Source: Pseudooceanicola nanhaiensis (lineage in GTDB: Bacteria; Pseudomonadota; Alphaproteobacteria; Rhodobacterales; Rhodobacteraceae). From it: a DNA stretch of 64,000 bases. Position numbers and translations under genes: made by a program. The stretch is from assembly GCF_020171315.1 (NCBI RefSeq), contig NZ_JAIUZP010000001.1:310001-374000 (forward strand), written 5' to 3'. Shown piece after piece: positions 1 through 64,000 of the stretch. A model generated the notes under the pieces. It searched no databases, had not been told where the DNA came from, and saw only the letters and a list, made by a program, of their open reading frames with translations. How positions within the stretch are numbered: position 1 is the stretch's first letter; the number at the start of each line of letters is the position of its first letter.

Positions 1-407
1 AGCCGCGCTATGAGAAGATGGGGCTTCAGGACCTTTGCCAGCACGTCCACACGCTCTATGCGCAATATGACGTGGCGCGGCTTTCGACCGAGATCTACCT
101 CAGCGAACATCACCCGGCGATGACGCCCTCGGACGCTTTCGCCTGCATCGCCCGGCGCAAGACCGAGCGGGTGCCGGTGGACGAGCTGGAAGGCCGGATC
201 ACCACCAGCCTCGTCACCCCCTATCCGCCGGGCATTCCCCTGCTGATCCCGGGCGAGGTCTTCAATGCGCAGATCGTGGACTACCTTCGGTTCAACCGCG
301 AGTTCGCGCTGAAATGCCCGGGCTTCGAGACCGATATCCACGGTCTCGTGGTGGAGCACGACGCGGACGGTCGTCCGGTCTACTTCGCCGACTGCGTGGC
401 AGAGTAA
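1..407 (+). CDS. Orn/Lys/Arg decarboxylase, C-terminal fragment
   Basis: The reading frame is open from the first bases of the window (codons from position 3) and stops at 405-407, so only about the last 134 residues are present. The segment VTPYPPGIPLLIPGE, followed by a short Ile/Leu-rich tail, is characteristic of the C-terminal domain of PLP-dependent arginine/lysine/ornithine decarboxylases (fold type I), which make polyamines or consume acid. The PLP lysine lies upstream of the window, so the substrate cannot be decided here. A strong hairpin follows at 424-449. The family is confident; the exact substrate is not. Confidence 0.85.
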   Translation, partial: PRYEKMGLQDLCQHVHTLYAQYDVARLSTEIYLSEHHPAMTPSDAFACIARRKTERVPVDELEGRITTSLVTPYPPGIPLLIPGEVFNAQIVDYLRFNREFALKCPGFETDIHGLVVEHDADGRPVYFADCVAE

Positions 408-423
408 GCTGCTGAAAAGGTCG

Positions 424-449
424 AAGGCCCCCGGTGACGGGGGCCTTTT
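424..449 (+). terminator. Rho-independent terminator after the decarboxylase
   Basis: A 10-bp perfect stem (424-433 with 438-447), loop GTGA, is followed by a T run on the + strand. It lies 17 bases after the decarboxylase stop. The complementary strand also carries A/T next to the stem, so it may serve the convergent photolyase gene too. Confidence 0.75.
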
Positions 450-494
450 GCGTTTGGGGGGCAGCGGGCTGCCCGTTCCGGCGGGGCAGGGGGC

Positions 495-2030
495 TCAGAT
501 CGTCTCGCCCGCGCTCATCCTGTCGAGGAAGGCCGCTGCCTCCGACAGGATCGTCTCGCGCTTCTCCGCCTCCATCCGGTCCCACGTGGCATAGATCGTG
601 CCCATGCGGTGGTTCTCGGCGAAGCGGTCGCGCTGCCGGTCGAGGAAGGCCCAGTAGAGCAGGTTGAAGGGGCAGGCGCCCTTGCCCTGCTTGGTCTTCA
701 CGTCATAGGCGCAGCCGTCGCAGTAATCCGACATCTTCGAGATGTAGTTGCCGGACGAGACATAGGGTTTCGAGGCGATCACCCCGCCGTCGGCGAACTG
801 GCTCATCCCCACGGTGTTGGGTGCCTCGACCCATTCGAAGGCGTCGATGTAGACGCTGAGGTACCATTCATGCACCTCCGCCGGGTTGAGCCCTGCCAAG
901 AGGGCAAAGTTGCCGGTCACCATCAGGCGCTGGATGTGGTGGGCATAGGCCTCGGTCTTGGTCTGGCCCACGGCCTCGGCCATGCAGGTCATCTGCGTCT
1001 CGGCGCCCCAGTAGACCGGGGGCAGGGCGCGCCGATGGTTCAGCGCGTTGCGGCGCGGATAGTCGGGCCCTTCGAGGAAGTAGATCCCGCGCACGTACTC
1101 CCGCCAGCCGAGGATCTGGCGGATATACCCCTCGGCCGAGTTGAGCGGCACATCGCCCGCCTCCCACGCCGCCTGCACCGCGTCGCAGACCTCGCGCGGC
1201 GACAGGAGCCCGATGTTCATGTAGGCCGAGAGCAGGGAGTGGTTCAGGTAGGGATCGCCGCGCAGCATCGCGTCCTGAATATCGCCGAAGCCTGCCAGCT
1301 GGTGGGTCACGAAATGCGCAAGCGCCCGGCGCGCCTGCCCCCGCGTGACGGCAAAGCGGAAGCCGTCGAGATCGCCGAAGTTCCGGCCGAAGCGATCGCC
1401 CACGAGGGTGAGCACCTCCTGCGTGGTCTCGTCCGGGGTGAACTGCATGGGGGCAGAGCGGAAGAGGTCCGGCTCCGCCCGCTTGCGGTTCTGCTGGTCG
1501 TAGTTCCACTTGCCGCCCACGGGCTTGTCGCCCTGCATCAGGTAGCCGGTCTTGCGTCGCATCTGGCGGTAGAAATACTCCATCCGCAGCTCCTTGCGGC
1601 CCTCGGCCCAGTGCTCGAATGCGGCATGAGGGGCGAAGAAGCGGTCATCCTCGAGCAGCGAGACCTCCAGCGGGCAGTCGCGCAGCGCCTCGATCAGCCG
1701 CCATTCGCCGGGTTCGGTGGCCAGCACCTTTCCGGCGCCCGTCTCCTCCGCGCGGCGCAGCAGCTCGCCGGGGATCGAGCCTGCGGTGTCGGGATCGTCG
1801 AGGCGGGTGTAGCGGACAGTCCAACCCTCACTCTCCAGTTCCTGCGCGAAGTGGCGCATGGCGGCGAAGATCAGGGCAATCTTCTTGGGGTGGTGCGGGA
1901 CATAGCCGGTTTCCGAGGCGACCTCGGCCATGACCACCACGTCGCGGGCCTTGTCCGCCTGCCGCAGGGCGGCGATGTCGGGGCTCAGCTGGTCGCCCAG
2001 CACCAGCACGAGGCGCGGATCGCTCACCAT
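495..2030 (-). CDS. cryB: FeS-type bacterial cryptochrome / (6-4) photolyase (FeS-BCP family)
   Basis: 511 residues of the deoxyribodipyrimidine photolyase-related family. The N-terminal Rossmann-like antenna domain opens with LVLVLGDQLSP. The helical FAD domain carries EGYIRQILGWREYVRGIY and HHIQRLMVTGNFALLAG. Cysteines in MTCMAEA, DYCDGCAYD and GACPFN match the four [4Fe-4S] ligands of Agrobacterium PhrB and Rhodobacter CryB. These proteins repair (6-4) photoproducts and/or act as blue-light sensors. The start is the ATG at 2030, which overlaps the stop of the upstream SDR gene (2024-2030), so the two are translationally coupled; an in-frame extension upstream lies inside that gene and is rejected. 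Repair versus signalling cannot be told from sequence. Confidence 0.9.
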   Translation of the reverse strand: MVSDPRLVLVLGDQLSPDIAALRQADKARDVVVMAEVASETGYVPHHPKKIALIFAAMRHFAQELESEGWTVRYTRLDDPDTAGSIPGELLRRAEETGAGKVLATEPGEWRLIEALRDCPLEVSLLEDDRFFAPHAAFEHWAEGRKELRMEYFYRQMRRKTGYLMQGDKPVGGKWNYDQQNRKRAEPDLFRSAPMQFTPDETTQEVLTLVGDRFGRNFGDLDGFRFAVTRGQARRALAHFVTHQLAGFGDIQDAMLRGDPYLNHSLLSAYMNIGLLSPREVCDAVQAAWEAGDVPLNSAEGYIRQILGWREYVRGIYFLEGPDYPRRNALNHRRALPPVYWGAETQMTCMAEAVGQTKTEAYAHHIQRLMVTGNFALLAGLNPAEVHEWYLSVYIDAFEWVEAPNTVGMSQFADGGVIASKPYVSSGNYISKMSDYCDGCAYDVKTKQGKGACPFNLLYWAFLDRQRDRFAENHRMGTIYATWDRMEAEKRETILSEAAAFLDRMSAGETI

Positions 2031-2698
2031 GGCACTGCCTCGCCGCGCCAGTCGTAGAAGCCGCCCGTGGCCTCCGGCCCGAGGCTGTCGATCACGCCCA
2101 GCAGGTTGGCGGCGGCCTCCTCCGGCGGGACTGCCGGGTGGCGGCCGCGGTAATCGCGCGTGAAGGACGTGGCCACCGTGCCGGGGTGCAGCGCAAGGCA
2201 AAGCGCGTGGCGGTGGCTGCGGGCCAGTTCGATCGCGCCGGTGTGGATCAGCTGGTTCAGCGCCGCCTTGGACGCGCGGTAGGAATACCAGCCCCCCAGA
2301 CCGTTGTCCCCGATCGAGCCGACCCGCGCGGAGAGCGCGGCAAAGACTGCCCTGCGGTCGCGGGGCAAGAGGCGCGGGGCATGTTTCAGCACAAGCGCCG
2401 GGCCGATGGCATTGACGGCGAACTGCTGCGCCATGGCCGTGGCGTCGAGATCGCGCAGGGATTTCTCGGGCCGGTCACCGGGGGCGGCAAGGGCCCCGGT
2501 GGCGCAGAGGATCAGCCCGAAGGGGCCGTCGAGCGCGCCGAGGTGGCGGTCCACGCTGGCGGGATCGGTGATGTCGAAGCCATCCGCGCTGCGCGACAGG
2601 CGGGTGACGGGGAGGCCGCGGGCGGTGAGCGTCTCGGCGAGCGCATGGCCGATGCCGCCGCTGGCGCCGAGGATGAGGGCGGGAAGTGTGCTGTCCAT
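2024..2698 (-). CDS. Short-chain dehydrogenase/reductase
   Basis: 224-residue Rossmann-fold SDR. GASGGIG near residue 11 is the cofactor-binding glycine motif, and YSYRASKAALNQ supplies a YxxxK-type active site (the second Tyr pairs with Lys). The C-terminal FYDWRGEAVPW overlaps the start of the photolyase gene, and the operon order SDR-photolyase is common in Rhodobacteraceae. The ATG at 2698 fits the family best; an ATG at 2713 is possible. Substrate unknown; sequence and context resemble the CsgA/C-factor-like SDR subgroup that accompanies cryptochrome genes (inference). Confidence 0.85.
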   Translation of the reverse strand: MDSTLPALILGASGGIGHALAETLTARGLPVTRLSRSADGFDITDPASVDRHLGALDGPFGLILCATGALAAPGDRPEKSLRDLDATAMAQQFAVNAIGPALVLKHAPRLLPRDRRAVFAALSARVGSIGDNGLGGWYSYRASKAALNQLIHTGAIELARSHRHALCLALHPGTVATSFTRDYRGRHPAVPPEEAAANLLGVIDSLGPEATGGFYDWRGEAVPW

Positions 2699-2823
2699 GG
2701 AGGGACTACGCATGGGTGCGCGATCAGGTTCACTCGGGGCCGCCTGCGGGGGGAATGGAAAGATGAATCTGGGCGCTGCGGGAGGTTTCCACGAGAGGGG
2801 AGGAGGGCGCGGGGTAGGGGACA

Positions 2824-2850
2824 AAGAAAAAGCCCGGCCAGAGGCCGGGC
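2824..2850 (-). terminator. Rho-independent terminator after the carboxypeptidase gene
   Basis: An 8-bp stem GCCCGGCC/GGCCGGGC (2832-2839 with 2843-2850) is followed on the minus strand by TTTTTC. It lies just downstream of the D-Ala-D-Ala carboxypeptidase stop at 2879. Confidence 0.8.
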
Positions 2851-2878
2851 AAGATATCCTGTTCCGAAGGATCGGGCC

Positions 2879-4318
2879 TCAGCTCGGCCCGATCATGAAG
2901 CAGCTCTGGTTGCGCGCCTGAAGGCGGCGGCAGGCCAGGTCCGCGGCCTCTCGCGAGAGGCCCATGAAGTTGGCATCAAAGCCCGTGGGCTTGCGCACCA
3001 CGGTCCGCAGCGAGCCTTCCAGCGTCGACATCTCGGAGATCGCGGTCTGCAGCAGCACGCGCTCGGCCCGGCCTTCGCTGGCATAGCGCCCGATGTTGAT
3101 GCCCCAGTGACGGCCGCTGGAGGTGGAGATCCGCGTCACCACTTCCTGATCCGCGAGGCCATCGTCCTCGATCAGGTCCTCGGGGCGCATCTCGGGCACC
3201 AGCGAGGCGACCACGGCGGTGGGCGCCGCGGCGGCAGTCTCCACCGGGGCAGGGGCCTCGGCTTCGGGTTCGATCGCGTCTTCCAGAACGGCTTGCTGGG
3301 TGACCTGCGCCACGGCTTCGTCGATCACGTCCTTCATGGCGACCATGACCGGCGCGGTCGCGGTGACCGGGCGGGCCTGCGGGCGCAGCGAGGTGCGCAC
3401 GACGCCGCTGACGCGCAGCGTCTTGCCGGCCATGTCGCCGGCGGAAACGGAGGCGTAGTTCGGCGCGCTCGGCTTGTTGGTCGGCGCGTTGGAGGGCGCC
3501 CGGCGGAAGCCGAGGTCCAGCAGCTCCGCCACCTTGGCATTGCGCGAGGCGGTGGAGCGACCGCCGAACACGGTGGCGATGATCCGTTCGTTGCCACGCT
3601 CGGCCGAGGCCACGAGGTTGAAGCCAGCGGCGCGGGTGTAGCCGGTCTTGATCCCGTCGGCGCCGCGATAGGCGTTCAGCAGCCGGGTGTTGGTGTTGTT
3701 CACCTGCTTGACCCCGGCATCGGCCGTCTTGCGGCTGAAGAGGTTGTAGTAGTCGGGGAAGTCGTACAGCAGATGGCGCCCCAGCGTGGTCATGTCGCGG
3801 GCGGTCGAGAGGTGCCCGGCCTCGGTCAGGCCGTTGGCATTCTTGAACGTCGTCCGCGTCATGCCGAGGGCCTGCGCCGTGCGGTTCATCCGCCGGGCAA
3901 AGGCCGCCTCGGAGCCCTCGATCGCCTCGCCGATGGCGGTGGCGGCGTCATTCGCCGATTTCACCGCTGCGGCGCGCACGAGGTAGCGCAGCTTGATCCG
4001 CTGGCCTTCGACGAGGCCCAGCTTGGACGGGGGCTCGGCGGCGGCGTTGCGCGAGACGCGCACCACGGTGTCCATCGAGATCTCGCCATGCTCCACCGCC
4101 TGGAAGGCGATGTAGAGCGTCATCATCTTGGTGAGCGAGGCCGGGTGCAGCCGCGCATCCGCGTTTGTGGAGTGGAGAATTTCGCCTGTTCTGGCGTCCA
4201 TGACCAGATCTGCATAGGGCGCCGCGGCGGCCTGCCGGGGCGTCAGCGCGATCAGCGCGAGGAACAGGATCGGGAGGAGCAGTCCCAGGCGGACTGCGCT
4301 ATATGGCCGTGCCGTCAC
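2879..4318 (-). CDS. D-alanyl-D-alanine carboxypeptidase (S11) with C-terminal SPOR-like domain
   Basis: 479-residue periplasmic penicillin-binding protein. A signal peptide (about 1-33, LGLLLPILFLALIAL core) precedes the S11 domain. The catalytic motifs are all present: SLTK (Ser61, Lys64), SAN (121-123) and KTG (224-226). A Pro/Ala-rich linker leads to a C-terminal SPOR-like segment (about 400-479, starting HWGINIGRY) that would bind denuded glycan at division sites. It trims the terminal D-Ala from muropeptides. The start is a GTG at 4318 with AAGG about 12 bases upstream. This architecture (DacF/DacC-like plus SPOR) is usual in alphaproteobacteria. Confidence 0.92.
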   Translation of the reverse strand: MTARPYSAVRLGLLLPILFLALIALTPRQAAAAPYADLVMDARTGEILHSTNADARLHPASLTKMMTLYIAFQAVEHGEISMDTVVRVSRNAAAEPPSKLGLVEGQRIKLRYLVRAAAVKSANDAATAIGEAIEGSEAAFARRMNRTAQALGMTRTTFKNANGLTEAGHLSTARDMTTLGRHLLYDFPDYYNLFSRKTADAGVKQVNNTNTRLLNAYRGADGIKTGYTRAAGFNLVASAERGNERIIATVFGGRSTASRNAKVAELLDLGFRRAPSNAPTNKPSAPNYASVSAGDMAGKTLRVSGVVRTSLRPQARPVTATAPVMVAMKDVIDEAVAQVTQQAVLEDAIEPEAEAPAPVETAAAAPTAVVASLVPEMRPEDLIEDDGLADQEVVTRISTSSGRHWGINIGRYASEGRAERVLLQTAISEMSTLEGSLRTVVRKPTGFDANFMGLSREAADLACRRLQARNQSCFMIGPS

Positions 4319-4634
4319 GGTTCTTGCCTTTGTTTTGCTGCCTCTCGGTGCCGTGCGTTCTGCACGGTCATTTTATTAACTTCAGCGTAACACATGCGTC
4401 CAACATGCACAAAGCAGTGATTTCATGTCGGCAGGATCACGTTTGTATGACAATCGCCGAGATGTGGTGGGTCAGGAAAAAGATGCACACTACATGGGCA
4501 ATTGTGGCGAGAATATGTCGCTTTGCAGCGCTGCAATCCCGCGTCTGCACCCGAGAATCAACTGTATACAGCTCTTCTTCTGCGTGCATCTTGTGCATCT
4601 CACCGGGCCGAGAGGCCGGTGACGCAGCGAGAGG
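4319..4634. other. AT-richer intergenic region, promoter side of the carboxypeptidase gene
   Basis: About 316 bases with visibly lower GC than the genes around it. It holds the probable promoter of the carboxypeptidase gene and a 6-bp inverted repeat CCGTGC/GCACGG (4351-4367) within its presumed 5' leader. Short open frames here have neither ribosome-binding sites nor recognisable protein character. I see no RNA gene. Confidence 0.5.
4374..4403 (-). promoter_or_regulatory. Candidate sigma-70-type promoter for the carboxypeptidase gene
   Basis: On the minus strand TTGGAC (4398-4403) is followed after 18 bases by TTAATA (4374-4379), about 56 bases upstream of the GTG start. The match is read by eye and is only moderate. 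Confidence 0.4.
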
Positions 4635-5336
4635 TCAGCCGATCCCGGCAATGAGGGCGGGCAGGCCGCCCAGATCGTCGAGCTTGCCATAGCGCGCGCG
4701 GCCCATCGGTTCCTCGGCATGTTCCAGCGCCCAAGTGACGCCGTGGGGCACATAGGTGCCCCAGCCGCCCGCATCGAGCACAGGCAGCACGTCGGACTTC
4801 AGCGAGTTCCCGATCATCATCGCGCACTCCGGCGCGACCCCATGGCGCCGGAAGATTTCGCGATAGACCGGCTCGGTCTTGTCCGAGACGATCTCGACCC
4901 CGTCGAAGAGCTCGCCCAGGCCGGATTGCGCCAGCTTGCGTTCCTGATCCAGCAGGTCGCCCTTGGTGATCAGCAGGATGGTGTAGTCCTCGGCCAGTGC
5001 CTCCACCGCGTCCCGTGCGTGGGGCAGCAGTTCGATGGGGTGCTGCAGCATCTCCTGCCCGGCGGCGATGAGCTCAGAGATGACCGAGGCGGGCACCTTT
5101 TCATCGGTCACCTCGATGGCGGTCTCGATCATCGACAGGACGAAGCCCTTGATGCCGAATCCATAGTGTCCGAGGTTACGCCGTTCCGCCGCAAGCAGCC
5201 GGTCCGCGAGGTGGTCGCGCTCGGCGTACTCTGCCAGCAGATCCGCGAATCGCTCCTGCGTGAGCTGGAAGAACCGCTCGTTGTGCCAGAGCGTGTCATC
5301 CGCATCGAAGGCGATCGTGGTCAATTTCTGCGACAT
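4635..5336 (-). CDS. HAD-family hydrolase (phosphatase)
   Basis: 233 residues. Motif I is [10 protein letters not shown] (nucleophile and acid/base Asp), motif II is the LLITKGD region, and the conserved Lys and acidic motif IV lie in VSDKTEP and MIGNSLKSD. The helical cap after residue 20 is that of YjjG/phosphoglycolate-phosphatase-like members. The ATG at 5336 has GGGG six to nine bases upstream; a longer in-frame extension lacks support. It is divergent from clpS with about 120 bases between starts. Substrate unknown; small phosphorylated metabolites or nucleotides are typical for the family. Confidence 0.85.
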
Positions 5337-5362
5337 TGTCCCCGGCTCCCGCTGCGGCCCTC

Positions 5363-5391
5363 TTTTCTCGCAGGGCGGCAAGGTTATATAC
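5363..5391 (+). promoter_or_regulatory. Possible promoter for clpS
   Basis: A TATATA box (5386-5391) lies 17 bases after TTTTCT (5363-5368). Transcription would start near 5398, which places the ATG at 5399 at the very 5' end and favours a start further downstream (5432 or 5456) for clpS. Confidence 0.3.
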
Positions 5392-5455
5392 ACTCGTCAT
5401 GGCGGATACCTCTTTCACAGCATCGAACGCAATGGCGACGGGACGGCGCTTCAGC

Positions 5456-5776
5456 ATGTCGACGAACAAGGACCAGGATGACAACGGCACCTCGGTCGTG
5501 GTCGAGACGCGGCCGAAGACCAAGCGGCCGCCGCTCTACAAGGTGCTTCTGCTCAACGACGATTACACGCCGATGGAATTCGTCGTGGCCGTGCTGGAAC
5601 GTTTCTTCGGCATGACCCACGCGCAGGCTTTCGAGGTCATGCTGACCGTGCACAAGAAGGGCGTGGCCGTGGTCGGCGTGTTCAGTCACGAGATCGCCGA
5701 GACCAAGGTCGCGCAGGTGATGGACTTTGCACGCCGTCACCAGCATCCGCTGCAATGCACCATGGAAAAGGAATAG
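5456..5776 (+). CDS. clpS: ATP-dependent Clp protease adaptor ClpS
   Basis: 106 residues from the ATG at 5456. The ClpS core is complete: [16 protein letters not shown] (substrate-pocket Asn-Asp), then [20 protein letters not shown] and the C-terminal [10 protein letters not shown]. ClpS delivers N-degron proteins to ClpAP. The acidic N-terminal tail (NKDQDDNGT) is normal for the family. In-frame ATGs at 5432 and 5399 would lengthen the tail; none has a strong ribosome-binding site, so the exact start is uncertain. The RsmC-like gene follows after 10 bases. Confidence 0.9.
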
Positions 5777-5786
5777 GCCACCGGCC

Positions 5787-6788
5787 ATGACGGGGCTGCG
5801 TTTGTCTCTCGCGCTCGACGAGGGTGGGCTTGTCCTGCCGGACGTCGGGCGTATCGCCGTGTTCGCGCCGCGCGCGGATCACGACCTCTCGGCGTTGCCC
5901 AAGGCGCGCCTGCATCTCATCACCGGGTTCTACCCCGACCATGCCGCGCTGCGCGCGCAGGGCTATGACTGCGCGACCGCGCCCGAGGGGCCCTATGCCG
6001 CCGCGCTGGTCTGCCTGCCGCGGGCCAAGGCGCTGGCGCAGGGCCTGATCGCACAGGCCGCCGCCCTGACCGAGGGGCCGGTGATCGTGGACGGGCTGAA
6101 GTCCGATGGCGTGGACAGCCTGCTGAAGGCCTGCCGCAAGCGGGCCGATGTCTACGGGCCGGTGAACAAGGCCCACGGCAAGCTCTTCTGGTTCGAAGGC
6201 GGCGATTTCGCCGACTGGGCCGGCGCGGGCGAGACCGAGCTTGAGGGCGGTTTCGTCACCCGGGCGGGGGTCTTCTCGGCTGACGGGATCGACCCGGCCT
6301 CGCAATTGCTGGCCGACAGCCTGCCCGCCGAGATCGGGGCGCAGGTCGCGGACCTCGGCGCGGGTTGGGGCTACCTCTCGGCACGCATCCTTCAGCTCAA
6401 AGGCGTCCGGGACCTGCATCTGGTCGAGGCGGATCACGCCGCGCTGGAGTGTGCCCGGCGCAATATCGACGACCCGCGGGCCCATTTCCACTGGGCGGAC
6501 GCCACCGCGTGGCAGGCGCCCGCCCGGCTGGATGCCGTGGTGATGAACCCGCCGTTCCACACCTCGCGCGCGGCCGATCCCGATCTGGGGCGCCGCTTCA
6601 TCCAGTCCGCCGCGCGGCTGCTGGCCCCGCGGGGGCGTCTGTGGCTGGTGGCCAACCGACATTTGCCCTATGAGGCCACCCTCACTGCGCATTTCGGCGA
6701 AACGGCCGAGATCGCGGGCAATTCGCGCTTCAAGATACTGATGGCGTCGAACCCATCTCGTCAGTGGCGCGTTGATCGCCTAGCCTGA
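5787..6788 (+). CDS. rsmC: Class I methyltransferase, RsmC-like (16S rRNA m2G1207)
   Basis: 333 residues. The N-terminal half is the degenerate RsmC/RlmG-type domain; the C-terminal catalytic half shows the SAM motif DLGAGWGYLS (residue 189 on) and the target-base motif NPPFH (254-258). RsmC methylates G1207 of 16S rRNA in the assembled 30S subunit. The ATG at 5787 is 10 bases after the clpS stop, so the pair is probably co-transcribed. The related RlmG is a less likely alternative. Confidence 0.85.
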   Translation: MTGLRLSLALDEGGLVLPDVGRIAVFAPRADHDLSALPKARLHLITGFYPDHAALRAQGYDCATAPEGPYAAALVCLPRAKALAQGLIAQAAALTEGPVIVDGLKSDGVDSLLKACRKRADVYGPVNKAHGKLFWFEGGDFADWAGAGETELEGGFVTRAGVFSADGIDPASQLLADSLPAEIGAQVADLGAGWGYLSARILQLKGVRDLHLVEADHAALECARRNIDDPRAHFHWADATAWQAPARLDAVVMNPPFHTSRAADPDLGRRFIQSAARLLAPRGRLWLVANRHLPYEATLTAHFGETAEIAGNSRFKILMASNPSRQWRVDRLA

Positions 6789-6814
6789 CCGGACGCGCTG
6801 CGAAAGGAATACGC

Positions 6815-7615
6815 ATGTCATTTTCGATTGCCGGCAAGACTGCCATCGTGACCGGGGCCGCCAACGGGATCGGCTTCGCCATCGGCAAGCACTTCGCCGA
6901 CCGGGGCGCCAATGTCGTCTTTGCGGATGTGGACGAGGACCGTCTGCGCGAGGAACTGGGCGAGAATGGCAGCATCGAGAACGTGCGCTACTTCGCGGGC
7001 GACCTGCGCGAGAAGCTGACCATCGCGAACCTGCTGTCGGCCACGATCGACGCCTTCGAGAAGGTGGACATCCTCGTGAACGGCGCCCGCCAGTGCCTGC
7101 CCGCCGATCCGCTGAACCCGGATGACGACGCGGTGCAGACCCTGCTGCAGCAGAACCTGATCACCTCGCTGCGCCTGACGCAGTTGATCGCCAAGCGGAT
7201 GATCAAGCAGTCCGAGGGCGAGGAAGAGGGCAGCGCGGGGGCGATCGTGAACATCTCGTCCATCGCCGCGCGGCGGACCCATCCGGACCTGATGGCCTAT
7301 TCGGTCTCGACCGCGGCGCTGGACCAGATGACCCGCTCGATGGCGGTGGCGCTTGCGCCGCACCGCATCCGCGTGAACGCGGTGGCCTTCGGCTCGGTCA
7401 TGTCGGCCAGCCTGAAGACGACGCTGAAGGACAACAGCGAATATCGCGAGACGATCGAAGAGGCGACGCCGCTTGCACGGATCGCCTCGCCGGGGGAACT
7501 GGCCGAAGCGGTGCAGTATCTCGCCTCCGAGGCCTCGGGCTTCATGACCGGCCAGATCATGACGGTCGACGGCGGCCGCACGCTGCTCGACCCGGTGGAC
7601 GTGCCCGCGCACTGA
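6815..7615 (+). CDS. SDR-family protein with altered active site
   Basis: 266 residues, classical SDR length. The cofactor motif TGAANGIG is intact at residues 13-20, and the catalytic Ser region NISSIA is present. However the YxxxK signature reads AYSVSTAAL: Thr stands where the catalytic Lys should be, and the usual NNAG stretch reads VNGARQ. The C-terminal GFMTGQIMTVDGGRTL is typical. A good ribosome-binding site (AAAGGA) precedes the ATG. Either it has a non-standard activity or it is a binding or regulatory pseudo-enzyme. Substrate unknown. Confidence 0.85.
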   Translation: MSFSIAGKTAIVTGAANGIGFAIGKHFADRGANVVFADVDEDRLREELGENGSIENVRYFAGDLREKLTIANLLSATIDAFEKVDILVNGARQCLPADPLNPDDDAVQTLLQQNLITSLRLTQLIAKRMIKQSEGEEEGSAGAIVNISSIAARRTHPDLMAYSVSTAALDQMTRSMAVALAPHRIRVNAVAFGSVMSASLKTTLKDNSEYRETIEEATPLARIASPGELAEAVQYLASEASGFMTGQIMTVDGGRTLLDPVDVPAH

Positions 7616-7715
7616 GCCGGGGCGGGTAGGGACAGACGGATTGAGCGCGGTGGATGTCGTGTATCCGGAAGTAATCTACGTCTGCTGATTTCCCGGCCAT
7701 ATCCACTGACGACCC

Positions 7716-7794
7716 GCCCGGCCTTAGGCCGGGCAGCGCCGGCCCGCCCCCCTGGGGCGGCGCTATTGCGCCACCCCGCGGGACGGCGCTGCCC
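7716..7794. repeat. Hairpin-rich intergenic element
   Basis: In the 309-base gap between the SDR gene and hemF are GCCCGGCC-TTA-GGCCGGGC (7716-7734) and a larger dyad GGGCAGCGCC (7731-7740) with GGCGCTGCCC (7785-7794) enclosing further GC-rich inverted repeats. The first hairpin may terminate the SDR transcript but has no T run. The structure resembles REP-like intergenic elements. Nothing else is recognisable in 7616-7924 except the hemF ribosome-binding site. Confidence 0.5.
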
Positions 7795-7924
7795 TACGTG
7801 GTAGATCGCCGGCGTTCGCATCAGGCAACGCCCCGCACGCAGCGGACCCAACACCCCCCGCGGCGTTTCGCATCTGGCCTGACCTTCCGCCACCTGATAC
7901 CTCCCGTGCCAACCGGAGGCCCAG

Positions 7925-8815
7925 ATGACCGAGATGCAAGACCAGAAGACCCGCGCCAGCCAGTGGTTCCGCACCCTGCGCGACGAGATCGTCGCCGCCT
8001 TCGAAGGGCTGGAGGACAGCCAGACCGAGGGCCCGTTCAGCGACCGTCCGGCGGGGCGCTTCGAGGTGACGCCCACCAAGCGTGCCGCTGCGGATGGCGG
8101 CGATGCGGGCGGCGGGCTGATGAGCGTCATGCGCGGCGGCCGCGTCTTCGAGAAGGTCGGCGTCAACGTCTCCACCGTCTACGGCACGCTGGGCGACCGG
8201 GCGCAGGCGGCGATGGCCGCGCGCAAGGGCCTGCCCGGGATGACCGACGATCCGCGGTTCTGGGCCTCGGGCATCAGCCTCGTCGCCCATATGCAGAACC
8301 CGCATTGCCCGGCGGTCCACATGAACACCCGCATGTTCTGGACCCCCCACGGCTGGTGGTTCGGCGGCGGATCGGACCTGAACCCCTGCCTTGAGAAGGC
8401 CGAGGACACCGCACACTTCCATGCCGTGCAGAAGGCCCATTGCGATCCCCATGGCGCCGATCTCTACCCGCGCTTCAAGGACTGGGCGGACGAGTATTTC
8501 TACATCCCGCACCGCCACCGGGCGCGCGGGGTGGGGGGCATCTTCCTCGACGATTACTGCACCGGCGACTGGGAGGCGGATTTTAGCTTCATCCAGGACG
8601 TGGGCCGGGCCTTCCTGCCCGCCTTTGTTCCCCTGACCGAGCGCAACCGGACCCTGCCCTGGACCGAGGCCGACAAGGAGGCGCAACTGGTCCATCGCGG
8701 TCTCTATGCCGAGTACAACCTCGTCTACGACCGCGGCACCAAGTTCGGGCTGGAGACCGGGCACGACGCGAATGCCGTGCTGATGTCCCTGCCGCCGCTG
8801 GCAAAGTGGATCTGA
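7925..8815 (+). CDS. hemF: Oxygen-dependent coproporphyrinogen III oxidase
   Basis: 296 residues, normal for HemF. The family signatures are clear: GVNVSTVYG, SLVAHMQNPHCPAVHMNTR with conserved His residues, WWFGGGSDLNP and FGLETGHDANAVLMSLPP near the C terminus. It decarboxylates two propionates of coproporphyrinogen III using O2, giving protoporphyrinogen IX in haem and bacteriochlorophyll synthesis. GGAG lies eight bases upstream of the ATG. It stands alone, with a bidirectional terminator after it; hemE and hemC lie 6 kb further on. Confidence 0.96.
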   Translation: MTEMQDQKTRASQWFRTLRDEIVAAFEGLEDSQTEGPFSDRPAGRFEVTPTKRAAADGGDAGGGLMSVMRGGRVFEKVGVNVSTVYGTLGDRAQAAMAARKGLPGMTDDPRFWASGISLVAHMQNPHCPAVHMNTRMFWTPHGWWFGGGSDLNPCLEKAEDTAHFHAVQKAHCDPHGADLYPRFKDWADEYFYIPHRHRARGVGGIFLDDYCTGDWEADFSFIQDVGRAFLPAFVPLTERNRTLPWTEADKEAQLVHRGLYAEYNLVYDRGTKFGLETGHDANAVLMSLPPLAKWI

Positions 8816-8840
8816 TCCGGCCACAGCGCTGATCGCACGA

Positions 8841-8868
8841 AAAAGGGCCCCGTGAGGGGCCCTTTGCT
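8841..8868. terminator. Bidirectional terminator between hemF and the kinase gene
   Basis: AGGGCCCC (8844-8851) pairs with GGGGCCCT (8856-8863) around a GTGA loop. It is followed by TT-rich sequence on + and by TTTTT on the minus strand, so it can end both convergent transcripts. Confidence 0.8.
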
Positions 8869-8882
8869 GTTCTGTCCGACGG

Positions 8883-10649
8883 TCAGTCGTCGCTCTCGTC
8901 GCCGCTGCCCTCGTCGGGGCAATCCTCTTCGCTCTCGGTGAAGCCGCGGAGCGAGATTTCCAGCGAGAGACGATAGGCTGTGTCGGTCGCCTCGATCTCG
9001 GGCTGGGCCCCCAACTGCATCGAGAAGGCCTGGATCAGCTGGTTGCCGAGCCCGGTGCTGTCGGCGGCCTCGCTTTCGGGGTCGAGCCGCTCGCCGCGGG
9101 AGTTCACGATCTCGAACAGGAACTGCCCGGCCGACAGCTGCTTCAGCGAGACCTTGATCCAGGGCTTGGCCCCGTCCAGCGGCCGTCCCAGATACTTGAT
9201 CGCGTTGGTCGCGGCCTCGGTGGCCAGCAGCGACAGCGGCACCGCCTGGTCCGGGTAGAGGACCATCGGGTCGAAATCGAGCTGTACGTCGATCGGTTCG
9301 CTGTTGGGCAGTGCGCTGCGCAGGGTCTGCTTGAGCACGTCGTCCAGCAGGCTGTCGGCGCGCAGGCTGGACAGCCGCGAGGTGTGATAGAGGTTCGAAT
9401 GCACGGTTGCGAGGCCGAGGACCCGGTCCTGCACGCGGCGCAGCGTGCGGCGGGTTTCGGGGCTCTTGGCCTTGCGGATCTCCATGTTCATGATCGAGGC
9501 GATGAGCTGGAGGTTGTTCTTCACCCGGTGGTGAACCTCCTTCAACAGTACGTTCTTCTCGTGCAGGCCGTTCTCCAGTTCCGCCGTGTCGCGGGTGATC
9601 CGCTCCACCATGCGGTCGAAGGTCTCCTCCATCTGCCGCAGTTCCGCCGGCGGCCGGGTGGTGTCCGCGTCCTTCAGCAGCAGGTGCTCGGGCTCGCCGT
9701 TGCCGAAACGGCGCATCTTCTGGCGCAGCTTGCGGACGTGCCGGATGACAAGACGGTGCACCGCGACATAGGCCACGACGAGGCTGACAAGCCACATCAG
9801 CACCGGGAAGGCGAGGGTCGCGCGGCTGGCAAAGGCCCAGCTGGTTTCGCCGCGGACCGGATCCCAGACCGCCAGCACCACGACGACGCCGGGCACGATG
9901 GGCATCAGGGAGTAGCTGCGGCGCTCGTCCTTGGTGTCCTCGGCGACGAAGGCCGTGGCGCGACGATAGAGGAAGGACGAGGGGTCGCGGTGCGAGGGCA
10001 GCAGCTTTGCGGCCTCTTCGGGCGGCGCGCTCGACATGACGACATCGCCATCCTGGTTCAGGGTGATGACGTCAATCGGATGCTGGACACCTTCGAAATT
10101 CGCGTCGAGGCGCAGGTTCTCGTGCAGCATCGAGAGCGAGACGAAGCCGAGGTACTGGTTCCCCTCGAAGACGGGCTGCGCGATGATCAGCACCTGATCC
10201 CCGGTGACGCGGCCACGTTGCAGCGACTCGATCCGGGGGCGGGGCGACTCCGCCATGGTCTTCGCGGTGGGGGCGTTCCGGAAATCGGCCGGCTCCCCGC
10301 GCGAGTTGCAGGTCGACACGCCCTCCACCGGGATGAAGGCCGCGTAGGTGTAGAACGGATGGGCCCGGGTGAAGCCGCGCATCAGATCGCTGCAGGCCAG
10401 ACTGTCGTCCCGCTGCGGAACGACAGCGCCGCCCAGAACCCGGGCGGCGGCAAAGCCTTCGTAGATCACGTCGCTCTGGCCTTCGACGGCGGCCAGCGTT
10501 GCGCCCAGAAGGGCTGAGCGGGCAAGTTCGTCGGCCTGTGATACCACGTTGCGCGTCTGGTACAGCGCGATGAGACCCAGAGGAAGCAGAGCGACCGAGA
10601 GCATCGCGACGACGCGGACCCCCAGTCGCTCGGTCATGCGGACTTTCAT
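8883..10649 (-). CDS. Membrane sensor histidine kinase, HisKA_2 type, general stress response
   Basis: 588 residues from the ATG at 10649. Order: TM helix about 10-30, a periplasmic Cache-like sensor region to about 265, second TM (VLMWLVSLVVAYVAV), a linker with HAMP character, HisKA_2 motif EVHHRVKNNLQLI (phosphoacceptor His near 374), and a HATPase with ATEAATNAIKYLG. The acidic tail (EEDCPDEGSGDESDD) is unusual. It begins 10 bases after the ecfG stop, so it sits in the nepR-ecfG operon, the standard place for the kinase that phosphorylates PhyR. A start at 10637 is possible. The sensed signal is unknown. Confidence 0.9.
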   Translation of the reverse strand: MKVRMTERLGVRVVAMLSVALLPLGLIALYQTRNVVSQADELARSALLGATLAAVEGQSDVIYEGFAAARVLGGAVVPQRDDSLACSDLMRGFTRAHPFYTYAAFIPVEGVSTCNSRGEPADFRNAPTAKTMAESPRPRIESLQRGRVTGDQVLIIAQPVFEGNQYLGFVSLSMLHENLRLDANFEGVQHPIDVITLNQDGDVVMSSAPPEEAAKLLPSHRDPSSFLYRRATAFVAEDTKDERRSYSLMPIVPGVVVVLAVWDPVRGETSWAFASRATLAFPVLMWLVSLVVAYVAVHRLVIRHVRKLRQKMRRFGNGEPEHLLLKDADTTRPPAELRQMEETFDRMVERITRDTAELENGLHEKNVLLKEVHHRVKNNLQLIASIMNMEIRKAKSPETRRTLRRVQDRVLGLATVHSNLYHTSRLSSLRADSLLDDVLKQTLRSALPNSEPIDVQLDFDPMVLYPDQAVPLSLLATEAATNAIKYLGRPLDGAKPWIKVSLKQLSAGQFLFEIVNSRGERLDPESEAADSTGLGNQLIQAFSMQLGAQPEIEATDTAYRLSLEISLRGFTESEEDCPDEGSGDESDD

Positions 10650-10659
10650 TGACTGTGAA

Positions 10660-11217
10660 TCACCCTGCGCTTTGGGAGTTCGCGGCAAGCACCGCCATCG
10701 TGGACTGATCGGTCAGGTCCAGGCTTTCATCGTCTTCGAGGTGCATCAGTTCGGCAAGGCGAGCGCGGCCCCGGTTGGCGCGGCTCTTGATCGTGCCGAC
10801 AGCGCATTTGCACATCTCGGCGGCTTCTTCGTAGGAGAAGCCGGAGGCACCGACGAGGATCAGGGCTTCGCGCTGCTCGGGCGGCAGCTTGGCGAAGGCG
10901 ATCTCGAAGTCCTTCATGGCGAGACGGCCGTCATGCTCCGGCTTGGAGGCGAGATTGGCAGAGAAGGTGCCGTCCACGTCGGCGACTTCGCGGCTCATCT
11001 TGCGGCGGCTGGAATAGAAGGTGTTGCGCAGGATGGTGAAGAGCCACGCCCGCAGGTTGGTGCCCTGCTGGAACTTGTCGAACTTGGACCAGGCCTTGAC
11101 GATCGTGTCCTGGACCAGGTCATCCGCCTGGGCGTTGTTCCTACACAAAGACATGGCAAAGGCCCTGAGGGCCGGCAGGTGCTCGACGATCTCGTCGCGA
11201 GGATCCATTGCACTCAT
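10660..11217 (-). CDS. ecfG: General stress response ECF sigma factor EcfG
   Basis: 185 residues. Region 2 (ADDLVQDTIVKAWSKFDKF) and region 4 (LPPEQREALILVGASGFSYEEAA... GTIKSRANRGRARL) are those of group 15 (EcfG) ECF sigma factors. It directs RNA polymerase to GGAAC/CGTT promoters. The ATG overlaps the stop of nepR (ATGA), so both are made coupled. Such a promoter lies upstream of nepR (11419-11443), implying positive autoregulation. No extracellular-type regulatory domains are present. Confidence 0.95.
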   Translation of the reverse strand: MSAMDPRDEIVEHLPALRAFAMSLCRNNAQADDLVQDTIVKAWSKFDKFQQGTNLRAWLFTILRNTFYSSRRKMSREVADVDGTFSANLASKPEHDGRLAMKDFEIAFAKLPPEQREALILVGASGFSYEEAAEMCKCAVGTIKSRANRGRARLAELMHLEDDESLDLTDQSTMAVLAANSQSAG

Positions 11218-11372
11218 TTGCCGGTGTCCTCGCCGACCGACTGCTGCTTGAGCTGTGCCAGCAGCAGTTTGAAACGGTCCGGCAGCTCTTCATCGACCTT
11301 CGCCTGATAGACTCGCTTCAGGTTCTCGTCGATTTGCCTCTGGACGTTGTCGTATTCGTTGTCGTGCGCCAT
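11214..11372 (-). CDS. nepR: Anti-sigma factor NepR
   Basis: 52 residues (start ATG 11370-11372). The conserved NepR helices are visible: QIDENLKRVYQAKVDEELP followed by DRFKLLLAQLK. NepR sequesters EcfG until phosphorylated PhyR captures it. Its stop overlaps the ecfG ATG. It is easily missed by gene callers because of its length. It faces phyR divergently across a 101-base gap that holds two overlapping EcfG promoters. Confidence 0.95.
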   Translation of the reverse strand: MAHDNEYDNVQRQIDENLKRVYQAKVDEELPDRFKLLLAQLKQQSVGEDTGK

Positions 11373-11411
11373 CGTATTCCACTGACTTTACCGGTTGCCC
11401 GAAAATATTCG

Positions 11412-11436
11412 GGAACTTAACGCCCATGTCGGTGTT
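11412..11436 (+). promoter_or_regulatory. EcfG-type promoter for phyR
   Basis: GGAAC (11412-11416), 16-base spacer, then TGTT (11433-11436), one mismatch from CGTT. It overlaps the nepR promoter on the other strand, giving a near-symmetric divergent pair, and lies 38 bases upstream of the phyR ATG. Confidence 0.7.
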
Positions 11437-11443
11437 GGGTTCC
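11419..11443 (-). promoter_or_regulatory. EcfG promoter for nepR-ecfG-kinase
   Basis: On the minus strand GGAAC (11439-11443) and CGTT (11419-11422) are separated by exactly 16 bases, matching the EcfG consensus. It lies 47 bases upstream of the nepR start. Confidence 0.85.
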
Positions 11444-11473
11444 CAGAAAGTTCGAAAAAAGGTGACCTGGCCA

Positions 11474-12286
11474 ATGAACCACCCGATAGCCTCCGAAGAC
11501 TTCGTGATGAATGTCGCTCAGGAGCTGCCCTTCCTGCGGCGTTACGCGCGGGCCCTGACGGGGAGTCAGACCTCAGGCGACAATTACGCCGCCGCAACAC
11601 TCGAAGCCATGCTGGAAGACCCCGATCTGATTGATCGCGAGAAGTCGACCAAGGTGGCCCTCTTCGAAGCCTTCCATGCCATCTGGACCTCGTCCGGTGC
11701 GCCGGTCGCCGAAGGCGAGACCGGCATTGCCGCGCGGGCCCAGGCCCATCTGTCGAAGCTGACGCACAACACGCGCGAGGCTCTGCTGCTGCGGACCATC
11801 GAGGAATTCAGCTTTGCCCAGATCGGGGAGATCATGAAGGTCTCTGAAGCCGAGGCGCAGGAACTGATCCGCATCGCCCAGACCGAGCTGGCCAACAGCA
11901 TCACCGGCAAGGTCATGATCATCGAGGACGAGGCGATCATCGCCATGGACCTCCAGTCGATCGTGGCCGAGATGGGTCATGGCGTGACCGGCGTTGCCCG
12001 GACCCGCGACGAGGCGGTGAAGCTGGGCAAGGCGGAACGCCCCGACCTGATCTTCGCCGACATCCAGCTGGCGGACAATTCCTCGGGCATCGACGCGGTG
12101 AACGACCTGCTGCGCGCCCTTGGCGATATCCCGGTGATCTTCATCACCGCCTTCCCCGAGCGTCTGCTGACGGGCGAGAAGCCGGAACCGGCCTTCCTCA
12201 TCACCAAGCCCTACACCGAGGAGCAGGTGCGTCTGGCGGCAAGCCAGGCCATGTTCTTCTCTTCGACGGAAACGCTGCACGGCTGA
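11474..12286 (+). CDS. phyR: PhyR, sigma-factor-mimic response regulator
   Basis: 270 residues. The N-terminal sigma-like domain (LPFLRRYARALTGSQTSGD, then region-4-like TREALLLRTIEEFSFAQIGEIM) is joined to a C-terminal receiver (VMIIEDEAIIAMDLQ, phosphoacceptor Asp in DLIFADIQLAD, Lys in LITKPYT). Phosphorylated PhyR binds NepR and frees EcfG. I prefer the ATG at 11474 (AGGTG upstream) over 11426 and 11507. It is transcribed away from nepR-ecfG and is followed by a terminator. Confidence 0.95.
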   Translation: MNHPIASEDFVMNVAQELPFLRRYARALTGSQTSGDNYAAATLEAMLEDPDLIDREKSTKVALFEAFHAIWTSSGAPVAEGETGIAARAQAHLSKLTHNTREALLLRTIEEFSFAQIGEIMKVSEAEAQELIRIAQTELANSITGKVMIIEDEAIIAMDLQSIVAEMGHGVTGVARTRDEAVKLGKAERPDLIFADIQLADNSSGIDAVNDLLRALGDIPVIFITAFPERLLTGEKPEPAFLITKPYTEEQVRLAASQAMFFSSTETLHG

Positions 12287-12309
12287 TCCCGCGCCTGCGT
12301 CGTCCTGCA

Positions 12310-12343
12310 AGCCGCGCGGCCCTCGGGCCGGGCGGCTTTTTCG
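12310..12343 (+). terminator. Terminator after phyR
   Basis: An AGCCGC...GCGGCT-type GC-rich stem (12310-12336, with a mismatch-containing inner part) is followed by TTTTTC, 24 bases after the phyR stop. Confidence 0.75.
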
Positions 12344-12410
12344 TGTCCGGCTGTTATTCACGGAGGACTGCGGGTGCTGTCGCTGGCCGGAAAGCCAAAC
12401 GGGCAAAACA

Positions 12411-12440
12411 AAAGGGGCGGCCTCCTCTTGCCGCCCCTTC
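12411..12440 (-). terminator. Terminator after the DUF1328 gene
   Basis: AAGGGGCGGC (12412-12421) pairs with GCCGCCCCTT (12430-12439). On the minus strand the stem is followed by TTGTTTTG. It lies 22 bases downstream of the DUF1328 stop. Confidence 0.7.
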
Positions 12441-12461
12441 ATTCACTCTGTCGTCCGTCCA

Positions 12462-12632
12462 TTAGGGCGTGCGGCCACGCACAGCGCGGGCGATCATCGC
12501 CACGACGAAGAGGACGAGGAAGATCACGAAGAGAATTTGCGCGATCCCGGCGGAAGCCGAGGCGATGCCACCAAAGCCGAACACGGCTGCGATGATCGCC
12601 ACGACAAGGAAGGTAAGTGCCCAATACAGCAT
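12462..12632 (-). CDS. DUF1328 (YtjA-like) small membrane protein
   Basis: 56 residues: [20 protein letters not shown] with [13 protein letters not shown] and a second hydrophobic helix ([14 protein letters not shown]), which is the DUF1328 pattern. Two transmembrane segments; molecular role unknown. AAAGGA precedes the ATG at the right distance. The upstream GGAAC-N17-GGTT element and the location beside phyR suggest membership of the general stress regulon (inference). Confidence 0.9.
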
Positions 12633-12684
12633 AGTGTTTCCTTTCGTTTCAACATGATGCGCGCTTGGCATCGACTGTGGAAGA

Positions 12685-12710
12685 AACCTCGGATCGGGGC
12701 TGGAAGTTCC
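12685..12710 (-). promoter_or_regulatory. EcfG-like promoter for the DUF1328 gene
   Basis: Minus strand GGAAC (12706-12710), 17-base spacer, GGTT (12685-12688; one mismatch). It lies about 53 bases upstream of the DUF1328 ATG. Confidence 0.6.
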
Positions 12711-12733
12711 CAAAAATTTTTTCGCAACTGTCG

Positions 12734-12758
12734 GGAACCAGGCAGGTTTGCGCGCGTT
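12734..12758 (+). promoter_or_regulatory. EcfG promoter without an adjacent gene
   Basis: GGAAC (12734-12738), 16 bases, CGTT (12755-12758): a perfect consensus match. The next credible + strand coding start is over 400 bases downstream, and a second EcfG promoter intervenes. A hairpin at 12802-12846 suggests that its product may be a short RNA. Confidence 0.75.
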
Positions 12759-12763
12759 GAGGA

Positions 12764-12856
12764 GCAAGGTCGCTGCGAAGACAAGACCTGTCCCCCCTCG
12801 TATTGGCGGGGCGCGCTTACTGACTTACCCTCGGCGCCCCGCCAATCATTTTCTTC
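12764..12856 (+). ncRNA. Candidate stress-induced small RNA
   Basis: Inferred from a perfect EcfG promoter (12734-12758) followed about 40 bases after the expected start by a 13-bp perfect inverted repeat (12802-12814 with 12834-12846, 19-base loop) and a pyrimidine-rich TCATTTTCTTC stretch that could act as terminator. The RNA would be about 90 nt and contains a C-rich single-stranded segment (CCCCCC at 12792-12797). No coding frame with a ribosome-binding site lies here. Expression is not shown. Confidence 0.35.
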
Positions 12857-12981
12857 GCAATTCCTCCATGTCTCGAGACTGAGAGCCGGACGCCCGGAGC
12901 CGCGTGCCTGCGGTACGGGTTACGCCGCCCTTGCGTGCGGGTGGGAACGGCGCGCGCCCAGCGAGGCTGTTTCAAAGCGAT

Positions 12982-13006
12982 GGAACTTCACCGCTCACGG
13001 CGCGTT
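12982..13006 (+). promoter_or_regulatory. EcfG promoter for the 13.2-kb gene pair
   Basis: GGAAC (12982-12986), 16 bases, CGTT (13003-13006), a perfect match. It lies about 160 bases upstream of the PLDc_N gene, so a 5' leader of roughly 155 bases is predicted. Confidence 0.75.
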
Positions 13007-13168
13007 TACCGGACATACGCGGCACGTGGTCTGCTTGGGCGTCGCAGCCCTGCATCACTGCCGCTCCGAAATGGCCGGTCCGCTTGCCAACCCCCGCCCC
13101 CGCGGGCAGGTTGGCGACAGGACCCGGCTTCACCCGCGCCTTGCCGCGCTGAGAGAGGAAGACGTGTC

Positions 13169-13360
13169 ATGCTAGAGATTTCCGGCCTTGGTGGCCTCAT
13201 CATCCTGGCCCTCGATATCTGGGCCATCGTGTCGATCATCGGGTCGGCAACCTCGACGGGGAAGAAAGTCCTTTGGGTACTCCTGGTTCTGATCCTGCCG
13301 ATTGTCGGCTTCCTGATCTGGCTGCTGGCTGGCCCCCGGTCGCGCGCAAGCCACGTCTGA
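13169..13360 (+). CDS. PLDc_N-domain small membrane protein
   Basis: 63 residues: MLEISGLGGLIILALDIWAIVSIIGS, then KKVLWVLLVLILPIVGFLIWLLAGP. This is the two-helix phospholipase D N-terminal-like (PLDc_N) module, with no catalytic HKD domain. GAGAGGAAG precedes the ATG. It lies downstream of an EcfG promoter and 55 bases ahead of the YihY-family gene, so the two are probably one stress-induced unit. Function unknown; stand-alone PLDc_N proteins are common envelope stress proteins. Confidence 0.85.
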   Translation: MLEISGLGGLIILALDIWAIVSIIGSATSTGKKVLWVLLVLILPIVGFLIWLLAGPRSRASHV

Positions 13361-13415
13361 CCTCCGCCCGGCAGGGCGACCCCAGGACCATCGAAACCAT
13401 CACGGGAGCGCACGC

Positions 13416-14375
13416 ATGAGCGTGCGCTCCTCTCGTGAGACGGTGGCGCGTTTCCCGCGCAGTCCGCGTCTCATCCTCACCGCGCTACGCGGTGTCTTTG
13501 CCCAGCTTGATTCCGCGAACATGGGTCTCGTCGCCGCCGGCGTGGCCTTTTTCTCGATGCTGGCGATTTTCCCGGGACTTGCCGCGCTGATCGCGCTTTA
13601 CGGCCTGATCTCCGACCCGCATGTCCTGCTGGAACAGATGGCCCTGTTGCAGGACATCGTGCCGCCCGACGTCTACAACCTGATCGCGAAACAGGTGGAA
13701 ACCCTGATCACCACCAGCGGCGACACGCTGGGCTGGACCGGCGCGGTTTCCACCGCGCTGGCGATCTGGTCTGCGCGGGCAGGCGTCGCAGCCATGATGC
13801 GCGGGCTGAACGCGATCCACGGCAGCCCGAACCGGGGCTCGCTGCGCCATTATTTCACCGCGCTGATGCTGACCGTCGCCCTCATGGGCGTCTCGATGAG
13901 CGCGATGCTCCTCGTGGTGATCGCGCCGCTGGTGCTGCAATTCCTCTACATCGGCCCCTTCGTCAGCCTGCTGGTGGACGCGGTCCGCTGGATGGCCGCC
14001 ATCGGCGTGCTGCTGGTGGGGCTGGCGCTGCTCTATCGCTATGGGCCGAACACGCGGGCGAACCGGATGCACTGGGCCACGCCGGGCGGCGTGCTGGCGG
14101 TGCTGCTTTGGGCACTGGTGTCCTGGGGGTTCAGCAAGTACCTGCAGAACTTCGGCAATTACAACGAGGTCTACGGCTCCATCGGGGCCGTGGTGGCGCT
14201 TCTGATGTGGCTCTACCTCAGCACCTTCCTCGTGCTGCTGGGGGCCTCGCTGAACGTGCACCTGAAATCGGTGCAGACCACCGAGGCGGTCCGCAAGGCC
14301 GAACAGGAAGCAGAGGCCGCCGCCGAGGCGGCAGAAGCGGCAGCGACGGCAGAGGCATCGGGCCCCGCCGCCTGA
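13416..14375 (+). CDS. YihY/BrkB-family inner membrane protein
   Basis: 319 residues with about six membrane helices (for example VAAGVAFFSMLAIFPGLAALIALYG and VGLALLYRYGPN). Family signatures include the N-terminal AAGVAFF and the late GSIGAVVALLMWLYLS. The Ala/Glu-rich tail (about 295-319) is low complexity. These proteins were once called ribonuclease BN; no nuclease activity is established for them. Probably co-transcribed with the PLDc_N gene under EcfG control. It converges on hemE with only 10 bases between stops. Confidence 0.88.
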   Translation: MSVRSSRETVARFPRSPRLILTALRGVFAQLDSANMGLVAAGVAFFSMLAIFPGLAALIALYGLISDPHVLLEQMALLQDIVPPDVYNLIAKQVETLITTSGDTLGWTGAVSTALAIWSARAGVAAMMRGLNAIHGSPNRGSLRHYFTALMLTVALMGVSMSAMLLVVIAPLVLQFLYIGPFVSLLVDAVRWMAAIGVLLVGLALLYRYGPNTRANRMHWATPGGVLAVLLWALVSWGFSKYLQNFGNYNEVYGSIGAVVALLMWLYLSTFLVLLGASLNVHLKSVQTTEAVRKAEQEAEAAAEAAEAAATAEASGPAA

Positions 14376-14385
14376 CGCGGCGAAC

Positions 14386-15420
14386 TCAGCGAGCGGCGCG
14401 CACCGTTTCGATCATCAGGGCGACGTTCTCGGGGTCCGCATCCGGCGTGATCCCGTGGCCGAGGTTGAAGATATGCGGGCCCTTCGAGAAGGCCTCGACG
14501 ATCTCCCGCGTCTCGCGCACCAGCGCCTCGCCCCCGGTGACCATGTGGCTGGAGGCAAGGTTGCCCTGCACGCAGCCGTCGACCTGCACGTTCTCCGCCG
14601 CCCATTGCGCACTGACCGAATTGTCGAGTGCGACGCAATCGGCCCCCGTCGCCTTGGCAAAGCCGATGTAGCGCTCGCCGGCCTCGCGCGGGAAGGCGAT
14701 GATCGGCAGGCCGGGATGGCGGGCCTTCAGCTCCGCGATGATCCGCTTGGCGGGGGCGAGACAGAAATCATCGAAATCCTGCCCCTTGAGCGACCCGGCC
14801 CAGCTGTCGAAGAGCTTGACCACTTCGGCCCCGGCCTCCACCTGCGCGGAGAGATATTCGATCGTGCCCTCGGTCAGCCGGTCGATGATCGCCTCGAAGA
14901 CGGGGCGGTTCTCGGCCTTCAGCGCGTGCGCCGGGCCCTGATCCTTGGTGCCGCGGCCCGCGACCATGTAGGTCGCCACGGTCCAGGGCGCACCGGCAAA
15001 GCCGATCAGCGTGGTTTCTGCGGGCAGTTCGCGCTTCAGGATTCGCAGGGTCTCGTAGACCGGCGAGAGCGTCTCATGCACGGCCTCGACGGGCCTCAGC
15101 GCGTCGAATTCCGCCTGCGTCGTGATGGTCGAGAGCCGCGGCCCCTCGCCGGTGACGAACCACAGGTCCGCGCCAAGCGCCTGCGGCAGCAGCAGGATGT
15201 CGGCAAAGAGGATCGCCGCGTCGAAGCCGTAGCGCCGGATCGGCTGCAGGGTGACCTCGGCCGCCAGTTCGGGGTTGTAGCACAGTGACAGGAAATCCCC
15301 CGCCTGCGCCCGGGTGGCGCGGTATTCGGGCAGGTAGCGCCCGGCCTGCCGCATCATCCAGATCGGCGGCACCGGGAGGGTCTCGCCCTTCAGCGCCCGC
15401 AGGATCAGCTTATCGCTCAT
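14386..15420 (-). CDS. hemE: Uroporphyrinogen decarboxylase
   Basis: 344 residues. [17 protein letters not shown] near the N terminus and the active-site Asp in [14 protein letters not shown] are hallmark HemE motifs, with [13 protein letters not shown] and [16 protein letters not shown] further on. It decarboxylates the four acetates of uroporphyrinogen III in the cytosol. AAGGGGG precedes the ATG at 15420. hemC lies divergently 300 bases away, a common arrangement in Rhodobacteraceae. Confidence 0.97.
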
Positions 15421-15490
15421 GTCAGCCCCCTTCAGCAAAGTCCCAGACACCTCGCTGCCCCCCGGCGTGATGTCAAGGACCGCCCCCCTT

Positions 15491-15556
15491 CATCTTTCCC
15501 CAAATACCTCCGGGGGGTGAATTGGCCGCAGGCCAAGCGGGGGGCAGGGCCCCCCG
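15491..15556 (+). repeat. Interspersed hairpin repeat, copy near hemE/hemC
   Basis: In the 298-base hemE-hemC gap. A box TTTCCCCAAATACCTCCGG is followed by a small dyad (GGCC-GCA-GGCC) and a GGGGGGC-AGG-GCCCCCC hairpin. The same order of elements occurs at 40701-40771. The rest of the gap (15557-15718) is GC-rich with no gene seen. Confidence 0.6.
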
Positions 15557-15718
15557 AGATCGCTCCCCGGTCCGCAGCGAAAGCCCACGGCAGAGTTACG
15601 CGATAAAGGGGGCCGCTGCGCACTGCAGAACCCGCCCATCCAGCCGGAGGCGACCGCGACGGGGCGCCGCGCGCGGCCCCGCTTGCCACGGCGCGGCTGC
15701 GGCTCTATCCCTCGGCCC

Positions 15719-16666
15719 ATGACACGCAATCTTCCCAGTCCCGCCCAACCGCTGCGCATCGGCACCCGTGGTTCTCCGCTGGCGCTGGCGCAGGCCCACG
15801 AAACCCGTGACCGCCTTGCGACGGCCTTCGACCTGCCGGCCGAGGCCTTCGAGATCGTCGTGATCCAGACCACCGGCGACCGGGTCCAGAACCGCGCCCT
15901 GCGCGAGATCGGCGGCAAGGGGCTCTTCACCCGCGAGATCGAGGATGCGCTGCTCTCCGGGGGCATCGACATCGCGGTGCATTCCATGAAGGACATGCCC
16001 GTGCTGCAGCCCGAGGGGCTGGTGCTTGATTGCTACCTGCCGCGCGAGGACCCGCGCGATGCCTTCGTGTCGCGCAAGTATGCGCGCCTCGCCGATGTGC
16101 CGGAAGGGGCCCGGATGGGCACCTCTTCGCTGCGGCGCCGGGCGCAGCTGCTGGTGACGCGGCCCGACCTTGAAGTGGTGGAGTTCCGCGGCAACGTTCA
16201 GACCCGTCTGCGCAAGCTGGACGAGAACGTGGCCGAGGCGACCTTCCTCGCCATGGCCGGGCTCAACCGCCTGAACCAGCCCGAGATCGCGCAATCCGCG
16301 CTGGAGCCCGAAGAGATGCTGCCCGCCGTGGCGCAGGGCGCCATCGGGATCGAACGCCGGATGGACGACAGCCGGGTCGCCGGCCTGCTGGAAGCGATCC
16401 ACCACGTGGAGACCGGCCAGCGGCTGGCGGCGGAACGGGCCTTCCTCGCCGCGCTCGACGGCTCCTGCGAGACGCCGATCGCGGGCCTTGCGCTGCTGGA
16501 AGGGGGCGATCTCTGGCTGCGGGGCGAGATCCTGCGCCCTGATGGCTCCGAGGCGCTGTCCGATTCTGCCCGCGCCCCGATCGAGGATGGCGCCAAGCTG
16601 GGCACCGAGATGGCGCAGGGGCTTCTGGGCCGCGCCGGTGCGAACTTCTTCGACTGGCGCGGCTGA
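15719..16666 (+). CDS. hemC: Hydroxymethylbilane synthase (porphobilinogen deaminase)
   Basis: 315 residues. IGTRGSPLALAQA opens the protein; AVHSMKDMP and GTSSLRRRAQ carry the conserved substrate-binding Lys/Arg residues. Cys250 in DGSCETPIAG anchors the dipyrromethane cofactor. It polymerises four porphobilinogens to hydroxymethylbilane. The start at 15719 is preferred to an upstream in-frame ATG that lacks homology. The downstream secreted-protein gene converges 13 bases away. Confidence 0.97.
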   Translation: MTRNLPSPAQPLRIGTRGSPLALAQAHETRDRLATAFDLPAEAFEIVVIQTTGDRVQNRALREIGGKGLFTREIEDALLSGGIDIAVHSMKDMPVLQPEGLVLDCYLPREDPRDAFVSRKYARLADVPEGARMGTSSLRRRAQLLVTRPDLEVVEFRGNVQTRLRKLDENVAEATFLAMAGLNRLNQPEIAQSALEPEEMLPAVAQGAIGIERRMDDSRVAGLLEAIHHVETGQRLAAERAFLAALDGSCETPIAGLALLEGGDLWLRGEILRPDGSEALSDSARAPIEDGAKLGTEMAQGLLGRAGANFFDWRG

Positions 16667-16679
16667 TTTTAGCCGAGGT

Positions 16680-17153
16680 TTATTTGCAGGCCTGACCGCG
16701 GATGCATTTGCGCACCGTGGCCAGCTGCGCCTGCGTCGGCTCGAAGAAGTGCCAGCCGCCGCAGGGCGTCAGCTCCAGCCGATAGCCGTCGTCGGTCTGT
16801 TCGAGGAACATGAGCGCCTCGCCGCGCGAGATGTTGTCGGTGCACCACGTGCCGTGGCAGACGAAATCCATGTCGATATCGGCGGAGAAGGGGATGTCGA
16901 ACCCATTCTTCGACAGGGCGTTGCCCTCGACATGGCCGGTGGTGTGGCGTTCCAGCGGCGGGTCGGTGGGGTAGGGCGCCGGGGGCATGGAGCGCGGATT
17001 GTAGCGCAGCCGGCCCTCGACGATCACGTAGCGCTCCGCCGCGTTGGCCGCGCGGGTAAAGCTGCTGGCCGGATCGGGCCGCATGCAGCTGAGCGCCGAG
17101 GCAGGCCCGGCCAGCACGGCCAGCAGGGCGGGCGCGGCGAGCAGGGCGCGCAT
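16680..17153 (-). CDS. Secreted cysteine-containing protein of unknown function
   Basis: 157 residues. A clear signal peptide ([20 protein letters not shown]) is followed by a compact mature domain with six cysteines (LSCMRP, DFVCHGTWCTDN, LTPCGG, KCIRGQAC), which suggests disulfides in the periplasm. I do not recognise the family, although the arrangement looks like a conserved Rhodobacteraceae hypothetical. Its ATG overlaps the rppH stop by one base (TGATG), so it is coupled to rppH. Confidence 0.8.
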   Translation of the reverse strand: MRALLAAPALLAVLAGPASALSCMRPDPASSFTRAANAAERYVIVEGRLRYNPRSMPPAPYPTDPPLERHTTGHVEGNALSKNGFDIPFSADIDMDFVCHGTWCTDNISRGEALMFLEQTDDGYRLELTPCGGWHFFEPTQAQLATVRKCIRGQACK

Positions 17154-17653
17154 CAGAAATGCTCCGCGAATTCGGCCAGCACGGCGGCATAGACCTCGCG
17201 CTTGAAGGGCACGATGTTGTCCACCACCTCGTCAGGGGCCAGCCAGCGCCATTCGCTGAACTCGGGGTGGGCGGTTTCTATGTTCACGTCCGCGTCGGCG
17301 CCGAGGAAGCGCAGCAGGAACCACTTCTGCTTCTGGCCGCGGAACTTGCCGCCCCAGATCCGGCCCGCGATCTCGACCGGCAGGTCATAGGTCAGCCAGT
17401 CGGCGGTTTCCGTGGCGACCTCGACCAGTGCGGGCGGCACGCCGATTTCTTCCTCCAACTCGCGCAGCGCGGCCTCGCGCGGGGATTCGCCCGCGTCGAC
17501 ACCGCCCTGCGGCATCTGCCACGCGGGCACCTCGCTGTCCTTGCGCTGACCGACCCAGACCAGTCCGTCGGCATTCATCAGCATGACGCCCACGTTGGGG
17601 CGATAGGGCAGGGCGGCGATCTCTTCCGCCGTGGGGATGGTCTTACGTGACAT
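17153..17653 (-). CDS. rppH: RNA pyrophosphohydrolase
   Basis: 166 residues. [11 protein letters not shown] and the Nudix box [20 protein letters not shown] (residues about 51-70) identify the RppH/NudH group, with the C-terminal [21 protein letters not shown] typical of it. It removes pyrophosphate from 5' triphosphorylated RNA and so starts decay; it also hydrolyses dinucleoside polyphosphates. The secreted-protein gene follows with an overlap. Confidence 0.93.
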
Positions 17654-17821
17654 TGCGAGCCTCCGGATTGCGTGGCGATCCTATGCCCCCGGCGGGCGGT
17701 GTCCAGCAACCGCCCGCGCTGTGATCATTTTCGCGCCAATTCGGGGGAGGCTACGCGTGAATGGGCCACCCTCCTACGCAGGGCGATTGCCGCCGCGCGC
17801 AAACTGCGTCATTTCCACCTC

Positions 17822-18406
17822 ATGCAAGACGGATTGAAAATCGTTCTGGTCGAAGAAGACGCCGACCGCGCGCGGACCCTGATCGAGGGGCTGGCGGATG
17901 ATGGCTGGGGCGATGTGACGGTGCTGGGCGACGCGCGGATGCTCGCCCGCCAGATGGACAAGCTGAACCCCGACGTGGTGCTGGTGAACCTCGCCGACCC
18001 GGGGCGAGACACGCTGGAACAGCTCTGCATGGTCTCCGGCGCGAACGAGCGCCCGGTGGCCGTCTTCGTGGACCGCACCGATCCCGCCACCACCAAGGCC
18101 GCCATCGAGGCGGGCCTGTCTGCCTATGTGGTGGGCGGGCTGGAAGCCAAGCGCGTGCGCCCGATCGTGGATGCCGCCATCGCGCGCTTCCACATGTTCA
18201 GCCAGATCCGGACCGAGCTGGAAGCGGCCAAGACCGCGCTGTCCGAACGCAAGATGGTTGACCGCGCCAAGGGCCTTCTGATGAAGGCCAAGGGCATCTC
18301 CGAGGACGAGGCCTATGCGCTGCTGCGCAAGGCCGCGATGGATCAGGGCAAGCGGCTCGCCGCCGTGGCCGAGGCCATCGTGACCGCGGCGAACCTGCTG
18401 AAATGA
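17822..18406 (+). CDS. nasT: NasT-type ANTAR antitermination regulator
   Basis: 194 residues. An N-terminal pseudo-receiver (KIVLVEEDADRARTL) is followed by an ANTAR domain (about 135-194: MVDRAKGLLMKAKGISEDEAY). The usual phosphoacceptor Asp is replaced by Asn56 (VVLVNLADP), consistent with control by binding to NasS rather than by phosphorylation. NasT binds hairpins in leader RNA and prevents termination of nitrate genes. The nasS ATG overlaps its stop (ATGA). The ATG at 17822 is chosen because it begins the conserved domain; its ribosome-binding site is weak. Confidence 0.92.
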   Translation: MQDGLKIVLVEEDADRARTLIEGLADDGWGDVTVLGDARMLARQMDKLNPDVVLVNLADPGRDTLEQLCMVSGANERPVAVFVDRTDPATTKAAIEAGLSAYVVGGLEAKRVRPIVDAAIARFHMFSQIRTELEAAKTALSERKMVDRAKGLLMKAKGISEDEAYALLRKAAMDQGKRLAAVAEAIVTAANLLK

Positions 18407-19578
18407 GCCGTTATGCCGTCACCTGCGGTTTCGTGCCGCTGACCGACGCCGCACCGCTGGTGGTGGCGAAGGAGATGGGATTCGCGGCGGAAGAGAATAT
18501 CGACCTGACGCTTCAGGCCTTCCCCTCGTGGTCGTCGATCCGCGACATGCTGGCCTTCGGGCATCTGGACGCGGCGCATCTGCTGGCACCGATGCCGATT
18601 GCCATGTCGCTGGGCCTTGGTGGCCTTCCGGAACGGATCGACACGCTTCAGGTGCTGTCGATGAACGGCAATGTCATCGGCGTCTCTGGCGAACTGGCCG
18701 ATGCGATGCGGGCCGAGGGCTGGATCGGCGGTTGTGCATCGCCCTCCGACGTCGCGGCCGCCCTCAGGGCCGCGCGCGACGGGCGGCTGGTGATCGGCGT
18801 GCCTTTCCCCTTCTCCATGCATGCAGAGCTGCTGCACTACTGGATGGAGGCCGAGGGCGCGACAGAGGGCCGCGATTACGAGATCCGCTCCGTCCCGCCG
18901 TCCCAGATGGGCGCGGCGCTGGCGGCCAAGCGGATCGACGCCTTCTGCGTGGGCGAGCCCTGGGGCAGCCAGGCCGTGGACGCGGGTGTGGGCGAGATCA
19001 TCCTGACCGGCACCGCGATCTGGCGCATGGCGCCGGAAAAGGTGCTGGCCGCGCGCCATGACTGGGCCGAGGAAGATCAGGGCCGCGCCTGCGCGCTGAT
19101 CCGCGCCGTGGCCCGGGCCGGCCGCTGGCTGGACCAGCCCGACAACCGGATGATCGCGGCGGAGTTGCTGAACCGGGCCGAGTACCTGAACCTTCCCGTG
19201 CGTCTGCTGGACCGCGCCCTGACCGGGCGGCTGGTCTGCGACGGCAGCGGGGAGGAGGCCGAGATCGCGGGCTTCATGCGCTTCTTCGATGGGGCGGCCA
19301 CCTTCCCGTGGCGGAGCCAGGCGAAATGGATCGCGCGCCGCATCGCGGCCCGGTCGGGCGTCGCCCTTGCCGAGGCCGAGACCGTCGCGCATGGCTGTTT
19401 CCGCACCGACCTCTATCGCATGGCGATGGCCGGGACCGGCATCGACCTGCCCGGCGCGTCGGAGAAGCTGGAAGGGGCGCTCACGGCGCCGACGGCTGTC
19501 GCCTCGCTGCGGGGCGAGATGATTCTGGGGCCGGACCGGTTCTACGACGGTAAGGTTTTTGACCCTTCCGCGGGGTAA
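18403..19578 (+). CDS. nasS: NasS nitrate/nitrite sensor protein
   Basis: 391 residues of the NrtA/CmpA/NasS family without a signal peptide, so cytoplasmic. YAVTCGFVPLTDAAPLVVAKEMGF and FCVGEPWGSQAV match the anion-binding fold of the periplasmic relative NrtA encoded 300 bases downstream. NasS holds NasT inactive until nitrate or nitrite binds. It overlaps nasT by four bases. Confidence 0.92.
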   Translation: MSRYAVTCGFVPLTDAAPLVVAKEMGFAAEENIDLTLQAFPSWSSIRDMLAFGHLDAAHLLAPMPIAMSLGLGGLPERIDTLQVLSMNGNVIGVSGELADAMRAEGWIGGCASPSDVAAALRAARDGRLVIGVPFPFSMHAELLHYWMEAEGATEGRDYEIRSVPPSQMGAALAAKRIDAFCVGEPWGSQAVDAGVGEIILTGTAIWRMAPEKVLAARHDWAEEDQGRACALIRAVARAGRWLDQPDNRMIAAELLNRAEYLNLPVRLLDRALTGRLVCDGSGEEAEIAGFMRFFDGAATFPWRSQAKWIARRIAARSGVALAEAETVAHGCFRTDLYRMAMAGTGIDLPGASEKLEGALTAPTAVASLRGEMILGPDRFYDGKVFDPSAG

Positions 19579-19644
19579 TGCCCAAAAACCGGTCAAACCT
19601 TCGCCTCGCACGCATGTATCAAGGCTGATCGCGCCCCAATTTGT

Positions 19645-19661
19645 CATTTTTGCGAAAAATG
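19645..19661 (+). promoter_or_regulatory. Perfect AT-rich dyad upstream of the nrtA leader
   Basis: CATTTTT-GCG-AAAAATG, a 7-bp perfect inverted repeat in the nasS-nrtA gap, is a possible operator. It does not match the NtrC-site consensus I know, and I see no convincing sigma-54 promoter next to it. Confidence 0.35.
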
Positions 19662-19751
19662 TCTCGCGTCAGGGGGCGGCCTCAGGCATCTAGAGTACAA
19701 CAGCGGTCAGGCAACGGTGCCGGCCACGCTGTCCACCCCCAAAGCCGAGGG

Positions 19752-19860
19752 TAGATGAGCATTGTCGCTCATTGCCGGTTCCGCGAGATGCGGAACACGT
19801 CCGAGCGACAACAGAACGTCACGCCCCGAGCCCGAGATCAGATAAAACGCTGCCGGGGCA
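19752..19860 (+). promoter_or_regulatory. ANTAR-responsive leader RNA of the nitrate operon
   Basis: Hairpin 1 is ATGAGC-ATTGTC-GCTCAT (19755-19772), with a six-base loop having A at position 1 and G at position 4 as in ANTAR targets. Hairpin 2 is GTTCCGC-GAGAT-GCGGAAC (19778-19796). TTGTCGCTC (19762-19770, loop and 3' arm of hairpin 1) is exactly complementary to GAGCGACAA (19803-19811), giving a competing 9-bp stem. A third dyad, GCCCCG/CGGGGC (19823-19828 with 19854-19859), could be the terminator, but its T tract is poor. NasT is the expected ligand. Confidence 0.65.
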
Positions 19861-19882
19861 ATTGCTTAAGGGAATACCTACC

Positions 19883-21247
19883 ATGCGTAAGGCACTTCTT
19901 CTTGCACTGAGCACCACTGCCCTCTCCTCCGGCGCCTTCGCCGAGATGCTGGATGTGGAAAAAGACGAACTGAAGTTCGGCTTCATCAAGCTGACCGACA
20001 TGGCGCCGCTGGCCGTCGCCTATGAGAACGGCTACTTCGAGGACGAAGGTCTCTTCGTCACGCTGGAAGCGCAGGCGAACTGGAAAGTCCTGCTGGACGG
20101 CGTCATCGGCGGCCAACTCGACGGCGCACACATGCTGGCCGGTCAGCCGCTCGCAGCCACCATCGGCTACGGCACCGAAGCCCACATCGTCACCCCCTTC
20201 TCCATGGACCTGAACGGCAACGGCATCACCGTGTCGAACGAGATCTGGGAGCAGATGAAGGAATACGTGCCGGAAGAGAACGGCAAGCCCGTGCACCCGA
20301 TCTCGGCCGAGGCGCTCGCGCCGGTCGTGAAGAAGTACCAGTCCCAAGGCAAGCCCTTCAACATGGGCATGGTCTTCCCGGTGTCGACCCACAACTACGA
20401 ACTGCGCTACTGGCTGGCCGCCGGTGGTCTGCAGCCGGGCTACTACAGCCCGCAGGACGTGACCGGCCAGATCGGCGCCGACGTGCTGCTCTCCGTCACC
20501 CCGCCGCCGCAGATGCCCGCCACCATGGAAGCCGGCACGATCTACGGCTACTGCGTGGGTGAGCCGTGGAACCAGCAGGCCGTGTTCAAGGGCATCGGCG
20601 TTCCGGTCATCACCGACTACGAACTGTGGAAGAACAACCCCGAGAAGGTCTTCGGCATGTCGGCTTCCTTCGTGGAAGAGAACCCGAACACCGCCATCGC
20701 CGTGACCAAGGCGCTGATCCGTGCCGCCATCTGGCTGGACGAGAACGACAACGCCAACCGCATGGAAGCGGTCGAGCTGCTGTCCCGCCCGGAATACGTG
20801 GGTGCGGATGCAGACGTGATCGCCAACTCCATGACCGGCACCTTCGAGTACGAGAAGGGCGACAAGCGTGAGGTCCCCGACTTCAACGTGTTCTTCCGCT
20901 ACAACGCGACCTATCCCTTCTACTCCGACGCCGTCTGGTACCTGACCCAGATGCGCCGCTGGGGCCAGATCGCCGAAGCCAAGCCCGACAGCTGGTACGA
21001 CGAAATCGCCAAGTCCGTCTACAAGCCGGAAATCTACCTCGAAGCCGCCCGTCACCTCGTCGAAGAGGGTCTGGCAAACGAGGCCGACTTCCCCTGGGAC
21101 AGCGACGGCTACAAGGAACCGACCCCCGCTGCTGACGTGATCGACGGCATTCCCTACGATGGGCGTCAACCGAACGCCTACCTGGAAAGCCTGCCGATCG
21201 GTCTGAAAGGTGACCAGACCGTCGTCGGCAACGAGGTCAAGGGCTGA
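19883..21247 (+). CDS. nrtA: Nitrate ABC transporter, periplasmic binding protein
   Basis: 454 residues. Sec signal peptide [20 protein letters not shown]. The mature part follows the NrtA fold ([47 protein letters not shown]). It captures nitrate (or nitrite) for the permease encoded next. The ATG at 19883 directly precedes the signal peptide and has AAGGGA upstream. It heads the nrt operon downstream of the ANTAR leader. Bicarbonate binding, as in CmpA, is excluded mainly by context. Confidence 0.93.
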
Positions 21248-21354
21248 GCCGCAAGGCAAAGCTCCTCCCCGTCAGGCGGTGGCACGTTCGTTCACTCGCC
21301 GCCTGACGGATCCTTTTGCCGGAGCCCCGGCATCAGCCCCAGAGGATTGTTCCA

Positions 21355-22446
21355 ATGACCGCCATCGACCCCGAAAGCTTCAACGCCGGCGCCGACGAGG
21401 CCAAGGAAGCCCGCCGCGCCCGCCTGTTCACCCGCATCAACAAGGCCGACACCTGGTTCAAGGTTCTTGGCCTTGCCTGGATGACGCCGATCCTGAAGGC
21501 CGCCGCCGGGGACAATCCCCGCGCCCAGGTCAAGGAAATCTGGCAACTGCTGGGCGTGCCTCTGGCCGCTATCGCAGCCTTCCTGATCCTCTGGGGCGCG
21601 CTTGCCCCCAAGGTTCAGACCTCGCTCGGCGCCATTCCCGGCCCGGCACAGGTGTGGGAGCAGGTCGAGAACCTGCACGGCGACTACCTGCGCGACAAGG
21701 CCAAGGAAGCAGAGTTCTACGAGCGTCAGGACGCCCGTAACGCCAAGCTCATCGCCGCCGGCAAGGAAGACAAGGTGAAGGTCCGCGCCTACACCGGCTC
21801 GCCGACCTACTACAGCCAGATCTTCACCTCGATCAAAACCGTGTTCTTCGGCTTCCTGCTGGCCACCGTCGTGGCCGTGCCCATGGGCATTGCCGCCGGC
21901 CTGTCGAAAACCGCGAACGCGGCGCTGAACCCGATCATCCAGATCTTCAAGCCGGTCTCGCCGCTGGCCTGGCTGCCGATCGTGACCATGATCGTCTCTG
22001 CCACCGTCGCCAACAACGACGGCCTGTTCTCCAAGTCCTTCCTGATCTCGGCCATCACCGTGACGCTCTGCTCGCTCTGGCCGACGCTGATCAACACCTC
22101 GCTCGGCGTGGCCTCGATCGACAAGGACCTCGTGAACGTGTCGAAGGTTCTGAAGATGAACACCTGGACCAAGATCACCAAGCTGGTCCTGCCCTCCGCC
22201 CTGCCGCTGATCTTCACCGGTCTGCGTCTGTCGCTGGGTGTGGGCTGGATGGTGCTGATCGCGGCCGAGATGCTGGCGCAGAACCCCGGCCTGGGCAAGT
22301 TCGTCTGGGATGAATTCCAGAACGGCTCCTCCCAGTCGCTGGCCAAGATCATGGTCGCCGTCTTCACCATCGGCATCATCGGCTTCCTTCTGGACCGCGT
22401 GATGTTCACCCTGCAGTCCCTCTTCACCTTCTCGAACAATCGGTGA
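21355..22446 (+). CDS. nrtB: Nitrate ABC transporter permease
   Basis: 363 residues. The N-terminal 60 residues are cytoplasmic and charged. A first TM helix (about 65-85) is followed by a hydrophilic periplasmic insert ([18 protein letters not shown]...) and then the BPD_transp_1 core with an EAA-like loop ([20 protein letters not shown]). Ribosome-binding site AGAGGA. The next gene starts with a GTG overlapping its stop, so subunits are translated together. Confidence 0.92.
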
Positions 22447-24164
22447 TCGCCATGTCCGCTGTTCTTGAACTTCGCAACGTCTCCAAAAGCTTCGGCGAGG
22501 GCGACCACCGCGTCGACGTGCTGAAGAACATCGACCTGCGCATCCGCAAGGGGGAGTTCGTGGTGATCCTGGGCTTTTCCGGCACGGGCAAAACCACGCT
22601 GGTCAACCTGATGGCCGGTCTCGACGTCCCCACGGACGGCAAGATCTGGTGCAAGGGCCAGCCGCTCGAGGGCCCCGGCCCCGAGCGGGGGGTGATCTTC
22701 CAGAACTACTCGCTGATGCCCTGGCTGACCGTGGGCGGCAACGTGCGCCTCGCGGTGGACACGGTCTTCCCGACCATGTCCTCCAAGGAAAAGGCCGAAA
22801 AGGTCGCGCATTACGTCAAGATGGTGGGCCTGTCCCATGCCATCGACCGCCGCCCGGCGGAACTGTCGGGGGGCATGCGCCAGCGGGTTTCTGTTGCCCG
22901 TGCCCTGGCCCTCGACCCCGAGGTGCTGCTGATGGACGAGCCGCTCTCTGCGCTCGACGCCCTGACGCGCGCCAACCTCGCGGACGAGATCGAGGCGATC
23001 TGGGACGCCGACAAGAAGACCGTCGTCCTGATCACCAACGATGTGGACGAAGCAATCCAGCTGGCCGACCGGATCATTCCGCTGAACCCGGACGGCACCC
23101 TGGGCGAGGCCTTCACCGTGGACATCCCGCGGCCCCGTGACCGGACCGAGATGAACCACCACGAGGGCTTCAAGAAGCTGCGTGGCGAGGTGACCCAGTA
23201 CCTGATGGATGTCGGCATCGCGGCCCGCGTTGACGGCACCCGCATCCTGCCCAACGTCACGCCGATCCACTACAGCCAGCCCCGCACGGTGCCGGCCGCA
23301 GTGGCAGAAGCCTCGAAGAGCGGGATCGAAGAGAAGTACCTGGAGTTCTCGCAGCTTCACAAGATCTACCCCACGCCCAAGGGTCCGCTGACCGTGGTCG
23401 AGGACTTCAACCTTAAGCTCAACAAGGGCGAATTCGTCTCGCTGATCGGCCACTCCGGCTGCGGCAAGTCGACCGTCCTGACCATGACCGCCGGGCTGAA
23501 CTCGATCTCGAAAGGGGTCATCAAGCTCGACGGGTACGAAGTGAAAGGCGCCGATCCCGAGCGCGCCGTTGTTTTCCAGTCGCCCAGCCTGTTTCCGTGG
23601 CTTACCGCAAAGGAGAACGTCAGTGTCGGGGTTGATCGAGTCTATCCGAAAGCGTCACAGGCGGAACGTCAGGATGTCGTTGAGTATTATCTTGAACGGG
23701 TCGGTCTCGCTGATTCTATGGACAAGCAGGCGTCCGAACTCTCCAACGGAATGAAGCAGCGCGTGGGCATCGCGCGGGCCTTCGCCCTCAGCCCCAAGCT
23801 GCTGCTTCTGGACGAGCCCTTCGGCATGCTCGACAGCCTCACCCGCTGGGAGCTGCAGGAAGTGCTGATGGAGGTCTGGAGCCGGACCAAGGTCACCGCT
23901 GTCTGCGTCACCCATGACGTGGACGAGGCGATCCTGCTGGCTGACCGCGTGGTGATGATGACCAACGGCCCGCGCGCCACGATCGGCAAGATCGTGGACG
24001 TGAACCTGCCGCGTCCGCGCACCCGTTCGGCTCTGCTGGCGCACCCGGACTACTACCACTACCGCGAAGAAGTCCTGAACTTCCTCGAGGAGTACGAGCA
24101 CGGGCGCGATCCGCGCAAAGAGGCCGAGAAAAAGGCCGCCGCGAAAGCGGTGCGCGCCGCCTGA
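22443..24164 (+). CDS. Nitrate ABC transporter, tandem ATPase (fused NrtC/NrtD type)
   Basis: 573 residues with two complete ABC domains. Domain 1: Walker [10 protein letters not shown] near residue 41, signature LSGGMRQR, Walker [12 protein letters not shown]. Domain 2 (from about 300): Walker [10 protein letters not shown], signature LSNGMKQR, Walker [12 protein letters not shown]. Thus both nucleotide-binding sites are on one chain, and no NrtC-type binding-protein tail is present. Start GTG 22443 overlaps the nrtB stop; the ATG at 22452 is an alternative. A stretch of about 230 bases inside domain 2 (23520-23755) has markedly different codon usage. Confidence 0.92.
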
Positions 24165-24228
24165 GACAGGGGCGGGGGCAGGGCGGAAACAAAGGGTCGC
24201 TGACACCCTTCCGCCCCTCCCTCCGCCC

Positions 24229-24256
24229 CGCGCGACCGGGGCGCTTCGGTCGCGCG
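24229..24256 (+). other. Hairpin between transporter and reductase genes
   Basis: GCGCGACCG (24230-24238) and CGGTCGCGC (24247-24255) form a 9-bp stem with an 8-base loop in the 236-base gap. No T run follows, so it may be an attenuator or processing element rather than a strong terminator. Confidence 0.4.
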
Positions 24257-24400
24257 ACAAGGTAACCCCGTGGGGGCAGCGCTGCTCTACACACTCATGG
24301 CCCGCGGACGGGACCCCGACGAAGGGGAGGCAGTCCAGAGGCTCTTTTGCCAGGCGGCACGCGGCCAGAGCGCCTCGTGATCCGCACGCGGAGTGAACCC

Positions 24401-25762
24401 ATGGCAGAGAAACTGATCGTTATCGGGGCTGGTATGGCCTCTGGACGGGCGCTGGAGCACCTGTTCGAAACGGCGCCGGGCGCCTACGAGGTGACGCTCT
24501 TCAACGCGGAGCCGCGCGGCAACTACAACCGGCTGATGCTCTCCCCCGTGCTGTCGGGCGAGAAGACCTATGAAGAGATCGTGACCCATGACGCGGCCTG
24601 GTACGAGCGCCACGGCGTGACCTGCCGCTTCGGCGAGAAGGTCGCCCGGATCGACCGTGCCGCCAAGGTGGTGATCTCGGAAACCGGCGAGGAGCTGGCC
24701 TATGACCGGCTTCTGATCGCCACCGGATCGACCCCCTTCATGATCCCGCTTCCGGGGCATGACCTGAAGGGCGTGGTCGCCTACCGCGATCTGGAAGACA
24801 CCCACAGAATGATCGACCTTGGCGCCGGGGTGGGGCCCGAGCGTACGCCGAGGGCGGTCGTCATCGGCGGCGGCCTCCTGGGGCTGGAGGCCGCTGCCGG
24901 TATGGCTGCACGCGGGATCGAGGTCACGGTGGTGCACATCATGGGCCACCTGATGGAGCGGCAGCTGGACGAAAGTGCGGGCGCGCTGCTGAAGGCGGCA
25001 CTGGAACAGCGCGGCATCCGCGTGCTCTGCGGGGCCAACTCCAAGGAAATCGTGGGCGACAACGGCCATGTCGCCGGCCTGCGGCTGGACGACGGGCGTA
25101 TCCTGCCCTGCGACCTGCTGGTGATGGCGGTGGGCATCCGGCCCAACGCGGCGCTTGGGCAGGCCGCCGGGCTGGAGGTGAACCGCGCCATCGTCGTGGA
25201 CGATCACATGGTGACCTCGGATCCGGCGATCCTCGCGCTTGGCGAATGCGTGGAACATGACGGCCAGCTCTTCGGCCTCGTGGCGCCGCTCTATGACCAG
25301 GCCAAGGTGGTGGCGGCGACGCTGACCGGCGCAGTGGCGCGGTTCGTGCCGCAGGAACTCTCCACCAAGCTGAAGGTCACCGGCTGCGATCTCTTCTCGG
25401 CAGGCGACTTTGCAGAGGGCGAGGGGCGCGAGGACATCGTCTTCCGGGACCCGGCGCGCGGCATCTACCGCCGCCTCGTGCTGGAAGGCGAGCGGCTGGT
25501 GGGCGCGGTCTTCTACGGCGATACCTCGGATGCGACCTGGTACATGGGCCTGATCCGCGAGAAGGAGCCCATAGGCGACAGGCGCGACATGCTCATATTC
25601 GGGCCAGATTTCTGCGGGGGGCACCCCCTGGACCCTATGGGGGCCGTTGCAGCCTCTCCGGCTAAGGACCGGACGCAGGGCCGCAACGGCATGACCCAGA
25701 AGATCGACATGGCCGGCAACAGCGACCGCTGGCTTGCAGACACGCTCGCAGGGAGGGCCTGA
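24401..25762 (+). CDS. FAD/NADH electron-transfer subunit for nitrate reductase (NirB N-terminal-like)
   Basis: 453 residues. FAD-binding VIGAGMASGRALEHL is at the N terminus and NAD(P)H-binding VVIGGGLLGLEAAAGM near residue 165. The body matches the FAD part of NirB and Klebsiella NasB-type proteins, but the sirohaem/Fe4S4 reductase half is absent. It would pass electrons from NADH to the nitrate reductase encoded two bases further on. The start at 24401 fits the family N terminus. No nitrite reductase gene is in the window. Confidence 0.85.
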   Translation: MAEKLIVIGAGMASGRALEHLFETAPGAYEVTLFNAEPRGNYNRLMLSPVLSGEKTYEEIVTHDAAWYERHGVTCRFGEKVARIDRAAKVVISETGEELAYDRLLIATGSTPFMIPLPGHDLKGVVAYRDLEDTHRMIDLGAGVGPERTPRAVVIGGGLLGLEAAAGMAARGIEVTVVHIMGHLMERQLDESAGALLKAALEQRGIRVLCGANSKEIVGDNGHVAGLRLDDGRILPCDLLVMAVGIRPNAALGQAAGLEVNRAIVVDDHMVTSDPAILALGECVEHDGQLFGLVAPLYDQAKVVAATLTGAVARFVPQELSTKLKVTGCDLFSAGDFAEGEGREDIVFRDPARGIYRRLVLEGERLVGAVFYGDTSDATWYMGLIREKEPIGDRRDMLIFGPDFCGGHPLDPMGAVAASPAKDRTQGRNGMTQKIDMAGNSDRWLADTLAGRA

Positions 25763-25763
25763 T

Positions 25764-28394
25764 ATGGCCAAGACCATCTGCACCACCTGTCCCTATTGCG
25801 GCACCGGCTGCGGTGTCCTCGCCACGCCGGACGGGCGCGGCGGGCTCTCCATCAAGGGGGATGCCGCGCATCCGGCGAACCAGGGGCGGCTCTGCTCCAA
25901 GGGCTCGGCCCTGGGGGAGACCGTCTCGCTCGAAGGCCGCGCGCTCGACCCCGTCTTCCGCGGCAGCCGCATCAAGTGGGATGACGCGCTCGACCTCGTG
26001 GCGGCGAAGTTCCTCGAAGCGGTGGACGAGCATGGCCCGGACAGCGTGGCCTTCTACGTCTCGGGCCAGATCCTGACCGAGGATTACTACGTCGCCAACA
26101 AGCTGATGAAGGGCTACCTCGGCTCGGCCAATATCGACACCAACTCGCGGCTCTGCATGGCCTCGTCGGTGGCGGGCCACAAGCGCGCCTTCGGCACCGA
26201 CACCGTGCCCGGCACCTACGAGGACCTCGAAGAGGCCGACCTCGTGGTGCTGGTGGGCTCGAACCTCGCTTGGTGCCACCCGGTGCTCTACCAGCGGCTG
26301 GTGATGGCCAAGAAGATGAACCCGGTGCTGAAGGTCGTGAACATTGACCCGCGCCGCACGGCGACCTCCGACCTTGCCGACCTGCACCTCTCGGTGCGGC
26401 CCGACGGGGACGTGGCGCTCTTCAACGGGCTGCTGGCGCAGATCGTGGCCCGCGGGGCCGAGGATCGCGACTGGATCGACGCCCATACCTCGGGCGCGGC
26501 GCAGGCGATTGCCGTGGCGCAGGCGGGAGATCCTGCCGAAAGCGGGCTGAGCGCCGAGGAGCTGGCGCAGTTCTACGACCTCTGGATCGGGACCGAGAAG
26601 GTCGTGACCATGTATTCGCAGGGCGTGAACCAGTCCTCCTGCGGGGCGGATAAGGTGAATGCCATCCTGAATTGTCATCTGGCCACCGGCCGGATCGGAC
26701 GGCCCGGCATGGGCCCGTTCAGCGTGACAGGCCAGCCGAACGCAATGGGAGGCCGCGAGGTGGGTGGCCTTGCGAACATGCTGGCCTGTCACCTCGATAT
26801 CGAGAATGCCGCGCATCGCGCCGCCGTGCAGGAGGCCTGGGGCAGCCCGCGCATCTGCGATCACGCGGGGCTCAAGGCGGTGGACCTGTTCCGCGCCTGC
26901 GGCGAGGGCAAGATCAAGGCGCTCTGGATCATGGGGACAAACCCCGCCGTCTCGCTGCCCGATGCCGAGGCGGTGAGCCAGGCCATCGCGCGTGTGCCTT
27001 TCGTGGTGGTCTCGGACGTGCTGGCCGAAACCGACACGACGCGGCTGGCGGACCTCGTGCTGCCCGCGCTCGCCTGGGGCGAGAAGTCGGGCACGGTGAC
27101 CAACTCCGAGCGTATGATCTCGCGTCAGCGGGCCCTGCTGCCCGCGCCGGGACAGGCCCGCGCCGACTGGCAGATCATCGCGCAGGTGGCCGACCGCATG
27201 GGCTGGGGGGATCACTTCGCCTATGACAGCGCCGCCGATATCTTCCGCGAGTATGCGGCCCTGTCCGGGCTGGCAAAGCGCTTTGACCGCGACTTCGACA
27301 TCTCGGGTCTGAAGGACATCACCGACGCCGCCTACGAGGCCTTCCAGCCGGTCCGCTGGCCGGTGGCGGAGCCGGGCGCCGAGGGCGGCCGTTTCTTCGC
27401 GGACGGGCAGTTCTACCACGCCGACAAGCGGGCCAAGATGCTGCCCGTGGCGGCCCCCGCGGTGACGCCGCTGCCGCGCGGTTTCCACCTGAACAGTGGC
27501 CGCATCCGCGACCAGTGGCACACGATGACGCGCACCGGGCGCTCCGCCCGGCTGTCGCAGCACCTCGGCGAACCCTTCGTGGAAATCCACCCCGAGGATG
27601 CCAAGGCGCAGGGCCTCGGCCCGGCGGACCTCGCGCGGCTGACCTCGGACACCGGCGAGGCGATCCTGCGGGTGCTGATCACCGAACGCGCCGCACGCGG
27701 TGCGGTCTTCGTGCCGATCCACTGGACGCTGGCCACCGGCGCGGCTGGCCGCGTCGGCCCGCTGGTGCACGAGGTGACGGACCCGGTTTCGGGGCAGCCC
27801 GCCTCGAAGCAGGGGCGCGTCGACGTCGAGAAGTTCACCGCCGTCTGGTACGGGTTCGCCGCCTCTTCGGCCACCTGCCGGTCTGCCCGGCCGTATTGGA
27901 GCATCGCCCGCACCGCGACCGGCTGGTCCGCGGAACTGGCGGGCCTGCGCGCACCCCGCGACTGGGAGGCAGAGGCGCGCTATACGCTGGGCCTCGAGGC
28001 CGGCACCGCCAGCGTGCTGGAAGATCCGCGCAAGGGCACCGTCCGGGTGGCGATACACGACGATGCGGGCGTGCTGCAGGGCCTCTTCTTTGCCGCGCGC
28101 CAGCCGGTCGAGGTGGCCCGCCGCCACGCGGTCGAACTGATCGGCACCAAGGTCCCCGCGGGCGAGGCCCTTGCCGGGCGGCCCGGCGCGGATCGTCCCG
28201 ATCCGGGCGCGACGGTCTGTTCGTGCTACAATATCGGCGTGAACACCCTGCGTGCTGCCGTTGCAGGCGGGGCGGACACCGTCGAGAAGCTGGGCCGGGC
28301 CACCTGTGCGGGAACCAATTGCGGCTCCTGCAAGCCTGAGCTACAGGCGCTTATCGACGCCATCTCCACCACGTCAAAGGTCGCCGCTGAATGA
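25764..28394 (+). CDS. nasA: Assimilatory nitrate reductase, molybdenum catalytic subunit
   Basis: 876 residues. An N-terminal [4Fe-4S] site (CPYCGTGCGV; Cys9, 12, 16 plus the Cys in GRLCSKG) is followed by the molybdopterin domains (SQGVNQSSCGADKVNAI, GPFSVTGQPNAMGGREVGG) and the dinucleotide-binding C domain (GFHLNSGRIRDQWHTMTRTG). A C-terminal BFD-like [2Fe-2S] module (VCSCYNIG...GTNCGSCKPEL) is the usual docking site for the electron donor. It reduces nitrate to nitrite in the cytoplasm. The next gene overlaps its stop (ATGA). Confidence 0.96.
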   Translation: MAKTICTTCPYCGTGCGVLATPDGRGGLSIKGDAAHPANQGRLCSKGSALGETVSLEGRALDPVFRGSRIKWDDALDLVAAKFLEAVDEHGPDSVAFYVSGQILTEDYYVANKLMKGYLGSANIDTNSRLCMASSVAGHKRAFGTDTVPGTYEDLEEADLVVLVGSNLAWCHPVLYQRLVMAKKMNPVLKVVNIDPRRTATSDLADLHLSVRPDGDVALFNGLLAQIVARGAEDRDWIDAHTSGAAQAIAVAQAGDPAESGLSAEELAQFYDLWIGTEKVVTMYSQGVNQSSCGADKVNAILNCHLATGRIGRPGMGPFSVTGQPNAMGGREVGGLANMLACHLDIENAAHRAAVQEAWGSPRICDHAGLKAVDLFRACGEGKIKALWIMGTNPAVSLPDAEAVSQAIARVPFVVVSDVLAETDTTRLADLVLPALAWGEKSGTVTNSERMISRQRALLPAPGQARADWQIIAQVADRMGWGDHFAYDSAADIFREYAALSGLAKRFDRDFDISGLKDITDAAYEAFQPVRWPVAEPGAEGGRFFADGQFYHADKRAKMLPVAAPAVTPLPRGFHLNSGRIRDQWHTMTRTGRSARLSQHLGEPFVEIHPEDAKAQGLGPADLARLTSDTGEAILRVLITERAARGAVFVPIHWTLATGAAGRVGPLVHEVTDPVSGQPASKQGRVDVEKFTAVWYGFAASSATCRSARPYWSIARTATGWSAELAGLRAPRDWEAEARYTLGLEAGTASVLEDPRKGTVRVAIHDDAGVLQGLFFAARQPVEVARRHAVELIGTKVPAGEALAGRPGADRPDPGATVCSCYNIGVNTLRAAVAGGADTVEKLGRATCAGTNCGSCKPELQALIDAISTTSKVAAE

Positions 28395-29377
28395 CATTGC
28401 TCGCCCCGTATGTCCGGATCCTCGCCCGCGGCCCCGGCCGCTCGCGCAACCTGACCCGGGGCGAGGCCGAAACCGCGATGACCCTGATCCTGCAGGGCGA
28501 TGTCTCGCGCGAGGCGGTGGGCGCGATGCTGATGCTGATGCGCTACCGCGGCGAGAACGCCGAGGAACTGGCAGGTTTCGTCGCGGCCATGCGGCGCGAA
28601 TGCAGGGCCTATGCCGATCTGCCCGTGGCGGTGGACTGGCCGTCCTACGCGGCGGGGCGCACGCGCGGCCTGCCGTGGTTCCTGCTGGCGGCCAAGCTGG
28701 TGGCCAAGGCGACCGGCCCGGTGCTGCTGCATGGCTGGAACTCGCATCAGGGCAGCAACGCCTCCGTCCGCGAGGCGCTGCCCGGGTTGAACATCCCCGT
28801 TGCCAGCGACCCTGAGGCGCTGAAGGCCGCGCTGGAGACCTCCGGCATCGCCTATCTGCCGGCAGAGACCGCCGCCCCGCGCAGCTTTGACCTGCTGCGC
28901 CTGCGCGAGGTGCTGGGCCTGCGTTCGCCGGTGAACACCGCGCTGCGGCTGCTGAACCCGGCCAATGCGCCGGTCTCGCTGCAGGGGGTGTTCCACCCGC
29001 CGTTCCTGACCCTTCAGGCCGAGGCGGCGCATCTGCTGGGGCAGCCGAACCAGACCGTCCTCAAGGGCGGCGGCGGCGAGTTCGAGCGCAACCCGGCCAA
29101 GCCGGTGCCGCTGCACGGCCTGCGCAACGGCACCCCGTGGGAGGGCACGGCGCCTGCGCTCCTCGACGAGACCCGCCGCCTGAGCGAGACGACCGAGGAC
29201 CCGGCCATGCTGGCCGCCGCGTGGAACGGCGGCTACGTCGATCCCTTCGTCACCAGCATCATCACCGGCACTGCCGCCCTTGCCCTGCTGACCGCGGGCA
29301 AGACCGATTGCCTCGATCAGGCGCAGGTCATGGCCGAGGTTCTCTGGGCCGACCGGGACGTGCTGGCACCGGTCTGA
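28391..29377 (+). CDS. TrpD2/YbiB-like glycosyltransferase-family protein
   Basis: 328 residues related to anthranilate phosphoribosyltransferase (GlyTR N-terminal helices LTRGEAETAMTLILQG; then a phosphoribosyl-binding fold). The TrpD phosphoribosyl-diphosphate loop is not conserved (VLLHGWNSHQGSNASVRE), as in E. coli YbiB, which binds nucleic acid rather than acting in tryptophan synthesis. It is coupled to nasA by an ATGA overlap, a linkage seen in many Rhodobacteraceae, but its role in nitrate use is unknown. Confidence 0.82.
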   Translation: MTLLAPYVRILARGPGRSRNLTRGEAETAMTLILQGDVSREAVGAMLMLMRYRGENAEELAGFVAAMRRECRAYADLPVAVDWPSYAAGRTRGLPWFLLAAKLVAKATGPVLLHGWNSHQGSNASVREALPGLNIPVASDPEALKAALETSGIAYLPAETAAPRSFDLLRLREVLGLRSPVNTALRLLNPANAPVSLQGVFHPPFLTLQAEAAHLLGQPNQTVLKGGGGEFERNPAKPVPLHGLRNGTPWEGTAPALLDETRRLSETTEDPAMLAAAWNGGYVDPFVTSIITGTAALALLTAGKTDCLDQAQVMAEVLWADRDVLAPV

Positions 29378-29380
29378 CCG

Positions 29381-29464
29381 CCCGTCGCGGCAGGATCGTC
29401 TCGGCCAGTCTGTCACGGTAGGCCCGTCTCGGCTGGATCGTCACAGCAGGCCCGTCACAGCAGG
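29381..29464. repeat. Six-copy 14-bp tandem repeat
   Basis: Consecutive 14-base units: CCCGTCGCGGCAGG, ATCGTCTCGGCCAG, TCTGTCACGGTAGG, CCCGTCTCGGCTGG, ATCGTCACAGCAGG, CCCGTCACAGCAGG, with a decaying seventh. The array fills the gap between two convergent genes and runs into the last codons of the protease-nuclease gene. Confidence 0.8.
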
Positions 29465-31446
29465 ATCGACTCCAGCCCGGCAAGGGGGATCAGCGGCCGG
29501 TCGGGCGCTTCCTCCGTCTTCTCCAGCGCATCCGCCGCCACCAGTGGGCCGAAGTCGAGCCCGGTGATCTGCGCCAGATCGCGCAGCCGCAACTGGAACG
29601 TCCGGTAGCCCGCGAAGGCAAAGCCCTCCACCGCCTCGCTGCGGCCCCGGTCCTGGAGGTAGCCGCGCAGCAGTTTCTCCTGACTCAGCAGGTAGGCGGT
29701 GCAATGCAGGCGGATCACCTCGTCCCGGTCCTCCGCCAACATGGCGACCACCTTCCAGAAGGCCATCGGCAGGGCGGCGCCGAGCTCGGGGATCTCCTCG
29801 TCGATCTCGGAGAGCACGGGCCCGGACAGCACACAGGCGCGGAAGCCGAAGGTGCGGGTGCTTTCGAGGATATAATCCTCCAGCCCCAGCCACATCTCGG
29901 GCTCCCGGTTCATGCCGGGCAGCTGCGGCGCCGCGTTGGTGTAGTGGAAGCTGTCGAGGTTGGCGCGCATCGCCTCCTCGTCCGTGGCGCCCCAGTTGGT
30001 CGCCGCGCGCCGCACCATGTGGCCCCGGTCAAAGCCGCTTCCGGTGTAATCGGTGTTGCCCAGCTGGAGCGCATAGGGAATGCGGGCGTCCTTCCACCAG
30101 TAGGAATTGGCGCGTTTGATCGCGCGGGTCTTCTCTCCGTCGATGTTCAGCGCGGCCACCACCGGCAGCCGCCGTGCGCGGGACTGGAGAACCGAGAAAT
30201 GCTGATACCGCAACTCGTGCGGGCGGTCGTCGGTGGCATCCTCCGGCCGGGCGAGGTCCAGCAGGGCGGGCACGCCGGGCAGGGGCACCGGCGCCACGGC
30301 GAGGAAGTCGGGATCGTAGCCTCTGCGCCCGGCAAAGAAGGCGGCGTCGTGCCGCTGGCCCGCTTCGTCTTCCGCCGGGGGGGCATCGGGCAGGGCGGTG
30401 CCCGGCACCTGCCCACCGGCGATCTCGTCCAGCAGGGCGCGCAGCGTGGCGGCGGAAACGGCGCTGTTGCCCTCGCCGTACTTGCCCGCGAAATGCAGCC
30501 CCACCGCGGCCTTCTGCTCCAGCGAGATCAGCGGCGAGCCGGAGTTGCCCCCCAGCGTGGTACAATCGTGGCTGAGCACGGAGAGCCCCGGCGCGATCAT
30601 CAGCTTGCCGGGGGAGAAGCGTTTCACGTCGTAGAGCCCCTGGAAGTAGCGTTCCATATAGGTGACGTTGTTGCGGTAGGGATCGGCCGCCGGGTAGCCC
30701 ACGGTGGCGACCCATTCATCGGCGGCACCGGGCGCGGGGGCCAGCGGGATCGGCTCCAGCTGCGGTGCGCCGTTGCCCGCGGGCAGGGCGATCCGGGCAA
30801 GCGCCACGTCGGCGGCCATGTCCTCGGCCAGGTAGGTGAACCTCTCCACGGGGCAGAGCAGCGCCGGGTTCGCCGCCACGCCCTCCTCCTCGCCGAAGTC
30901 GATGAAGGCGCCATAGCGGGCATGGTTGAAGGGGTTGTAGAGAAACACGCCCGCCCCGGTCCAGCTGCGCCGGGCGACCAGCTTGGCCACGTGGCGGTTG
31001 GTCACGATCAGCAGGCCGTCAGGCCCATCGGTGCCGATCACCCACCCGGTGCCGCCCCAGCTCTGATCGTGGTTGGCGAACTCGATCCGCCCGACGGAGG
31101 CGATGCGCGGCTCCACCGCTGCGATCTTCAGGTCGATGTCGGCGGGGAAGTCGCTGCCGGGCCCGGCCAGCGTCGTGGCACCCACGACCTTGCCGTTCTG
31201 CACCATCAGCGGCGGGCGCCCGGCGATCTTCACGATCGCCTCCAGCGCCGTGGGGACCATGAGGCCCGCGCTTTCCAGCTGATCCGGGGCGGTGTTCAGG
31301 GCGGTGCGGATCTGACCGGCGTCGAGGTTCAGTTCCCGCAGCACGGGCAGGTCCCGGTCGAGCGCCGCGGCGGTCCGGTCAAAGGCCCCCTTGGCAGAGA
31401 GGCGGGCGAGGTTGGAAATGCTTTCCTGAAAGGCTTGATCGGGCAT
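29455..31446 (-). CDS. Fusion of a trypsin-like serine protease and a NUC1-type DNA/RNA endonuclease
   Basis: 663 residues, no signal peptide, so cytoplasmic. Residues 1-120 are mostly helical and unassigned. The S1/V8-like protease spans about 120-345 with a full triad: His152 (VTNRHVA), Asp213 (ADVALARI) and Ser302 (GGNSGSPL). The endonuclease_NS/NUC1 domain spans about 405-625 with DRGHMV (catalytic His476) and HYTNAAPQ (metal-binding Asn504). The ATG at 31446 has GGAGGA upstream; a TTG at 31473 is weaker. Last gene of the four-gene protease/STAND cluster, 39 bases after the STAND gene. I infer a latent nuclease effector controlled by proteolysis. Confidence 0.88.
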   Translation of the reverse strand: MPDQAFQESISNLARLSAKGAFDRTAAALDRDLPVLRELNLDAGQIRTALNTAPDQLESAGLMVPTALEAIVKIAGRPPLMVQNGKVVGATTLAGPGSDFPADIDLKIAAVEPRIASVGRIEFANHDQSWGGTGWVIGTDGPDGLLIVTNRHVAKLVARRSWTGAGVFLYNPFNHARYGAFIDFGEEEGVAANPALLCPVERFTYLAEDMAADVALARIALPAGNGAPQLEPIPLAPAPGAADEWVATVGYPAADPYRNNVTYMERYFQGLYDVKRFSPGKLMIAPGLSVLSHDCTTLGGNSGSPLISLEQKAAVGLHFAGKYGEGNSAVSAATLRALLDEIAGGQVPGTALPDAPPAEDEAGQRHDAAFFAGRRGYDPDFLAVAPVPLPGVPALLDLARPEDATDDRPHELRYQHFSVLQSRARRLPVVAALNIDGEKTRAIKRANSYWWKDARIPYALQLGNTDYTGSGFDRGHMVRRAATNWGATDEEAMRANLDSFHYTNAAPQLPGMNREPEMWLGLEDYILESTRTFGFRACVLSGPVLSEIDEEIPELGAALPMAFWKVVAMLAEDRDEVIRLHCTAYLLSQEKLLRGYLQDRGRSEAVEGFAFAGYRTFQLRLRDLAQITGLDFGPLVAADALEKTEEAPDRPLIPLAGLESILL

Positions 31447-31485
31447 CTGGGGTCCTCCGATGGGGCCGGGCAAACGGGATGGGGT

Positions 31486-34400
31486 CTATGCGTCGGGGCT
31501 GATAATCCTGCGCAGGTCGGTGTCGTGGGCGGTCAGAACGGCGAGGGCGGCGGCCTGATCCCCGGGCACGCCCGCGCCAAGGAAGCCGCGCAGCGCCCGA
31601 AGGCCCGCCGCCGCGGGCTCCACCGCGCTGCCGCGTGCCTTCAGCGCGCGGTCCGAGCGCGGGCCGTGGCGGCGCAGCAGTTCGGCAGGCGGTGTCGCCT
31701 CGTCAGGGGAGCGGTCCCAGAAGAGCAGGGCGTTGCGGGCGCTTGCGATCGGGTCCGTCTCGCCCAGCAGGCGGTCGAAGAGCGCGTGGCTGACGTGATC
31801 CACCGGCGGCCCGGTCCAGCCCTTGGGCTTGCGGCCATGGGACCAGCGGCCTGCCACCGTGCGCCGCCAGCGCTCGGCGGCGGCCGCGATCAGCGGCAGG
31901 TCGGGCACCGCGTGATGCAGGGCAAAGCCGTTGGACCATTCCGCCGTCAGGCCAAGTGCGCCCAGCAGGTCGATGTGATCGCCGTAGGCCTCTGACCAGC
32001 CGGTCGATGTCGGGGGGGCGTCCACGCGGTAGCGGGTCTGGAGCGCCTCCGCGATGGCCGGGGCCTCCATGGGGATGCGCTCCAGCCAGCTTTTGACCGC
32101 CTCTCCCCCGGTGGACAGCACCCGTTCGACGAGCGGGCTGCGATAGGGGTTGAGCGGCATCAGGTCCAGCGCCCGTTCCGCGGCACTCGCGGCAGGGCTG
32201 GCGGGCAGCGCGGTGCGGCCGCTGACGAGCGAGGTCACCTCGCGCTCGGCCATGGCGCGGGCCTCTGCGGCGTCGATCCCGAAGGGCAGCACCGCGAGGT
32301 GATCGGTGATCAGTCCCGCGCTGCGCAGCAGTTCCGACGGCGGGCTGATATCCTCGGGCAGGGCGGTCAGCAGGAGCAGGTCCAATGCGCCGCCGGCCAG
32401 CCCCTGCCTCTGGGTCTGGACGAAGAGATCCAGCAGCGGGAACAGCCGGTCCGGCACCGCGAGGTGATCCTGAAGGGCAGTGGGGCGGAACTCGGCCAGC
32501 ATCTCCAGCAGGACGCGCCCGGTCAGCAGCCGCTCCGGGTCTTTCGGCGGCAGCAGGGCGAGAATCTCCTCCTGTGTCAGCGCCTCGAAGAGCCGCCGCG
32601 CGGTGCCCCAGTGACCGGACAGCCAGAGATAGGTCAACGCCGTCAGGCCGGCCTCGGAGCCGGCGGTGAAACTGCCCTCGAACCCCTTGTCGAGAATATA
32701 GCCCGCCTCGCGCTGCGCTCCCTCCAGCAACATCATGGAGAGGTCGCGCACGGCGCGCGCGTCCGGGGTGCCCGGCGGGGCGGGGCGGCGGGCGGTGACG
32801 GAGAGGATGCGCCGGGTCCCGGGGTCGTAGAAGAACCGCGGGCCCGGCGCCTCGACCGGCATCAGGTCCTGCGCCTGTGCCCCCGGCGGCAGGATCACCG
32901 GCGTGCCGAAGGTGTCCTCGATCGGCATGAGGAACGGCTCGTCGATGCTGTCCGGCGGGGCGGATTTAAACAGCGAGACGTCTTCGCCCGGCACGTCGCC
33001 CGCTGTCGGCTCCGCTGTCTCTTCCGATCCCGCGCGCCCGAAGTCCGAGCGCAGGCCCATGGCCTGTCGCACCGCATCGCGGACCGCGAGGGGCAGTTCT
33101 GCCAGCGTATCCTCCGTGACGCCGTCTAGTGCCTCGGGCGGCAACGCGGGCAGGGGATCGCCGTAGCGGGTCAGTTGCAGCCGGTGATAGAGCGCTGCAG
33201 CCGGATCGCGCTCCGCGAACCAGAGCGCGGCCGCGCGGTTGATCGCCTCCGTCTCGGGGCCGCGATCGGCGTAGATCAGCGGCAGGAAGGCCCGGCGCAC
33301 GTCGGCCCGGTGGCAGAGCCAGCCGCCGACCTCCTGCACCAGCCAGTGGTGGGTCGCGAGCTCTTCCAGAAGGCTGCGGGCCTCGAACTCGGTCAGTGTC
33401 AGGTCCAGCGCGGGGGCCACGACCTCGCGCAGGCTGTCCACGTTGATCCGCGCCAGCACGAGGCCCTCGTTCGCGATCCGGCGCAGGGTGTCCGGCACGC
33501 GCGACAGGATCGCGCGGTAGAGGTAGCCCGCGATGGCGATGCCGCCCGGGGCCGGGGTGTCTGCGGGCAGGTCGAGGCTGCCGCCGTCGCGCGCCTTGGC
33601 CGCCAGACGCAGCAGCAGGGGATTGCCGCCCGCGACGGCCAGCACCTCGGGCCAATGGGCCTTGGGCACGTTGTTCTCGGCCAGCAGTTCCTCGGCGGCG
33701 GCATCCTCCAGCCCGGCGAGGTGCAGCCGCCCGGCGCGGCGCTCCGGCGCGGGGTCGAGCGCATCGCCGCGCCCGGCCGAGATGACGGCCATCGGGGCCA
33801 GCCCGTAGCGCAGCATCAGGTCGAGGTGATCGAAGAGCGTCAGCACATGGGTCTCGCCGCGCGAGCGCAGCACCTCCAGCGTGTCGAGCACGACCAGAAG
33901 CAGCCGCCCGCTGTCGCCCACCGCCGCGCCCATGCCGCTCAGCAGGGCCTCCGGCCGGGCGCGCGCCGCGCCGCGTCCCCGGGTCGAGGCGGCCTCCTCG
34001 GCGCTCTGGAGGCGCAGCGCCTGCAACTCCGCCGCCCGATCGGGCAGCGCATCTGCAAGTTGACGCGAGATCTCGGCGAAGAAGCCGTGCAGGTCGAGGA
34101 TGTCGAGCCCGCCGCGATCGAAGTCGAGCCGCACGAGAAGCGGGGCGAGCTCCAGCCGGGCGGTCTGGATGACCTTCTCCAGCAGGTAGCTCTTGCCGAT
34201 CCCCGGCAGGCCCGAGACATGCAGCGCGCGGGCCGGGGCCGCGAGCAGCGGGCTTTGCAGCCAGTTGGCCATCTGTGCCAGCTCCGCCTCGCGCCCGAAG
34301 AAGCCGGAAGCCAATTGAGCGTCGTTGCGGGCGGCAGCCTGCAGGCCGTTCATCCGGGCGCGCAGGGCGGGGAGGAGCGGCGCCCCCGGGGCCGGGTCCC

Positions 34401-34788
34401 CGGCGCGGGCCAGCGGGATGACGAGCATTTCCAGCGCCGCCGCATCCGCGCTCTCCTCCAGCGCCGCCTGCAACCTGTCGGGGGCGAAGGGCCCCTGTCC
34501 CAGCAGGGCGGCCTCGATCGGGGTTTCGCCGGTCAGCCGGGCGCTGTCGATCCCCGCGATCTGCTGGCGGCGCGGACGCGGGCGCATGAGCCAGAGTTCG
34601 TATCCATCCTCCTGCTGGACCGTGCAGGCGGCCCGCAGGAGCGAGAGCAGCGAGGCAACGTGCAGCGGATCGCGCAGCGCCGTGCCGGTGGCGGTCAGCG
34701 CCTCACGCGGCGAGAAGCTGCCCTGCAGCGCCGCCCAGTCGAGAAGCGGGGCGGCCTCGTCGTGCAGTTGGTCGTCGGGGGCCATCAT
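31486..34788 (-). CDS. Large STAND-type ATPase
   Basis: 1100 residues. An unassigned N-terminal part (1-150) is followed by a P-loop domain introduced by FFGREAEL: Walker A GLPGIGKS (193-200), Walker B LLLVVLDTLEV (Asp302), and the STAND/NLR-type GGNPLLL (387-393). The rest (about 450-1100) is helix-rich, compatible with a sensor or repeat superstructure, but no clear repeat period is visible. STAND ATPases are signal-triggered oligomerising switches (Avs, NLR, bNACHT relatives). The ATG at 34788 has GGAG upstream and overlaps the preceding protease stop (ATGA). No TIR, transmembrane or nuclease domain is fused to it. Confidence 0.85.
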   Translation of the reverse strand: MMAPDDQLHDEAAPLLDWAALQGSFSPREALTATGTALRDPLHVASLLSLLRAACTVQQEDGYELWLMRPRPRRQQIAGIDSARLTGETPIEAALLGQGPFAPDRLQAALEESADAAALEMLVIPLARAGDPAPGAPLLPALRARMNGLQAAARNDAQLASGFFGREAELAQMANWLQSPLLAAPARALHVSGLPGIGKSYLLEKVIQTARLELAPLLVRLDFDRGGLDILDLHGFFAEISRQLADALPDRAAELQALRLQSAEEAASTRGRGAARARPEALLSGMGAAVGDSGRLLLVVLDTLEVLRSRGETHVLTLFDHLDLMLRYGLAPMAVISAGRGDALDPAPERRAGRLHLAGLEDAAAEELLAENNVPKAHWPEVLAVAGGNPLLLRLAAKARDGGSLDLPADTPAPGGIAIAGYLYRAILSRVPDTLRRIANEGLVLARINVDSLREVVAPALDLTLTEFEARSLLEELATHHWLVQEVGGWLCHRADVRRAFLPLIYADRGPETEAINRAAALWFAERDPAAALYHRLQLTRYGDPLPALPPEALDGVTEDTLAELPLAVRDAVRQAMGLRSDFGRAGSEETAEPTAGDVPGEDVSLFKSAPPDSIDEPFLMPIEDTFGTPVILPPGAQAQDLMPVEAPGPRFFYDPGTRRILSVTARRPAPPGTPDARAVRDLSMMLLEGAQREAGYILDKGFEGSFTAGSEAGLTALTYLWLSGHWGTARRLFEALTQEEILALLPPKDPERLLTGRVLLEMLAEFRPTALQDHLAVPDRLFPLLDLFVQTQRQGLAGGALDLLLLTALPEDISPPSELLRSAGLITDHLAVLPFGIDAAEARAMAEREVTSLVSGRTALPASPAASAAERALDLMPLNPYRSPLVERVLSTGGEAVKSWLERIPMEAPAIAEALQTRYRVDAPPTSTGWSEAYGDHIDLLGALGLTAEWSNGFALHHAVPDLPLIAAAAERWRRTVAGRWSHGRKPKGWTGPPVDHVSHALFDRLLGETDPIASARNALLFWDRSPDEATPPAELLRRHGPRSDRALKARGSAVEPAAAGLRALRGFLGAGVPGDQAAALAVLTAHDTDLRRIISPDA

Positions 34789-36563
34789 GTCCACTCCCCC
34801 CGGGCCTGCCGCGCCAGTGTCCGGATGCGGGCTGCGACCTCGCCGATCTGGCTGCCGTCATAGGTGCCCGCCTGTGCGGCGATCCCGGCCAGAACGGCCT
34901 CGGCGTGATCCTCCACGGTGGTCCGGTCCCAGCCGAGCGCCAGATCGCGGGCCATCTCGGTCAGGGTGAAGACGACCTCGGCGCGGGTGAAGGGGCCCAG
35001 CACCTCGCGCATCAGGCAGGGGCGGCGGGCGCTCTGTGCCTCCCCCAGCGAGGTCACGAGCTGCGAGGTCAGTGCCACGCTCTCGAACCCGGCGAGGACG
35101 ATGCGGATCAGGGGGCGTGGGGCGCAGGCGGCGATCAGGTGTTCCAGTTGCAGTTGCTGGTCGCGGGGCAGGTCGCCCTCTGCCGTCTCGACGTAGAGCC
35201 AGATCGGACGTGAGGAGCTCTCGGCCCGGGCCTGAAGGCTGGCAGCCAGCTGGCGGGCGGCGTCCTGCAAGACGGCAATGTCGGTGGTCTCGCCCGGGGC
35301 GACACCGGCGCGGGCCTTGGGCAGCGCCCCGGCCCCCAGCACCGTTTCGGCCACCAGCGCCACGAGGTCCCCGCTGCCCTCTTCCGGGGCGATGCGGTGG
35401 GTTTCATCCGGAGCCGCCATCTGGCGCAGGTAGAATTGCAGCACCGGGTAGGAGAAGCTGATGCCCGCCGACTGCGCCGTGTCGAGCCGCCGGATCCAGA
35501 GCCCGCGCAGCATTTCGGCCTCGCCTGCCACGAGGGCGGCGATCCCGTCGAAATAGGCGGCGCGCCCGATCAGGATATGTCCGTCGATGGAGCCGTCATG
35601 CGACCACGGATAGCGCGGCTGGCTGTCGTTGCGCAGCCGGGCGGCAAAGTCGTCGTTGGCGACGAACTGGTCATGGGGCACGAGGCGGCGGCTGTTGTCC
35701 CAGCGGCCCTGATGCAGACCGACGAAGCGCAGTTCCCGGTCGAAGCCCGCCCCGCCGGAGGAGCCCTCGGCCGAGAGCGCGTCATGCTTGAGGCGGATGT
35801 CCTGCGCAGTGGCCCGCAGCAGGCGCCCGAACTCGATCCCGGCCTCCTGCCCGGCAGGGAAATGCACCAGCACGAAGCGGTGGGTGCCCGGCGGGATCTG
35901 CGCGAGGTTGGAAAGGTCGACCCGCCCGAAGAGATGCCCCAGCGGCCGGTCAAGCCGCAGCAGGGCCACGTCCGGATGGGTCAGCGCCGCGCCAGCGGGT
36001 GGCAGCAGGCCGCGCTCTTCGTCGGGATGGGGCGGCAGGGAGAAGGCGCGCCGCGCCGCATAGCTCTGGCCGTCGGCGGCCTGCACGCGGATCGGCTGCC
36101 CCTGCGCCCCGGTCAGGACATGGGCCGCCGTCAGCACCAGCCGGGGCGAGATCAATACCCCGCTGCCCGCGACCACGTTGTTCACCTTGATCCGGCAGCG
36201 AAAGGCCCGGCTGCGGCGCACGAAGAGGGCAAGCGCCTCCTCGTCGAAGCCGGGCCCCGTGACGGCGCCGAATTCCCCCATCGCAAGGGCCCAGTCGGGC
36301 TGCGCCGGCAGGGCCCCGTCCGGCAGGTCGATCCCGTGCTGCAGCAGGAAGGCCGCGAACTTGCCGGTCAGCGCGTCCTTTTCGAGGTAGCGGATCAGAA
36401 GCTCCGCCAGCGGCGTGCCGAAGATCTCGGCCGTGGCACGCAGGGTGGCAAGGTCCTGGATCACCTGCGGGTCGTCGTAGGTGACACGCAGGGCCTGTTC
36501 CACCAGCTCGGGGCGGGTGTCGATGACCGGCTGAAGCGCCGCCTCTGTCAGCCCCGCCGCCAC
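34785..36563 (-). CDS. Trypsin-like serine protease with helical N-terminal and degenerate C-terminal domains
   Basis: 592 residues, cytoplasmic. The helical N-terminal module (about 1-80) resembles effector-associated (death-like) adaptor domains in size and position. The S1-type protease (about 95-330) has His148 (LTAAHVL), Asp198 (PDVALLRL) and Ser269 (EGSSGGAGF). The C-terminal 330-592 has alpha/beta character (RPIWLYVETAEGD, RIVLAGFES) but no Walker A, reminiscent of inactive NTPase-like regions (inference). The start is GTG 36563, three bases after the subtilase stop and with a weak ribosome-binding site, so coupling is likely. Its stop overlaps the STAND start. Confidence 0.85.
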   Translation of the reverse strand: MAAGLTEAALQPVIDTRPELVEQALRVTYDDPQVIQDLATLRATAEIFGTPLAELLIRYLEKDALTGKFAAFLLQHGIDLPDGALPAQPDWALAMGEFGAVTGPGFDEEALALFVRRSRAFRCRIKVNNVVAGSGVLISPRLVLTAAHVLTGAQGQPIRVQAADGQSYAARRAFSLPPHPDEERGLLPPAGAALTHPDVALLRLDRPLGHLFGRVDLSNLAQIPPGTHRFVLVHFPAGQEAGIEFGRLLRATAQDIRLKHDALSAEGSSGGAGFDRELRFVGLHQGRWDNSRRLVPHDQFVANDDFAARLRNDSQPRYPWSHDGSIDGHILIGRAAYFDGIAALVAGEAEMLRGLWIRRLDTAQSAGISFSYPVLQFYLRQMAAPDETHRIAPEEGSGDLVALVAETVLGAGALPKARAGVAPGETTDIAVLQDAARQLAASLQARAESSSRPIWLYVETAEGDLPRDQQLQLEHLIAACAPRPLIRIVLAGFESVALTSQLVTSLGEAQSARRPCLMREVLGPFTRAEVVFTLTEMARDLALGWDRTTVEDHAEAVLAGIAAQAGTYDGSQIGEVAARIRTLARQARGEWT

Positions 36564-36566
36564 GGC

Positions 36567-38198
36567 TCAGAACACGCCGAGATGGCCGGAGAGCGCGGGC
36601 CGTGCCGCCAGCTTCGCGGCCAGATCCGGGCTGGCGGGGTCGGGCTTCAGGATCGCCTCGGTGACGGCGCCCGCCTCTGCGGCGCGGCCCCGGGCGCCAT
36701 GGCGATAGGACAGCCAGAGCATCTCGGGCGCGTAATCGGCCAGATCGGGCCCGTAGTCGTCGAGCGCCTGTGGCGCATTGGCGGCAAGATGTTCCTGCAA
36801 CACCATGTCGGTGCTCTGGACGCCCGCCGCGACGGGCGGCGTGGCGGCCTCGTGCCCGGTGGCGGCCGTGGGTAGGGCGGCGTTCAGCAGGCGCTCTGCA
36901 TCCAGCACGCCCGCACCCAGCGAGGTGCTGCCGTTCCAGACCGGGGGCTTCACCATGCCATGGGTCGCGCAGTGGACGAACATCGCCTGCACCGTGGTGC
37001 CTGCCGCATCGGCCTTGGCCTTCAGCGCGGCGCGCCCGCCGTGGCGCGCGACCCAGAGCGCGGCACAGCCCGCCGTCAGCGAGGTGGCCAGCGTGGTGCC
37101 CTGCGCCGCGCGGATGCCGTTGTCCGGGTCGGAGGCCGCGTTCTTGGCCGCGCCCCAGACATTCTCTCCGGGGGCAGAGAGGGTGACGGCGGGCCCGCTG
37201 CCGGTCTTGCCCCAGGGCGTGAGCGACTGGGTCAGCGCGGCCACCGCGGTGCAGATGCCCTGCGGCGCATAGGCGGCCGGGAAGACCACCCAGGGCCAGC
37301 AGTTGCCCGCGGCGCAGCAGATCACCACGCCCTCCGCCACCGCGTCCCGCAGGGCCTTTTCCGTCGCGGCTACCCGCGTCGGGCCGCCAAGGGCCATGGC
37401 GATGACATCGGCCCCCTGGGCCACCGCATGGGCGATGGCGGGGCCGATCGTCGTCTGGTTGAAGTTGATCACCGACTTGATCGCCCGGATCGGCAGCACC
37501 TTGGCCTCCGGCGCGGCCCCGGTGATGGCGCCATGGCCCCCGGTCTCGCCGCCCGCATCGGCGGTGCCCCGGCTGGCGATGACGGAACAGACCAGCGTGC
37601 CATGGCCGGGATGCTTCATGAGGCCGGTCACGAAGCGGTCCGAGGCATCGGTGCCGCCCTCGACATAGTTCTTCTGCCCCGCGCTGCGGATCACGTCCCA
37701 GAGTTCCTGATGGGTGGAGTGGCCGGTGTCGATCACGGCGACGGTCGCCCCCCGTCCGCGGCTCAGCGCCCAGGCCTGCGGGGTGCGGATCACCGGATGG
37801 ACCCAGCCAAAGGGCCGGATGTCGGTGCGCGGCGTCTCGCAGAGAGAGAAGCTCTCGGTCGTGCCGTCCCCGACCGCTGCCGCGCCATAGAGCGAATCCC
37901 GCAGAACGGGGTTGGCATCGCTGGCCCCGAGGGCCTCCTTTAGGGCGCGGGCGAAGGCAAAGACCTGCGGCTCCTGCCCCTCGGCGGGAATGCCGGGGAA
38001 GGTGACGAAGAAGAACCGGTCGGCCTCTTCCTCGAAGGCGGGCGTGACGAGGGGGGCTGCGCCCGGCAGCAGCGCCGTCAGCGCGGCGGCAAGGTCCTGT
38101 GGGGTGCGGGGGGCGTCGAAGACAAGTTCGACGATCAGGCTCTCTTCTGCGTCAAGGTCGGGCAGGCGCTGGAGCGCGGCAAAGGCTTCGGCTGGCAT
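36567..38198 (-). CDS. Subtilase-fold (S8) protein with Thr at the nucleophile position
   Basis: 543 residues. A cytoplasmic N-terminal domain (1-140) precedes the S8 fold. Asp157 (VAVIDTG), His199 (HPGHGTLV) and oxyanion Asn299 (CAAGN) are present, but the GTSMATP block reads GTTLATS, so position 369 is Thr instead of Ser. Either Thr acts as nucleophile or the protein is a pseudoprotease. A strong ribosome-binding site (GGAGGAGAG) precedes the ATG, marking it as the first gene of the four-gene cluster. No signal peptide. Confidence 0.88.
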   Translation of the reverse strand: MPAEAFAALQRLPDLDAEESLIVELVFDAPRTPQDLAAALTALLPGAAPLVTPAFEEEADRFFFVTFPGIPAEGQEPQVFAFARALKEALGASDANPVLRDSLYGAAAVGDGTTESFSLCETPRTDIRPFGWVHPVIRTPQAWALSRGRGATVAVIDTGHSTHQELWDVIRSAGQKNYVEGGTDASDRFVTGLMKHPGHGTLVCSVIASRGTADAGGETGGHGAITGAAPEAKVLPIRAIKSVINFNQTTIGPAIAHAVAQGADVIAMALGGPTRVAATEKALRDAVAEGVVICCAAGNCWPWVVFPAAYAPQGICTAVAALTQSLTPWGKTGSGPAVTLSAPGENVWGAAKNAASDPDNGIRAAQGTTLATSLTAGCAALWVARHGGRAALKAKADAAGTTVQAMFVHCATHGMVKPPVWNGSTSLGAGVLDAERLLNAALPTAATGHEAATPPVAAGVQSTDMVLQEHLAANAPQALDDYGPDLADYAPEMLWLSYRHGARGRAAEAGAVTEAILKPDPASPDLAAKLAARPALSGHLGVF

Positions 38199-38308
38199 CG
38201 GACTCTCCTCCGGGACCGGGAAACGACTGTGATAACGACTTCATGCAATATGAGTCGCATCAGAGCACAATTCTGGGTTGCGAGTCAGTCCGGAATTCCC
38301 CACCCGCG

Positions 38309-38369
38309 ATGGTCCCGGGCCCATGGTCGGTCCCATGGTTGCGCACGGGGCGGTCCCATGGTCGGGCCG
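38309..38369. repeat. Degenerate 12-bp tandem repeat at the other end of the protease cluster
   Basis: Four units starting ATGGT: 38309-38322, 38323-38334 (ATGGTCGGTCCC), 38335-38357 (with an 11-base insertion) and 38358-38369 (ATGGTCGGGCCG). They lie between the LysR gene stop and the subtilase gene. Confidence 0.6.
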
Positions 38370-38372
38370 AGG

Positions 38373-39272
38373 TCAGGCCCAGATCTCGGCGATCTCGGCG
38401 CTCAGCCAGTCCCGGAACCGGGCGAAGGCGGGCAGGGAGAGGCTGCGCTCCGGGTAGATGAGGGTATAGGCCTCGCCGCTCTCCATCTCCCGGTCCGAGG
38501 CGCGGCGCAGGCGGCCGCTGCGTAGCGGCTCACGGGCGAGGATCTCGGGCACCAGCGCCACGCCCAGACCGGCGATGGCGGCATCCAGCACCATGTCGAA
38601 GTGATCGAAGCGGGCGCCCCGCAACGTGCGCCGCGGATCGAGCCGCGCATGGCGGAACCAGTCGGGCCAGAGCGTGGGCCGGGTGGACTGCTGGAGCAGG
38701 GGCAATGAGAGAAGGTCATCGTCGCTCAGCCGTTGCCGGGGGCCGATCAGCGAGGGCGCGGCCACGACGATCAGCGTCTCGTCCAGCAGGTGCAGGTGAT
38801 GCGCCCCCCGCGCCCGGTGGGTGGAGCGCTGAATGGCGAGGTCGAAGGGCTCTGCCTCGAAGTCCACGCGCCCCAGCCGGGCGGCCATGTCGAAGGTCGC
38901 GCCGGGCAGGGTGGACTGGAAGGCGCTCATCCGCGGAATCAGCCAGCTGCGCCCGAAGGTGGGCAGCACCGCAATGCGCAGAACCGCGCTTTGCCCGCCA
39001 AAGGCCATCACGCTCACGGCCGCCTCGTTGAGCCGCGCGAGCAGGTTTTCCGCGTCCCTCTGGAAGGCCCGGCCCGCGTCCGACAGCGCCAGCCGCTGCC
39101 GCACCCGGTGGAAGAGCGCCACGCCCAGCCGGTCCTCCAGCGTGCCGATGGAACGGCTGACCGCGCTCTGCGTCAGGCCCAGATCCCGCGCGGCGCCCGT
39201 GGTAGTGCCGATCCGCGCGCAGGAGCAAAACGCCTCAAGCTCGGAGACCGAGGGAATATAGGACTTGCGCAT
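38373..39272 (-). CDS. LysR-family regulator beside gcdH
   Basis: 299 residues. The N-terminal winged helix (SELEAFCSCARIGTTTGAARDLGLTQSAVSRSIGTLEDRLG) is typical; the C-terminal effector domain is of the GcvA-like branch. It is divergent from gcdH with 108 bases between starts, the classic LysR layout, so it probably controls glutaryl-CoA degradation. It runs in the same direction as the protease cluster but is separated by 174 bases and a repeat array. Confidence 0.92.
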   Translation of the reverse strand: MRKSYIPSVSELEAFCSCARIGTTTGAARDLGLTQSAVSRSIGTLEDRLGVALFHRVRQRLALSDAGRAFQRDAENLLARLNEAAVSVMAFGGQSAVLRIAVLPTFGRSWLIPRMSAFQSTLPGATFDMAARLGRVDFEAEPFDLAIQRSTHRARGAHHLHLLDETLIVVAAPSLIGPRQRLSDDDLLSLPLLQQSTRPTLWPDWFRHARLDPRRTLRGARFDHFDMVLDAAIAGLGVALVPEILAREPLRSGRLRRASDREMESGEAYTLIYPERSLSLPAFARFRDWLSAEIAEIWA

Positions 39273-39380
39273 CTCAGGGTGCCTTATGCGAAAAACTCAT
39301 CATCCATCACGAATATCTCGTTAGCCAAACTGCGGCGATTTGGCTAGGGTCCCGGCAAATCCTGCCAGTGGAGAGATACG

Positions 39381-40604
39381 ATGAACGTCCAGAAGCCCGT
39401 CCTGAAGGACAAGGATCGCCCGAACATGAGCTCGTTTGCCTGGGAAGACCCCTTCCTGATGGCTGACCAGCTGACCGAAGAAGAGCGGATGATCTCGGAC
39501 TCGGCCCGCGCCTTCGCCCAGGCCGAACTCGCCCCCAAGGTCGAGAAGATGTACGAGGAAGAGGGCGTCGATCCCTCCATCTTCCAGGCCATGGGCGAAG
39601 CCGGCCTCCTCGGCGTCACCGTGCCGGAACAATACGGCGGGCTGGGTGCCGGCTACGTGGCCTATGGCCTGGTGGCACGTGAGATCGAACGCGTCGACTC
39701 GGGCTACCGCTCGATGGCCTCGGTGCAGAGCTCGCTGGTGATGTACCCGATCTACGCCTACGGCTCCGAAGAGCAGCGCATGAAGTACCTGCCGAAACTC
39801 GCCTCGGGTGAGTTCATCGGCTGCTTCGGCCTGACCGAGCCCGATGCGGGCTCCGACCCGGCCGGCATGAAGACCCGCGCCTACAAGACCGAGGGCGGCT
39901 ATCGCCTCGTCGGCTCCAAGATGTGGATCTCGAACGCCCCCATCGCCGACGTCTTCGTGGTCTGGGCCAAGTCCGAAGCCCATGATGGCGCCATCCGTGG
40001 CTTCGTCCTCGAAAAGGGCATGAAGGGCCTGAGCGCGCCCAAGATCGGCGGCAAGCTCTCGCTGCGCGCCTCGATCACCGGCGAGATCGTGATGGACAAC
40101 GTGGAAGTGGGCGAAGACGCGCTGCTGCCCCACGTCTCGGGCCTGAAAGGTCCCTTCGGCTGTCTGAACCGCGCCCGCTACGGCATCGCCTGGGGCGTCA
40201 TGGGCGCGGCCGAGGATTGCTGGCTGCAATCGCGCCAGTACGGCCTCGACCGCACGCAGTTCGGCAAGCCGCTGGCCGGCATGCAGCTCTACCAGAAGAA
40301 ACTGGCGGACATGCAGACCGAGATCACCCTGGGCCTGCAGGCCGCGCTGCGCGTCGGCCGCCTGTTCGACGAGGCCCGCGCCGCACCGGAAATGGTGTCG
40401 CTGATCAAGCGCAACAACTGCGGCAAGGCGCTGGACATCGCCCGGATGTCCCGTGACATGCACGGCGGCAACGGCATCCAGATCGAATACAAGGTCATGC
40501 GCCACGCCCAGAACCTCGAGACGGTGAACACCTACGAGGGCACCCACGACGTGCACGCCCTGATCCTGGGCCGCGCTCAGACCGGCCTGCAGGCCTTCTT
40601 CTGA
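39381..40604 (+). CDS. gcdH: Glutaryl-CoA dehydrogenase
   Basis: 407 residues, acyl-CoA dehydrogenase fold. FAD/substrate motifs [13 protein letters not shown] and [16 protein letters not shown] are present; the catalytic Glu lies in [12 protein letters not shown], and the sequence fits the glutaryl-CoA subgroup ([35 protein letters not shown]). It converts glutaryl-CoA to crotonyl-CoA plus CO2 in lysine and tryptophan catabolism. GGAGAG ribosome-binding site. Likely regulated by the divergent LysR gene. Confidence 0.95.
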
Positions 40605-40621
40605 GGCCACGGTGCCTGCCT

Positions 40622-40668
40622 CCCCGTCGGATGCCTCCGGCGGGGATATTTGAGGCAAGAAAATGAAA
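40622..40668 (+). repeat. Interspersed repeat, partial copy after gcdH
   Basis: CCCCG (40622-40626) pairs with CGGGG (40641-40645) and is followed by ATATTTGAGGCAAGAAAATG. This box is homologous to the reverse complement of those at 40701-40725 and 15491-15510. Confidence 0.55.
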
Positions 40669-40700
40669 AGGGCGGCGCCGATCTCCGGGCCGCCCTTCGT
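40667..40700. terminator. Bidirectional terminator between gcdH and ctpA
   Basis: AAGGGCGGC (40669-40677) pairs with GCCGCCCTT (40689-40697). The two inverted repeat copies flank it on each side. Confidence 0.7.
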
Positions 40701-40771
40701 CATTTCCGTTTCCCAAGTATCCTCGGGTGGAGCCGCGTCAGCGGCGGGGGGGCAGACAGCCCCCCGGACAC
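40701..40771 (+). repeat. Interspersed hairpin repeat, copy after ctpA
   Basis: The box TTTCCCAAGTATCCTCGGG is followed by a dyad GCCGC-GTCA-GCGGC and a GGGGGGC...GCCCCCC hairpin, in the same order as the copy at 15491-15556. It ends two bases before the ctpA stop and may help terminate it. Confidence 0.6.
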
Positions 40772-40772
40772 C

Positions 40773-42119
40773 TTACTGGGCGTCCTTCGGCCCGAGGGCC
40801 GAGAGACCCTTGAGGATGTCGATCGCATAGGCGAGCTGGTAGTCCTCGTCGCGCAGCTTGGCCGCGGCTTCCGCCTTCTCGCGGTCGGCCTCGATCTGCT
40901 TGATCTCGTCCTCGGTCAGCGAGTCGTTGTTCAGCGCGCCGCGCAGGTCGGCTTCCGACCGGGTGCGCTTGACGGCGGAGGCGGGTTCGTCCTCTTCCGC
41001 CTCGGGGCGCCGCGAGGGCTGGTTCACCACGATGTCGGGCGAGATGCCGAGGTTCTGGATCGACCGGCCCGAGGGCGTGTAGTAGCGCGCGGTGGTCAGG
41101 CGCATTGCGCCGTCGCCGCGCAGCGGCATCACCGTCTGGACCGAGCCCTTGCCGAAGGACTTGGTGCCCACGACGATGGCGCGGCGGTGGTCCTGCAGTG
41201 CCCCCGAGACGATCTCGGACGCGGAGGCGGAGCCGCCGTTGATCAGCACGACGATCGGCTTGCCGTCGATCAGGTCGCCCTCGGTGGCGTTGTAGCGCTC
41301 GCCGTCTTCCGGGTTGCGGCCGCGGGTCGAGACGATCTCGCCCTTGTCGAGGAAGGCGTCGGACACCCGGATCGCCTGGGTCAGCAGGCCGCCGGGGTTG
41401 TTGCGTAGGTCGATGACCACGCCGTTGATCGCGTCGAGACCGCCGTGCGCCTCGATCTGCTCTTTCAGGCCGGCCTCGAGGTTCGGGTAGGTCTGATCGT
41501 TGAAGGTGGTGATCCGCAGCACGACGGTGTCGCCCTCGGTGCGGGCACGCACGGCGGTCAGCTTGATGGTGTCGCGGATGATCGAGACGTCGAAGGGCTC
41601 GGTCTCGCCTTCGCGGACCACGGTCACGACGATCTCGGAGCCGACGGGGCCGCGCATCATCTCGACCGCGTCGTCCAGCGTCAGGCCCAGCAGGCTTTCG
41701 CCGTCCACGTGGGTGATGAAGTCCCCGGCCTCGATGCCGGCGAGGGCGGCAGGCGTGCCATCCATGGGCGAGACGACCTTGACGAAGCCGTCTTCCTGCG
41801 TGACCTCGATGCCGAGGCCGCCGAATTCGCCGCGGGTCTGCACGCGCATGGCGGCGGCATCATCGGGCGAGAGATAGCTGGAATGCGGGTCGAGCGAGGT
41901 GAGCATGCCGTTGATGGCGGCCTCGATCAGTTCGCCCGGGGCGACTTCCTCGACGTATTGCGCGCGGATGCGCTCGAAGATGTCCCCGAAGAGATCAAGC
42001 TGTTCATAGACGGAGGCCTTGCTGTCCGCTTCCTGTGCCAGGAGGGGCGCTGCGATCTGCGTCGTGACCAGAAGGCCGGTCGCGATGCCGCCCGCGGCGG
42101 CCAGTAGGGTCTTTCTCAT
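40773..42119 (-). CDS. ctpA: Carboxy-terminal processing protease (S41)
   Basis: 448 residues. A signal/anchor segment (1-29) precedes the helical cap and a PDZ domain (about 97-180, GEFGGLGIEVTQ). The catalytic core has the NGGSASASEI Ser motif (294-303) and Lys324 in SFGKGSVQ. It is a periplasmic tail-specific protease. It is coupled by an ATGA overlap to the upstream EnvC-like gene, an order (gpmI-envC-ctpA) conserved in many alphaproteobacteria and consistent with control of peptidoglycan hydrolysis. Confidence 0.94.
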   Translation of the reverse strand: MRKTLLAAAGGIATGLLVTTQIAAPLLAQEADSKASVYEQLDLFGDIFERIRAQYVEEVAPGELIEAAINGMLTSLDPHSSYLSPDDAAAMRVQTRGEFGGLGIEVTQEDGFVKVVSPMDGTPAALAGIEAGDFITHVDGESLLGLTLDDAVEMMRGPVGSEIVVTVVREGETEPFDVSIIRDTIKLTAVRARTEGDTVVLRITTFNDQTYPNLEAGLKEQIEAHGGLDAINGVVIDLRNNPGGLLTQAIRVSDAFLDKGEIVSTRGRNPEDGERYNATEGDLIDGKPIVVLINGGSASASEIVSGALQDHRRAIVVGTKSFGKGSVQTVMPLRGDGAMRLTTARYYTPSGRSIQNLGISPDIVVNQPSRRPEAEEDEPASAVKRTRSEADLRGALNNDSLTEDEIKQIEADREKAEAAAKLRDEDYQLAYAIDILKGLSALGPKDAQ

Positions 42120-43285
42120 TGCTCTCCATCCTTCATTCCGGCGTTGAGGCCGGCGAACCACTCTGCGGGGTCCTCGGGCGTATTGCCCTGCCTCACTTCC
42201 AGGTACAGCGTTTCCGTCCGGTCCGATCCGGCGCCACCGGCGCTCTGGGTCAGGATTGCGCCAATGTCCGGATCCTGTCCGCCCATCAGCCCGACGGGTG
42301 CGCCAGCCTGTAGCACCTCGCCCGCCGAACCATAGACGACATCCAGTCCGGCCAAAACGAACAATACGCCCGCCTGCGGCTCAAGGAGCATCACGTTGCC
42401 GTAATCCAACAGCGGGCCGCGATATCGGACCGTTGCGGCGGTCGGCGAGGTGACGATGGCGCCGGGCCGGGTGGCCAGCACGACGCCCGGGCGGACGATC
42501 CCCGCGGCGTCCGCCTCGCCCGCACGGCGCAGCAGCGCGCCCTGCACGGGCAGCGGGATGCGCCCCTTGCGGTGGATCACGTCCGGGAGCGAGCCGGGGG
42601 CTTCGTTTTCGGCGATGTCGCTGAGGCCCGAGGCGAAGGCGCTCAGCGTCTCGGTCGAGGCGATGAGCAGCGCCGTCTTGATCGGGTCCTCGGTGAAGCG
42701 TTTCGGCAGGGCGGTCCGGTCGGCGATGGCCTTGCTGAGCTCTGCGCGAGCCTGCTGGACGCCGTCCATGCCCCGGGCAAGCTGGTCGGCAGCGCTCTGC
42801 TGCAACTCGCGCAGGTCGCTGGCCTCCTGCAGCTTGGCGCGTAGGGCCTGCGCCTTCTTGTTCAGCGCGGGCGCCACGTCGGCGAGGATCATGCCAGAGC
42901 GCGCGGTGCCGAGCGGCCCGTCCGGGTGCACCATCTGCGCAGGCGGCGGCGAGGTGGCGACGGTCAGCAGAACGCCCATCAGCTGCGCGGTCTCGGCATC
43001 GCTGGCCTCCAGCTCGCGCCGGATCTCGCGTTCGCGCATCGAGGCACGGCGCAGCCCGTCGCGCATGGCCGAAAGCCCCGCCTCGTAGGCGCGCAGCGTT
43101 TCCGTCAGGGCGCGGACCCGGTCGCGGGCTTCCTCGGCGCCATCCAGCGTGCGGGCGGCGGCCTCCAGCTGGTCGGCGGCGGCGCGCGCGGCCTCGGCGG
43201 GTGTGGGCGCGGCGCTTTGCGCCTGCGCCGCGCCGCTGGCAAGGGACAGCGCCAGACCTGCGAGGAGAGCGCGCAGCGAGATCAT
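42116..43285 (-). CDS. EnvC-like murein hydrolase activator
   Basis: 389 residues. Signal peptide (1-22), long coiled coil (about 28-190, for example ARTLDGAEEARDRVRALTE) and a C-terminal LytM/M23-fold domain with degenerate active site (ETLYLEVRQGNTPEDPAEWF lacks the metal-binding His set). Such proteins activate amidases at the septum. It overlaps gpmI upstream and ctpA downstream by four bases each. Confidence 0.9.
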   Translation of the reverse strand: MISLRALLAGLALSLASGAAQAQSAAPTPAEAARAAADQLEAAARTLDGAEEARDRVRALTETLRAYEAGLSAMRDGLRRASMREREIRRELEASDAETAQLMGVLLTVATSPPPAQMVHPDGPLGTARSGMILADVAPALNKKAQALRAKLQEASDLRELQQSAADQLARGMDGVQQARAELSKAIADRTALPKRFTEDPIKTALLIASTETLSAFASGLSDIAENEAPGSLPDVIHRKGRIPLPVQGALLRRAGEADAAGIVRPGVVLATRPGAIVTSPTAATVRYRGPLLDYGNVMLLEPQAGVLFVLAGLDVVYGSAGEVLQAGAPVGLMGGQDPDIGAILTQSAGGAGSDRTETLYLEVRQGNTPEDPAEWFAGLNAGMKDGEQ

Positions 43286-44799
43286 GCGAGCAGGCTTTCC
43301 CCCGTCATCTCGTCGGGCTTGGGCAGGCCCATGAGCTCCAGCAGGGTGGGGGCCAGATCGGCCAGCCGGCCGGCGCGCAGATGGGCGCCCTCGGGGCCGC
43401 CGATCAGCGCCACGGGGACGAGGTTGGTGGTATGCGCGGTGTGCGGCCCACCGGTTTCCGGGTCCACCATCATCTCGCAGTTGCCGTGGTCCGCCGTCAC
43501 GATCATCGCACCGCCCGCCTTTTCCAGCGCGGCCACGACCCGGGCAAGGCCCCGGTCCACGGCGGCGCAGGCGGCCATGGCGGCCTTCAGGTCGCCGGTG
43601 TGGCCGACCATGTCGGGGTTGGCGTAGTTGGTGACGATCAGGTCATAGCCGTGTTCGATCGCCTCGACGAACTTGTCGGTGACCTCCTCCGAGGACATCT
43701 CGGGCTGGAGGTCATAGGTGGCGACCTTGGGCGATTTCGGCATGAAGCGGTCTTCGCCGGTCTTCTCCTTCTCGACGCCGCCGTCGAGGAAGAAGGTCAC
43801 ATGGGGGTATTTCTCGGTCTCGGCGAGGCGGAACTGGGTCTTGCCCTGTTTCGCGACCCATTCGCCGAGCGTGTTCACGATCTCCTGCTTGGGGTAGCAG
43901 GTGGTCATGTAGGCGTTGTGGCTTTCGGAGTATTCCACCATCCCCAGCAGGGCGGCGAGGCTGGGCCGGGGGCCGGTGTCGAAGCCGTCGAAATCCGGTT
44001 GGCCGATGGCGGCGAGGATTTCGCGCGCGCGGTCGGCGCGGAAGTTGAGGCAGAAGAGCCCGTCGCCGTCCTTCACGCCCTGATAGCCCGCGATGACGGT
44101 GGGCGAGATGAACTCGTCCGTCTCGCCGTTCTCGTAGGCGCGGGTCACGGCGGCATGGGGCGTGGCGGCTTTCACGCCCTCGCCCTTGATCATGGCGGCA
44201 TAGGCCTCGCCCACGCGTTCCCAGCGGTTGTCGCGGTCCATGGCGTAATAGCGCCCGATCACGGTGCCCACGGTGGCGCCTTCGGGCAGGCCCTCGTCGA
44301 GGTCGTTGAAATAGCCGTAGGCCGACTTGGGCGCCACGTCGCGGCCATCGGTGATCGCATGCAGCACCACAGGCACCCCGGCGGCGGCGATCGTGTTGAT
44401 CGCGGCGAGGATGTGGGTCAGGTGGCCGTGGACGCCGCCGTCAGAGACGAGGCCCATCAGATGCGCCGTGCCGCCGGTTTTCTTCAGCGTCGCGATGAAA
44501 TCGTTCAGCGGGCCGTTCTTGGCGAAGGAGCCATCCTCGATCGCGAGGTCGATCTGGCCGAGGTCCATGGCGACCACGCGGCCTGCGCCGATATTGGTGT
44601 GACCAACCTCGGAGTTGCCCATCTGGCCCGAGGGCAGGCCCACGTCGGGGCCGTGGGTGATCAGCGTGGCATGGGGGCAGGTGGCCATGATCCGGTCAAA
44701 GGTCGGTGTCTCGGCCAGTGCGGGGGCATTGGCCTCGGTGGTCTCGCTGAGGCCCCAGCCGTCGAGAATGCACAGAACTACCGGTTTCGGGGTGGTCAT
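43282..44799 (-). CDS. gpmI: 2,3-bisphosphoglycerate-independent phosphoglycerate mutase
   Basis: 505 residues. LCILDGWGLSE supplies the first metal-binding Asp, Ser63 in SGQMGNSEVGH is the phosphorylated nucleophile, and TADHGNCE and GGPHTAHTTN carry further metal ligands. It interconverts 3- and 2-phosphoglycerate in glycolysis/gluconeogenesis and needs Mn2+. The ATG at 44799 is chosen on homology; the upstream in-frame extension lies in noncoding sequence. Its stop overlaps the EnvC-like start. Confidence 0.96.
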   Translation of the reverse strand: MTTPKPVVLCILDGWGLSETTEANAPALAETPTFDRIMATCPHATLITHGPDVGLPSGQMGNSEVGHTNIGAGRVVAMDLGQIDLAIEDGSFAKNGPLNDFIATLKKTGGTAHLMGLVSDGGVHGHLTHILAAINTIAAAGVPVVLHAITDGRDVAPKSAYGYFNDLDEGLPEGATVGTVIGRYYAMDRDNRWERVGEAYAAMIKGEGVKAATPHAAVTRAYENGETDEFISPTVIAGYQGVKDGDGLFCLNFRADRAREILAAIGQPDFDGFDTGPRPSLAALLGMVEYSESHNAYMTTCYPKQEIVNTLGEWVAKQGKTQFRLAETEKYPHVTFFLDGGVEKEKTGEDRFMPKSPKVATYDLQPEMSSEEVTDKFVEAIEHGYDLIVTNYANPDMVGHTGDLKAAMAACAAVDRGLARVVAALEKAGGAMIVTADHGNCEMMVDPETGGPHTAHTTNLVPVALIGGPEGAHLRAGRLADLAPTLLELMGLPKPDEMTGESLLA

Positions 44800-44972
44800 C
44801 GGCCGTGGCTCCTGTCTGCCTGCTTCAGGGCCGGTTTCTAGCTGGTGACGTCCGCCGGGGGAAGAGAGGGCGGGGGGATTGTCCAAGATGCGACAGATGG
44901 TTGCGCAATCAGCGCGTCACGCTGCACCGCGGGGCTGAAATCCCCGGCGTGCCGCGGCCCGGAGGGCGGGCC

Positions 44973-45443
44973 TCAGACCCGGTGATAGGGCGAGCCCGCG
45001 AGAATCGTCGCGGCGCGGTAGAGCTGTTCGCTCAGCATGGTGCGGGCCAGCATATGCGGCCAGACCATCTTGCCGAAGCTCAGCGCCCAGTCGGCCCGGG
45101 AGCGCAGCTCGGGCGCGATGCCGTCGGCGCCGCCGATGACGAAGGCGAGGTCCTGCGCGCCCTGATCGCGGTGAAGGGCCAGCCGGTCGGCGAAATCCGG
45201 CGAGGTCATGACGCGGCCGCGCTCGTCGAGCGCCACGAAGACGGCGCCCTTGGGCAGGGCACGCTCCAGCAGGGCGGCCTCGGCCTCCATGCCGCCGCCC
45301 TTCTTGTCCTCGACCTCAACGACATTGGCCGGCCCGAGCCCGAGGGCCCGGCCGGTTCTGTCGAAGCGGGTCAGGTAGTCGTCGATCAAGTCGCGCTCCG
45401 GGCCCGCCCGGAGGCGGCCCACGGCGCAGATGTGCAGCCGCAT
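44973..45443 (-). CDS. rlmH: 23S rRNA pseudouridine-1915 N3-methyltransferase
   Basis: 156 residues, SPOUT fold. LRLHICAVG-type N terminus ([16 protein letters not shown]), [23 protein letters not shown] and the C-terminal [19 protein letters not shown] are all RlmH signatures. It modifies pseudouridine 1915 of the intact 70S ribosome. It follows rsfS with six bases between, the standard rsfS-rlmH pair. Confidence 0.97.
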
Positions 45444-45449
45444 GAGAGC

Positions 45450-45815
45450 TCAGACGCGCGTTGCCGCCGCGGGCGAGGGGCCCCACATCTTTTCGAGCTG
45501 GTAGAACTCGCGCACTTCGGGGCGGAAGACATGGATGATCACATCGCCCGTGTCGATCAGCACCCAGTCGCCGGTTTCCTTGCCCTCGATCTTGCTCAGG
45601 CGGCCGTACTCCTGCTTGAGACGGTCAACCAGCTTCTCGGCGATGGCCGAGACCTGGCGGGACGACCGGCCCGAACAGATCAGCATGTAGTCGCCCATGG
45701 CCGACTTGCCGCGCAGGTCGATCTGCACGATCTCCTCCGCCTTGTCGTCGTCCAGCGATTTCAGAATAAAGGCCAGCAGCTCTTCGCTTGTCGGCTGTGC
45801 GGTGGCGGCCGTCAT
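45450..45815 (-). CDS. rsfS: Ribosomal silencing factor RsfS
   Basis: 121 residues. Hallmarks: DDDKAEEIVQIDLRGKSAMGDYMLICSGRSSRQV and GDWVLIDTGDVIIHVF. RsfS binds uL14 on the 50S subunit and blocks subunit joining in stationary phase. The 241 bases upstream (45816-46056) carry no gene I can see and should hold its promoter. Confidence 0.97.
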   Translation of the reverse strand: MTAATAQPTSEELLAFILKSLDDDKAEEIVQIDLRGKSAMGDYMLICSGRSSRQVSAIAEKLVDRLKQEYGRLSKIEGKETGDWVLIDTGDVIIHVFRPEVREFYQLEKMWGPSPAAATRV

Positions 45816-46056
45816 AGGCGCCCCCGTATTGGCGGTAATGGCCGCGTCAACGTCAAGTGACAGGACATTGTCCTCCTAGTGGCGTGCCGACAGAGCCCCG
45901 GCACTGGGTCATGAGTAAAGGTAGCAACAGGGGGGCGAATTTTCAACGATTTCGGCCCGGCCCGGTTTCCCCGGCAAGGCGCCGCCCTTACGCGAGGTCC
46001 GCGTGGCTTGCAAGCGCTTGCCGCAGGACGTTGCGGCAGAACAGGGAAAATCTGCG

Positions 46057-47397
46057 TCAATCCAGTGCTTTTGACGGCGAGTCCGGGCCGGGGGTCTCGT
46101 TCAGCACCCGCACTTCGCGCTGCGGGAAGGGGATGGAGATTCCATGTTCCTTGAACGCATCCCAGAGCGCCAGATAGACGTTTCCGCGGATATTGGTGAG
46201 CCCGCCGGTCGGGTCCGTGATCCAGAATCGGAGGATGTAATCCACCGAGGAATCGCCGAAGCCGACGATGTGGCAGACCGGCGGTTTGAAGGTCAGCACC
46301 CGGCTGACGGACTGCGCGGCCTCGATGGCGATGCGGCGCACCGCGTGGGGGTCATCGCCGTAGGACGTGCCGAAATAGATGTCGAGCCGGACGAAATCAT
46401 TGGAGTGGGACCAGTTCACCACCTGGCCGGTGATCAGGTCTTCGTTCGGGATCAGGTATTCCTTGCCGTCCCGCGTCACGACCGAGACGTAGCGCGCGCC
46501 GAGCGCGTTGATCCAGCCGAAGGTCTCGCCAAGGCTGATCACGTCGCCGGGCTTCACCGACTTGTCCATCAGGATGATGATGCCTGAGACGAGGTTCGAG
46601 ACGACCTTTTGCAGCCCGAAGCCGAGGCCGACACCGATCGCCCCCGAGAGGACGGCAAGCCCGGTCAGGTCCACCCCGACGGCGCGCAGCGCGATGAAGA
46701 AGGCGGCGCCATAGAGCGCGACCTGAAGCCCCTTGATCACCAGTTCCTGCATCGAGGGCGAGATGTCCTCGACCCGCCGGATGTTGGCGGCCCCCGCATG
46801 AGAAAGGAACCGGGCCAGCGTGATCAGCGCCGCCAGCAGCACGAAGCCCTGCAGGATCATCCACAGAGACAGCCGCATGGACCCGAGGGTGAGCGCCATG
46901 CTGTCGAGCAGCCCCTGGGTTTCGTCCTGCAGGCCGACGATGATCAGCGTGGCCCAGACCCAGCCGCCATAGCGCACCAGCGTGCGCAAAAGCGGGTTGC
47001 CGATGGCCCGTGTCAGCAGGGCGATCACCAGCCAGGCAAGCGCGAGGCTGCCGAGGATCGTCAGCAGGTAGGACCGGCTGGGCCATGTCGAGGCCCGCAT
47101 GATCCAGACCGCGGGCCAGATCAGCGCGACGAAGAAGATGTGCCGCAGGCGGCGGTGCAGGATCAGCAGCAGGCGGATGCGCCATTTCGGCCAGCCCTCC
47201 CGCGCGCGCAGCCAATCGTGCATCCGGGGCGCGAACCAGCGCGCCAGCCCCCAGGCCACCAGAAAGAGGCCGAGCGCTATGAGCACCTGGTAGACATTCC
47301 AGGGCCGGACGAGCCCGTGGAGGAAGTTGTCCACGCGCACCCAGACGCCAAGGGCGATCTGGATGATGGCGTCGATGGGGTCGCTTGCTGGCTCCAT
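46057..47397 (-). CDS. MscS-family mechanosensitive channel
   Basis: 446 residues with about five N-terminal TM helices before the conserved pore helix and beta domain (SGAIGVGLGFGLQKVVSNLVSGIIIL; then IPNEDLITGQVVNWSHSN). The Gly/Ala-rich pore pattern is that of MscS-like channels, which release solutes on hypo-osmotic shock. AGGGAAG ribosome-binding site before the ATG at 47397. The additional N-terminal helices make it a mid-size family member of unknown gating. Confidence 0.9.
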   Translation of the reverse strand: MEPASDPIDAIIQIALGVWVRVDNFLHGLVRPWNVYQVLIALGLFLVAWGLARWFAPRMHDWLRAREGWPKWRIRLLLILHRRLRHIFFVALIWPAVWIMRASTWPSRSYLLTILGSLALAWLVIALLTRAIGNPLLRTLVRYGGWVWATLIIVGLQDETQGLLDSMALTLGSMRLSLWMILQGFVLLAALITLARFLSHAGAANIRRVEDISPSMQELVIKGLQVALYGAAFFIALRAVGVDLTGLAVLSGAIGVGLGFGLQKVVSNLVSGIIILMDKSVKPGDVISLGETFGWINALGARYVSVVTRDGKEYLIPNEDLITGQVVNWSHSNDFVRLDIYFGTSYGDDPHAVRRIAIEAAQSVSRVLTFKPPVCHIVGFGDSSVDYILRFWITDPTGGLTNIRGNVYLALWDAFKEHGISIPFPQREVRVLNETPGPDSPSKALD

Positions 47398-47689
47398 TCG
47401 CTTCCCTGCGCGGCTTTCCGTCAGGGTGGCACGGCGGCCAAGCCCCTGTCCAGACGCGGGAATGCTGCGGTGCCGCATGCGTGAACCGCACGTGAGACCG
47501 CCCGGAACGCTTGCGAGACTCGGGAAGGCGGTATATCTCGCAGCCCATGAAACGTGTTTTCGACATGGATGATCGCGCGCGCCTGCCTTGGCGCTTCTTC
47601 GGCGCGTCGCTGACGGTCCTCGCACGCCTATGAGGCGCGTGACCAATTCGTGCAGCCAAAATTCAGCCAATTGAAATCGGAGAGGACCC
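47398..47689 (+). other. leuC upstream region with a 28-codon open frame
   Basis: A candidate promoter (TTGCGA at 47513-47518, TATATC at 47532-47537) lies ten bases ahead of an ATG at 47547 that opens a 28-codon frame ending at 47633 (MKRVFDMDDRARLPWRFF...). The peptide has four Leu residues, three of them in its last eight positions. It could be a nearly leaderless regulatory peptide for leuC, which starts 57 bases later with GGAGAGG. No Leu run is present, so attenuation is speculative. Confidence 0.35.
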
Positions 47690-49096
47690 ATGTCCCCCAA
47701 GACGCTCTATGACAAGATCTGGGATGCCCACCTCGTGGACACCACCCCGGATGGCACCAGCCTGCTCTACATCGACCGCCACCTCGTGCACGAGGTGACC
47801 AGCCCGCAGGCCTTCGAAGGTCTGCGCATGGCCGGCCGCAAAGTGCATGCCCCGGACAAGACCATCGCTGTTCCGGACCACAACGTGCCCACCACCCCGG
47901 GCCGCGAAGACCCGGCGAACATGACCGAGGATTCCGCGATCCAGGTGGCGGCGCTCGACAAGAACGCCCGTGACTTCGGCGTGCACTACTATCCCGTCAG
48001 CGACATCCGTCAGGGCATCGTGCACATCGTCGGCCCCGAACAGGGCTGGACCCTGCCGGGCATGACCGTGGTCTGCGGCGACAGCCACACCGCGACCCAC
48101 GGCGCCTTCGGCGCGCTCGCCCACGGCATCGGCACCTCGGAGGTGGAGCATGTGCTCGCTACCCAGACGCTGATCCAGTCGAAGTCGAAGAACATGAAGG
48201 TCGAGATCACCGGCCAGCTGCGCCCCGGTGTGACCGCCAAGGACATCACCCTGTCCGTCATCGGCAAGACCGGCACCGCCGGCGGCACCGGCTATGTCAT
48301 CGAGTATTGCGGTGAAGCGATCCGTTCGCTCTCGATGGAAGGCCGGATGACCGTCTGCAACATGGCGATCGAGGGCGGCGCCCGTGCTGGCCTGATCGCC
48401 CCGGATGAGACCACCTTTGAATACGTCAAGGGCCGCCCCCACGCGCCGAAGGGCGCCCAGTGGGAAGCCGCGCTGACCTGGTGGAAGACGCTCTTCTCCG
48501 ACGAAGACGCCCATTGGGACAAGGTCGTGACCATCAAGGGCGAAGACATCGCGCCGGTCGTCACCTGGGGCACCTCGCCCGAGGACGTGCTGCCGATCAC
48601 CGCGGAAGTGCCCGATCCCGCCAGCTTTGCCGGCGGCAAGGTCGAGGCGGCCAAGCGCTCGATCGAGTACATGGGCCTGACCCCCGGTCAGAAGCTCTCG
48701 GACATCGAGATCGACACCGTCTTCATCGGTTCCTGCACCAACGGCCGGATCGAGGACCTGCGCGCCGCGGCCGAGATCCTGAAGGGCAAGAAGATCAAGG
48801 ACGGCATGCGTGCCATGGTCGTTCCCGGCTCGGGCCTCGTGCGGGCACAGGCCGAGGAAGAGGGCCTTGCGGAGATCTTCAAGGAGGCCGGTTTCGAATG
48901 GCGCCTTGCGGGCTGCTCCATGTGCCTGGCCATGAACCCCGACCAGCTTCAGCCCGGCGAACGCTGTGCCGCGACCTCGAACCGCAACTTCGAGGGCCGG
49001 CAGGGCAAGGGCGGTCGCACGCACCTGATGTCGCCCGCGATGGCGGCTGCGGCTGCGGTGACCGGTCGTCTTACGGACGTCAGGGAACTGATGTAA
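47690..49096 (+). CDS. leuC: 3-isopropylmalate dehydratase large subunit
   Basis: 468 residues, aconitase superfamily. The [4Fe-4S] ligands lie in GSCTNGR and GCSMCLAMN; substrate-binding motifs DHNVPTT and [13 protein letters not shown] are intact. With LeuD it isomerises isopropylmalate in leucine synthesis. leuD lies 650 bases downstream, separated by an HdeD-like gene. leuB is not in the window. Confidence 0.97.
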
Positions 49097-49137
49097 CGCT
49101 GGAGACCGGGAGTTAACCGGTTTCGAAAGGTGATGTC

Positions 49138-49650
49138 ATGAAGACCTGGCTTGTGATGCTTGGAATGGGGATCGTGCTGCTGATCGGCGGCATCTTCGCC
49201 CTGGCCAACCCCTTTGCCGCCACGCTGGCGGTCACGACGATCGTTGGCGCGGTCTTCCTCGTGACGGGGGTGTTGCAGGCCTATTCGGTCTTTCGCGACA
49301 GCGCGGCGCACGGACGTCTGTGGCACGGGATCAGCGCGTTGCTGAGCATCCTTGTCGGCGTCTGGCTCCTCGCCAACCCGCTGGCGGGCACGGTATCGCT
49401 GACGCTGATCGTCGGCGTGCTGTTCCTCTTCATCGGGGGCTTCCGCCTGGCTGCGGCCTGGGGGATGCGGTCCACACCTTTCTTCTGGCTTCTGCTGCTC
49501 TCCGGGGCGGCCTCGGTCTTCATCGGCATCATGGTGTTCTCCAACCTCCAGATGGCGGCTGTTTCCTTGCTGGGCATCCTGCTCGCGGTGGAACTGATCG
49601 CCGATGGTGTTGGCCTGATCGCCATCGGGCTCTTCTTGCGCTCCCGCTGA
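49138..49650 (+). CDS. HdeD-family (DUF308) membrane protein
   Basis: 170 residues, six predicted TM helices in three DUF308 repeats (VLLIGGIFALANPF; ILVGVWLLANPLAG; a third lacks the NP motif). HdeD proteins are linked to acid resistance in E. coli but have no defined activity. It sits between leuC and leuD in the same direction, so is probably co-transcribed with them. Confidence 0.88.
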   Translation: MKTWLVMLGMGIVLLIGGIFALANPFAATLAVTTIVGAVFLVTGVLQAYSVFRDSAAHGRLWHGISALLSILVGVWLLANPLAGTVSLTLIVGVLFLFIGGFRLAAAWGMRSTPFFWLLLLSGAASVFIGIMVFSNLQMAAVSLLGILLAVELIADGVGLIAIGLFLRSR

Positions 49651-49746
49651 GCGCGCCCGACGCAACAGGGCGACCCCCCGATGGGCGGGGGGCGCTGCTT
49701 GAACCCAGTTTTCGGGATGCCCCGCATCCCGCACAGGAGACAGCCC

Positions 49747-50352
49747 ATGGAAAAGTTCGAAAAACTTTCGGGGATCGCGGCGCCGATGCCGCTGGTGAAC
49801 ATCGACACCGACATGATCATCCCCAAGCAATTCCTGAAGACCATCAAGCGCACCGGCCTCGGCGTGCATGCCTTCGACGAGATGCGCTATCTCGACGACG
49901 GCTCCGAGAACCCGGACTTCGTGCTGAACAAGCCCGCCTACCGCGAGGCGCAGGTCATCGTCGCCGGCGACAACTTCGGCTGCGGCTCCTCGCGTGAGCA
50001 CGCCCCCTGGGCGCTTGCGGACTTCGGCGTAAAGGTCATCGTCTCGACCTCCTTCGCGGACATCTTCTTCAACAACTGCTTCAAGAACGGCATGCTGCCG
50101 ATCGTCCTGCCGCAGGAGCAGGTGGACCTGCTGATGAAGGATGCCGAGAAGGGCTCCAACGCGCGGATGGACGTGGACCTCGAGAAGCAGGAGATCACCA
50201 CCTCCGACGGCGAAGTGATCAAGTTCGACATCGACCCGTTCCGGAAGCGCTGCCTGCTGGAAGGCCTCGACGACATCGGCCTGACGCTGGAGAAGGCGCC
50301 CGCGATCGAGAGTTTCGAGTCGCAGGCCGCGCAGTCGCGCCCCTGGGTTTGA
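49747..50352 (+). CDS. leuD: 3-isopropylmalate dehydratase small subunit
   Basis: 201 residues. Signature [19 protein letters not shown] and the swivel-domain [17 protein letters not shown] identify LeuD. AGGAGA precedes the ATG at 49747. It is the partner of LeuC. Three 11-base tandem repeats begin with its stop codon. Confidence 0.97.
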
Positions 50353-50382
50353 GACGGGTCTGAGACTGGTCTGAGACGGGTC
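50350..50382 (+). repeat. Three 11-bp tandem repeats at the leuD stop
   Basis: TGAGACGGGTC, TGAGACTGGTC, TGAGACGGGTC in tandem; the first TGA is the leuD stop codon. In the same 354-base gap, a GC-rich hairpin at 50406-50426 may terminate leuD. The rest up to 50706 is relatively AT-rich, with no gene seen, and should contain the promoter of the next gene. Confidence 0.7.
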
Positions 50383-50706
50383 ACCGTCCCGTTTGACTGA
50401 ATTGTGGCGGCCCTGCCGGGGCCGCCGCAAACGGCGGAAATCCCGCGAAACCTGCTAAAACGCTGAATCAATTTCCGGAAAAACGCTGGCTTTTGCCGCT
50501 GTTGCGATCCGAAATTGATGCAAGAACGCACCAGTTCTACCGTTTTTTCGCCTCAGAATTGTTGTCTTCTTCGCGGGCGGCTTGAGGCCGACCGTCAAAC
50601 GGGGCAACATTAAGGCAAGATTGAGGCACCCGTCTGACGGCGGAATCAAGTTGGGACACAGACGCGGCAAAGTACCGTGTCGGGCCAAGTTGAAGGAAAA
50701 CGAGCT

Positions 50707-51549
50707 GTGATTGTCAGAATCACCGGTGCGCTGCTGCGCGCCCTTCTTGTCGCTTTGATGGTGGTCACGCCATCCCTGCTGCTGCCGGCGGTCTCTGCCG
50801 ACACGACCCAGATCGTTGTCCTTGTTGCCCTGATCGCGGGGGGCTTCGTCTTCACGGAATACAACAGCCGTATCCCGGTGCTGCTGGAGTTCCGCTATGC
50901 GCCGCCCTACAACCGGCTGCGGTTCTACACGCTCTTCGGGATCGTGTTGCTGCTGACGACCACGCAGGCCGGCCCCGCGCTGGATACGCCGATCGCCGAC
51001 CTGTTCAATTCGATCAGCCGTATCCTCGCCACCACGATCGATTTCCCCTATTCGCCCGTGCGCCTTGCCACGCTGACCCTGCCGGCGGGATCGCCGGTGG
51101 AGCTTGTCAACGCGGTGCGCGATGCCGCGGGCGTGGCCTATATCGGGGGCATGATCGGTGTCGTGGTGCTGGCGCTGCTGATCCGTCTGCACCGCTGGCC
51201 CACCCGCAGCGGCGCCTTCAACGTGTGGGTGAACCTGCCGATGTTCGAGCCCACCGGCGGGGGCGACGTGCTGCAGCGGCTGAAGCGCGATGCGGGTCTT
51301 AACGTCCTGTTAGGCTTCCTGCTGCCATTCTTGACGCCGCCGCTGTTCAAGCTTCTGACCGCGGCGCTGGCGCCCCTGTCGCTGGCCAACCCGCAATCGA
51401 TGATCTGGATCATGACGGCATGGGCCTTCATCCCGGCGAACCTGATCATGCGCGGCATCGCGCTCAGCCGCATCGCCGACCTCATCGGCGAGAAGCGCCG
51501 CCGCACCTATGCCGAGGAAGAGCCCGCGCTGCATCAGCATACGGCCTGA
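50707..51549 (+). CDS. Multi-pass membrane protein of unknown function
   Basis: 280 residues with about five hydrophobic segments (LLRALLVALMVVTPSLLLPAV; VALIAGGFVF; FYTLFGIVLLLTT; GMIGVVVLALLI; NVLLGFLLPFLTPPLFKLL) and a basic C-terminal tail. I do not recognise a named family. The start is probably the GTG at 50707, which has GAAGGA correctly placed; a GTG at 50677 is possible. The following exported phosphatase-fold gene overlaps its stop, so the two likely act together. Confidence 0.8.
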   Translation: MIVRITGALLRALLVALMVVTPSLLLPAVSADTTQIVVLVALIAGGFVFTEYNSRIPVLLEFRYAPPYNRLRFYTLFGIVLLLTTTQAGPALDTPIADLFNSISRILATTIDFPYSPVRLATLTLPAGSPVELVNAVRDAAGVAYIGGMIGVVVLALLIRLHRWPTRSGAFNVWVNLPMFEPTGGGDVLQRLKRDAGLNVLLGFLLPFLTPPLFKLLTAALAPLSLANPQSMIWIMTAWAFIPANLIMRGIALSRIADLIGEKRRRTYAEEEPALHQHTA

Positions 51550-52598
51550 TCTTCCTTTGCCTTCTGCTTCTCCCGGTGCCCCTGCGGGCGGGGGAGGGGC
51601 TGAGGATCGCCTTCTACCACACCGAACTGGCCCGCGATGGCCCCGGCCTGCTGCTGCGCGACATCCGCGCGGGCGATGCCCAGGTCGAGGCGGTGGCCAC
51701 CGTGATCGCGGCCTGCGCGCCCGATGTCCTCGTGCTGTCGGGGATCGACTATGACACCGACCTGGCCGCGCTCTCGGCCCTGAACGGGCGGCTGGAGTTG
51801 CGCGGGGCCGGGTATCCCCATCTCTTCACGGCGGAACCCAACACGGGCATGGCCACCGGGCAGGACCTTGATGGCGACGGACGCCTCGGCGGGCCGCGGG
51901 ATGCGCAGGGCTATGGTCGCTTCGCGGGGCAGGGCGGTATGGCGGTGCTCTCCCGCTGGCCGCTCACGATGGAACGCGATCTCTCGACCCTGCCCTGGCG
52001 CGATCTGCCGGGCAACCTGATGATCGACGCCAAGGGCCGGGAGGGTACGGCCGCCGCGGGTCACGCGGGGCAGCGCCTGTCCTCGGTGGCCCATTGGGTG
52101 CTGCGCGTCGGGACCGATCCGGCGCTCACGCTGCTGGCCTTCCACGCGACGCCTCCGGTCTTCGACGGGCCGGAGGACCGCAATGGCCGCCGCAACCATG
52201 ATGAAGTCCTCCTTTGGCAGCACCTGCTCGACGGGGCACTTGGCCCGCGCCCGGAACCACCGCTGGTCCTGCTGGGCGATGCGAACCTCGACCCCGCGCG
52301 CGGCGAGGGGCGGCGCGCGGCGATCAGGGCGCTGCTGACCCATCCCGCGTTGCAGGATCCCGCACCGGGGCGGGGTGCGGCGGGCTGCGCGCCGGGGCAG
52401 GGGGCGGCCCAGGCCACCGTGGACTGGGATGAGCCGATCCCGGGCGACATGCGCGTCAGCTATGTGCTGCCGGGACGCGGGCTTGAGGTGCTGGCTTCCG
52501 GTGTCGTCTGGCCCGAACCGGGGGCCGCGCTGGCCGACACAGTGGCACAGGCCAGCCGGCACCGGCTGGTCTGGGCCCGGCTTCGCTGGCCACCCTGA
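51546..52598 (+). CDS. Exported endonuclease/exonuclease/phosphatase-fold protein
   Basis: 350 residues. A hydrophobic signal (IFLCLLLLPVPLRA) precedes the EEP fold: RIAFYHTEL, a central block, LLGDANLDPARGEG (metal/His region) and a late HRLVWARLRW. No ATG, GTG or TTG is available in frame between an ATG at 51420 (which would read 42 residues through the upstream gene) and a GTG at 51576 (which would delete the signal). The CTG at 51546 overlaps the upstream stop as CTGA and is the most economical start. Phosphatase or nuclease substrate unknown. Confidence 0.72.
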   Translation: MIFLCLLLLPVPLRAGEGLRIAFYHTELARDGPGLLLRDIRAGDAQVEAVATVIAACAPDVLVLSGIDYDTDLAALSALNGRLELRGAGYPHLFTAEPNTGMATGQDLDGDGRLGGPRDAQGYGRFAGQGGMAVLSRWPLTMERDLSTLPWRDLPGNLMIDAKGREGTAAAGHAGQRLSSVAHWVLRVGTDPALTLLAFHATPPVFDGPEDRNGRRNHDEVLLWQHLLDGALGPRPEPPLVLLGDANLDPARGEGRRAAIRALLTHPALQDPAPGRGAAGCAPGQGAAQATVDWDEPIPGDMRVSYVLPGRGLEVLASGVVWPEPGAALADTVAQASRHRLVWARLRWPP

Positions 52599-52677
52599 GC
52601 GCTCGCCCGGCCGGGTTCTCCTCACGAGCACTTGAATTTCCTCCCCTTTCCGTCACAGCTGCGCTAGGGGAGGCCGC

Positions 52678-53292
52678 ATGTTCGTCGCACGTCATCATCT
52701 TCCGTTCGCCCGGCCGGGCGAGGTGATCGGTCTGCTGGGGGGATCTTTCGATCCGCCGCACGCGGGCCATGCCCATATCACCCGCGAGGCCCTGCGCCGG
52801 TTCGGGTTGGATCGGGTCTGGTGGCTGGTGAGCCCCGGCAACCCGCTGAAGTCCCGGGGGCCGGCCCCGCTGGAGAAGCGGCTGGAGGTTGCGCGGCAGG
52901 TGATGCAGCACCCGAGGGTGGAGGTCACCGAGATCGAGGCGCTGCTCGGCACCCGCTACACGGCCCGCACCCTGCGTCAGCTCAAGCGGCGCTATCCGGG
53001 GGTGCGGTTCGTCTGGCTCATGGGGGCGGACAACCTCGCGCAGATCGACCAGTGGCAGGAATGGCGCTGGATCATGGACAACGTCAGTGTCGGCGTGCTG
53101 GCGCGGCCCGGGGAACGGATCTCGGCGCGCATGTCGAAAGCGGCGCGACTCTACCGTGCGCAGCGGCTTCCGGCCTGCGCGAGTCAGCGCCTCGGCAAGA
53201 GCGAGCCGCCCGCGTGGTGCTTCGTAAACGTGCCGATGGTTGATCTGTCGTCGACAATGCTGCGCCAGCAGGGAAACTGGACGCAAACGTGA
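52678..53292 (+). CDS. nadD: Nicotinate-nucleotide adenylyltransferase
   Basis: 204 residues. [17 protein letters not shown] carries the HxGH-type nucleotidyltransferase motif (His28, His31), and VDLSSTMLR is the ISSTxxR-like ATP motif. It makes nicotinate adenine dinucleotide in NAD synthesis. The extended N terminus (about 14 residues) is common in Rhodobacteraceae. Confidence 0.95.
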
Positions 53293-53350
53293 TCTGAGGG
53301 CCTTCGCAGGGTGCTTGCGTTCGCGTAGGACGCAGCTATAGCCTGCGCGC

Positions 53351-54853
53351 ATGAGCAAGGGGTTCACAAGACGCGCATTCCTAGGCGGACTGGCCGTTGG
53401 CAGCATGGGCCTGTCCACGGTCCCCGCATGGGCCGACGGTCCACTTCAATCGCTGCGGCCGCGGGTGCGGCCCGCGGGGCTGCTGGAGCCGCCCAAGGGC
53501 GCAGACATCGTTTCACGGGCCGGGATCAAGGGCGAGGTCGCCTTTGTCGTGGCCGATGCCATGACCGGCGAGTTGCTGGACACGCTGGACCCGGGCGCCT
53601 CGCTGCCCCCGGCCTCTGTCGGCAAGACGCTGACCGCGCTTTACGCGCTACGGTCGCTGGGTGCCGATCACCGATTCACGACACAGCTGATCGCCACCGG
53701 CCCGCTGCGCGACGGCAAGCTGGAGGGCGATCTGGTGCTGGTGGGGGGCGGCGATCCGACGCTCGACACCGACGGGCTGGCCGATCTGGCCGCCGCCGCG
53801 AAGGAGGCAGGCCTGCGCGAGGTGACCGGGCGGTTCCTCGTCTGGGGCGGAGAGCTTCCGCGGACCGAGCAGATCGACCCCGAGCAGCCGCCGCATGTCG
53901 GCTACAACCCGGCGGTGTCCGGGATCGCGCTGAACTTCAACCGGGTGCACTTCGAATGGGCGCGCGAGAACGGCAGTTACAAGGTGACGATGGATGCCCG
54001 CGCCGGGCGCTATCGGCCCGAGGTTGCCATGGCGCGGATGCGGGTCGAGGACCGTTCGCTGCCAGTCTACACCTACGAGGACCGCGACGGCCGCGATGAC
54101 TGGACCGTGGCGAAGAACGCACTTGGCAACAACGGCGCCCGCTGGCTGCCCGTGCGCAAGCCCGAGCAATACGCCGGTGAAGTGATGCAGGTGCTGCTGC
54201 GGGCCCATGGCATCGTGGCCGGGGCCCCCGTCATCGCCGACAGCCGCCCGGAAGGTGTGGTCTTTGCCCAGAAGCAGAGCGACCCCTTGCGCGACATCAT
54301 CGTGGACATGCTGAAGTATTCCACCAACCTCACCGCCGAGATGATCGGGCTGGCGGCCTCCAAGGCGCGCTACGGCGAGGTGAGTTCTATGCGCGACTCG
54401 GCCGAGAAGATGTCGGACTGGGCAAAGCAGACACTGGGGCTGCGCCACGTGGCGATGGAAGATCACTCGGGCCTCGGGGCCGAGTCCCGCGTGACGGCAG
54501 CGGACATGGTGCTGGTGATGGTGCAGGCCCGCCAGCAGGATGCGCTGCGGCCGCTGCTCAAGCATATCCCGATCAAGGACAGCCGCGGGCGGCCCGATGC
54601 CAAGGCGGGCATGACCGTCGTGGCCAAGACCGGCACGCTGAACTTCGTCAGTGGCCTGTCTGGGTTTGCCGAGGTGGAGGGCGGGCGCCTGCTGGCCTTT
54701 GCCATCTTCTGCGCCGATACCGAGCACCGCGATACGCTCACCATGGCAGAGAGGGAGCGGCCCCCGGGCGGACGGGCCTGGCTGGGCCGGGCGCGACAGT
54801 TGCAGCAGGACCTGCTGCAATTCTGGGGCCGGACCTATCACGGCCAGGGCTGA
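53351..54853 (+). CDS. dacB: Tat-exported D-Ala-D-Ala carboxypeptidase/endopeptidase (PBP4, S13)
   Basis: 500 residues. The N terminus FTRRAFLGGLAVGSMGLSTVPAWA is a twin-arginine signal. Catalytic motifs: Ser89-Val-Gly-Lys92, YSTN (SxN) and AKTGTLN (KTG). PBP4-type enzymes cleave peptidoglycan cross-links in the periplasm. Export by Tat rather than Sec is less usual for PBPs. A hairpin follows at 54883-54902. Confidence 0.93.
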   Translation: MSKGFTRRAFLGGLAVGSMGLSTVPAWADGPLQSLRPRVRPAGLLEPPKGADIVSRAGIKGEVAFVVADAMTGELLDTLDPGASLPPASVGKTLTALYALRSLGADHRFTTQLIATGPLRDGKLEGDLVLVGGGDPTLDTDGLADLAAAAKEAGLREVTGRFLVWGGELPRTEQIDPEQPPHVGYNPAVSGIALNFNRVHFEWARENGSYKVTMDARAGRYRPEVAMARMRVEDRSLPVYTYEDRDGRDDWTVAKNALGNNGARWLPVRKPEQYAGEVMQVLLRAHGIVAGAPVIADSRPEGVVFAQKQSDPLRDIIVDMLKYSTNLTAEMIGLAASKARYGEVSSMRDSAEKMSDWAKQTLGLRHVAMEDHSGLGAESRVTAADMVLVMVQARQQDALRPLLKHIPIKDSRGRPDAKAGMTVVAKTGTLNFVSGLSGFAEVEGGRLLAFAIFCADTEHRDTLTMAERERPPGGRAWLGRARQLQQDLLQFWGRTYHGQG

Positions 54854-54882
54854 AACGCGTCAGCCCGATGTATCACGATCAG

Positions 54883-54905
54883 ACGGCGCCTGCGGGCGCC
54901 GTTTC
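54883..54905. terminator. Hairpin terminator after dacB
   Basis: ACGGCGCC (54883-54890) and GGCGCCGT (54895-54902) with loop TGCG. The + strand T run is only TTT. It may also serve the small minus-strand gene. Confidence 0.5.
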
Positions 54906-54915
54906 CATGTCTGCC

Positions 54916-55086
54916 TCAGCGCAGCAGGATGCGCCGCTGGATGGGCGCCCCGGGATGCGGCACGGGGTCCGTCTGGGCCTGGCTCAGGCGGAGCGGCGTG
55001 GCGCGGTCGGGGCTCTGGAAGGCGCCGATGATCGGCATGGCGCAGAGCAGCGCGAGCGAGAGGATCAAGATAAGCCTGCGTGTCAT
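54916..55086 (-). CDS. Small secreted or anchored peptide
   Basis: 56 residues: MTRRLILILSLALLCAMPIIGAF is a signal or anchor, followed by a short Pro/Arg/Gln-rich tail (APIQRRILLR). The ribosome-binding site is weak (GAGA). No homologue comes to mind. It is supported mainly by the convincing signal sequence and by the absence of any other gene here. Confidence 0.45.
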   Translation of the reverse strand: MTRRLILILSLALLCAMPIIGAFQSPDRATPLRLSQAQTDPVPHPGAPIQRRILLR

Positions 55087-55220
55087 GGCAACGTCTCTGG
55101 GTCTCTGGGGATTGCGACGATGCCCTGAGCGTCCCACCGGGGGCGATTCCGGTCAACGCGGGTATTCCATACCTTTTGAAACGCGCGGGGAACCGCCCGT
55201 GACGGCCCCGCGCGTCGGCG

Positions 55221-55646
55221 TCATTCCGTCATGTGACGGGCGCGGGCGCCCCGTTCGATCGCCGCGGCATGCAGCCGATCGATGTTGAGTTCGTAGCGGA
55301 TCTCTTCCAGCAGGCGCAGTTCGGTCTCGCGCAGGGTGCCGTCGGCGACGGCCACGTCGCAGGCGAGCGCATAGGCGGTCTCGTAGAACTTCTCGGGCAG
55401 GTTGCCGCGGATCAGGCCGAAGAGCGCGTCGAGCCCGTCCTCCTCCTCGAAGAGGTCAAAGATCATCTGCGCGGTCTCGCGCATGCGGTCCAGATCGTAG
55501 GTGCCGAAGACGGGCAGGTTGTTCACCGTGGTCTCGATCTTCACCAGCTCTGAGGTGCGCAGGTTGCTGTCGGAGGCAGAGACCGCGATCATCAGCGCGA
55601 CGAGGCAGTCTTGAAACGTAAGAATATGGTCTTCTGAAGGGGCCAT
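55221..55646 (-). CDS. TerB-family tellurite resistance-like protein
   Basis: 141 residues, all-helical. FQDCLVALMIAVSASDSNLRTSELVKIE and ACDVAVADGTLRETELRLLEEI are the two acidic TerB-fold halves. Role unknown; alphaproteobacterial single-domain TerB proteins are tied to envelope or metal stress. GAGGAT precedes the ATG. It is divergent from lysK across 114 bases. Confidence 0.88.
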   Translation of the reverse strand: MAPSEDHILTFQDCLVALMIAVSASDSNLRTSELVKIETTVNNLPVFGTYDLDRMRETAQMIFDLFEEEDGLDALFGLIRGNLPEKFYETAYALACDVAVADGTLRETELRLLEEIRYELNIDRLHAAAIERGARARHMTE

Positions 55647-55760
55647 TGGGCGATCCTCGGTAGTGTCGTTGCGGCGCAGAATATTGACGCGGACCGTCCC
55701 GGGCAATAGGAAGCGGCCAGCCTCGCCCGGCGTCCGGGCGCGGAACAATGGAGTTATGAC

Positions 55761-57347
55761 ATGTCGGACCTGAGAGAAGCTGCAATGACCTCGAAAGCGT
55801 GGCCTTTCGAAGAGGCACGCCGGCTGCTCAAACGGTACGAGAAGGCGCCGCCCGAGAAGGGATACGTGCTGTTCGAGACGGGCTATGGCCCCTCCGGCCT
55901 GCCCCATATCGGGACCTTCGGCGAAGTGCTGCGCACCACGATGATCCGCCGCGCCTTCGAGGCGATCTCGGACATCCCGACGCGGCTGATCTGCTTCTCG
56001 GACGACATGGACGGGATGCGCAAGATCCCCGGCAACGTGCCGAACCAGGACCGCCTGAAGGAAGACATCCAGAAGCCGCTGACCTCGGTCTACGATCCCT
56101 TCGAGGAATTCGAGAGCTTCGGCCACCACAACAACGCGATGCTGCGCCGGTTCCTCGACACCTTCGGGTTCGAGTACGAGTTCTATTCGGCCACCGAGTT
56201 CTACAAGTCGGGGCAGTTCGACGAGGTGCTGAAACGCGCCGTCGACAAGTACGATGACGTGATGAAGGTCATGCTGAAGTCGCTGCGCGACGAGCGGGCC
56301 GCGACCTATTCGATCTTCCTGCCGATCCACCCGGAGACCGGCCGTGTTCTCTATGTTCCCATGAAGTCGGTGAACAAGGACGATTACACGATCACCTTCG
56401 ACGACGAGGACGGCAAGGAATGGACCCTGCCGGTCACCGGCGGCAACGTGAAGCTGCAGTGGAAGCCGGACTTCGGCGCCCGCTGGGCCGCCCTGGCCGT
56501 CGATTTCGAGATGTACGGCAAGGACCACTCGACCAACACGCCGATCTACGACCGGATCTGCGAGATCCTCGGCGGCAAGAAGCCCGAGCATTTCACCTAC
56601 GAGTTGTTCCTCGACGACAAGGGGCAGAAGATCTCTAAGTCGAGCGGCAACGGCATCTCGATCGACGAGTGGCTGAGCTATGCCTCGACCGAGAGCCTGT
56701 CCTACTTCATGTTCCAGAAGCCGAAGACGGCCAAGCGGCTTTACTTCGACGTGATCCCGCGGGCGATGGATGAGTACCACCAGCAGCTGCGCGCCTATCC
56801 CGATCAGACGATCGAGCAGCAGGTGGCGAACCCGGTGTTCCACATCCACAACGGCGACGTGCCGGCCTCGGACATGGTGGTGCCCTTCTCGATGCTGCTG
56901 AACCTCGCCTCGGTTTCCGGGGCGGAGGACAAGGAGGCGCTCTGGGGCTTCATCCGCCGCTATGCGCCCGAGGCCAGCCCCGAGGCGAACCCCCAGATGG
57001 ATCAGGCCGCGGGCTATGCGGTGCGCTACTACAACGACTTCGTGAAGCCCGAGAAGGTCTTCCGCGCGCCCACCGAGCTGGAGCGCGAGGCCCTGATCGA
57101 GCTGCGCGATGCGCTGAAGACCTGGGACGGCCCGGTGGACGACGAGGCGCTGCAATCGGCGGTCTATGCCGCGGGCCGCGACCGGTTCGACCCGCTGCGC
57201 GACTGGTTCAAGGCGCTCTACGAGGTGCTGCTCGGCGCAAGTCAGGGCCCGCGCTTCGGTGGCTTCATCGCTCTCTACGGGATCGAGGAAACCGTCGCCC
57301 TGATCGACAAGGGCCTCGCGGGCGAGCTGCTGAGCGACGCGGCCTGA
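55761..57347 (+). CDS. lysK: Class I lysyl-tRNA synthetase
   Basis: 528 residues. The HIGH motif is PHIGTFGE (residues about 49-56) and the KMSKS motif is KISKSSGNG (about 292-300). The class I form is normal in alphaproteobacteria, while most bacteria have the class II enzyme. GGAG precedes the ATG at 55761; a second ATG at 55785 is possible. A terminator hairpin follows. Confidence 0.96.
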
Positions 57348-57374
57348 GCTTCACGCAGCCACGCGAAATGAAGG

Positions 57375-57406
57375 GGGGCGGTGCGCAGGTGCGCGCCGCC
57401 TCTTTC
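57375..57406 (+). terminator. Terminator after lysK
   Basis: GGCGGTGCGC (57377-57386) pairs with GCGCGCCGCC (57391-57400) with one G-T pair, followed by TCTTTC. The rest of the 420-base gap to 57767 is AT-richer (for example a TTTTTT run near 57528), holds no gene I can support, and presumably contains the promoter of the next gene. Confidence 0.65.
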
Positions 57407-57767
57407 GTATGGTGCGGCGCGCGCGGCCTGAGGTGGGCGTGGCGCGTTGGGTCTTTCAGCTCCTTCTTGTCTCTTTGCGACCGGGCATCGCGGAGCCTGG
57501 CAGCTGTCGCCTCCCATCCACACAATTTTTTTCCGCCTCACATCGAGTTGAAGATGCAGCGCCGTCCCTTGAGGATTTTGGCGTTTCGGCCAGCACTGCT
57601 TGGCTTGGTCCCAGTGCGCAATCGTGATGGAACCGGCTTCTGTACGAAGAACGGCGGCCATCGGGGCAGAGATCTCCGACCTTCGATGCAACCGATCCTC
57701 TGCCCGACCGTTGTCTGAGCACAACGCCAACGACATGGCTAAATGCTTACTAATACTGGAGGATATC

Positions 57768-58181
57768 ATGAAAACCCTCGCACTTGCCGCCGCCCTGACC
57801 ACCGCTGTTGCCGGCGCCGCTTCGGCCGCTGAAACCGCAGGCATCGACGTGACCGGCGCGACCTTCACCCCCGGTGAGATCACCTTCCCCGAAGTGACGA
57901 TCGACCAGCCCGGCTACCTCGTCGTGCATGAGATCGTCGATGGCAAACCCGTCGTGCCCGAGTCCGTCGGCCACATGCTGATCGAGGAAGGCACCACCGA
58001 CAACGTGACCGTGCCGATCGAAGGCGGCGTGAAGAACGGTGCCGACTACATCGCGATGCTGCACTACGAGACCAACGGCAACACCACCTACGACTTCAAG
58101 GGCGGTGACACGCTGGAAGACGGTCCGGTGACCGCGGCCAGCGGTGAGCCCGTCGCCCAGCCGTTCAAGACCCAGATGTAA
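57768..58181 (+). CDS. Secreted DUF7282-like protein
   Basis: 137 residues. Signal peptide MKTLALAAALTTAVAGAASA. The mature beta-rich domain (VTIDQPGYLVVHEIVDGKP, SVGHMLIEEGTTDNVTVPI, YIAMLHYETNGN) fits the DUF7282 pattern of extracytoplasmic proteins. GGAGG precedes the ATG, codon use suggests high expression, and a strong terminator follows. Function unknown. Confidence 0.85.
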   Translation: MKTLALAAALTTAVAGAASAAETAGIDVTGATFTPGEITFPEVTIDQPGYLVVHEIVDGKPVVPESVGHMLIEEGTTDNVTVPIEGGVKNGADYIAMLHYETNGNTTYDFKGGDTLEDGPVTAASGEPVAQPFKTQM

Positions 58182-58222
58182 GACCATCTGTCAGACCTGA
58201 CGCCTCCTGATGGAGCGTGGAT

Positions 58223-58250
58223 GGCCCCCTGCTTCGGCAGGGGGCCTTTC
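58223..58250 (+). terminator. Terminator after the DUF7282-like gene
   Basis: A perfect 10-bp stem (58223-58232 with 58237-58246), loop TTCG, followed by TTT. Confidence 0.8.
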
Positions 58251-58317
58251 TCGTGGGCGGCCCGGGTATCTTTACCTTGCGGCAGTTCGGCCTATCGTTT
58301 CCTCAGGAGGAGAGACC

Positions 58318-58725
58318 ATGGACCGCTTCAGCCCCTTTGCCGCCGCCCTGATCGTCTGCCTGCCCGTGGCCGCCGCCGCGCAGGAGCAGGCCGAGATCGA
58401 GGGCGTCATCGCCGACCAGTTCGGCGCCTTTGCCGCGGGCGACGTGCCCCGCGCCTGGACCCACGCCAGCCCGATGATCCAAGGCCTCTTCGGCTCGCCC
58501 GAGAATTTCGCCCGCATGGTGCGCGAGGGCTATCCGATGGTCTGGGCGCCCAAGCGCTATGACTTCCTCGACCTGAGGGAGGAGAGCGGGCGGCTGAAGC
58601 AGCGGGTCATCGTCCGCGATGGGGCAGGGGCGGAATTCGCCCTCGATTACGACATGATCCGCACCCAGAGCGGCTGGAAAATCAACGGCGTGACCTTCGC
58701 CCCCGCGCCCGATCCGGCCGTCTGA
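58318..58725 (+). CDS. DUF4864-like periplasmic protein
   Basis: 135 residues. Signal peptide (about 1-20, ending AAAAAQ) and a SnoaL/NTF2-like fold: IEGVIADQFGAFAAGDVPRAWTHASP, then RVIVRDGAGAEFALDYDM and SGWKINGVTF. Length and pattern fit DUF4864. AGGAGGAGAG ribosome-binding site. Function unknown. Confidence 0.85.
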   Translation: MDRFSPFAAALIVCLPVAAAAQEQAEIEGVIADQFGAFAAGDVPRAWTHASPMIQGLFGSPENFARMVREGYPMVWAPKRYDFLDLREESGRLKQRVIVRDGAGAEFALDYDMIRTQSGWKINGVTFAPAPDPAV

Positions 58726-58899
58726 GCGTTCCCCTGACCGCCCTCCTGAGCGACCCCGGCCCGCAACGCCCACCGTCACGGCGGTGGCAGGGCCCGTTCA
58801 GACATCCCTGTTAGCCCCTTCCCGCCCGCGCCATCCGGTGCGGGGTCCGGGGAATTGGTCAGCATCGCCCGCAGCGGGGAGATGCGGAAAGGGATGCGA

Positions 58900-61191
58900 A
58901 TGAACAAGGCGATCACCGAGGGTATCGTTTTCATGCCCACCACCTTCGAGGAGGGGCTCGACGTCTGGTCCAGCGGCGACGGGACGCCGGGATCGGATAC
59001 CTATGACGGCAGCGCCAGTGCCGCCTTCGTCCCGGCGGACGCGGATTTCGGCGGTTGCCTCGAACTGCTCAAGGGCTCGTCGACGCAGAAGCTGCGCTAC
59101 ATGGGGCAGACCCCGATGATCCCGGGCTGCTACCTGCGGATCACGGCACGGGTGAAGGCCATCAGCGGCAACCTTCCGGCGGTGCGGATCGCGGGATGGG
59201 CCGGCAAGGGCAGCAATGTCCACGTCAGCGGCGTGACCGAGGTGGGCCCCTCCACGACGTTGACGAGCTATGGCGAGGTGGTCGAGGTGATGGCCATCGT
59301 CGGCAGCGGCAACCGCCCCGGCGTCGACATGGTCTGGGGGACGGAGCCCGGCTTTGGCTACTTCGGCCTCGACCTGACGGGTGCGAACGGGGGCGTGGTG
59401 CGGATCGACGACATCGTCATCGAGGACATCACCAACGTCTTCCTGCGCGACATGCTGGCCTGGGTGGACGTGCGCGACTATGGCGCCATCGGCGATGGCG
59501 TCACCGATGACCTTGCCGCCTTCGAGGCGGCGGATGCCGCGGCCAACGGGCGGATGGTCATGGTCTCGGAGGGGACCTATCACCTCGCCGACAGCATGAC
59601 CTTCGAGAACCGCGTGCGCTTCGAGGGGACGGTGACGATGCCCGCATCGGCCGTGCTGTCGCTGCAGAAGGATTTCCACCTCCCGGCCTATATCGACGCC
59701 TTCGGAGACGAGGAACTGGCCTTCAAGAAGGCGTTCCAGTCGCTGCTGAACAATTCGGGCCACGAAAGCCTCGACCTCTGCGGGCGGCGCATCTCGGTGA
59801 CCGGGCCGATCGACATGCAGGCGGCGGTGAACAACAAGACGACCTATGCCACCCGGCGCCACATCCGCAACGGCCAGTTCGACAGCCAGAGCGGTACGGC
59901 CTGGGACACGACCACCGTCACCTCCCAGGCGACCTACAACCCCGCCAACGCCAATACGCTGACCGGGGTGACCAACGTGGCGAACATCCCGGTGGGGTCG
60001 CTGGTGGTGGGCAACGGCGTGGGCCGCGAGGTCTATGTCACGGCGAAGAACGTGGGCGCCCAGACCCTGACCCTCGCCATGCCGCTCTATGATGCGGCGG
60101 GCACCCAGACCTTCACCTTCAAGCGGTTCAAGTACCTGCTGGATTTCAGCAGCTTCGAGCATCTCGACAAATTCTCGATGTCGGACATCGAGTTTCAGTG
60201 CAACGGCGAATGCTCTGCCATCCTGCTGCCGCCCTCGGGGCTGATCTTCCACCTGCGGGATTGCTTCATCACCCGGCCCAAGGATCGCGGGATCACCAGC
60301 CATGGCACGGGCTGTCAGGGGATGCTGATCGACCGCTGCCAGTTCCTCTCGGACGAAAGCTCCAGCCTGAGCCAGAACCGGGTGTCCATCGCGCTCAATA
60401 CCAACGCCAACGACGTGAAGCTGCGCGACAACCGCGTGGTACATTTCCGCCATTTCGCCGTCCTCGGCGGCACCGGGTCGATCATCACCGGCAACCACTG
60501 GTTCCAGGGCGACAGCGCCAGCGAAGGCGTGCGCACCGGCGGGATCGTCCTGACCCGCACCAATGCGCGGGCCACGATCAACGGCAATTATATCGACAAC
60601 AACTTCATCGAATGGGCGAACGAGCATGACGAGGCGCCGGAGTTCTCCTCCGAATTCTCGTTCAGCGGGCTGAGCATCACGGACAATATCTTCCTGTCGT
60701 CGGACGTGGCGCCGTGGTTCACCTTCATCGTGGTGAAGCCGCACGGGACGGGCCACTACCTGAACGGCATGGCCGTGACGGGGAATATCTTCCGCAACAT
60801 CCACGGCAATATCGACCGGGTGGAATCGGTGGACACGACCTTTGCCGATCTCGACTGGGACAAGGTGAAGAACGTCACCTTCTCGGACAACATGTTCAAC
60901 TCGGTCAGCACGACGGTGTCGAACCCTCTGACCCTGAAACATGCACAGGCCACGCCGTCCTCCGTCTGGACGCTGGAGTGCGCGCCCTACCTGCCGTTCG
61001 GAGGCTGGGCACAGACGGTGGAATCCCTCGTGGCGAACGGCAAGATCGCGACCGTGTCCAACGTGGCGCACTGGGGCATGCCCTACGTGAAGACCAAGGA
61101 GGGCACGAACAAGGACAAGGTGACCCTGACCTGGGAAAAGGACGTCTCGGGCGATGTGACCGTGCTGGTGCGGATCGACGATCCGCTCTGA
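58900..61191 (+). CDS. Large right-handed beta-helix protein (Pectate_lyase_3-like)
   Basis: 763 residues from the ATG at 58900 (AAGGG upstream). No signal peptide. Residues about 1-190 form a beta-rich N-terminal domain. VRDYGAIGDGVTDDLAAFEAA (about 193-213) is the entry motif of Pectate_lyase_3/GH28-related beta-helices, as in phage tailspikes and polysaccharide lyases. The remainder has regularly spaced rungs rich in Asn/Gly (GNYIDNNFIEWAN, TGNIFRNIHGN). The lack of an export signal favours a virion-like spike, a type-I-secreted protein or a gene transfer agent accessory over a classical secreted lyase. Catalytic residues not identified. Confidence 0.8.
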   Translation: MNKAITEGIVFMPTTFEEGLDVWSSGDGTPGSDTYDGSASAAFVPADADFGGCLELLKGSSTQKLRYMGQTPMIPGCYLRITARVKAISGNLPAVRIAGWAGKGSNVHVSGVTEVGPSTTLTSYGEVVEVMAIVGSGNRPGVDMVWGTEPGFGYFGLDLTGANGGVVRIDDIVIEDITNVFLRDMLAWVDVRDYGAIGDGVTDDLAAFEAADAAANGRMVMVSEGTYHLADSMTFENRVRFEGTVTMPASAVLSLQKDFHLPAYIDAFGDEELAFKKAFQSLLNNSGHESLDLCGRRISVTGPIDMQAAVNNKTTYATRRHIRNGQFDSQSGTAWDTTTVTSQATYNPANANTLTGVTNVANIPVGSLVVGNGVGREVYVTAKNVGAQTLTLAMPLYDAAGTQTFTFKRFKYLLDFSSFEHLDKFSMSDIEFQCNGECSAILLPPSGLIFHLRDCFITRPKDRGITSHGTGCQGMLIDRCQFLSDESSSLSQNRVSIALNTNANDVKLRDNRVVHFRHFAVLGGTGSIITGNHWFQGDSASEGVRTGGIVLTRTNARATINGNYIDNNFIEWANEHDEAPEFSSEFSFSGLSITDNIFLSSDVAPWFTFIVVKPHGTGHYLNGMAVTGNIFRNIHGNIDRVESVDTTFADLDWDKVKNVTFSDNMFNSVSTTVSNPLTLKHAQATPSSVWTLECAPYLPFGGWAQTVESLVANGKIATVSNVAHWGMPYVKTKEGTNKDKVTLTWEKDVSGDVTVLVRIDDPL

Positions 61192-61192
61192 G

Positions 61193-61672
61193 CTACGCGG
61201 TGGCGAGGTCCGCGGGCGTCAGCCTGTAGGCCTTGCCGAAGCCGCCGTTGAGGAAGGCCGCCTCCACCGCGAAGCGGCAGAAGAAGAAATCCGCAAAGCC
61301 GATGTAGAGCTTCGACTTGGGGCGTTGGGCGAGGTAGTGATCGGCCAGCGCCTCGTATCCCGCCTCTCCCTGCCGCACGAAGTCTGCCCGCGCCTGGATC
61401 GTCAGCCGCGGGTGGGTCAGCGGATCGCCCTTGTCGCCCGGCTCCCCCAGCAGGAGCGAACAGCGCGGATCGGCCGCAAGCGCCTGGCTGTGCTGCGACA
61501 GGGGCGAGATCAGCGAAAGCGGCTGGCCCTCCGGCGTGGTGGCAAGGGCGATGCGGGTCACCACCGGGTGCCCGTCGAGCAGCACGCCGATGGCGCCGAA
61601 GCTGGCCTCGGCGATCAGGTTGCGGGCGAGGGCACGGGCCTCGTCGTCGGTCGGGCGGATCGGGTCTTTCAT
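61193..61672 (-). CDS. Pyridoxamine 5'-phosphate oxidase-fold protein (HugZ-like)
   Basis: 159 residues, split-barrel flavin-binding fold: EASFGAIGVLLDGHPVVTRIAL, SPLSQHSQALAADPRCSLLLGEPGDKGDPLTHPRL, and FADFFFCRFAVEAAFLNGGFGKAYRL. The last block resembles HugZ/HutZ haem-handling proteins, although the longer C-terminal domain is missing. Flavin, F420 or haem ligand unresolved. It converges on the beta-helix gene with one base between. Confidence 0.85.
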   Translation of the reverse strand: MKDPIRPTDDEARALARNLIAEASFGAIGVLLDGHPVVTRIALATTPEGQPLSLISPLSQHSQALAADPRCSLLLGEPGDKGDPLTHPRLTIQARADFVRQGEAGYEALADHYLAQRPKSKLYIGFADFFFCRFAVEAAFLNGGFGKAYRLTPADLATA

Positions 61673-61720
61673 GGCGCGGAGACTAGCAGCGCCCGGCCCC
61701 GGCGCAAGCGCGCAGAGGTG

Positions 61721-62380
61721 TTAGAATTCCTTCCAGACCCCCAGCTTGAGGCGGTATTCGTCGCCGCTGACGACCTCGTGGAACAGCCCGAGGTCAAGCC
61801 GCAGCCCGGGGCGCAGCGGGATCGCCGCGGAGGCGCCGAGCCATGCCAGCCCGCTGTCCCCGTGCGGTTTGCCCGACAGGATCTGGGCATAGACCTTGGG
61901 GCCGTCACCGAAGGAGAGCCCGAAGGTCACATCCATCTGAAGGTGCGCGCCGGTGAAGCCGGGGGTGGAATAGCCCGCGACGTCGAGGTTGAACCAGCCG
62001 CGGCCCCGCGCCCAGGCGAACCCCTTGCCATAGGCGGCGCCGACGCGGACCGTTGCCGCCTCGCCAATCCGGCCGAGGCCCACGTCCCAGGCGAGGTGGC
62101 GGTCATTCCTCTCGGGCAGCAGCACGTAGCGCAGGGCGGCAATCGCCTTGGGATCGCCATTGACCGACTGGCCGATGTCGAGGACGAGCGTCCCGGTCTC
62201 GGAAAACCCCAGCTCGTGGTAATAGGCCATCGTGTGCAGGCGGTGTTCCGGCGTGACGTGCAGCCGGTAGGACACCGAAATGAACTGGCTCCCCTCGCCC
62301 CGGGGCCATGCCCCGGCCTGTGCCGACCCTGCCAGACAGAGCAGGGCAGGCAAAAGTGCCGTCAGTCCCTTGCGCCCCAT
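61721..62380 (-). CDS. Outer-membrane beta-barrel-like protein
   Basis: 219 residues. Signal peptide MGRKGLTALLPALLCLAGSAQA. The mature part alternates amphipathic strands (QFISVSYRLHV, GTLVLDIGQSV, TVRVGAAYGKGF, LRLDLGLFHEVV) and ends in the aromatic KEF, as outer-membrane proteins do. No family recognised. It lies downstream of the OmpR-like regulator, in the same direction. Confidence 0.78.
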   Translation of the reverse strand: MGRKGLTALLPALLCLAGSAQAGAWPRGEGSQFISVSYRLHVTPEHRLHTMAYYHELGFSETGTLVLDIGQSVNGDPKAIAALRYVLLPERNDRHLAWDVGLGRIGEAATVRVGAAYGKGFAWARGRGWFNLDVAGYSTPGFTGAHLQMDVTFGLSFGDGPKVYAQILSGKPHGDSGLAWLGASAAIPLRPGLRLDLGLFHEVVSGDEYRLKLGVWKEF

Positions 62381-62430
62381 GGTGGCCCCCCGCGTTCCGG
62401 GCAGCGTCGCGCGGAATGGTTAACAACGCC

Positions 62431-63219
62431 CTAATGGCGACGGGGGAGGGGCTGCGCGGGGCGGAGGGCCGCGTGGGGCGGGGATCGCGTGGGGCGGGGG
62501 CCGCGCGGATCGGTCTGCCAGGCGGCGACGATCCGGGCCGGGGTGGCGGAGGGCAGGCCAAGGCGGTAGCCCTGCCCGAAGCTGGTCTGGATCAGGTCGT
62601 CCGGGGCGCCGAGGGTCTCCAGCTTGGCGCGGATGCGGCAGATGTAGACGTCGATGATCTTGGGATCGGGCTCGTCTTCCCAGGCGTAGAGCTGCGACAT
62701 GATCTGTTCGCGGGTCACCAGCGTGCCGCCGCGCAGGGCCAGCATCTCGATCAGTTCGTATTCCAACCGGGTCAGGTGCAGGCGGTCCCCGCCCACGTCG
62801 ACGTTCTGCCAGCTGAGGTTCACGCGGACGCCATCGCAGTCGACCAGCGGGTTCGGCAGGCCGTGCGACCGGCGGATGTAGGCGCGCAGCTGGGCCACGG
62901 TTTCGCGCGGCACATCGGGCCAGTCGGAGACGTCATCGGCCCCCAACCGCATCAGCCGGGCGCGCTGCTCGGGATCGATATGGCGCGAGAAGACGCAGAT
63001 CGGCAGGCTGGGCTGGCTGTGGCGCAGCGCGATGACCAGTTCGCTGATCTTCATGTCGGGCAGGTCGGTGTCCAGCAGGATCGCGTTCTGCTGACCGCTG
63101 CGGGCGTATTCCAGCACCTCCGCCGCATCCCGCGCGCCGGTCACGAAGAAGCCGGCGTCGCGCATCGTCTTGGCGAGGATCGCCATGTTCCAGTTGGTTT
63201 CCGACATCAGAAGGCGCAT
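62431..63219 (-). CDS. OmpR-type regulator with degenerate receiver (FtcR-like)
   Basis: 262 residues. The receiver keeps the central Asp (AILLDTDLPDM) but lacks the N-terminal acidic pair (RLLMSETNWN) and the conserved Lys, so phosphorylation is doubtful. The winged-helix domain (RLEYELIEMLALRGGTLVTREQIMSQLYAW...DVYICRIRAKLE) is complete. Overall it resembles FtcR/Rem-type regulators, which control flagellar genes in other alphaproteobacteria; that role here is inference. The Pro/Arg-rich tail is low complexity. The ATG at 63219 has AAAGGA upstream. Confidence 0.85.
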   Translation of the reverse strand: MRLLMSETNWNMAILAKTMRDAGFFVTGARDAAEVLEYARSGQQNAILLDTDLPDMKISELVIALRHSQPSLPICVFSRHIDPEQRARLMRLGADDVSDWPDVPRETVAQLRAYIRRSHGLPNPLVDCDGVRVNLSWQNVDVGGDRLHLTRLEYELIEMLALRGGTLVTREQIMSQLYAWEDEPDPKIIDVYICRIRAKLETLGAPDDLIQTSFGQGYRLGLPSATPARIVAAWQTDPRGPRPTRSPPHAALRPAQPLPRRH

Positions 63220-63463
63220 CGTCCGGTCCTTTCGCTGAAGGGCAGGCGCTGCGCGGCGATGGGGGCCGGTCAGCGGCCCACACCGTGTTGAATTGTCCGC
63301 GCCCGGGTCTGTGGGGCGCAAGGAATGGATAACCGAAACGGGGCAGGCGCGTCGCCTATCCGAAAGGATAAAATGCCGCGTTTCTGGTGGGTTGGTTAAC
63401 GGCGGCCGCCTGCGGTGCGCGGCGGCCTTTGGCCCTGTCCCGCGTGGCGGGCCGCCGCACCCC

Positions 63464-64000
63464 CTACCGCTTCTTGCGCTTCACGTTCCCGCCGCGCTGG
63501 CCCGGGCGCCCGGCGGTGGAGCGGCCGCGCTTGCCGGTCTCGGCCTCGACGGCGGCCTCGATCGCGGATTGCCGGGCCATGGGATCGTCCGACACCGCGA
63601 GGTCCACCGCCTCCAGCCGCTTGACCTCGTCCCGCAGCCGCGCGGCCTCCTCGAATTCGAGGTTCTCGGCGGCCTTGCGCATCTGGTCGCGCAGCGCGTC
63701 GAGATGGGCCTGAAGGTTCGCACCCGCCAGCGGCTTGTCGACCTTGGCCGTCACGCGGTTCATGTCCACGTCGCCCTGATAGAGCCCGGCGAGGATGTCC
63801 TCGACGTTCTTCTTCACCGTGGCGGGGGTGATGCCGTGTTCCTCGTTGTAGGCGATCTGCTTCTCGCGCCGGCGGTCGGTCTCGGCCATTGCGCGTTCCA
63901 TGGAGCCGGTGATCCGGTCGGCGTACATGATCACCCGGCCGTCGGCGTTCCGCGCCGCCCGGCCGATGGTCTGCACCAGCGAGGTCTCGGAGCGCAGGAA
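63464..64000 (-). CDS. uvrB: Excinuclease ABC subunit B, C-terminal fragment
   Basis: About 178 residues, cut by the window end (frame open at 64000). FLRSETSLVQTIGRAARNADGR is helicase motif VI; the C-terminal UVR domain (HLDALRDQMRKAAENLEFEEAARLRDEVKRLE) binds UvrC. The tail is Arg/Lys-rich (GGNVKRKKR). The 244 bases between this gene and the regulator show nothing beyond GC-rich spacer. Confidence 0.95.
   Translation of the reverse strand, partial: FLRSETSLVQTIGRAARNADGRVIMYADRITGSMERAMAETDRRREKQIAYNEEHGITPATVKKNVEDILAGLYQGDVDMNRVTAKVDKPLAGANLQAHLDALRDQMRKAAENLEFEEAARLRDEVKRLEAVDLAVSDDPMARQSAIEAAVEAETGKRGRSTAGRPGQRGGNVKRKKR

What the first reader, a model, noticed from the sequence alone, without database searches (positions are those of the whole stretch)
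29455..38198. Four-gene protease/STAND-ATPase/nuclease operon: candidate conflict system
Seen: four leftward genes in one block encode a subtilase-fold protein, a trypsin-like protease, a 1100-residue STAND ATPase and a trypsin-NUC1 nuclease fusion. Coupling is tight (3-base gap, ATGA overlap, 39-base gap), with one strong ribosome-binding site at the first gene. All lack signal peptides. Known: STAND ATPases act as triggered oligomerising switches in bacterial immunity (Avs, bNACHT), and trypsin-like proteases serve as activators in gasdermin systems. Inferred: infection or damage triggers the STAND protein, a protease relay is switched on, and the nuclease domain is released to destroy nucleic acid. 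I do not recall a described system with this exact gene set, but could not search.
Basis: partly seen in the sequence, partly recalled or inferred. Interest (0 to 1): 0.92.

Follow-up and report, generated by a model that had tools for sequence, protein, structure and literature searches.

The report
Four-gene bacterial cell-suicide protease relay
A marine bacterium carries four linked genes for a sensor switch, two protein-cutting enzymes (one fused to a nucleic-acid-cutting part) and a protease-like protein whose key active-site residue is swapped; they look like a variant of a recently described bacterial self-destruct system, and nothing here shows yet whether it fights viruses.

Summary
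In detail: four co-directional, tightly coupled genes encode an S8 subtilase-fold protein, a trypsin-like protease, a STAND/NLR-fold ATPase and a trypsin-NUC1 fusion. The unit is conserved: trypsin, STAND and trypsin-NUC1 keep their order in loci from several bacterial orders, and gene distances correlate strongly. This three-gene core has the architecture of LypABC, the CARD-NLR-like system published in April 2026 (PMC13236601), and overlaps the NucA-trypsin 'System 3' predicted in 2020 (PMC7159879), so the core is not new. Less expected: (1) a fourth gene in Rhodobacterales-type loci, an S8 protein with invariant Thr at the catalytic Ser position; its relatives in other operons keep Ser, and most (8 of 10) are followed by a trypsin domain; (2) protease triads are intact in every aligned copy, while the nuclease's catalytic Asn was lost about three times, so the nuclease is probably not the obligatory payload; (3) between two sister species STAND diverges fastest, most in its C-terminal repeats, as expected of a sensor. 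Best reading: an NLR-triggered protease relay that kills or lyses the cell, for anti-phage defence or, as in Caulobacter, gene-transfer-agent release. Homology to LypABC was not aligned; no function was tested.

The parts
36567..38198 (-). P0001, S8 subtilase-fold protein, 543 aa; D157, H199, N299 kept; Thr369 at the catalytic Ser position; extra N-terminal (1-128) and C-terminal (about 430-543) regions
   Evidence: best NCBIfam match T7SS_mycosin, below its cut-off
34785..36563 (-). P0002, LypA-like: helical bundle 7-75, trypsin-like domain about 108-310 (H148, D198, S269), alpha/beta C-terminal domain about 335-590
31486..34794 (-). P0003, LypB-like STAND/NLR ATPase, 1102 aa; Walker A K201, Walker B D304; alpha-helical repeats to the C-terminus
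29455..31446 (-). P0004, LypC-like trypsin (H152, D213, S302) fused to a NUC1/EndoG-type nuclease (DRGH 473-476, N504)
38199..38372 (-). 174-base upstream region; about 100 bases before the S8 start are nearly identical in the M. alkaliphilus locus L010; GGAGGAG ribosome-binding site. Probable promoter region, not shown
   Evidence: the sigma-70 scan of 29200-38600 found no site

Best explanation
A CARD-NLR / LypABC-type cell-suicide operon with a fourth gene. Proposed chain: (1) The STAND protein (P0003) sits as an inactive monomer; its fast-evolving C-terminal helical repeats recognise a trigger (phage product, gene-transfer-agent component or damage) [inferred]. (2) With ATP it oligomerises [inferred from the NLR fold]. 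(3) Its N-terminal domain recruits the N-terminal helical bundle of P0002 and clusters the trypsin domains, which become active [inferred; LypA-LypB contact was shown in Caulobacter by others]. (4) P0002 and the trypsin domain of P0004 act as a two-step protease relay on each other and on cell targets; this is the catalysis kept in every aligned copy [conservation shown, reaction inferred]. (5) In copies with an intact nuclease site, such as this one, the nuclease adds nucleic-acid damage, but it is not obligatory [erosion shown, role inferred]. (6) The S8 protein, under purifying selection yet with Thr for Ser, acts as a substrate-holding regulator, scaffold or inhibitor of the relay rather than as a normal serine protease [inferred]. 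Outcome: death or lysis of the cell.
For: Co-occurrence: trypsin then STAND then trypsin-NUC1 on one strand in 27 loci (window, two plasmid loci, 24 genome loci found by the STAND search, so STAND presence is by construction); LypA-like gene in 26 of 27, LypC-like gene in 24 of 27, all four misses at contig ends. LypA-STAND reading frames overlap in 26 of 26. Distance matrices of the four genes correlate at r = 0.72-0.90 over 14 loci. STAND and trypsin-NUC1 are one ORF in Falsiroseomonas (L034). P0003 model (pLDDT 83.9) matches plant resistosomes, CED-4, Dark and Apaf-1, among ORC/Cdc6-type ATPases. Trypsin triads intact in 26 of 26 and 24 of 24 rows. Catalytic residues lie near the positions reported for LypA S262, LypB K230/D335 and LypC S296/H471/N505: here S269, K201/D304, S302/H476/N504. 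Sister-species comparison: S8 Ks 0.28, Ka/Ks 0.11; STAND Ks 0.65, Ka/Ks 0.41, identity 0.52-0.53 over residues 822-1025 against 0.87 over 204-303; six neighbouring genes Ks 0.18-0.31.
Against: No expression, phage or lysis data. LypABC protein sequences were not held, so the link rests on architecture and residue positions, not on an alignment; the H-to-N spacing in the nuclease differs by 6 residues from LypC. The N-terminal bundle of P0002 was not shown to be a CARD: the profile found no solved CARD, and one of 23 members hit PYRIN, at E 0.11. P0002's C-terminal domain gave 3% probability against the STAND NTPase profile, and the N-domains of P0002 and P0003 showed no relation. Two-hybrid tests in Caulobacter saw no LypC contact with LypA or LypB. 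Flanking families that were listed look largely metabolic (25 of 116 families shown).
Confidence: 0.62

Rival explanations
1. Lysis hub for gene transfer agents (GTAs): the operon was co-opted, as LypABC in Caulobacter, to lyse cells that make GTA particles.
For: LypABC is required for GTA lysis in C. crescentus (PMC13236601). The window genome has the GTA marker GTA_TIM, and so have 8 of 9 Rhodobacterales-type hosts searched.
Against: GTA_TIM did not ring in 5 of 5 searched hosts of the three-gene core outside Rhodobacterales, nor in one Roseovarius host with the core (15 of 24 loci were given, 14 could be searched). The operon is sporadic (2 of 147 relatives, one of them the window's own genome), whereas GTA clusters are, from recall, nearly universal in Rhodobacterales. 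The STAND sensor evolves fast.
Confidence: 0.2
2. Nuclease-payload model: proteolysis frees the NUC1 domain, which destroys nucleic acid and is the killing step, as in the gated nucleases of Hachiman and AVAST.
For: The window copy has DRGH and N504 intact. Protease-gated nucleases are shown in other systems (PMC12799240). A separate NUC1 gene stands in the Polaromonas operon (L049).
Against: N504 lost in 9 of 23 rows with about three independent changes; DRGH lost in L004; trypsin triad lost in none of the 24 rows. Nuclease residues were dispensable for lysis in Caulobacter.
Confidence: 0.25
3. The S8 protein is an active peptidase with a threonine nucleophile, the first cutter of the relay.
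For: Asp, His and oxyanion Asn are all kept (17 of 17 rows), which a decayed pseudoenzyme need not keep; Ka/Ks is 0.11 in one species pair.
Against: I know of no subtilase with a Thr nucleophile (recall; not searched). The 10 relatives outside this clade that were aligned over the site all have Ser. S8 is not seen in 2 Rhodobacterales-type loci and in 7 of 7 other loci, so the relay can run without it.
Confidence: 0.15
4. Housekeeping or secreted proteolysis with a chance neighbouring ATPase.
For: S8 and trypsin families are common exoenzymes (recall); the window neighbours are metabolic or regulatory.
Against: No signal-like N-termini, conserved operon across orders and on plasmids, sporadic distribution.
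Confidence: 0.03

Closest known systems
LypABC of Caulobacter crescentus, CARD-NLR-like (PMC13236601: abstract and outline, sections 9 and 13, and passages seen)
   Same: Three proteins: CARD-trypsin-ATPase-like (LypA), NLR-like ATPase with TPR-like repeats (LypB), trypsin-endonuclease (LypC); similar sizes and catalytic positions; peptidase Ser and Walker residues needed for lysis there.
   Different: The words subtilisin, subtilase and S8 family do not occur in that text; homology not aligned here; function in the window host unknown.
NucA-trypsin 'System 3' of Kaur et al. 2020 (PMC7159879: section 32 and passages seen)
   Same: Mostly alphaproteobacterial; trypsin and NucA fused or in one operon; S8 and STAND in some; a proteolytic cascade deploying the nuclease was predicted.
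   Different: There S8 is described as flanking NucA in one polypeptide and the STAND as fused to a trypsin and a death-like domain; here they are separate genes, and S8 has Thr.
Lysobacter gasdermin CARD-NLR system (Wein et al. 2025; not held, known only through PMC13236601 and recall)
   Same: NLR-like ATPase plus CARD-protease driving a death effector after phage infection.
   Different: Gasdermin effector there; trypsin-NUC1 and an S8 protein here.
Avs1 / Hachiman nuclease-protease pairs (PMC12799240: abstract and outline, section 7, and passages seen)
   Same: Trypsin-like protease, in Avs1 with a STAND sensor, coupled to a nuclease.
   Different: MBL-fold nuclease encoded separately there; NUC1-fold nuclease fused to its own trypsin here.
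PADLOC models
   Same: P0004 matches the model named nacht (2.4e-10, residues 67-342, mainly its trypsin part) and PDC-S45 (0.0017); P0002 matches LmuA (2.7e-5, residues 123-166) and Avs1b (0.032).
   Different: The matches lie in or around the trypsin domains; P0001 and P0003 match no PADLOC model up to E 1.

Membership tests
CARD-NLR / LypABC type | NLR-like STAND ATPase with Walker A/B and helical repeats | tested here: met
   K201 and D304 invariant in 24 of 24 rows; model matches NLR/apoptosome structures
CARD-NLR / LypABC type | CARD at the N-terminus of the protease | tested here: inconclusive
   Model shows helices 7-16, 18-28, 38-48, 52-62, 66-75; no solved CARD by profile; PYRIN in 1 of 23 at E 0.11; the 50 listed rows of the whole-chain fold search are trypsin-like folds
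CARD-NLR / LypABC type | Active trypsin domain in the CARD protein | tested here: met
   Residues only: H148, D198, S269 in 26 of 26; activity not tested
CARD-NLR / LypABC type | ATPase-like C-terminal domain of LypA lacking Walker motifs | tested here: inconclusive
   Alpha/beta domain 335-590 in the model; profile match to the STAND NTPase only 3%
CARD-NLR / LypABC type | LypC: trypsin-endonuclease fusion | tested here: met
   Pfam Trypsin_2 and Endonuclease_NS; triad 24 of 24
CARD-NLR / LypABC type | Sequence homology to LypA, LypB, LypC | not tested
   LypABC sequences not held; only residue positions from PMC13236601 compared
CARD-NLR / LypABC type | Triggered cell death or lysis; phage defence | not testable with these tools
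   Needs bench work
NucA-trypsin System 3 | NucA-type nuclease and trypsin-like peptidase, fused or in one operon | tested here: met
Peptidase family S8, active | Asp-His-Ser triad | tested here: not met
   D and H kept, Thr in place of Ser in 17 of 17; so filed as S8-fold, not as an active serine protease
AVAST type 1 | Avs1b protease and MBL-fold nuclease | tested here: not met
   Best Avs1b match E 0.032 over 39 residues in PADLOC and 0.076 in NCBIfam; no MBL family among the Pfam hits
Gasdermin CARD-NLR | Gasdermin gene in the operon | tested here: not met
   None among the four genes or nine flanking genes scanned with NCBIfam at E 1e-10: nitrate ABC transporter ATPase, NirB-like, nitrate reductase/formate dehydrogenase-like, glycosyl transferase family protein, LysR, acyl-CoA dehydrogenase, C-terminal processing peptidase, phosphoglycerate mutase, and one (42119-43285) without a hit

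The most novel reading that the evidence does not exclude
In the Rhodobacterales-type branch of CARD-NLR systems the subtilase was turned into a standing regulator: when the trypsin domain moved between the S8 protein and the nuclease, the S8 catalytic Ser became an invariant Thr and the protein was kept, under purifying selection, as a catalytically altered lock or platform that binds the relay's substrates or proteases until the NLR sensor fires. It would be a bacterial counterpart of protease-like regulators in animal death pathways.
Probability: 0.3. Interest if true: 0.75.

Novelty: new variant of a known kind. Interest (0 to 1): 0.52.

Why it matters
It ties a candidate seen in raw sequence to a very recent system class and widens the picture: loci with the three-gene core were found in Burkholderia, Pseudomonas, Falsiroseomonas and actinobacteria, including hosts where a GTA marker was not found. 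It gives testable predictions about which enzyme does the killing (protease rather than nuclease) and about a kept protease-like protein with an altered nucleophile. Whether such systems serve defence or GTA release is open, and hosts with and without GTAs make it testable.

Tried and rejected
Rejected: 'no described system with this gene set'. PMC7159879 and PMC13236601 describe overlapping sets. I also recall, from no call, that DefenseFinder lists CARD_NLR subtypes including a subtilase one; a paper search for those names found nothing in the held library, so S8-containing CARD-NLR systems may already be catalogued elsewhere.

Rejected: a homotypic adaptor shared by the proteins. Profile comparison found no clearly related N-terminal domains (best 10% probability); only the two trypsin domains are related (96%).

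Led nowhere: viral contigs for STAND and S8 (no relatives by those pattern scans); the PDB CARD search by sequence; promoter scan; empty-site comparison. LysR and the acyl-CoA dehydrogenase gene stay together in 10 of 10 other-species loci of the genus, but the nitrate reductase and glycosyl-transferase genes of the other side do not appear there (only weak 26-37% hits to the transporter and NirB-like genes in some), so no clean empty site was seen (these 10 were chosen from the 20 other genomes with the LysR match, M. alkaliphilus not counted). Defence islands: 123 of 155 flanking ORFs were scanned (up to four each side per locus; ORFs over 700 aa and the window's own were left out, leaving 132, and 9 more were dropped from the list by hand); PADLOC hits at E 1e-10 were few (HamA models 1 member each, AbiU 1, mad3 4, mad8 2 and others; 25 of 28 families shown) and no control set was run, so enrichment is neither shown nor excluded. 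LypABC sequences could not be obtained for alignment. A whole-genome search with the S8 profile in 5 hosts lacking it found nothing, but it had no positive control.
Full report
WHAT IS THERE. The four genes are as described. In transcription order: S8 protein P0001, trypsin-like P0002, STAND ATPase P0003, trypsin-NUC1 P0004; gaps 3, overlap, 39 bases. Upstream of P0001 about 100 bases are nearly identical in locus L010 of a sister species, ending in a GGAGGAG ribosome-binding site. That sister genome (G005) is taken to be Maritimibacter alkaliphilus because the named contig of L012 has the same length and the same match; the window genome is placed in the same genus. The operon is sporadic: P0003 matches 2 of 147 searched relatives, the window's own genome being one, and 2 of 385 genomes of the class, again one its own and the other weak (34% over part of the protein). 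The S8 protein matches 9 of 345 family genomes, own included; besides the own copy only two are above 60% identity.

A CONSERVED UNIT. A scan of the GTDB contigs with a four-sequence STAND alignment gave 24 loci; with the window and two plasmid loci that makes 27. Presence of STAND is by construction. The LypA-like gene is found in 26 of 27 and the LypC-like gene in 24 of 27; the four misses are loci where the contig ends (L017; L022, L024, L035). Two LypC-like genes are cut by a contig end (L013, L019). LypA and STAND frames overlap in 26 of 26. The S8 gene is in 17 of 27: 17 of 20 Rhodobacterales-type loci (absent in L026 and L028, not judgeable in L017; L019 is titled only Alphaproteobacteria) and 0 of 7 others (Burkholderia two, Paraburkholderia, Pseudomonas, Falsiroseomonas, Microbacterium, Nocardioides; L032 has only 1.2 kb upstream). 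A whole-genome search with the S8 profile found nothing in 5 of 5 hosts without it, but without a positive control. Distance matrices of the four genes correlate at r 0.72-0.90 over 14 loci, with 0 of 2000 permutations as high; this shows shared history, not function. In Falsiroseomonas the STAND and trypsin-NUC1 proteins are one open frame (L034).

DOMAINS. P0003: AlphaFold2 model with mean pLDDT 83.9; Foldseek's best PDB matches are NRC3 and NRC2 resistosomes, CED-4, Dark and Apaf-1, mixed with ORC/Cdc6-type ATPases (best E 3e-5, low whole-chain TM-scores). P0002: pLDDT 87.5; helical bundle 7-75, trypsin domain, alpha/beta C-terminal domain; the 50 listed fold matches are HtrA/DegS-, Esp- and similar proteases. 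The bundle is where LypA has its CARD, but I could not show that it is a CARD. The two trypsin domains are related to each other (96%). PADLOC: P0004 matches a model named nacht at 2.4e-10 over residues 67-342, P0002 matches LmuA at 2.7e-5 over residues 123-166; P0001 and P0003 match nothing.

WHICH ENZYMES ARE KEPT. Trypsin triads: 26 of 26 rows for P0002, 24 of 24 for P0004. Nuclease: DRGH in 22 of 23 rows that cover it (lost in Paracoccus L004); the Asn that aligns with that of EndoG in 14 of 23 (otherwise 7 Val, 1 Ile, 1 Ala), with three changes on the LypC tree by parsimony. S8: Asp157, His199 and Asn299 in 17 of 17, Thr369 at the Ser position in 17 of 17; the thermitase alignment puts this residue opposite the catalytic Ser. 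Two further copies also have Thr, one of them identical to L014 in the tree. Ten more distant relatives have Ser in 10 of 10, and the Thr copies fall on one side of a split with support 0.96; an eleventh relative (L009) did not cover the site in that alignment, though its own frame has a GTS motif. In 8 of the 10 a trypsin domain follows S8 in the same protein; in the other two (L043, L046, cut loci) a NUC1 part precedes it. The Polaromonas plasmid has S8-trypsin, LypA-like, STAND and a solitary NUC1 gene in that order: the same parts with the trypsin domain placed differently.

EVOLUTION BETWEEN SISTER SPECIES. Against M. alkaliphilus, six neighbouring genes have Ks 0.18-0.31. S8 has Ks 0.28 and Ka/Ks 0.11; LypC 0.34 and 0.16; LypA 0.51 and 0.22; STAND 0.65 and 0.41. 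Within STAND, identity falls from 0.87 (204-303) to 0.52-0.53 (822-1025). Raised Ks suggests that part of the operon was exchanged by recombination; the pattern over the protein fits a diversifying sensor. Across 13 four-gene loci the NTPase is the best kept STAND region (0.48) and the C-terminal end the least (0.26). This is one species pair and no codon-model test was made.

KNOWN SYSTEMS. PMC13236601 (April 2026; abstract, sections 9 and 13 and passages seen) reports LypABC of Caulobacter crescentus: CARD-trypsin-ATPase-like LypA, NLR-like LypB, trypsin-endonuclease LypC. Peptidase Ser residues and Walker residues are needed for lysis, nuclease residues are not, and the system serves release of gene transfer agents. 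PMC7159879 (section 32 and passages seen) predicted NucA-trypsin systems with S8 and STAND parts in some. PMC12799240 (abstract, section 7, passages seen) shows protease-gated nucleases in Hachiman and AVAST. The match to LypABC here is by architecture and residue positions; no LypABC sequence was held for alignment. GTA_TIM is present in the window genome and in 8 of 9 Rhodobacterales-type hosts searched but in 0 of 5 others, with Caulobacter ringing as control (15 of 24 loci given, 14 searched), so GTA release is unlikely to be the purpose of the core everywhere.

CONTEXT. Flanks in the window are metabolic or regulatory. Among 123 flanking ORFs of other loci few are defence-like (capped lists); no control was run. 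Two scans of viral contigs found no relative. GC of the operon windows is 0.71-0.73 against 0.63-0.71 around them.

VERDICT. Real, conserved, and a new variant of a known kind. The S8 protein with Thr, and the loss of the nuclease site but not of the protease sites, are the parts worth a specialist's time. Function, trigger and outcome remain inferred.

Noticed in passing
L034:9962-14983: STAND and trypsin-NUC1 fused in one open reading frame in Falsiroseomonas algicola.
   Followed up: partly
L033:15067-17019: A patatin-like phospholipase gene follows trypsin-NUC1 directly in Pseudomonas sp. RIT-PI-r, a possible membrane effector of the same operon.
   Followed up: no
L004:12264-14237: Paracoccus plasmid copy: trypsin triad kept, DRGH motif of the nuclease gone.
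   Followed up: partly
L007:8779-10704 and L008:8671-10572: Trypsin-NUC1 genes without STAND or LypA-like genes annotated within about 9 kb.
   Followed up: no
L005:1-5478: The Paraburkholderia plasmid copy lies beside DUF262, three-Cys-motif partner and phage Gp37/Gp68 family genes, a possible defence neighbourhood.
   Followed up: no
   Followed up: partly
38320-38362: Three CCATGG-centred repeats upstream of the operon, absent from the same place in M. alkaliphilus.
   Followed up: no
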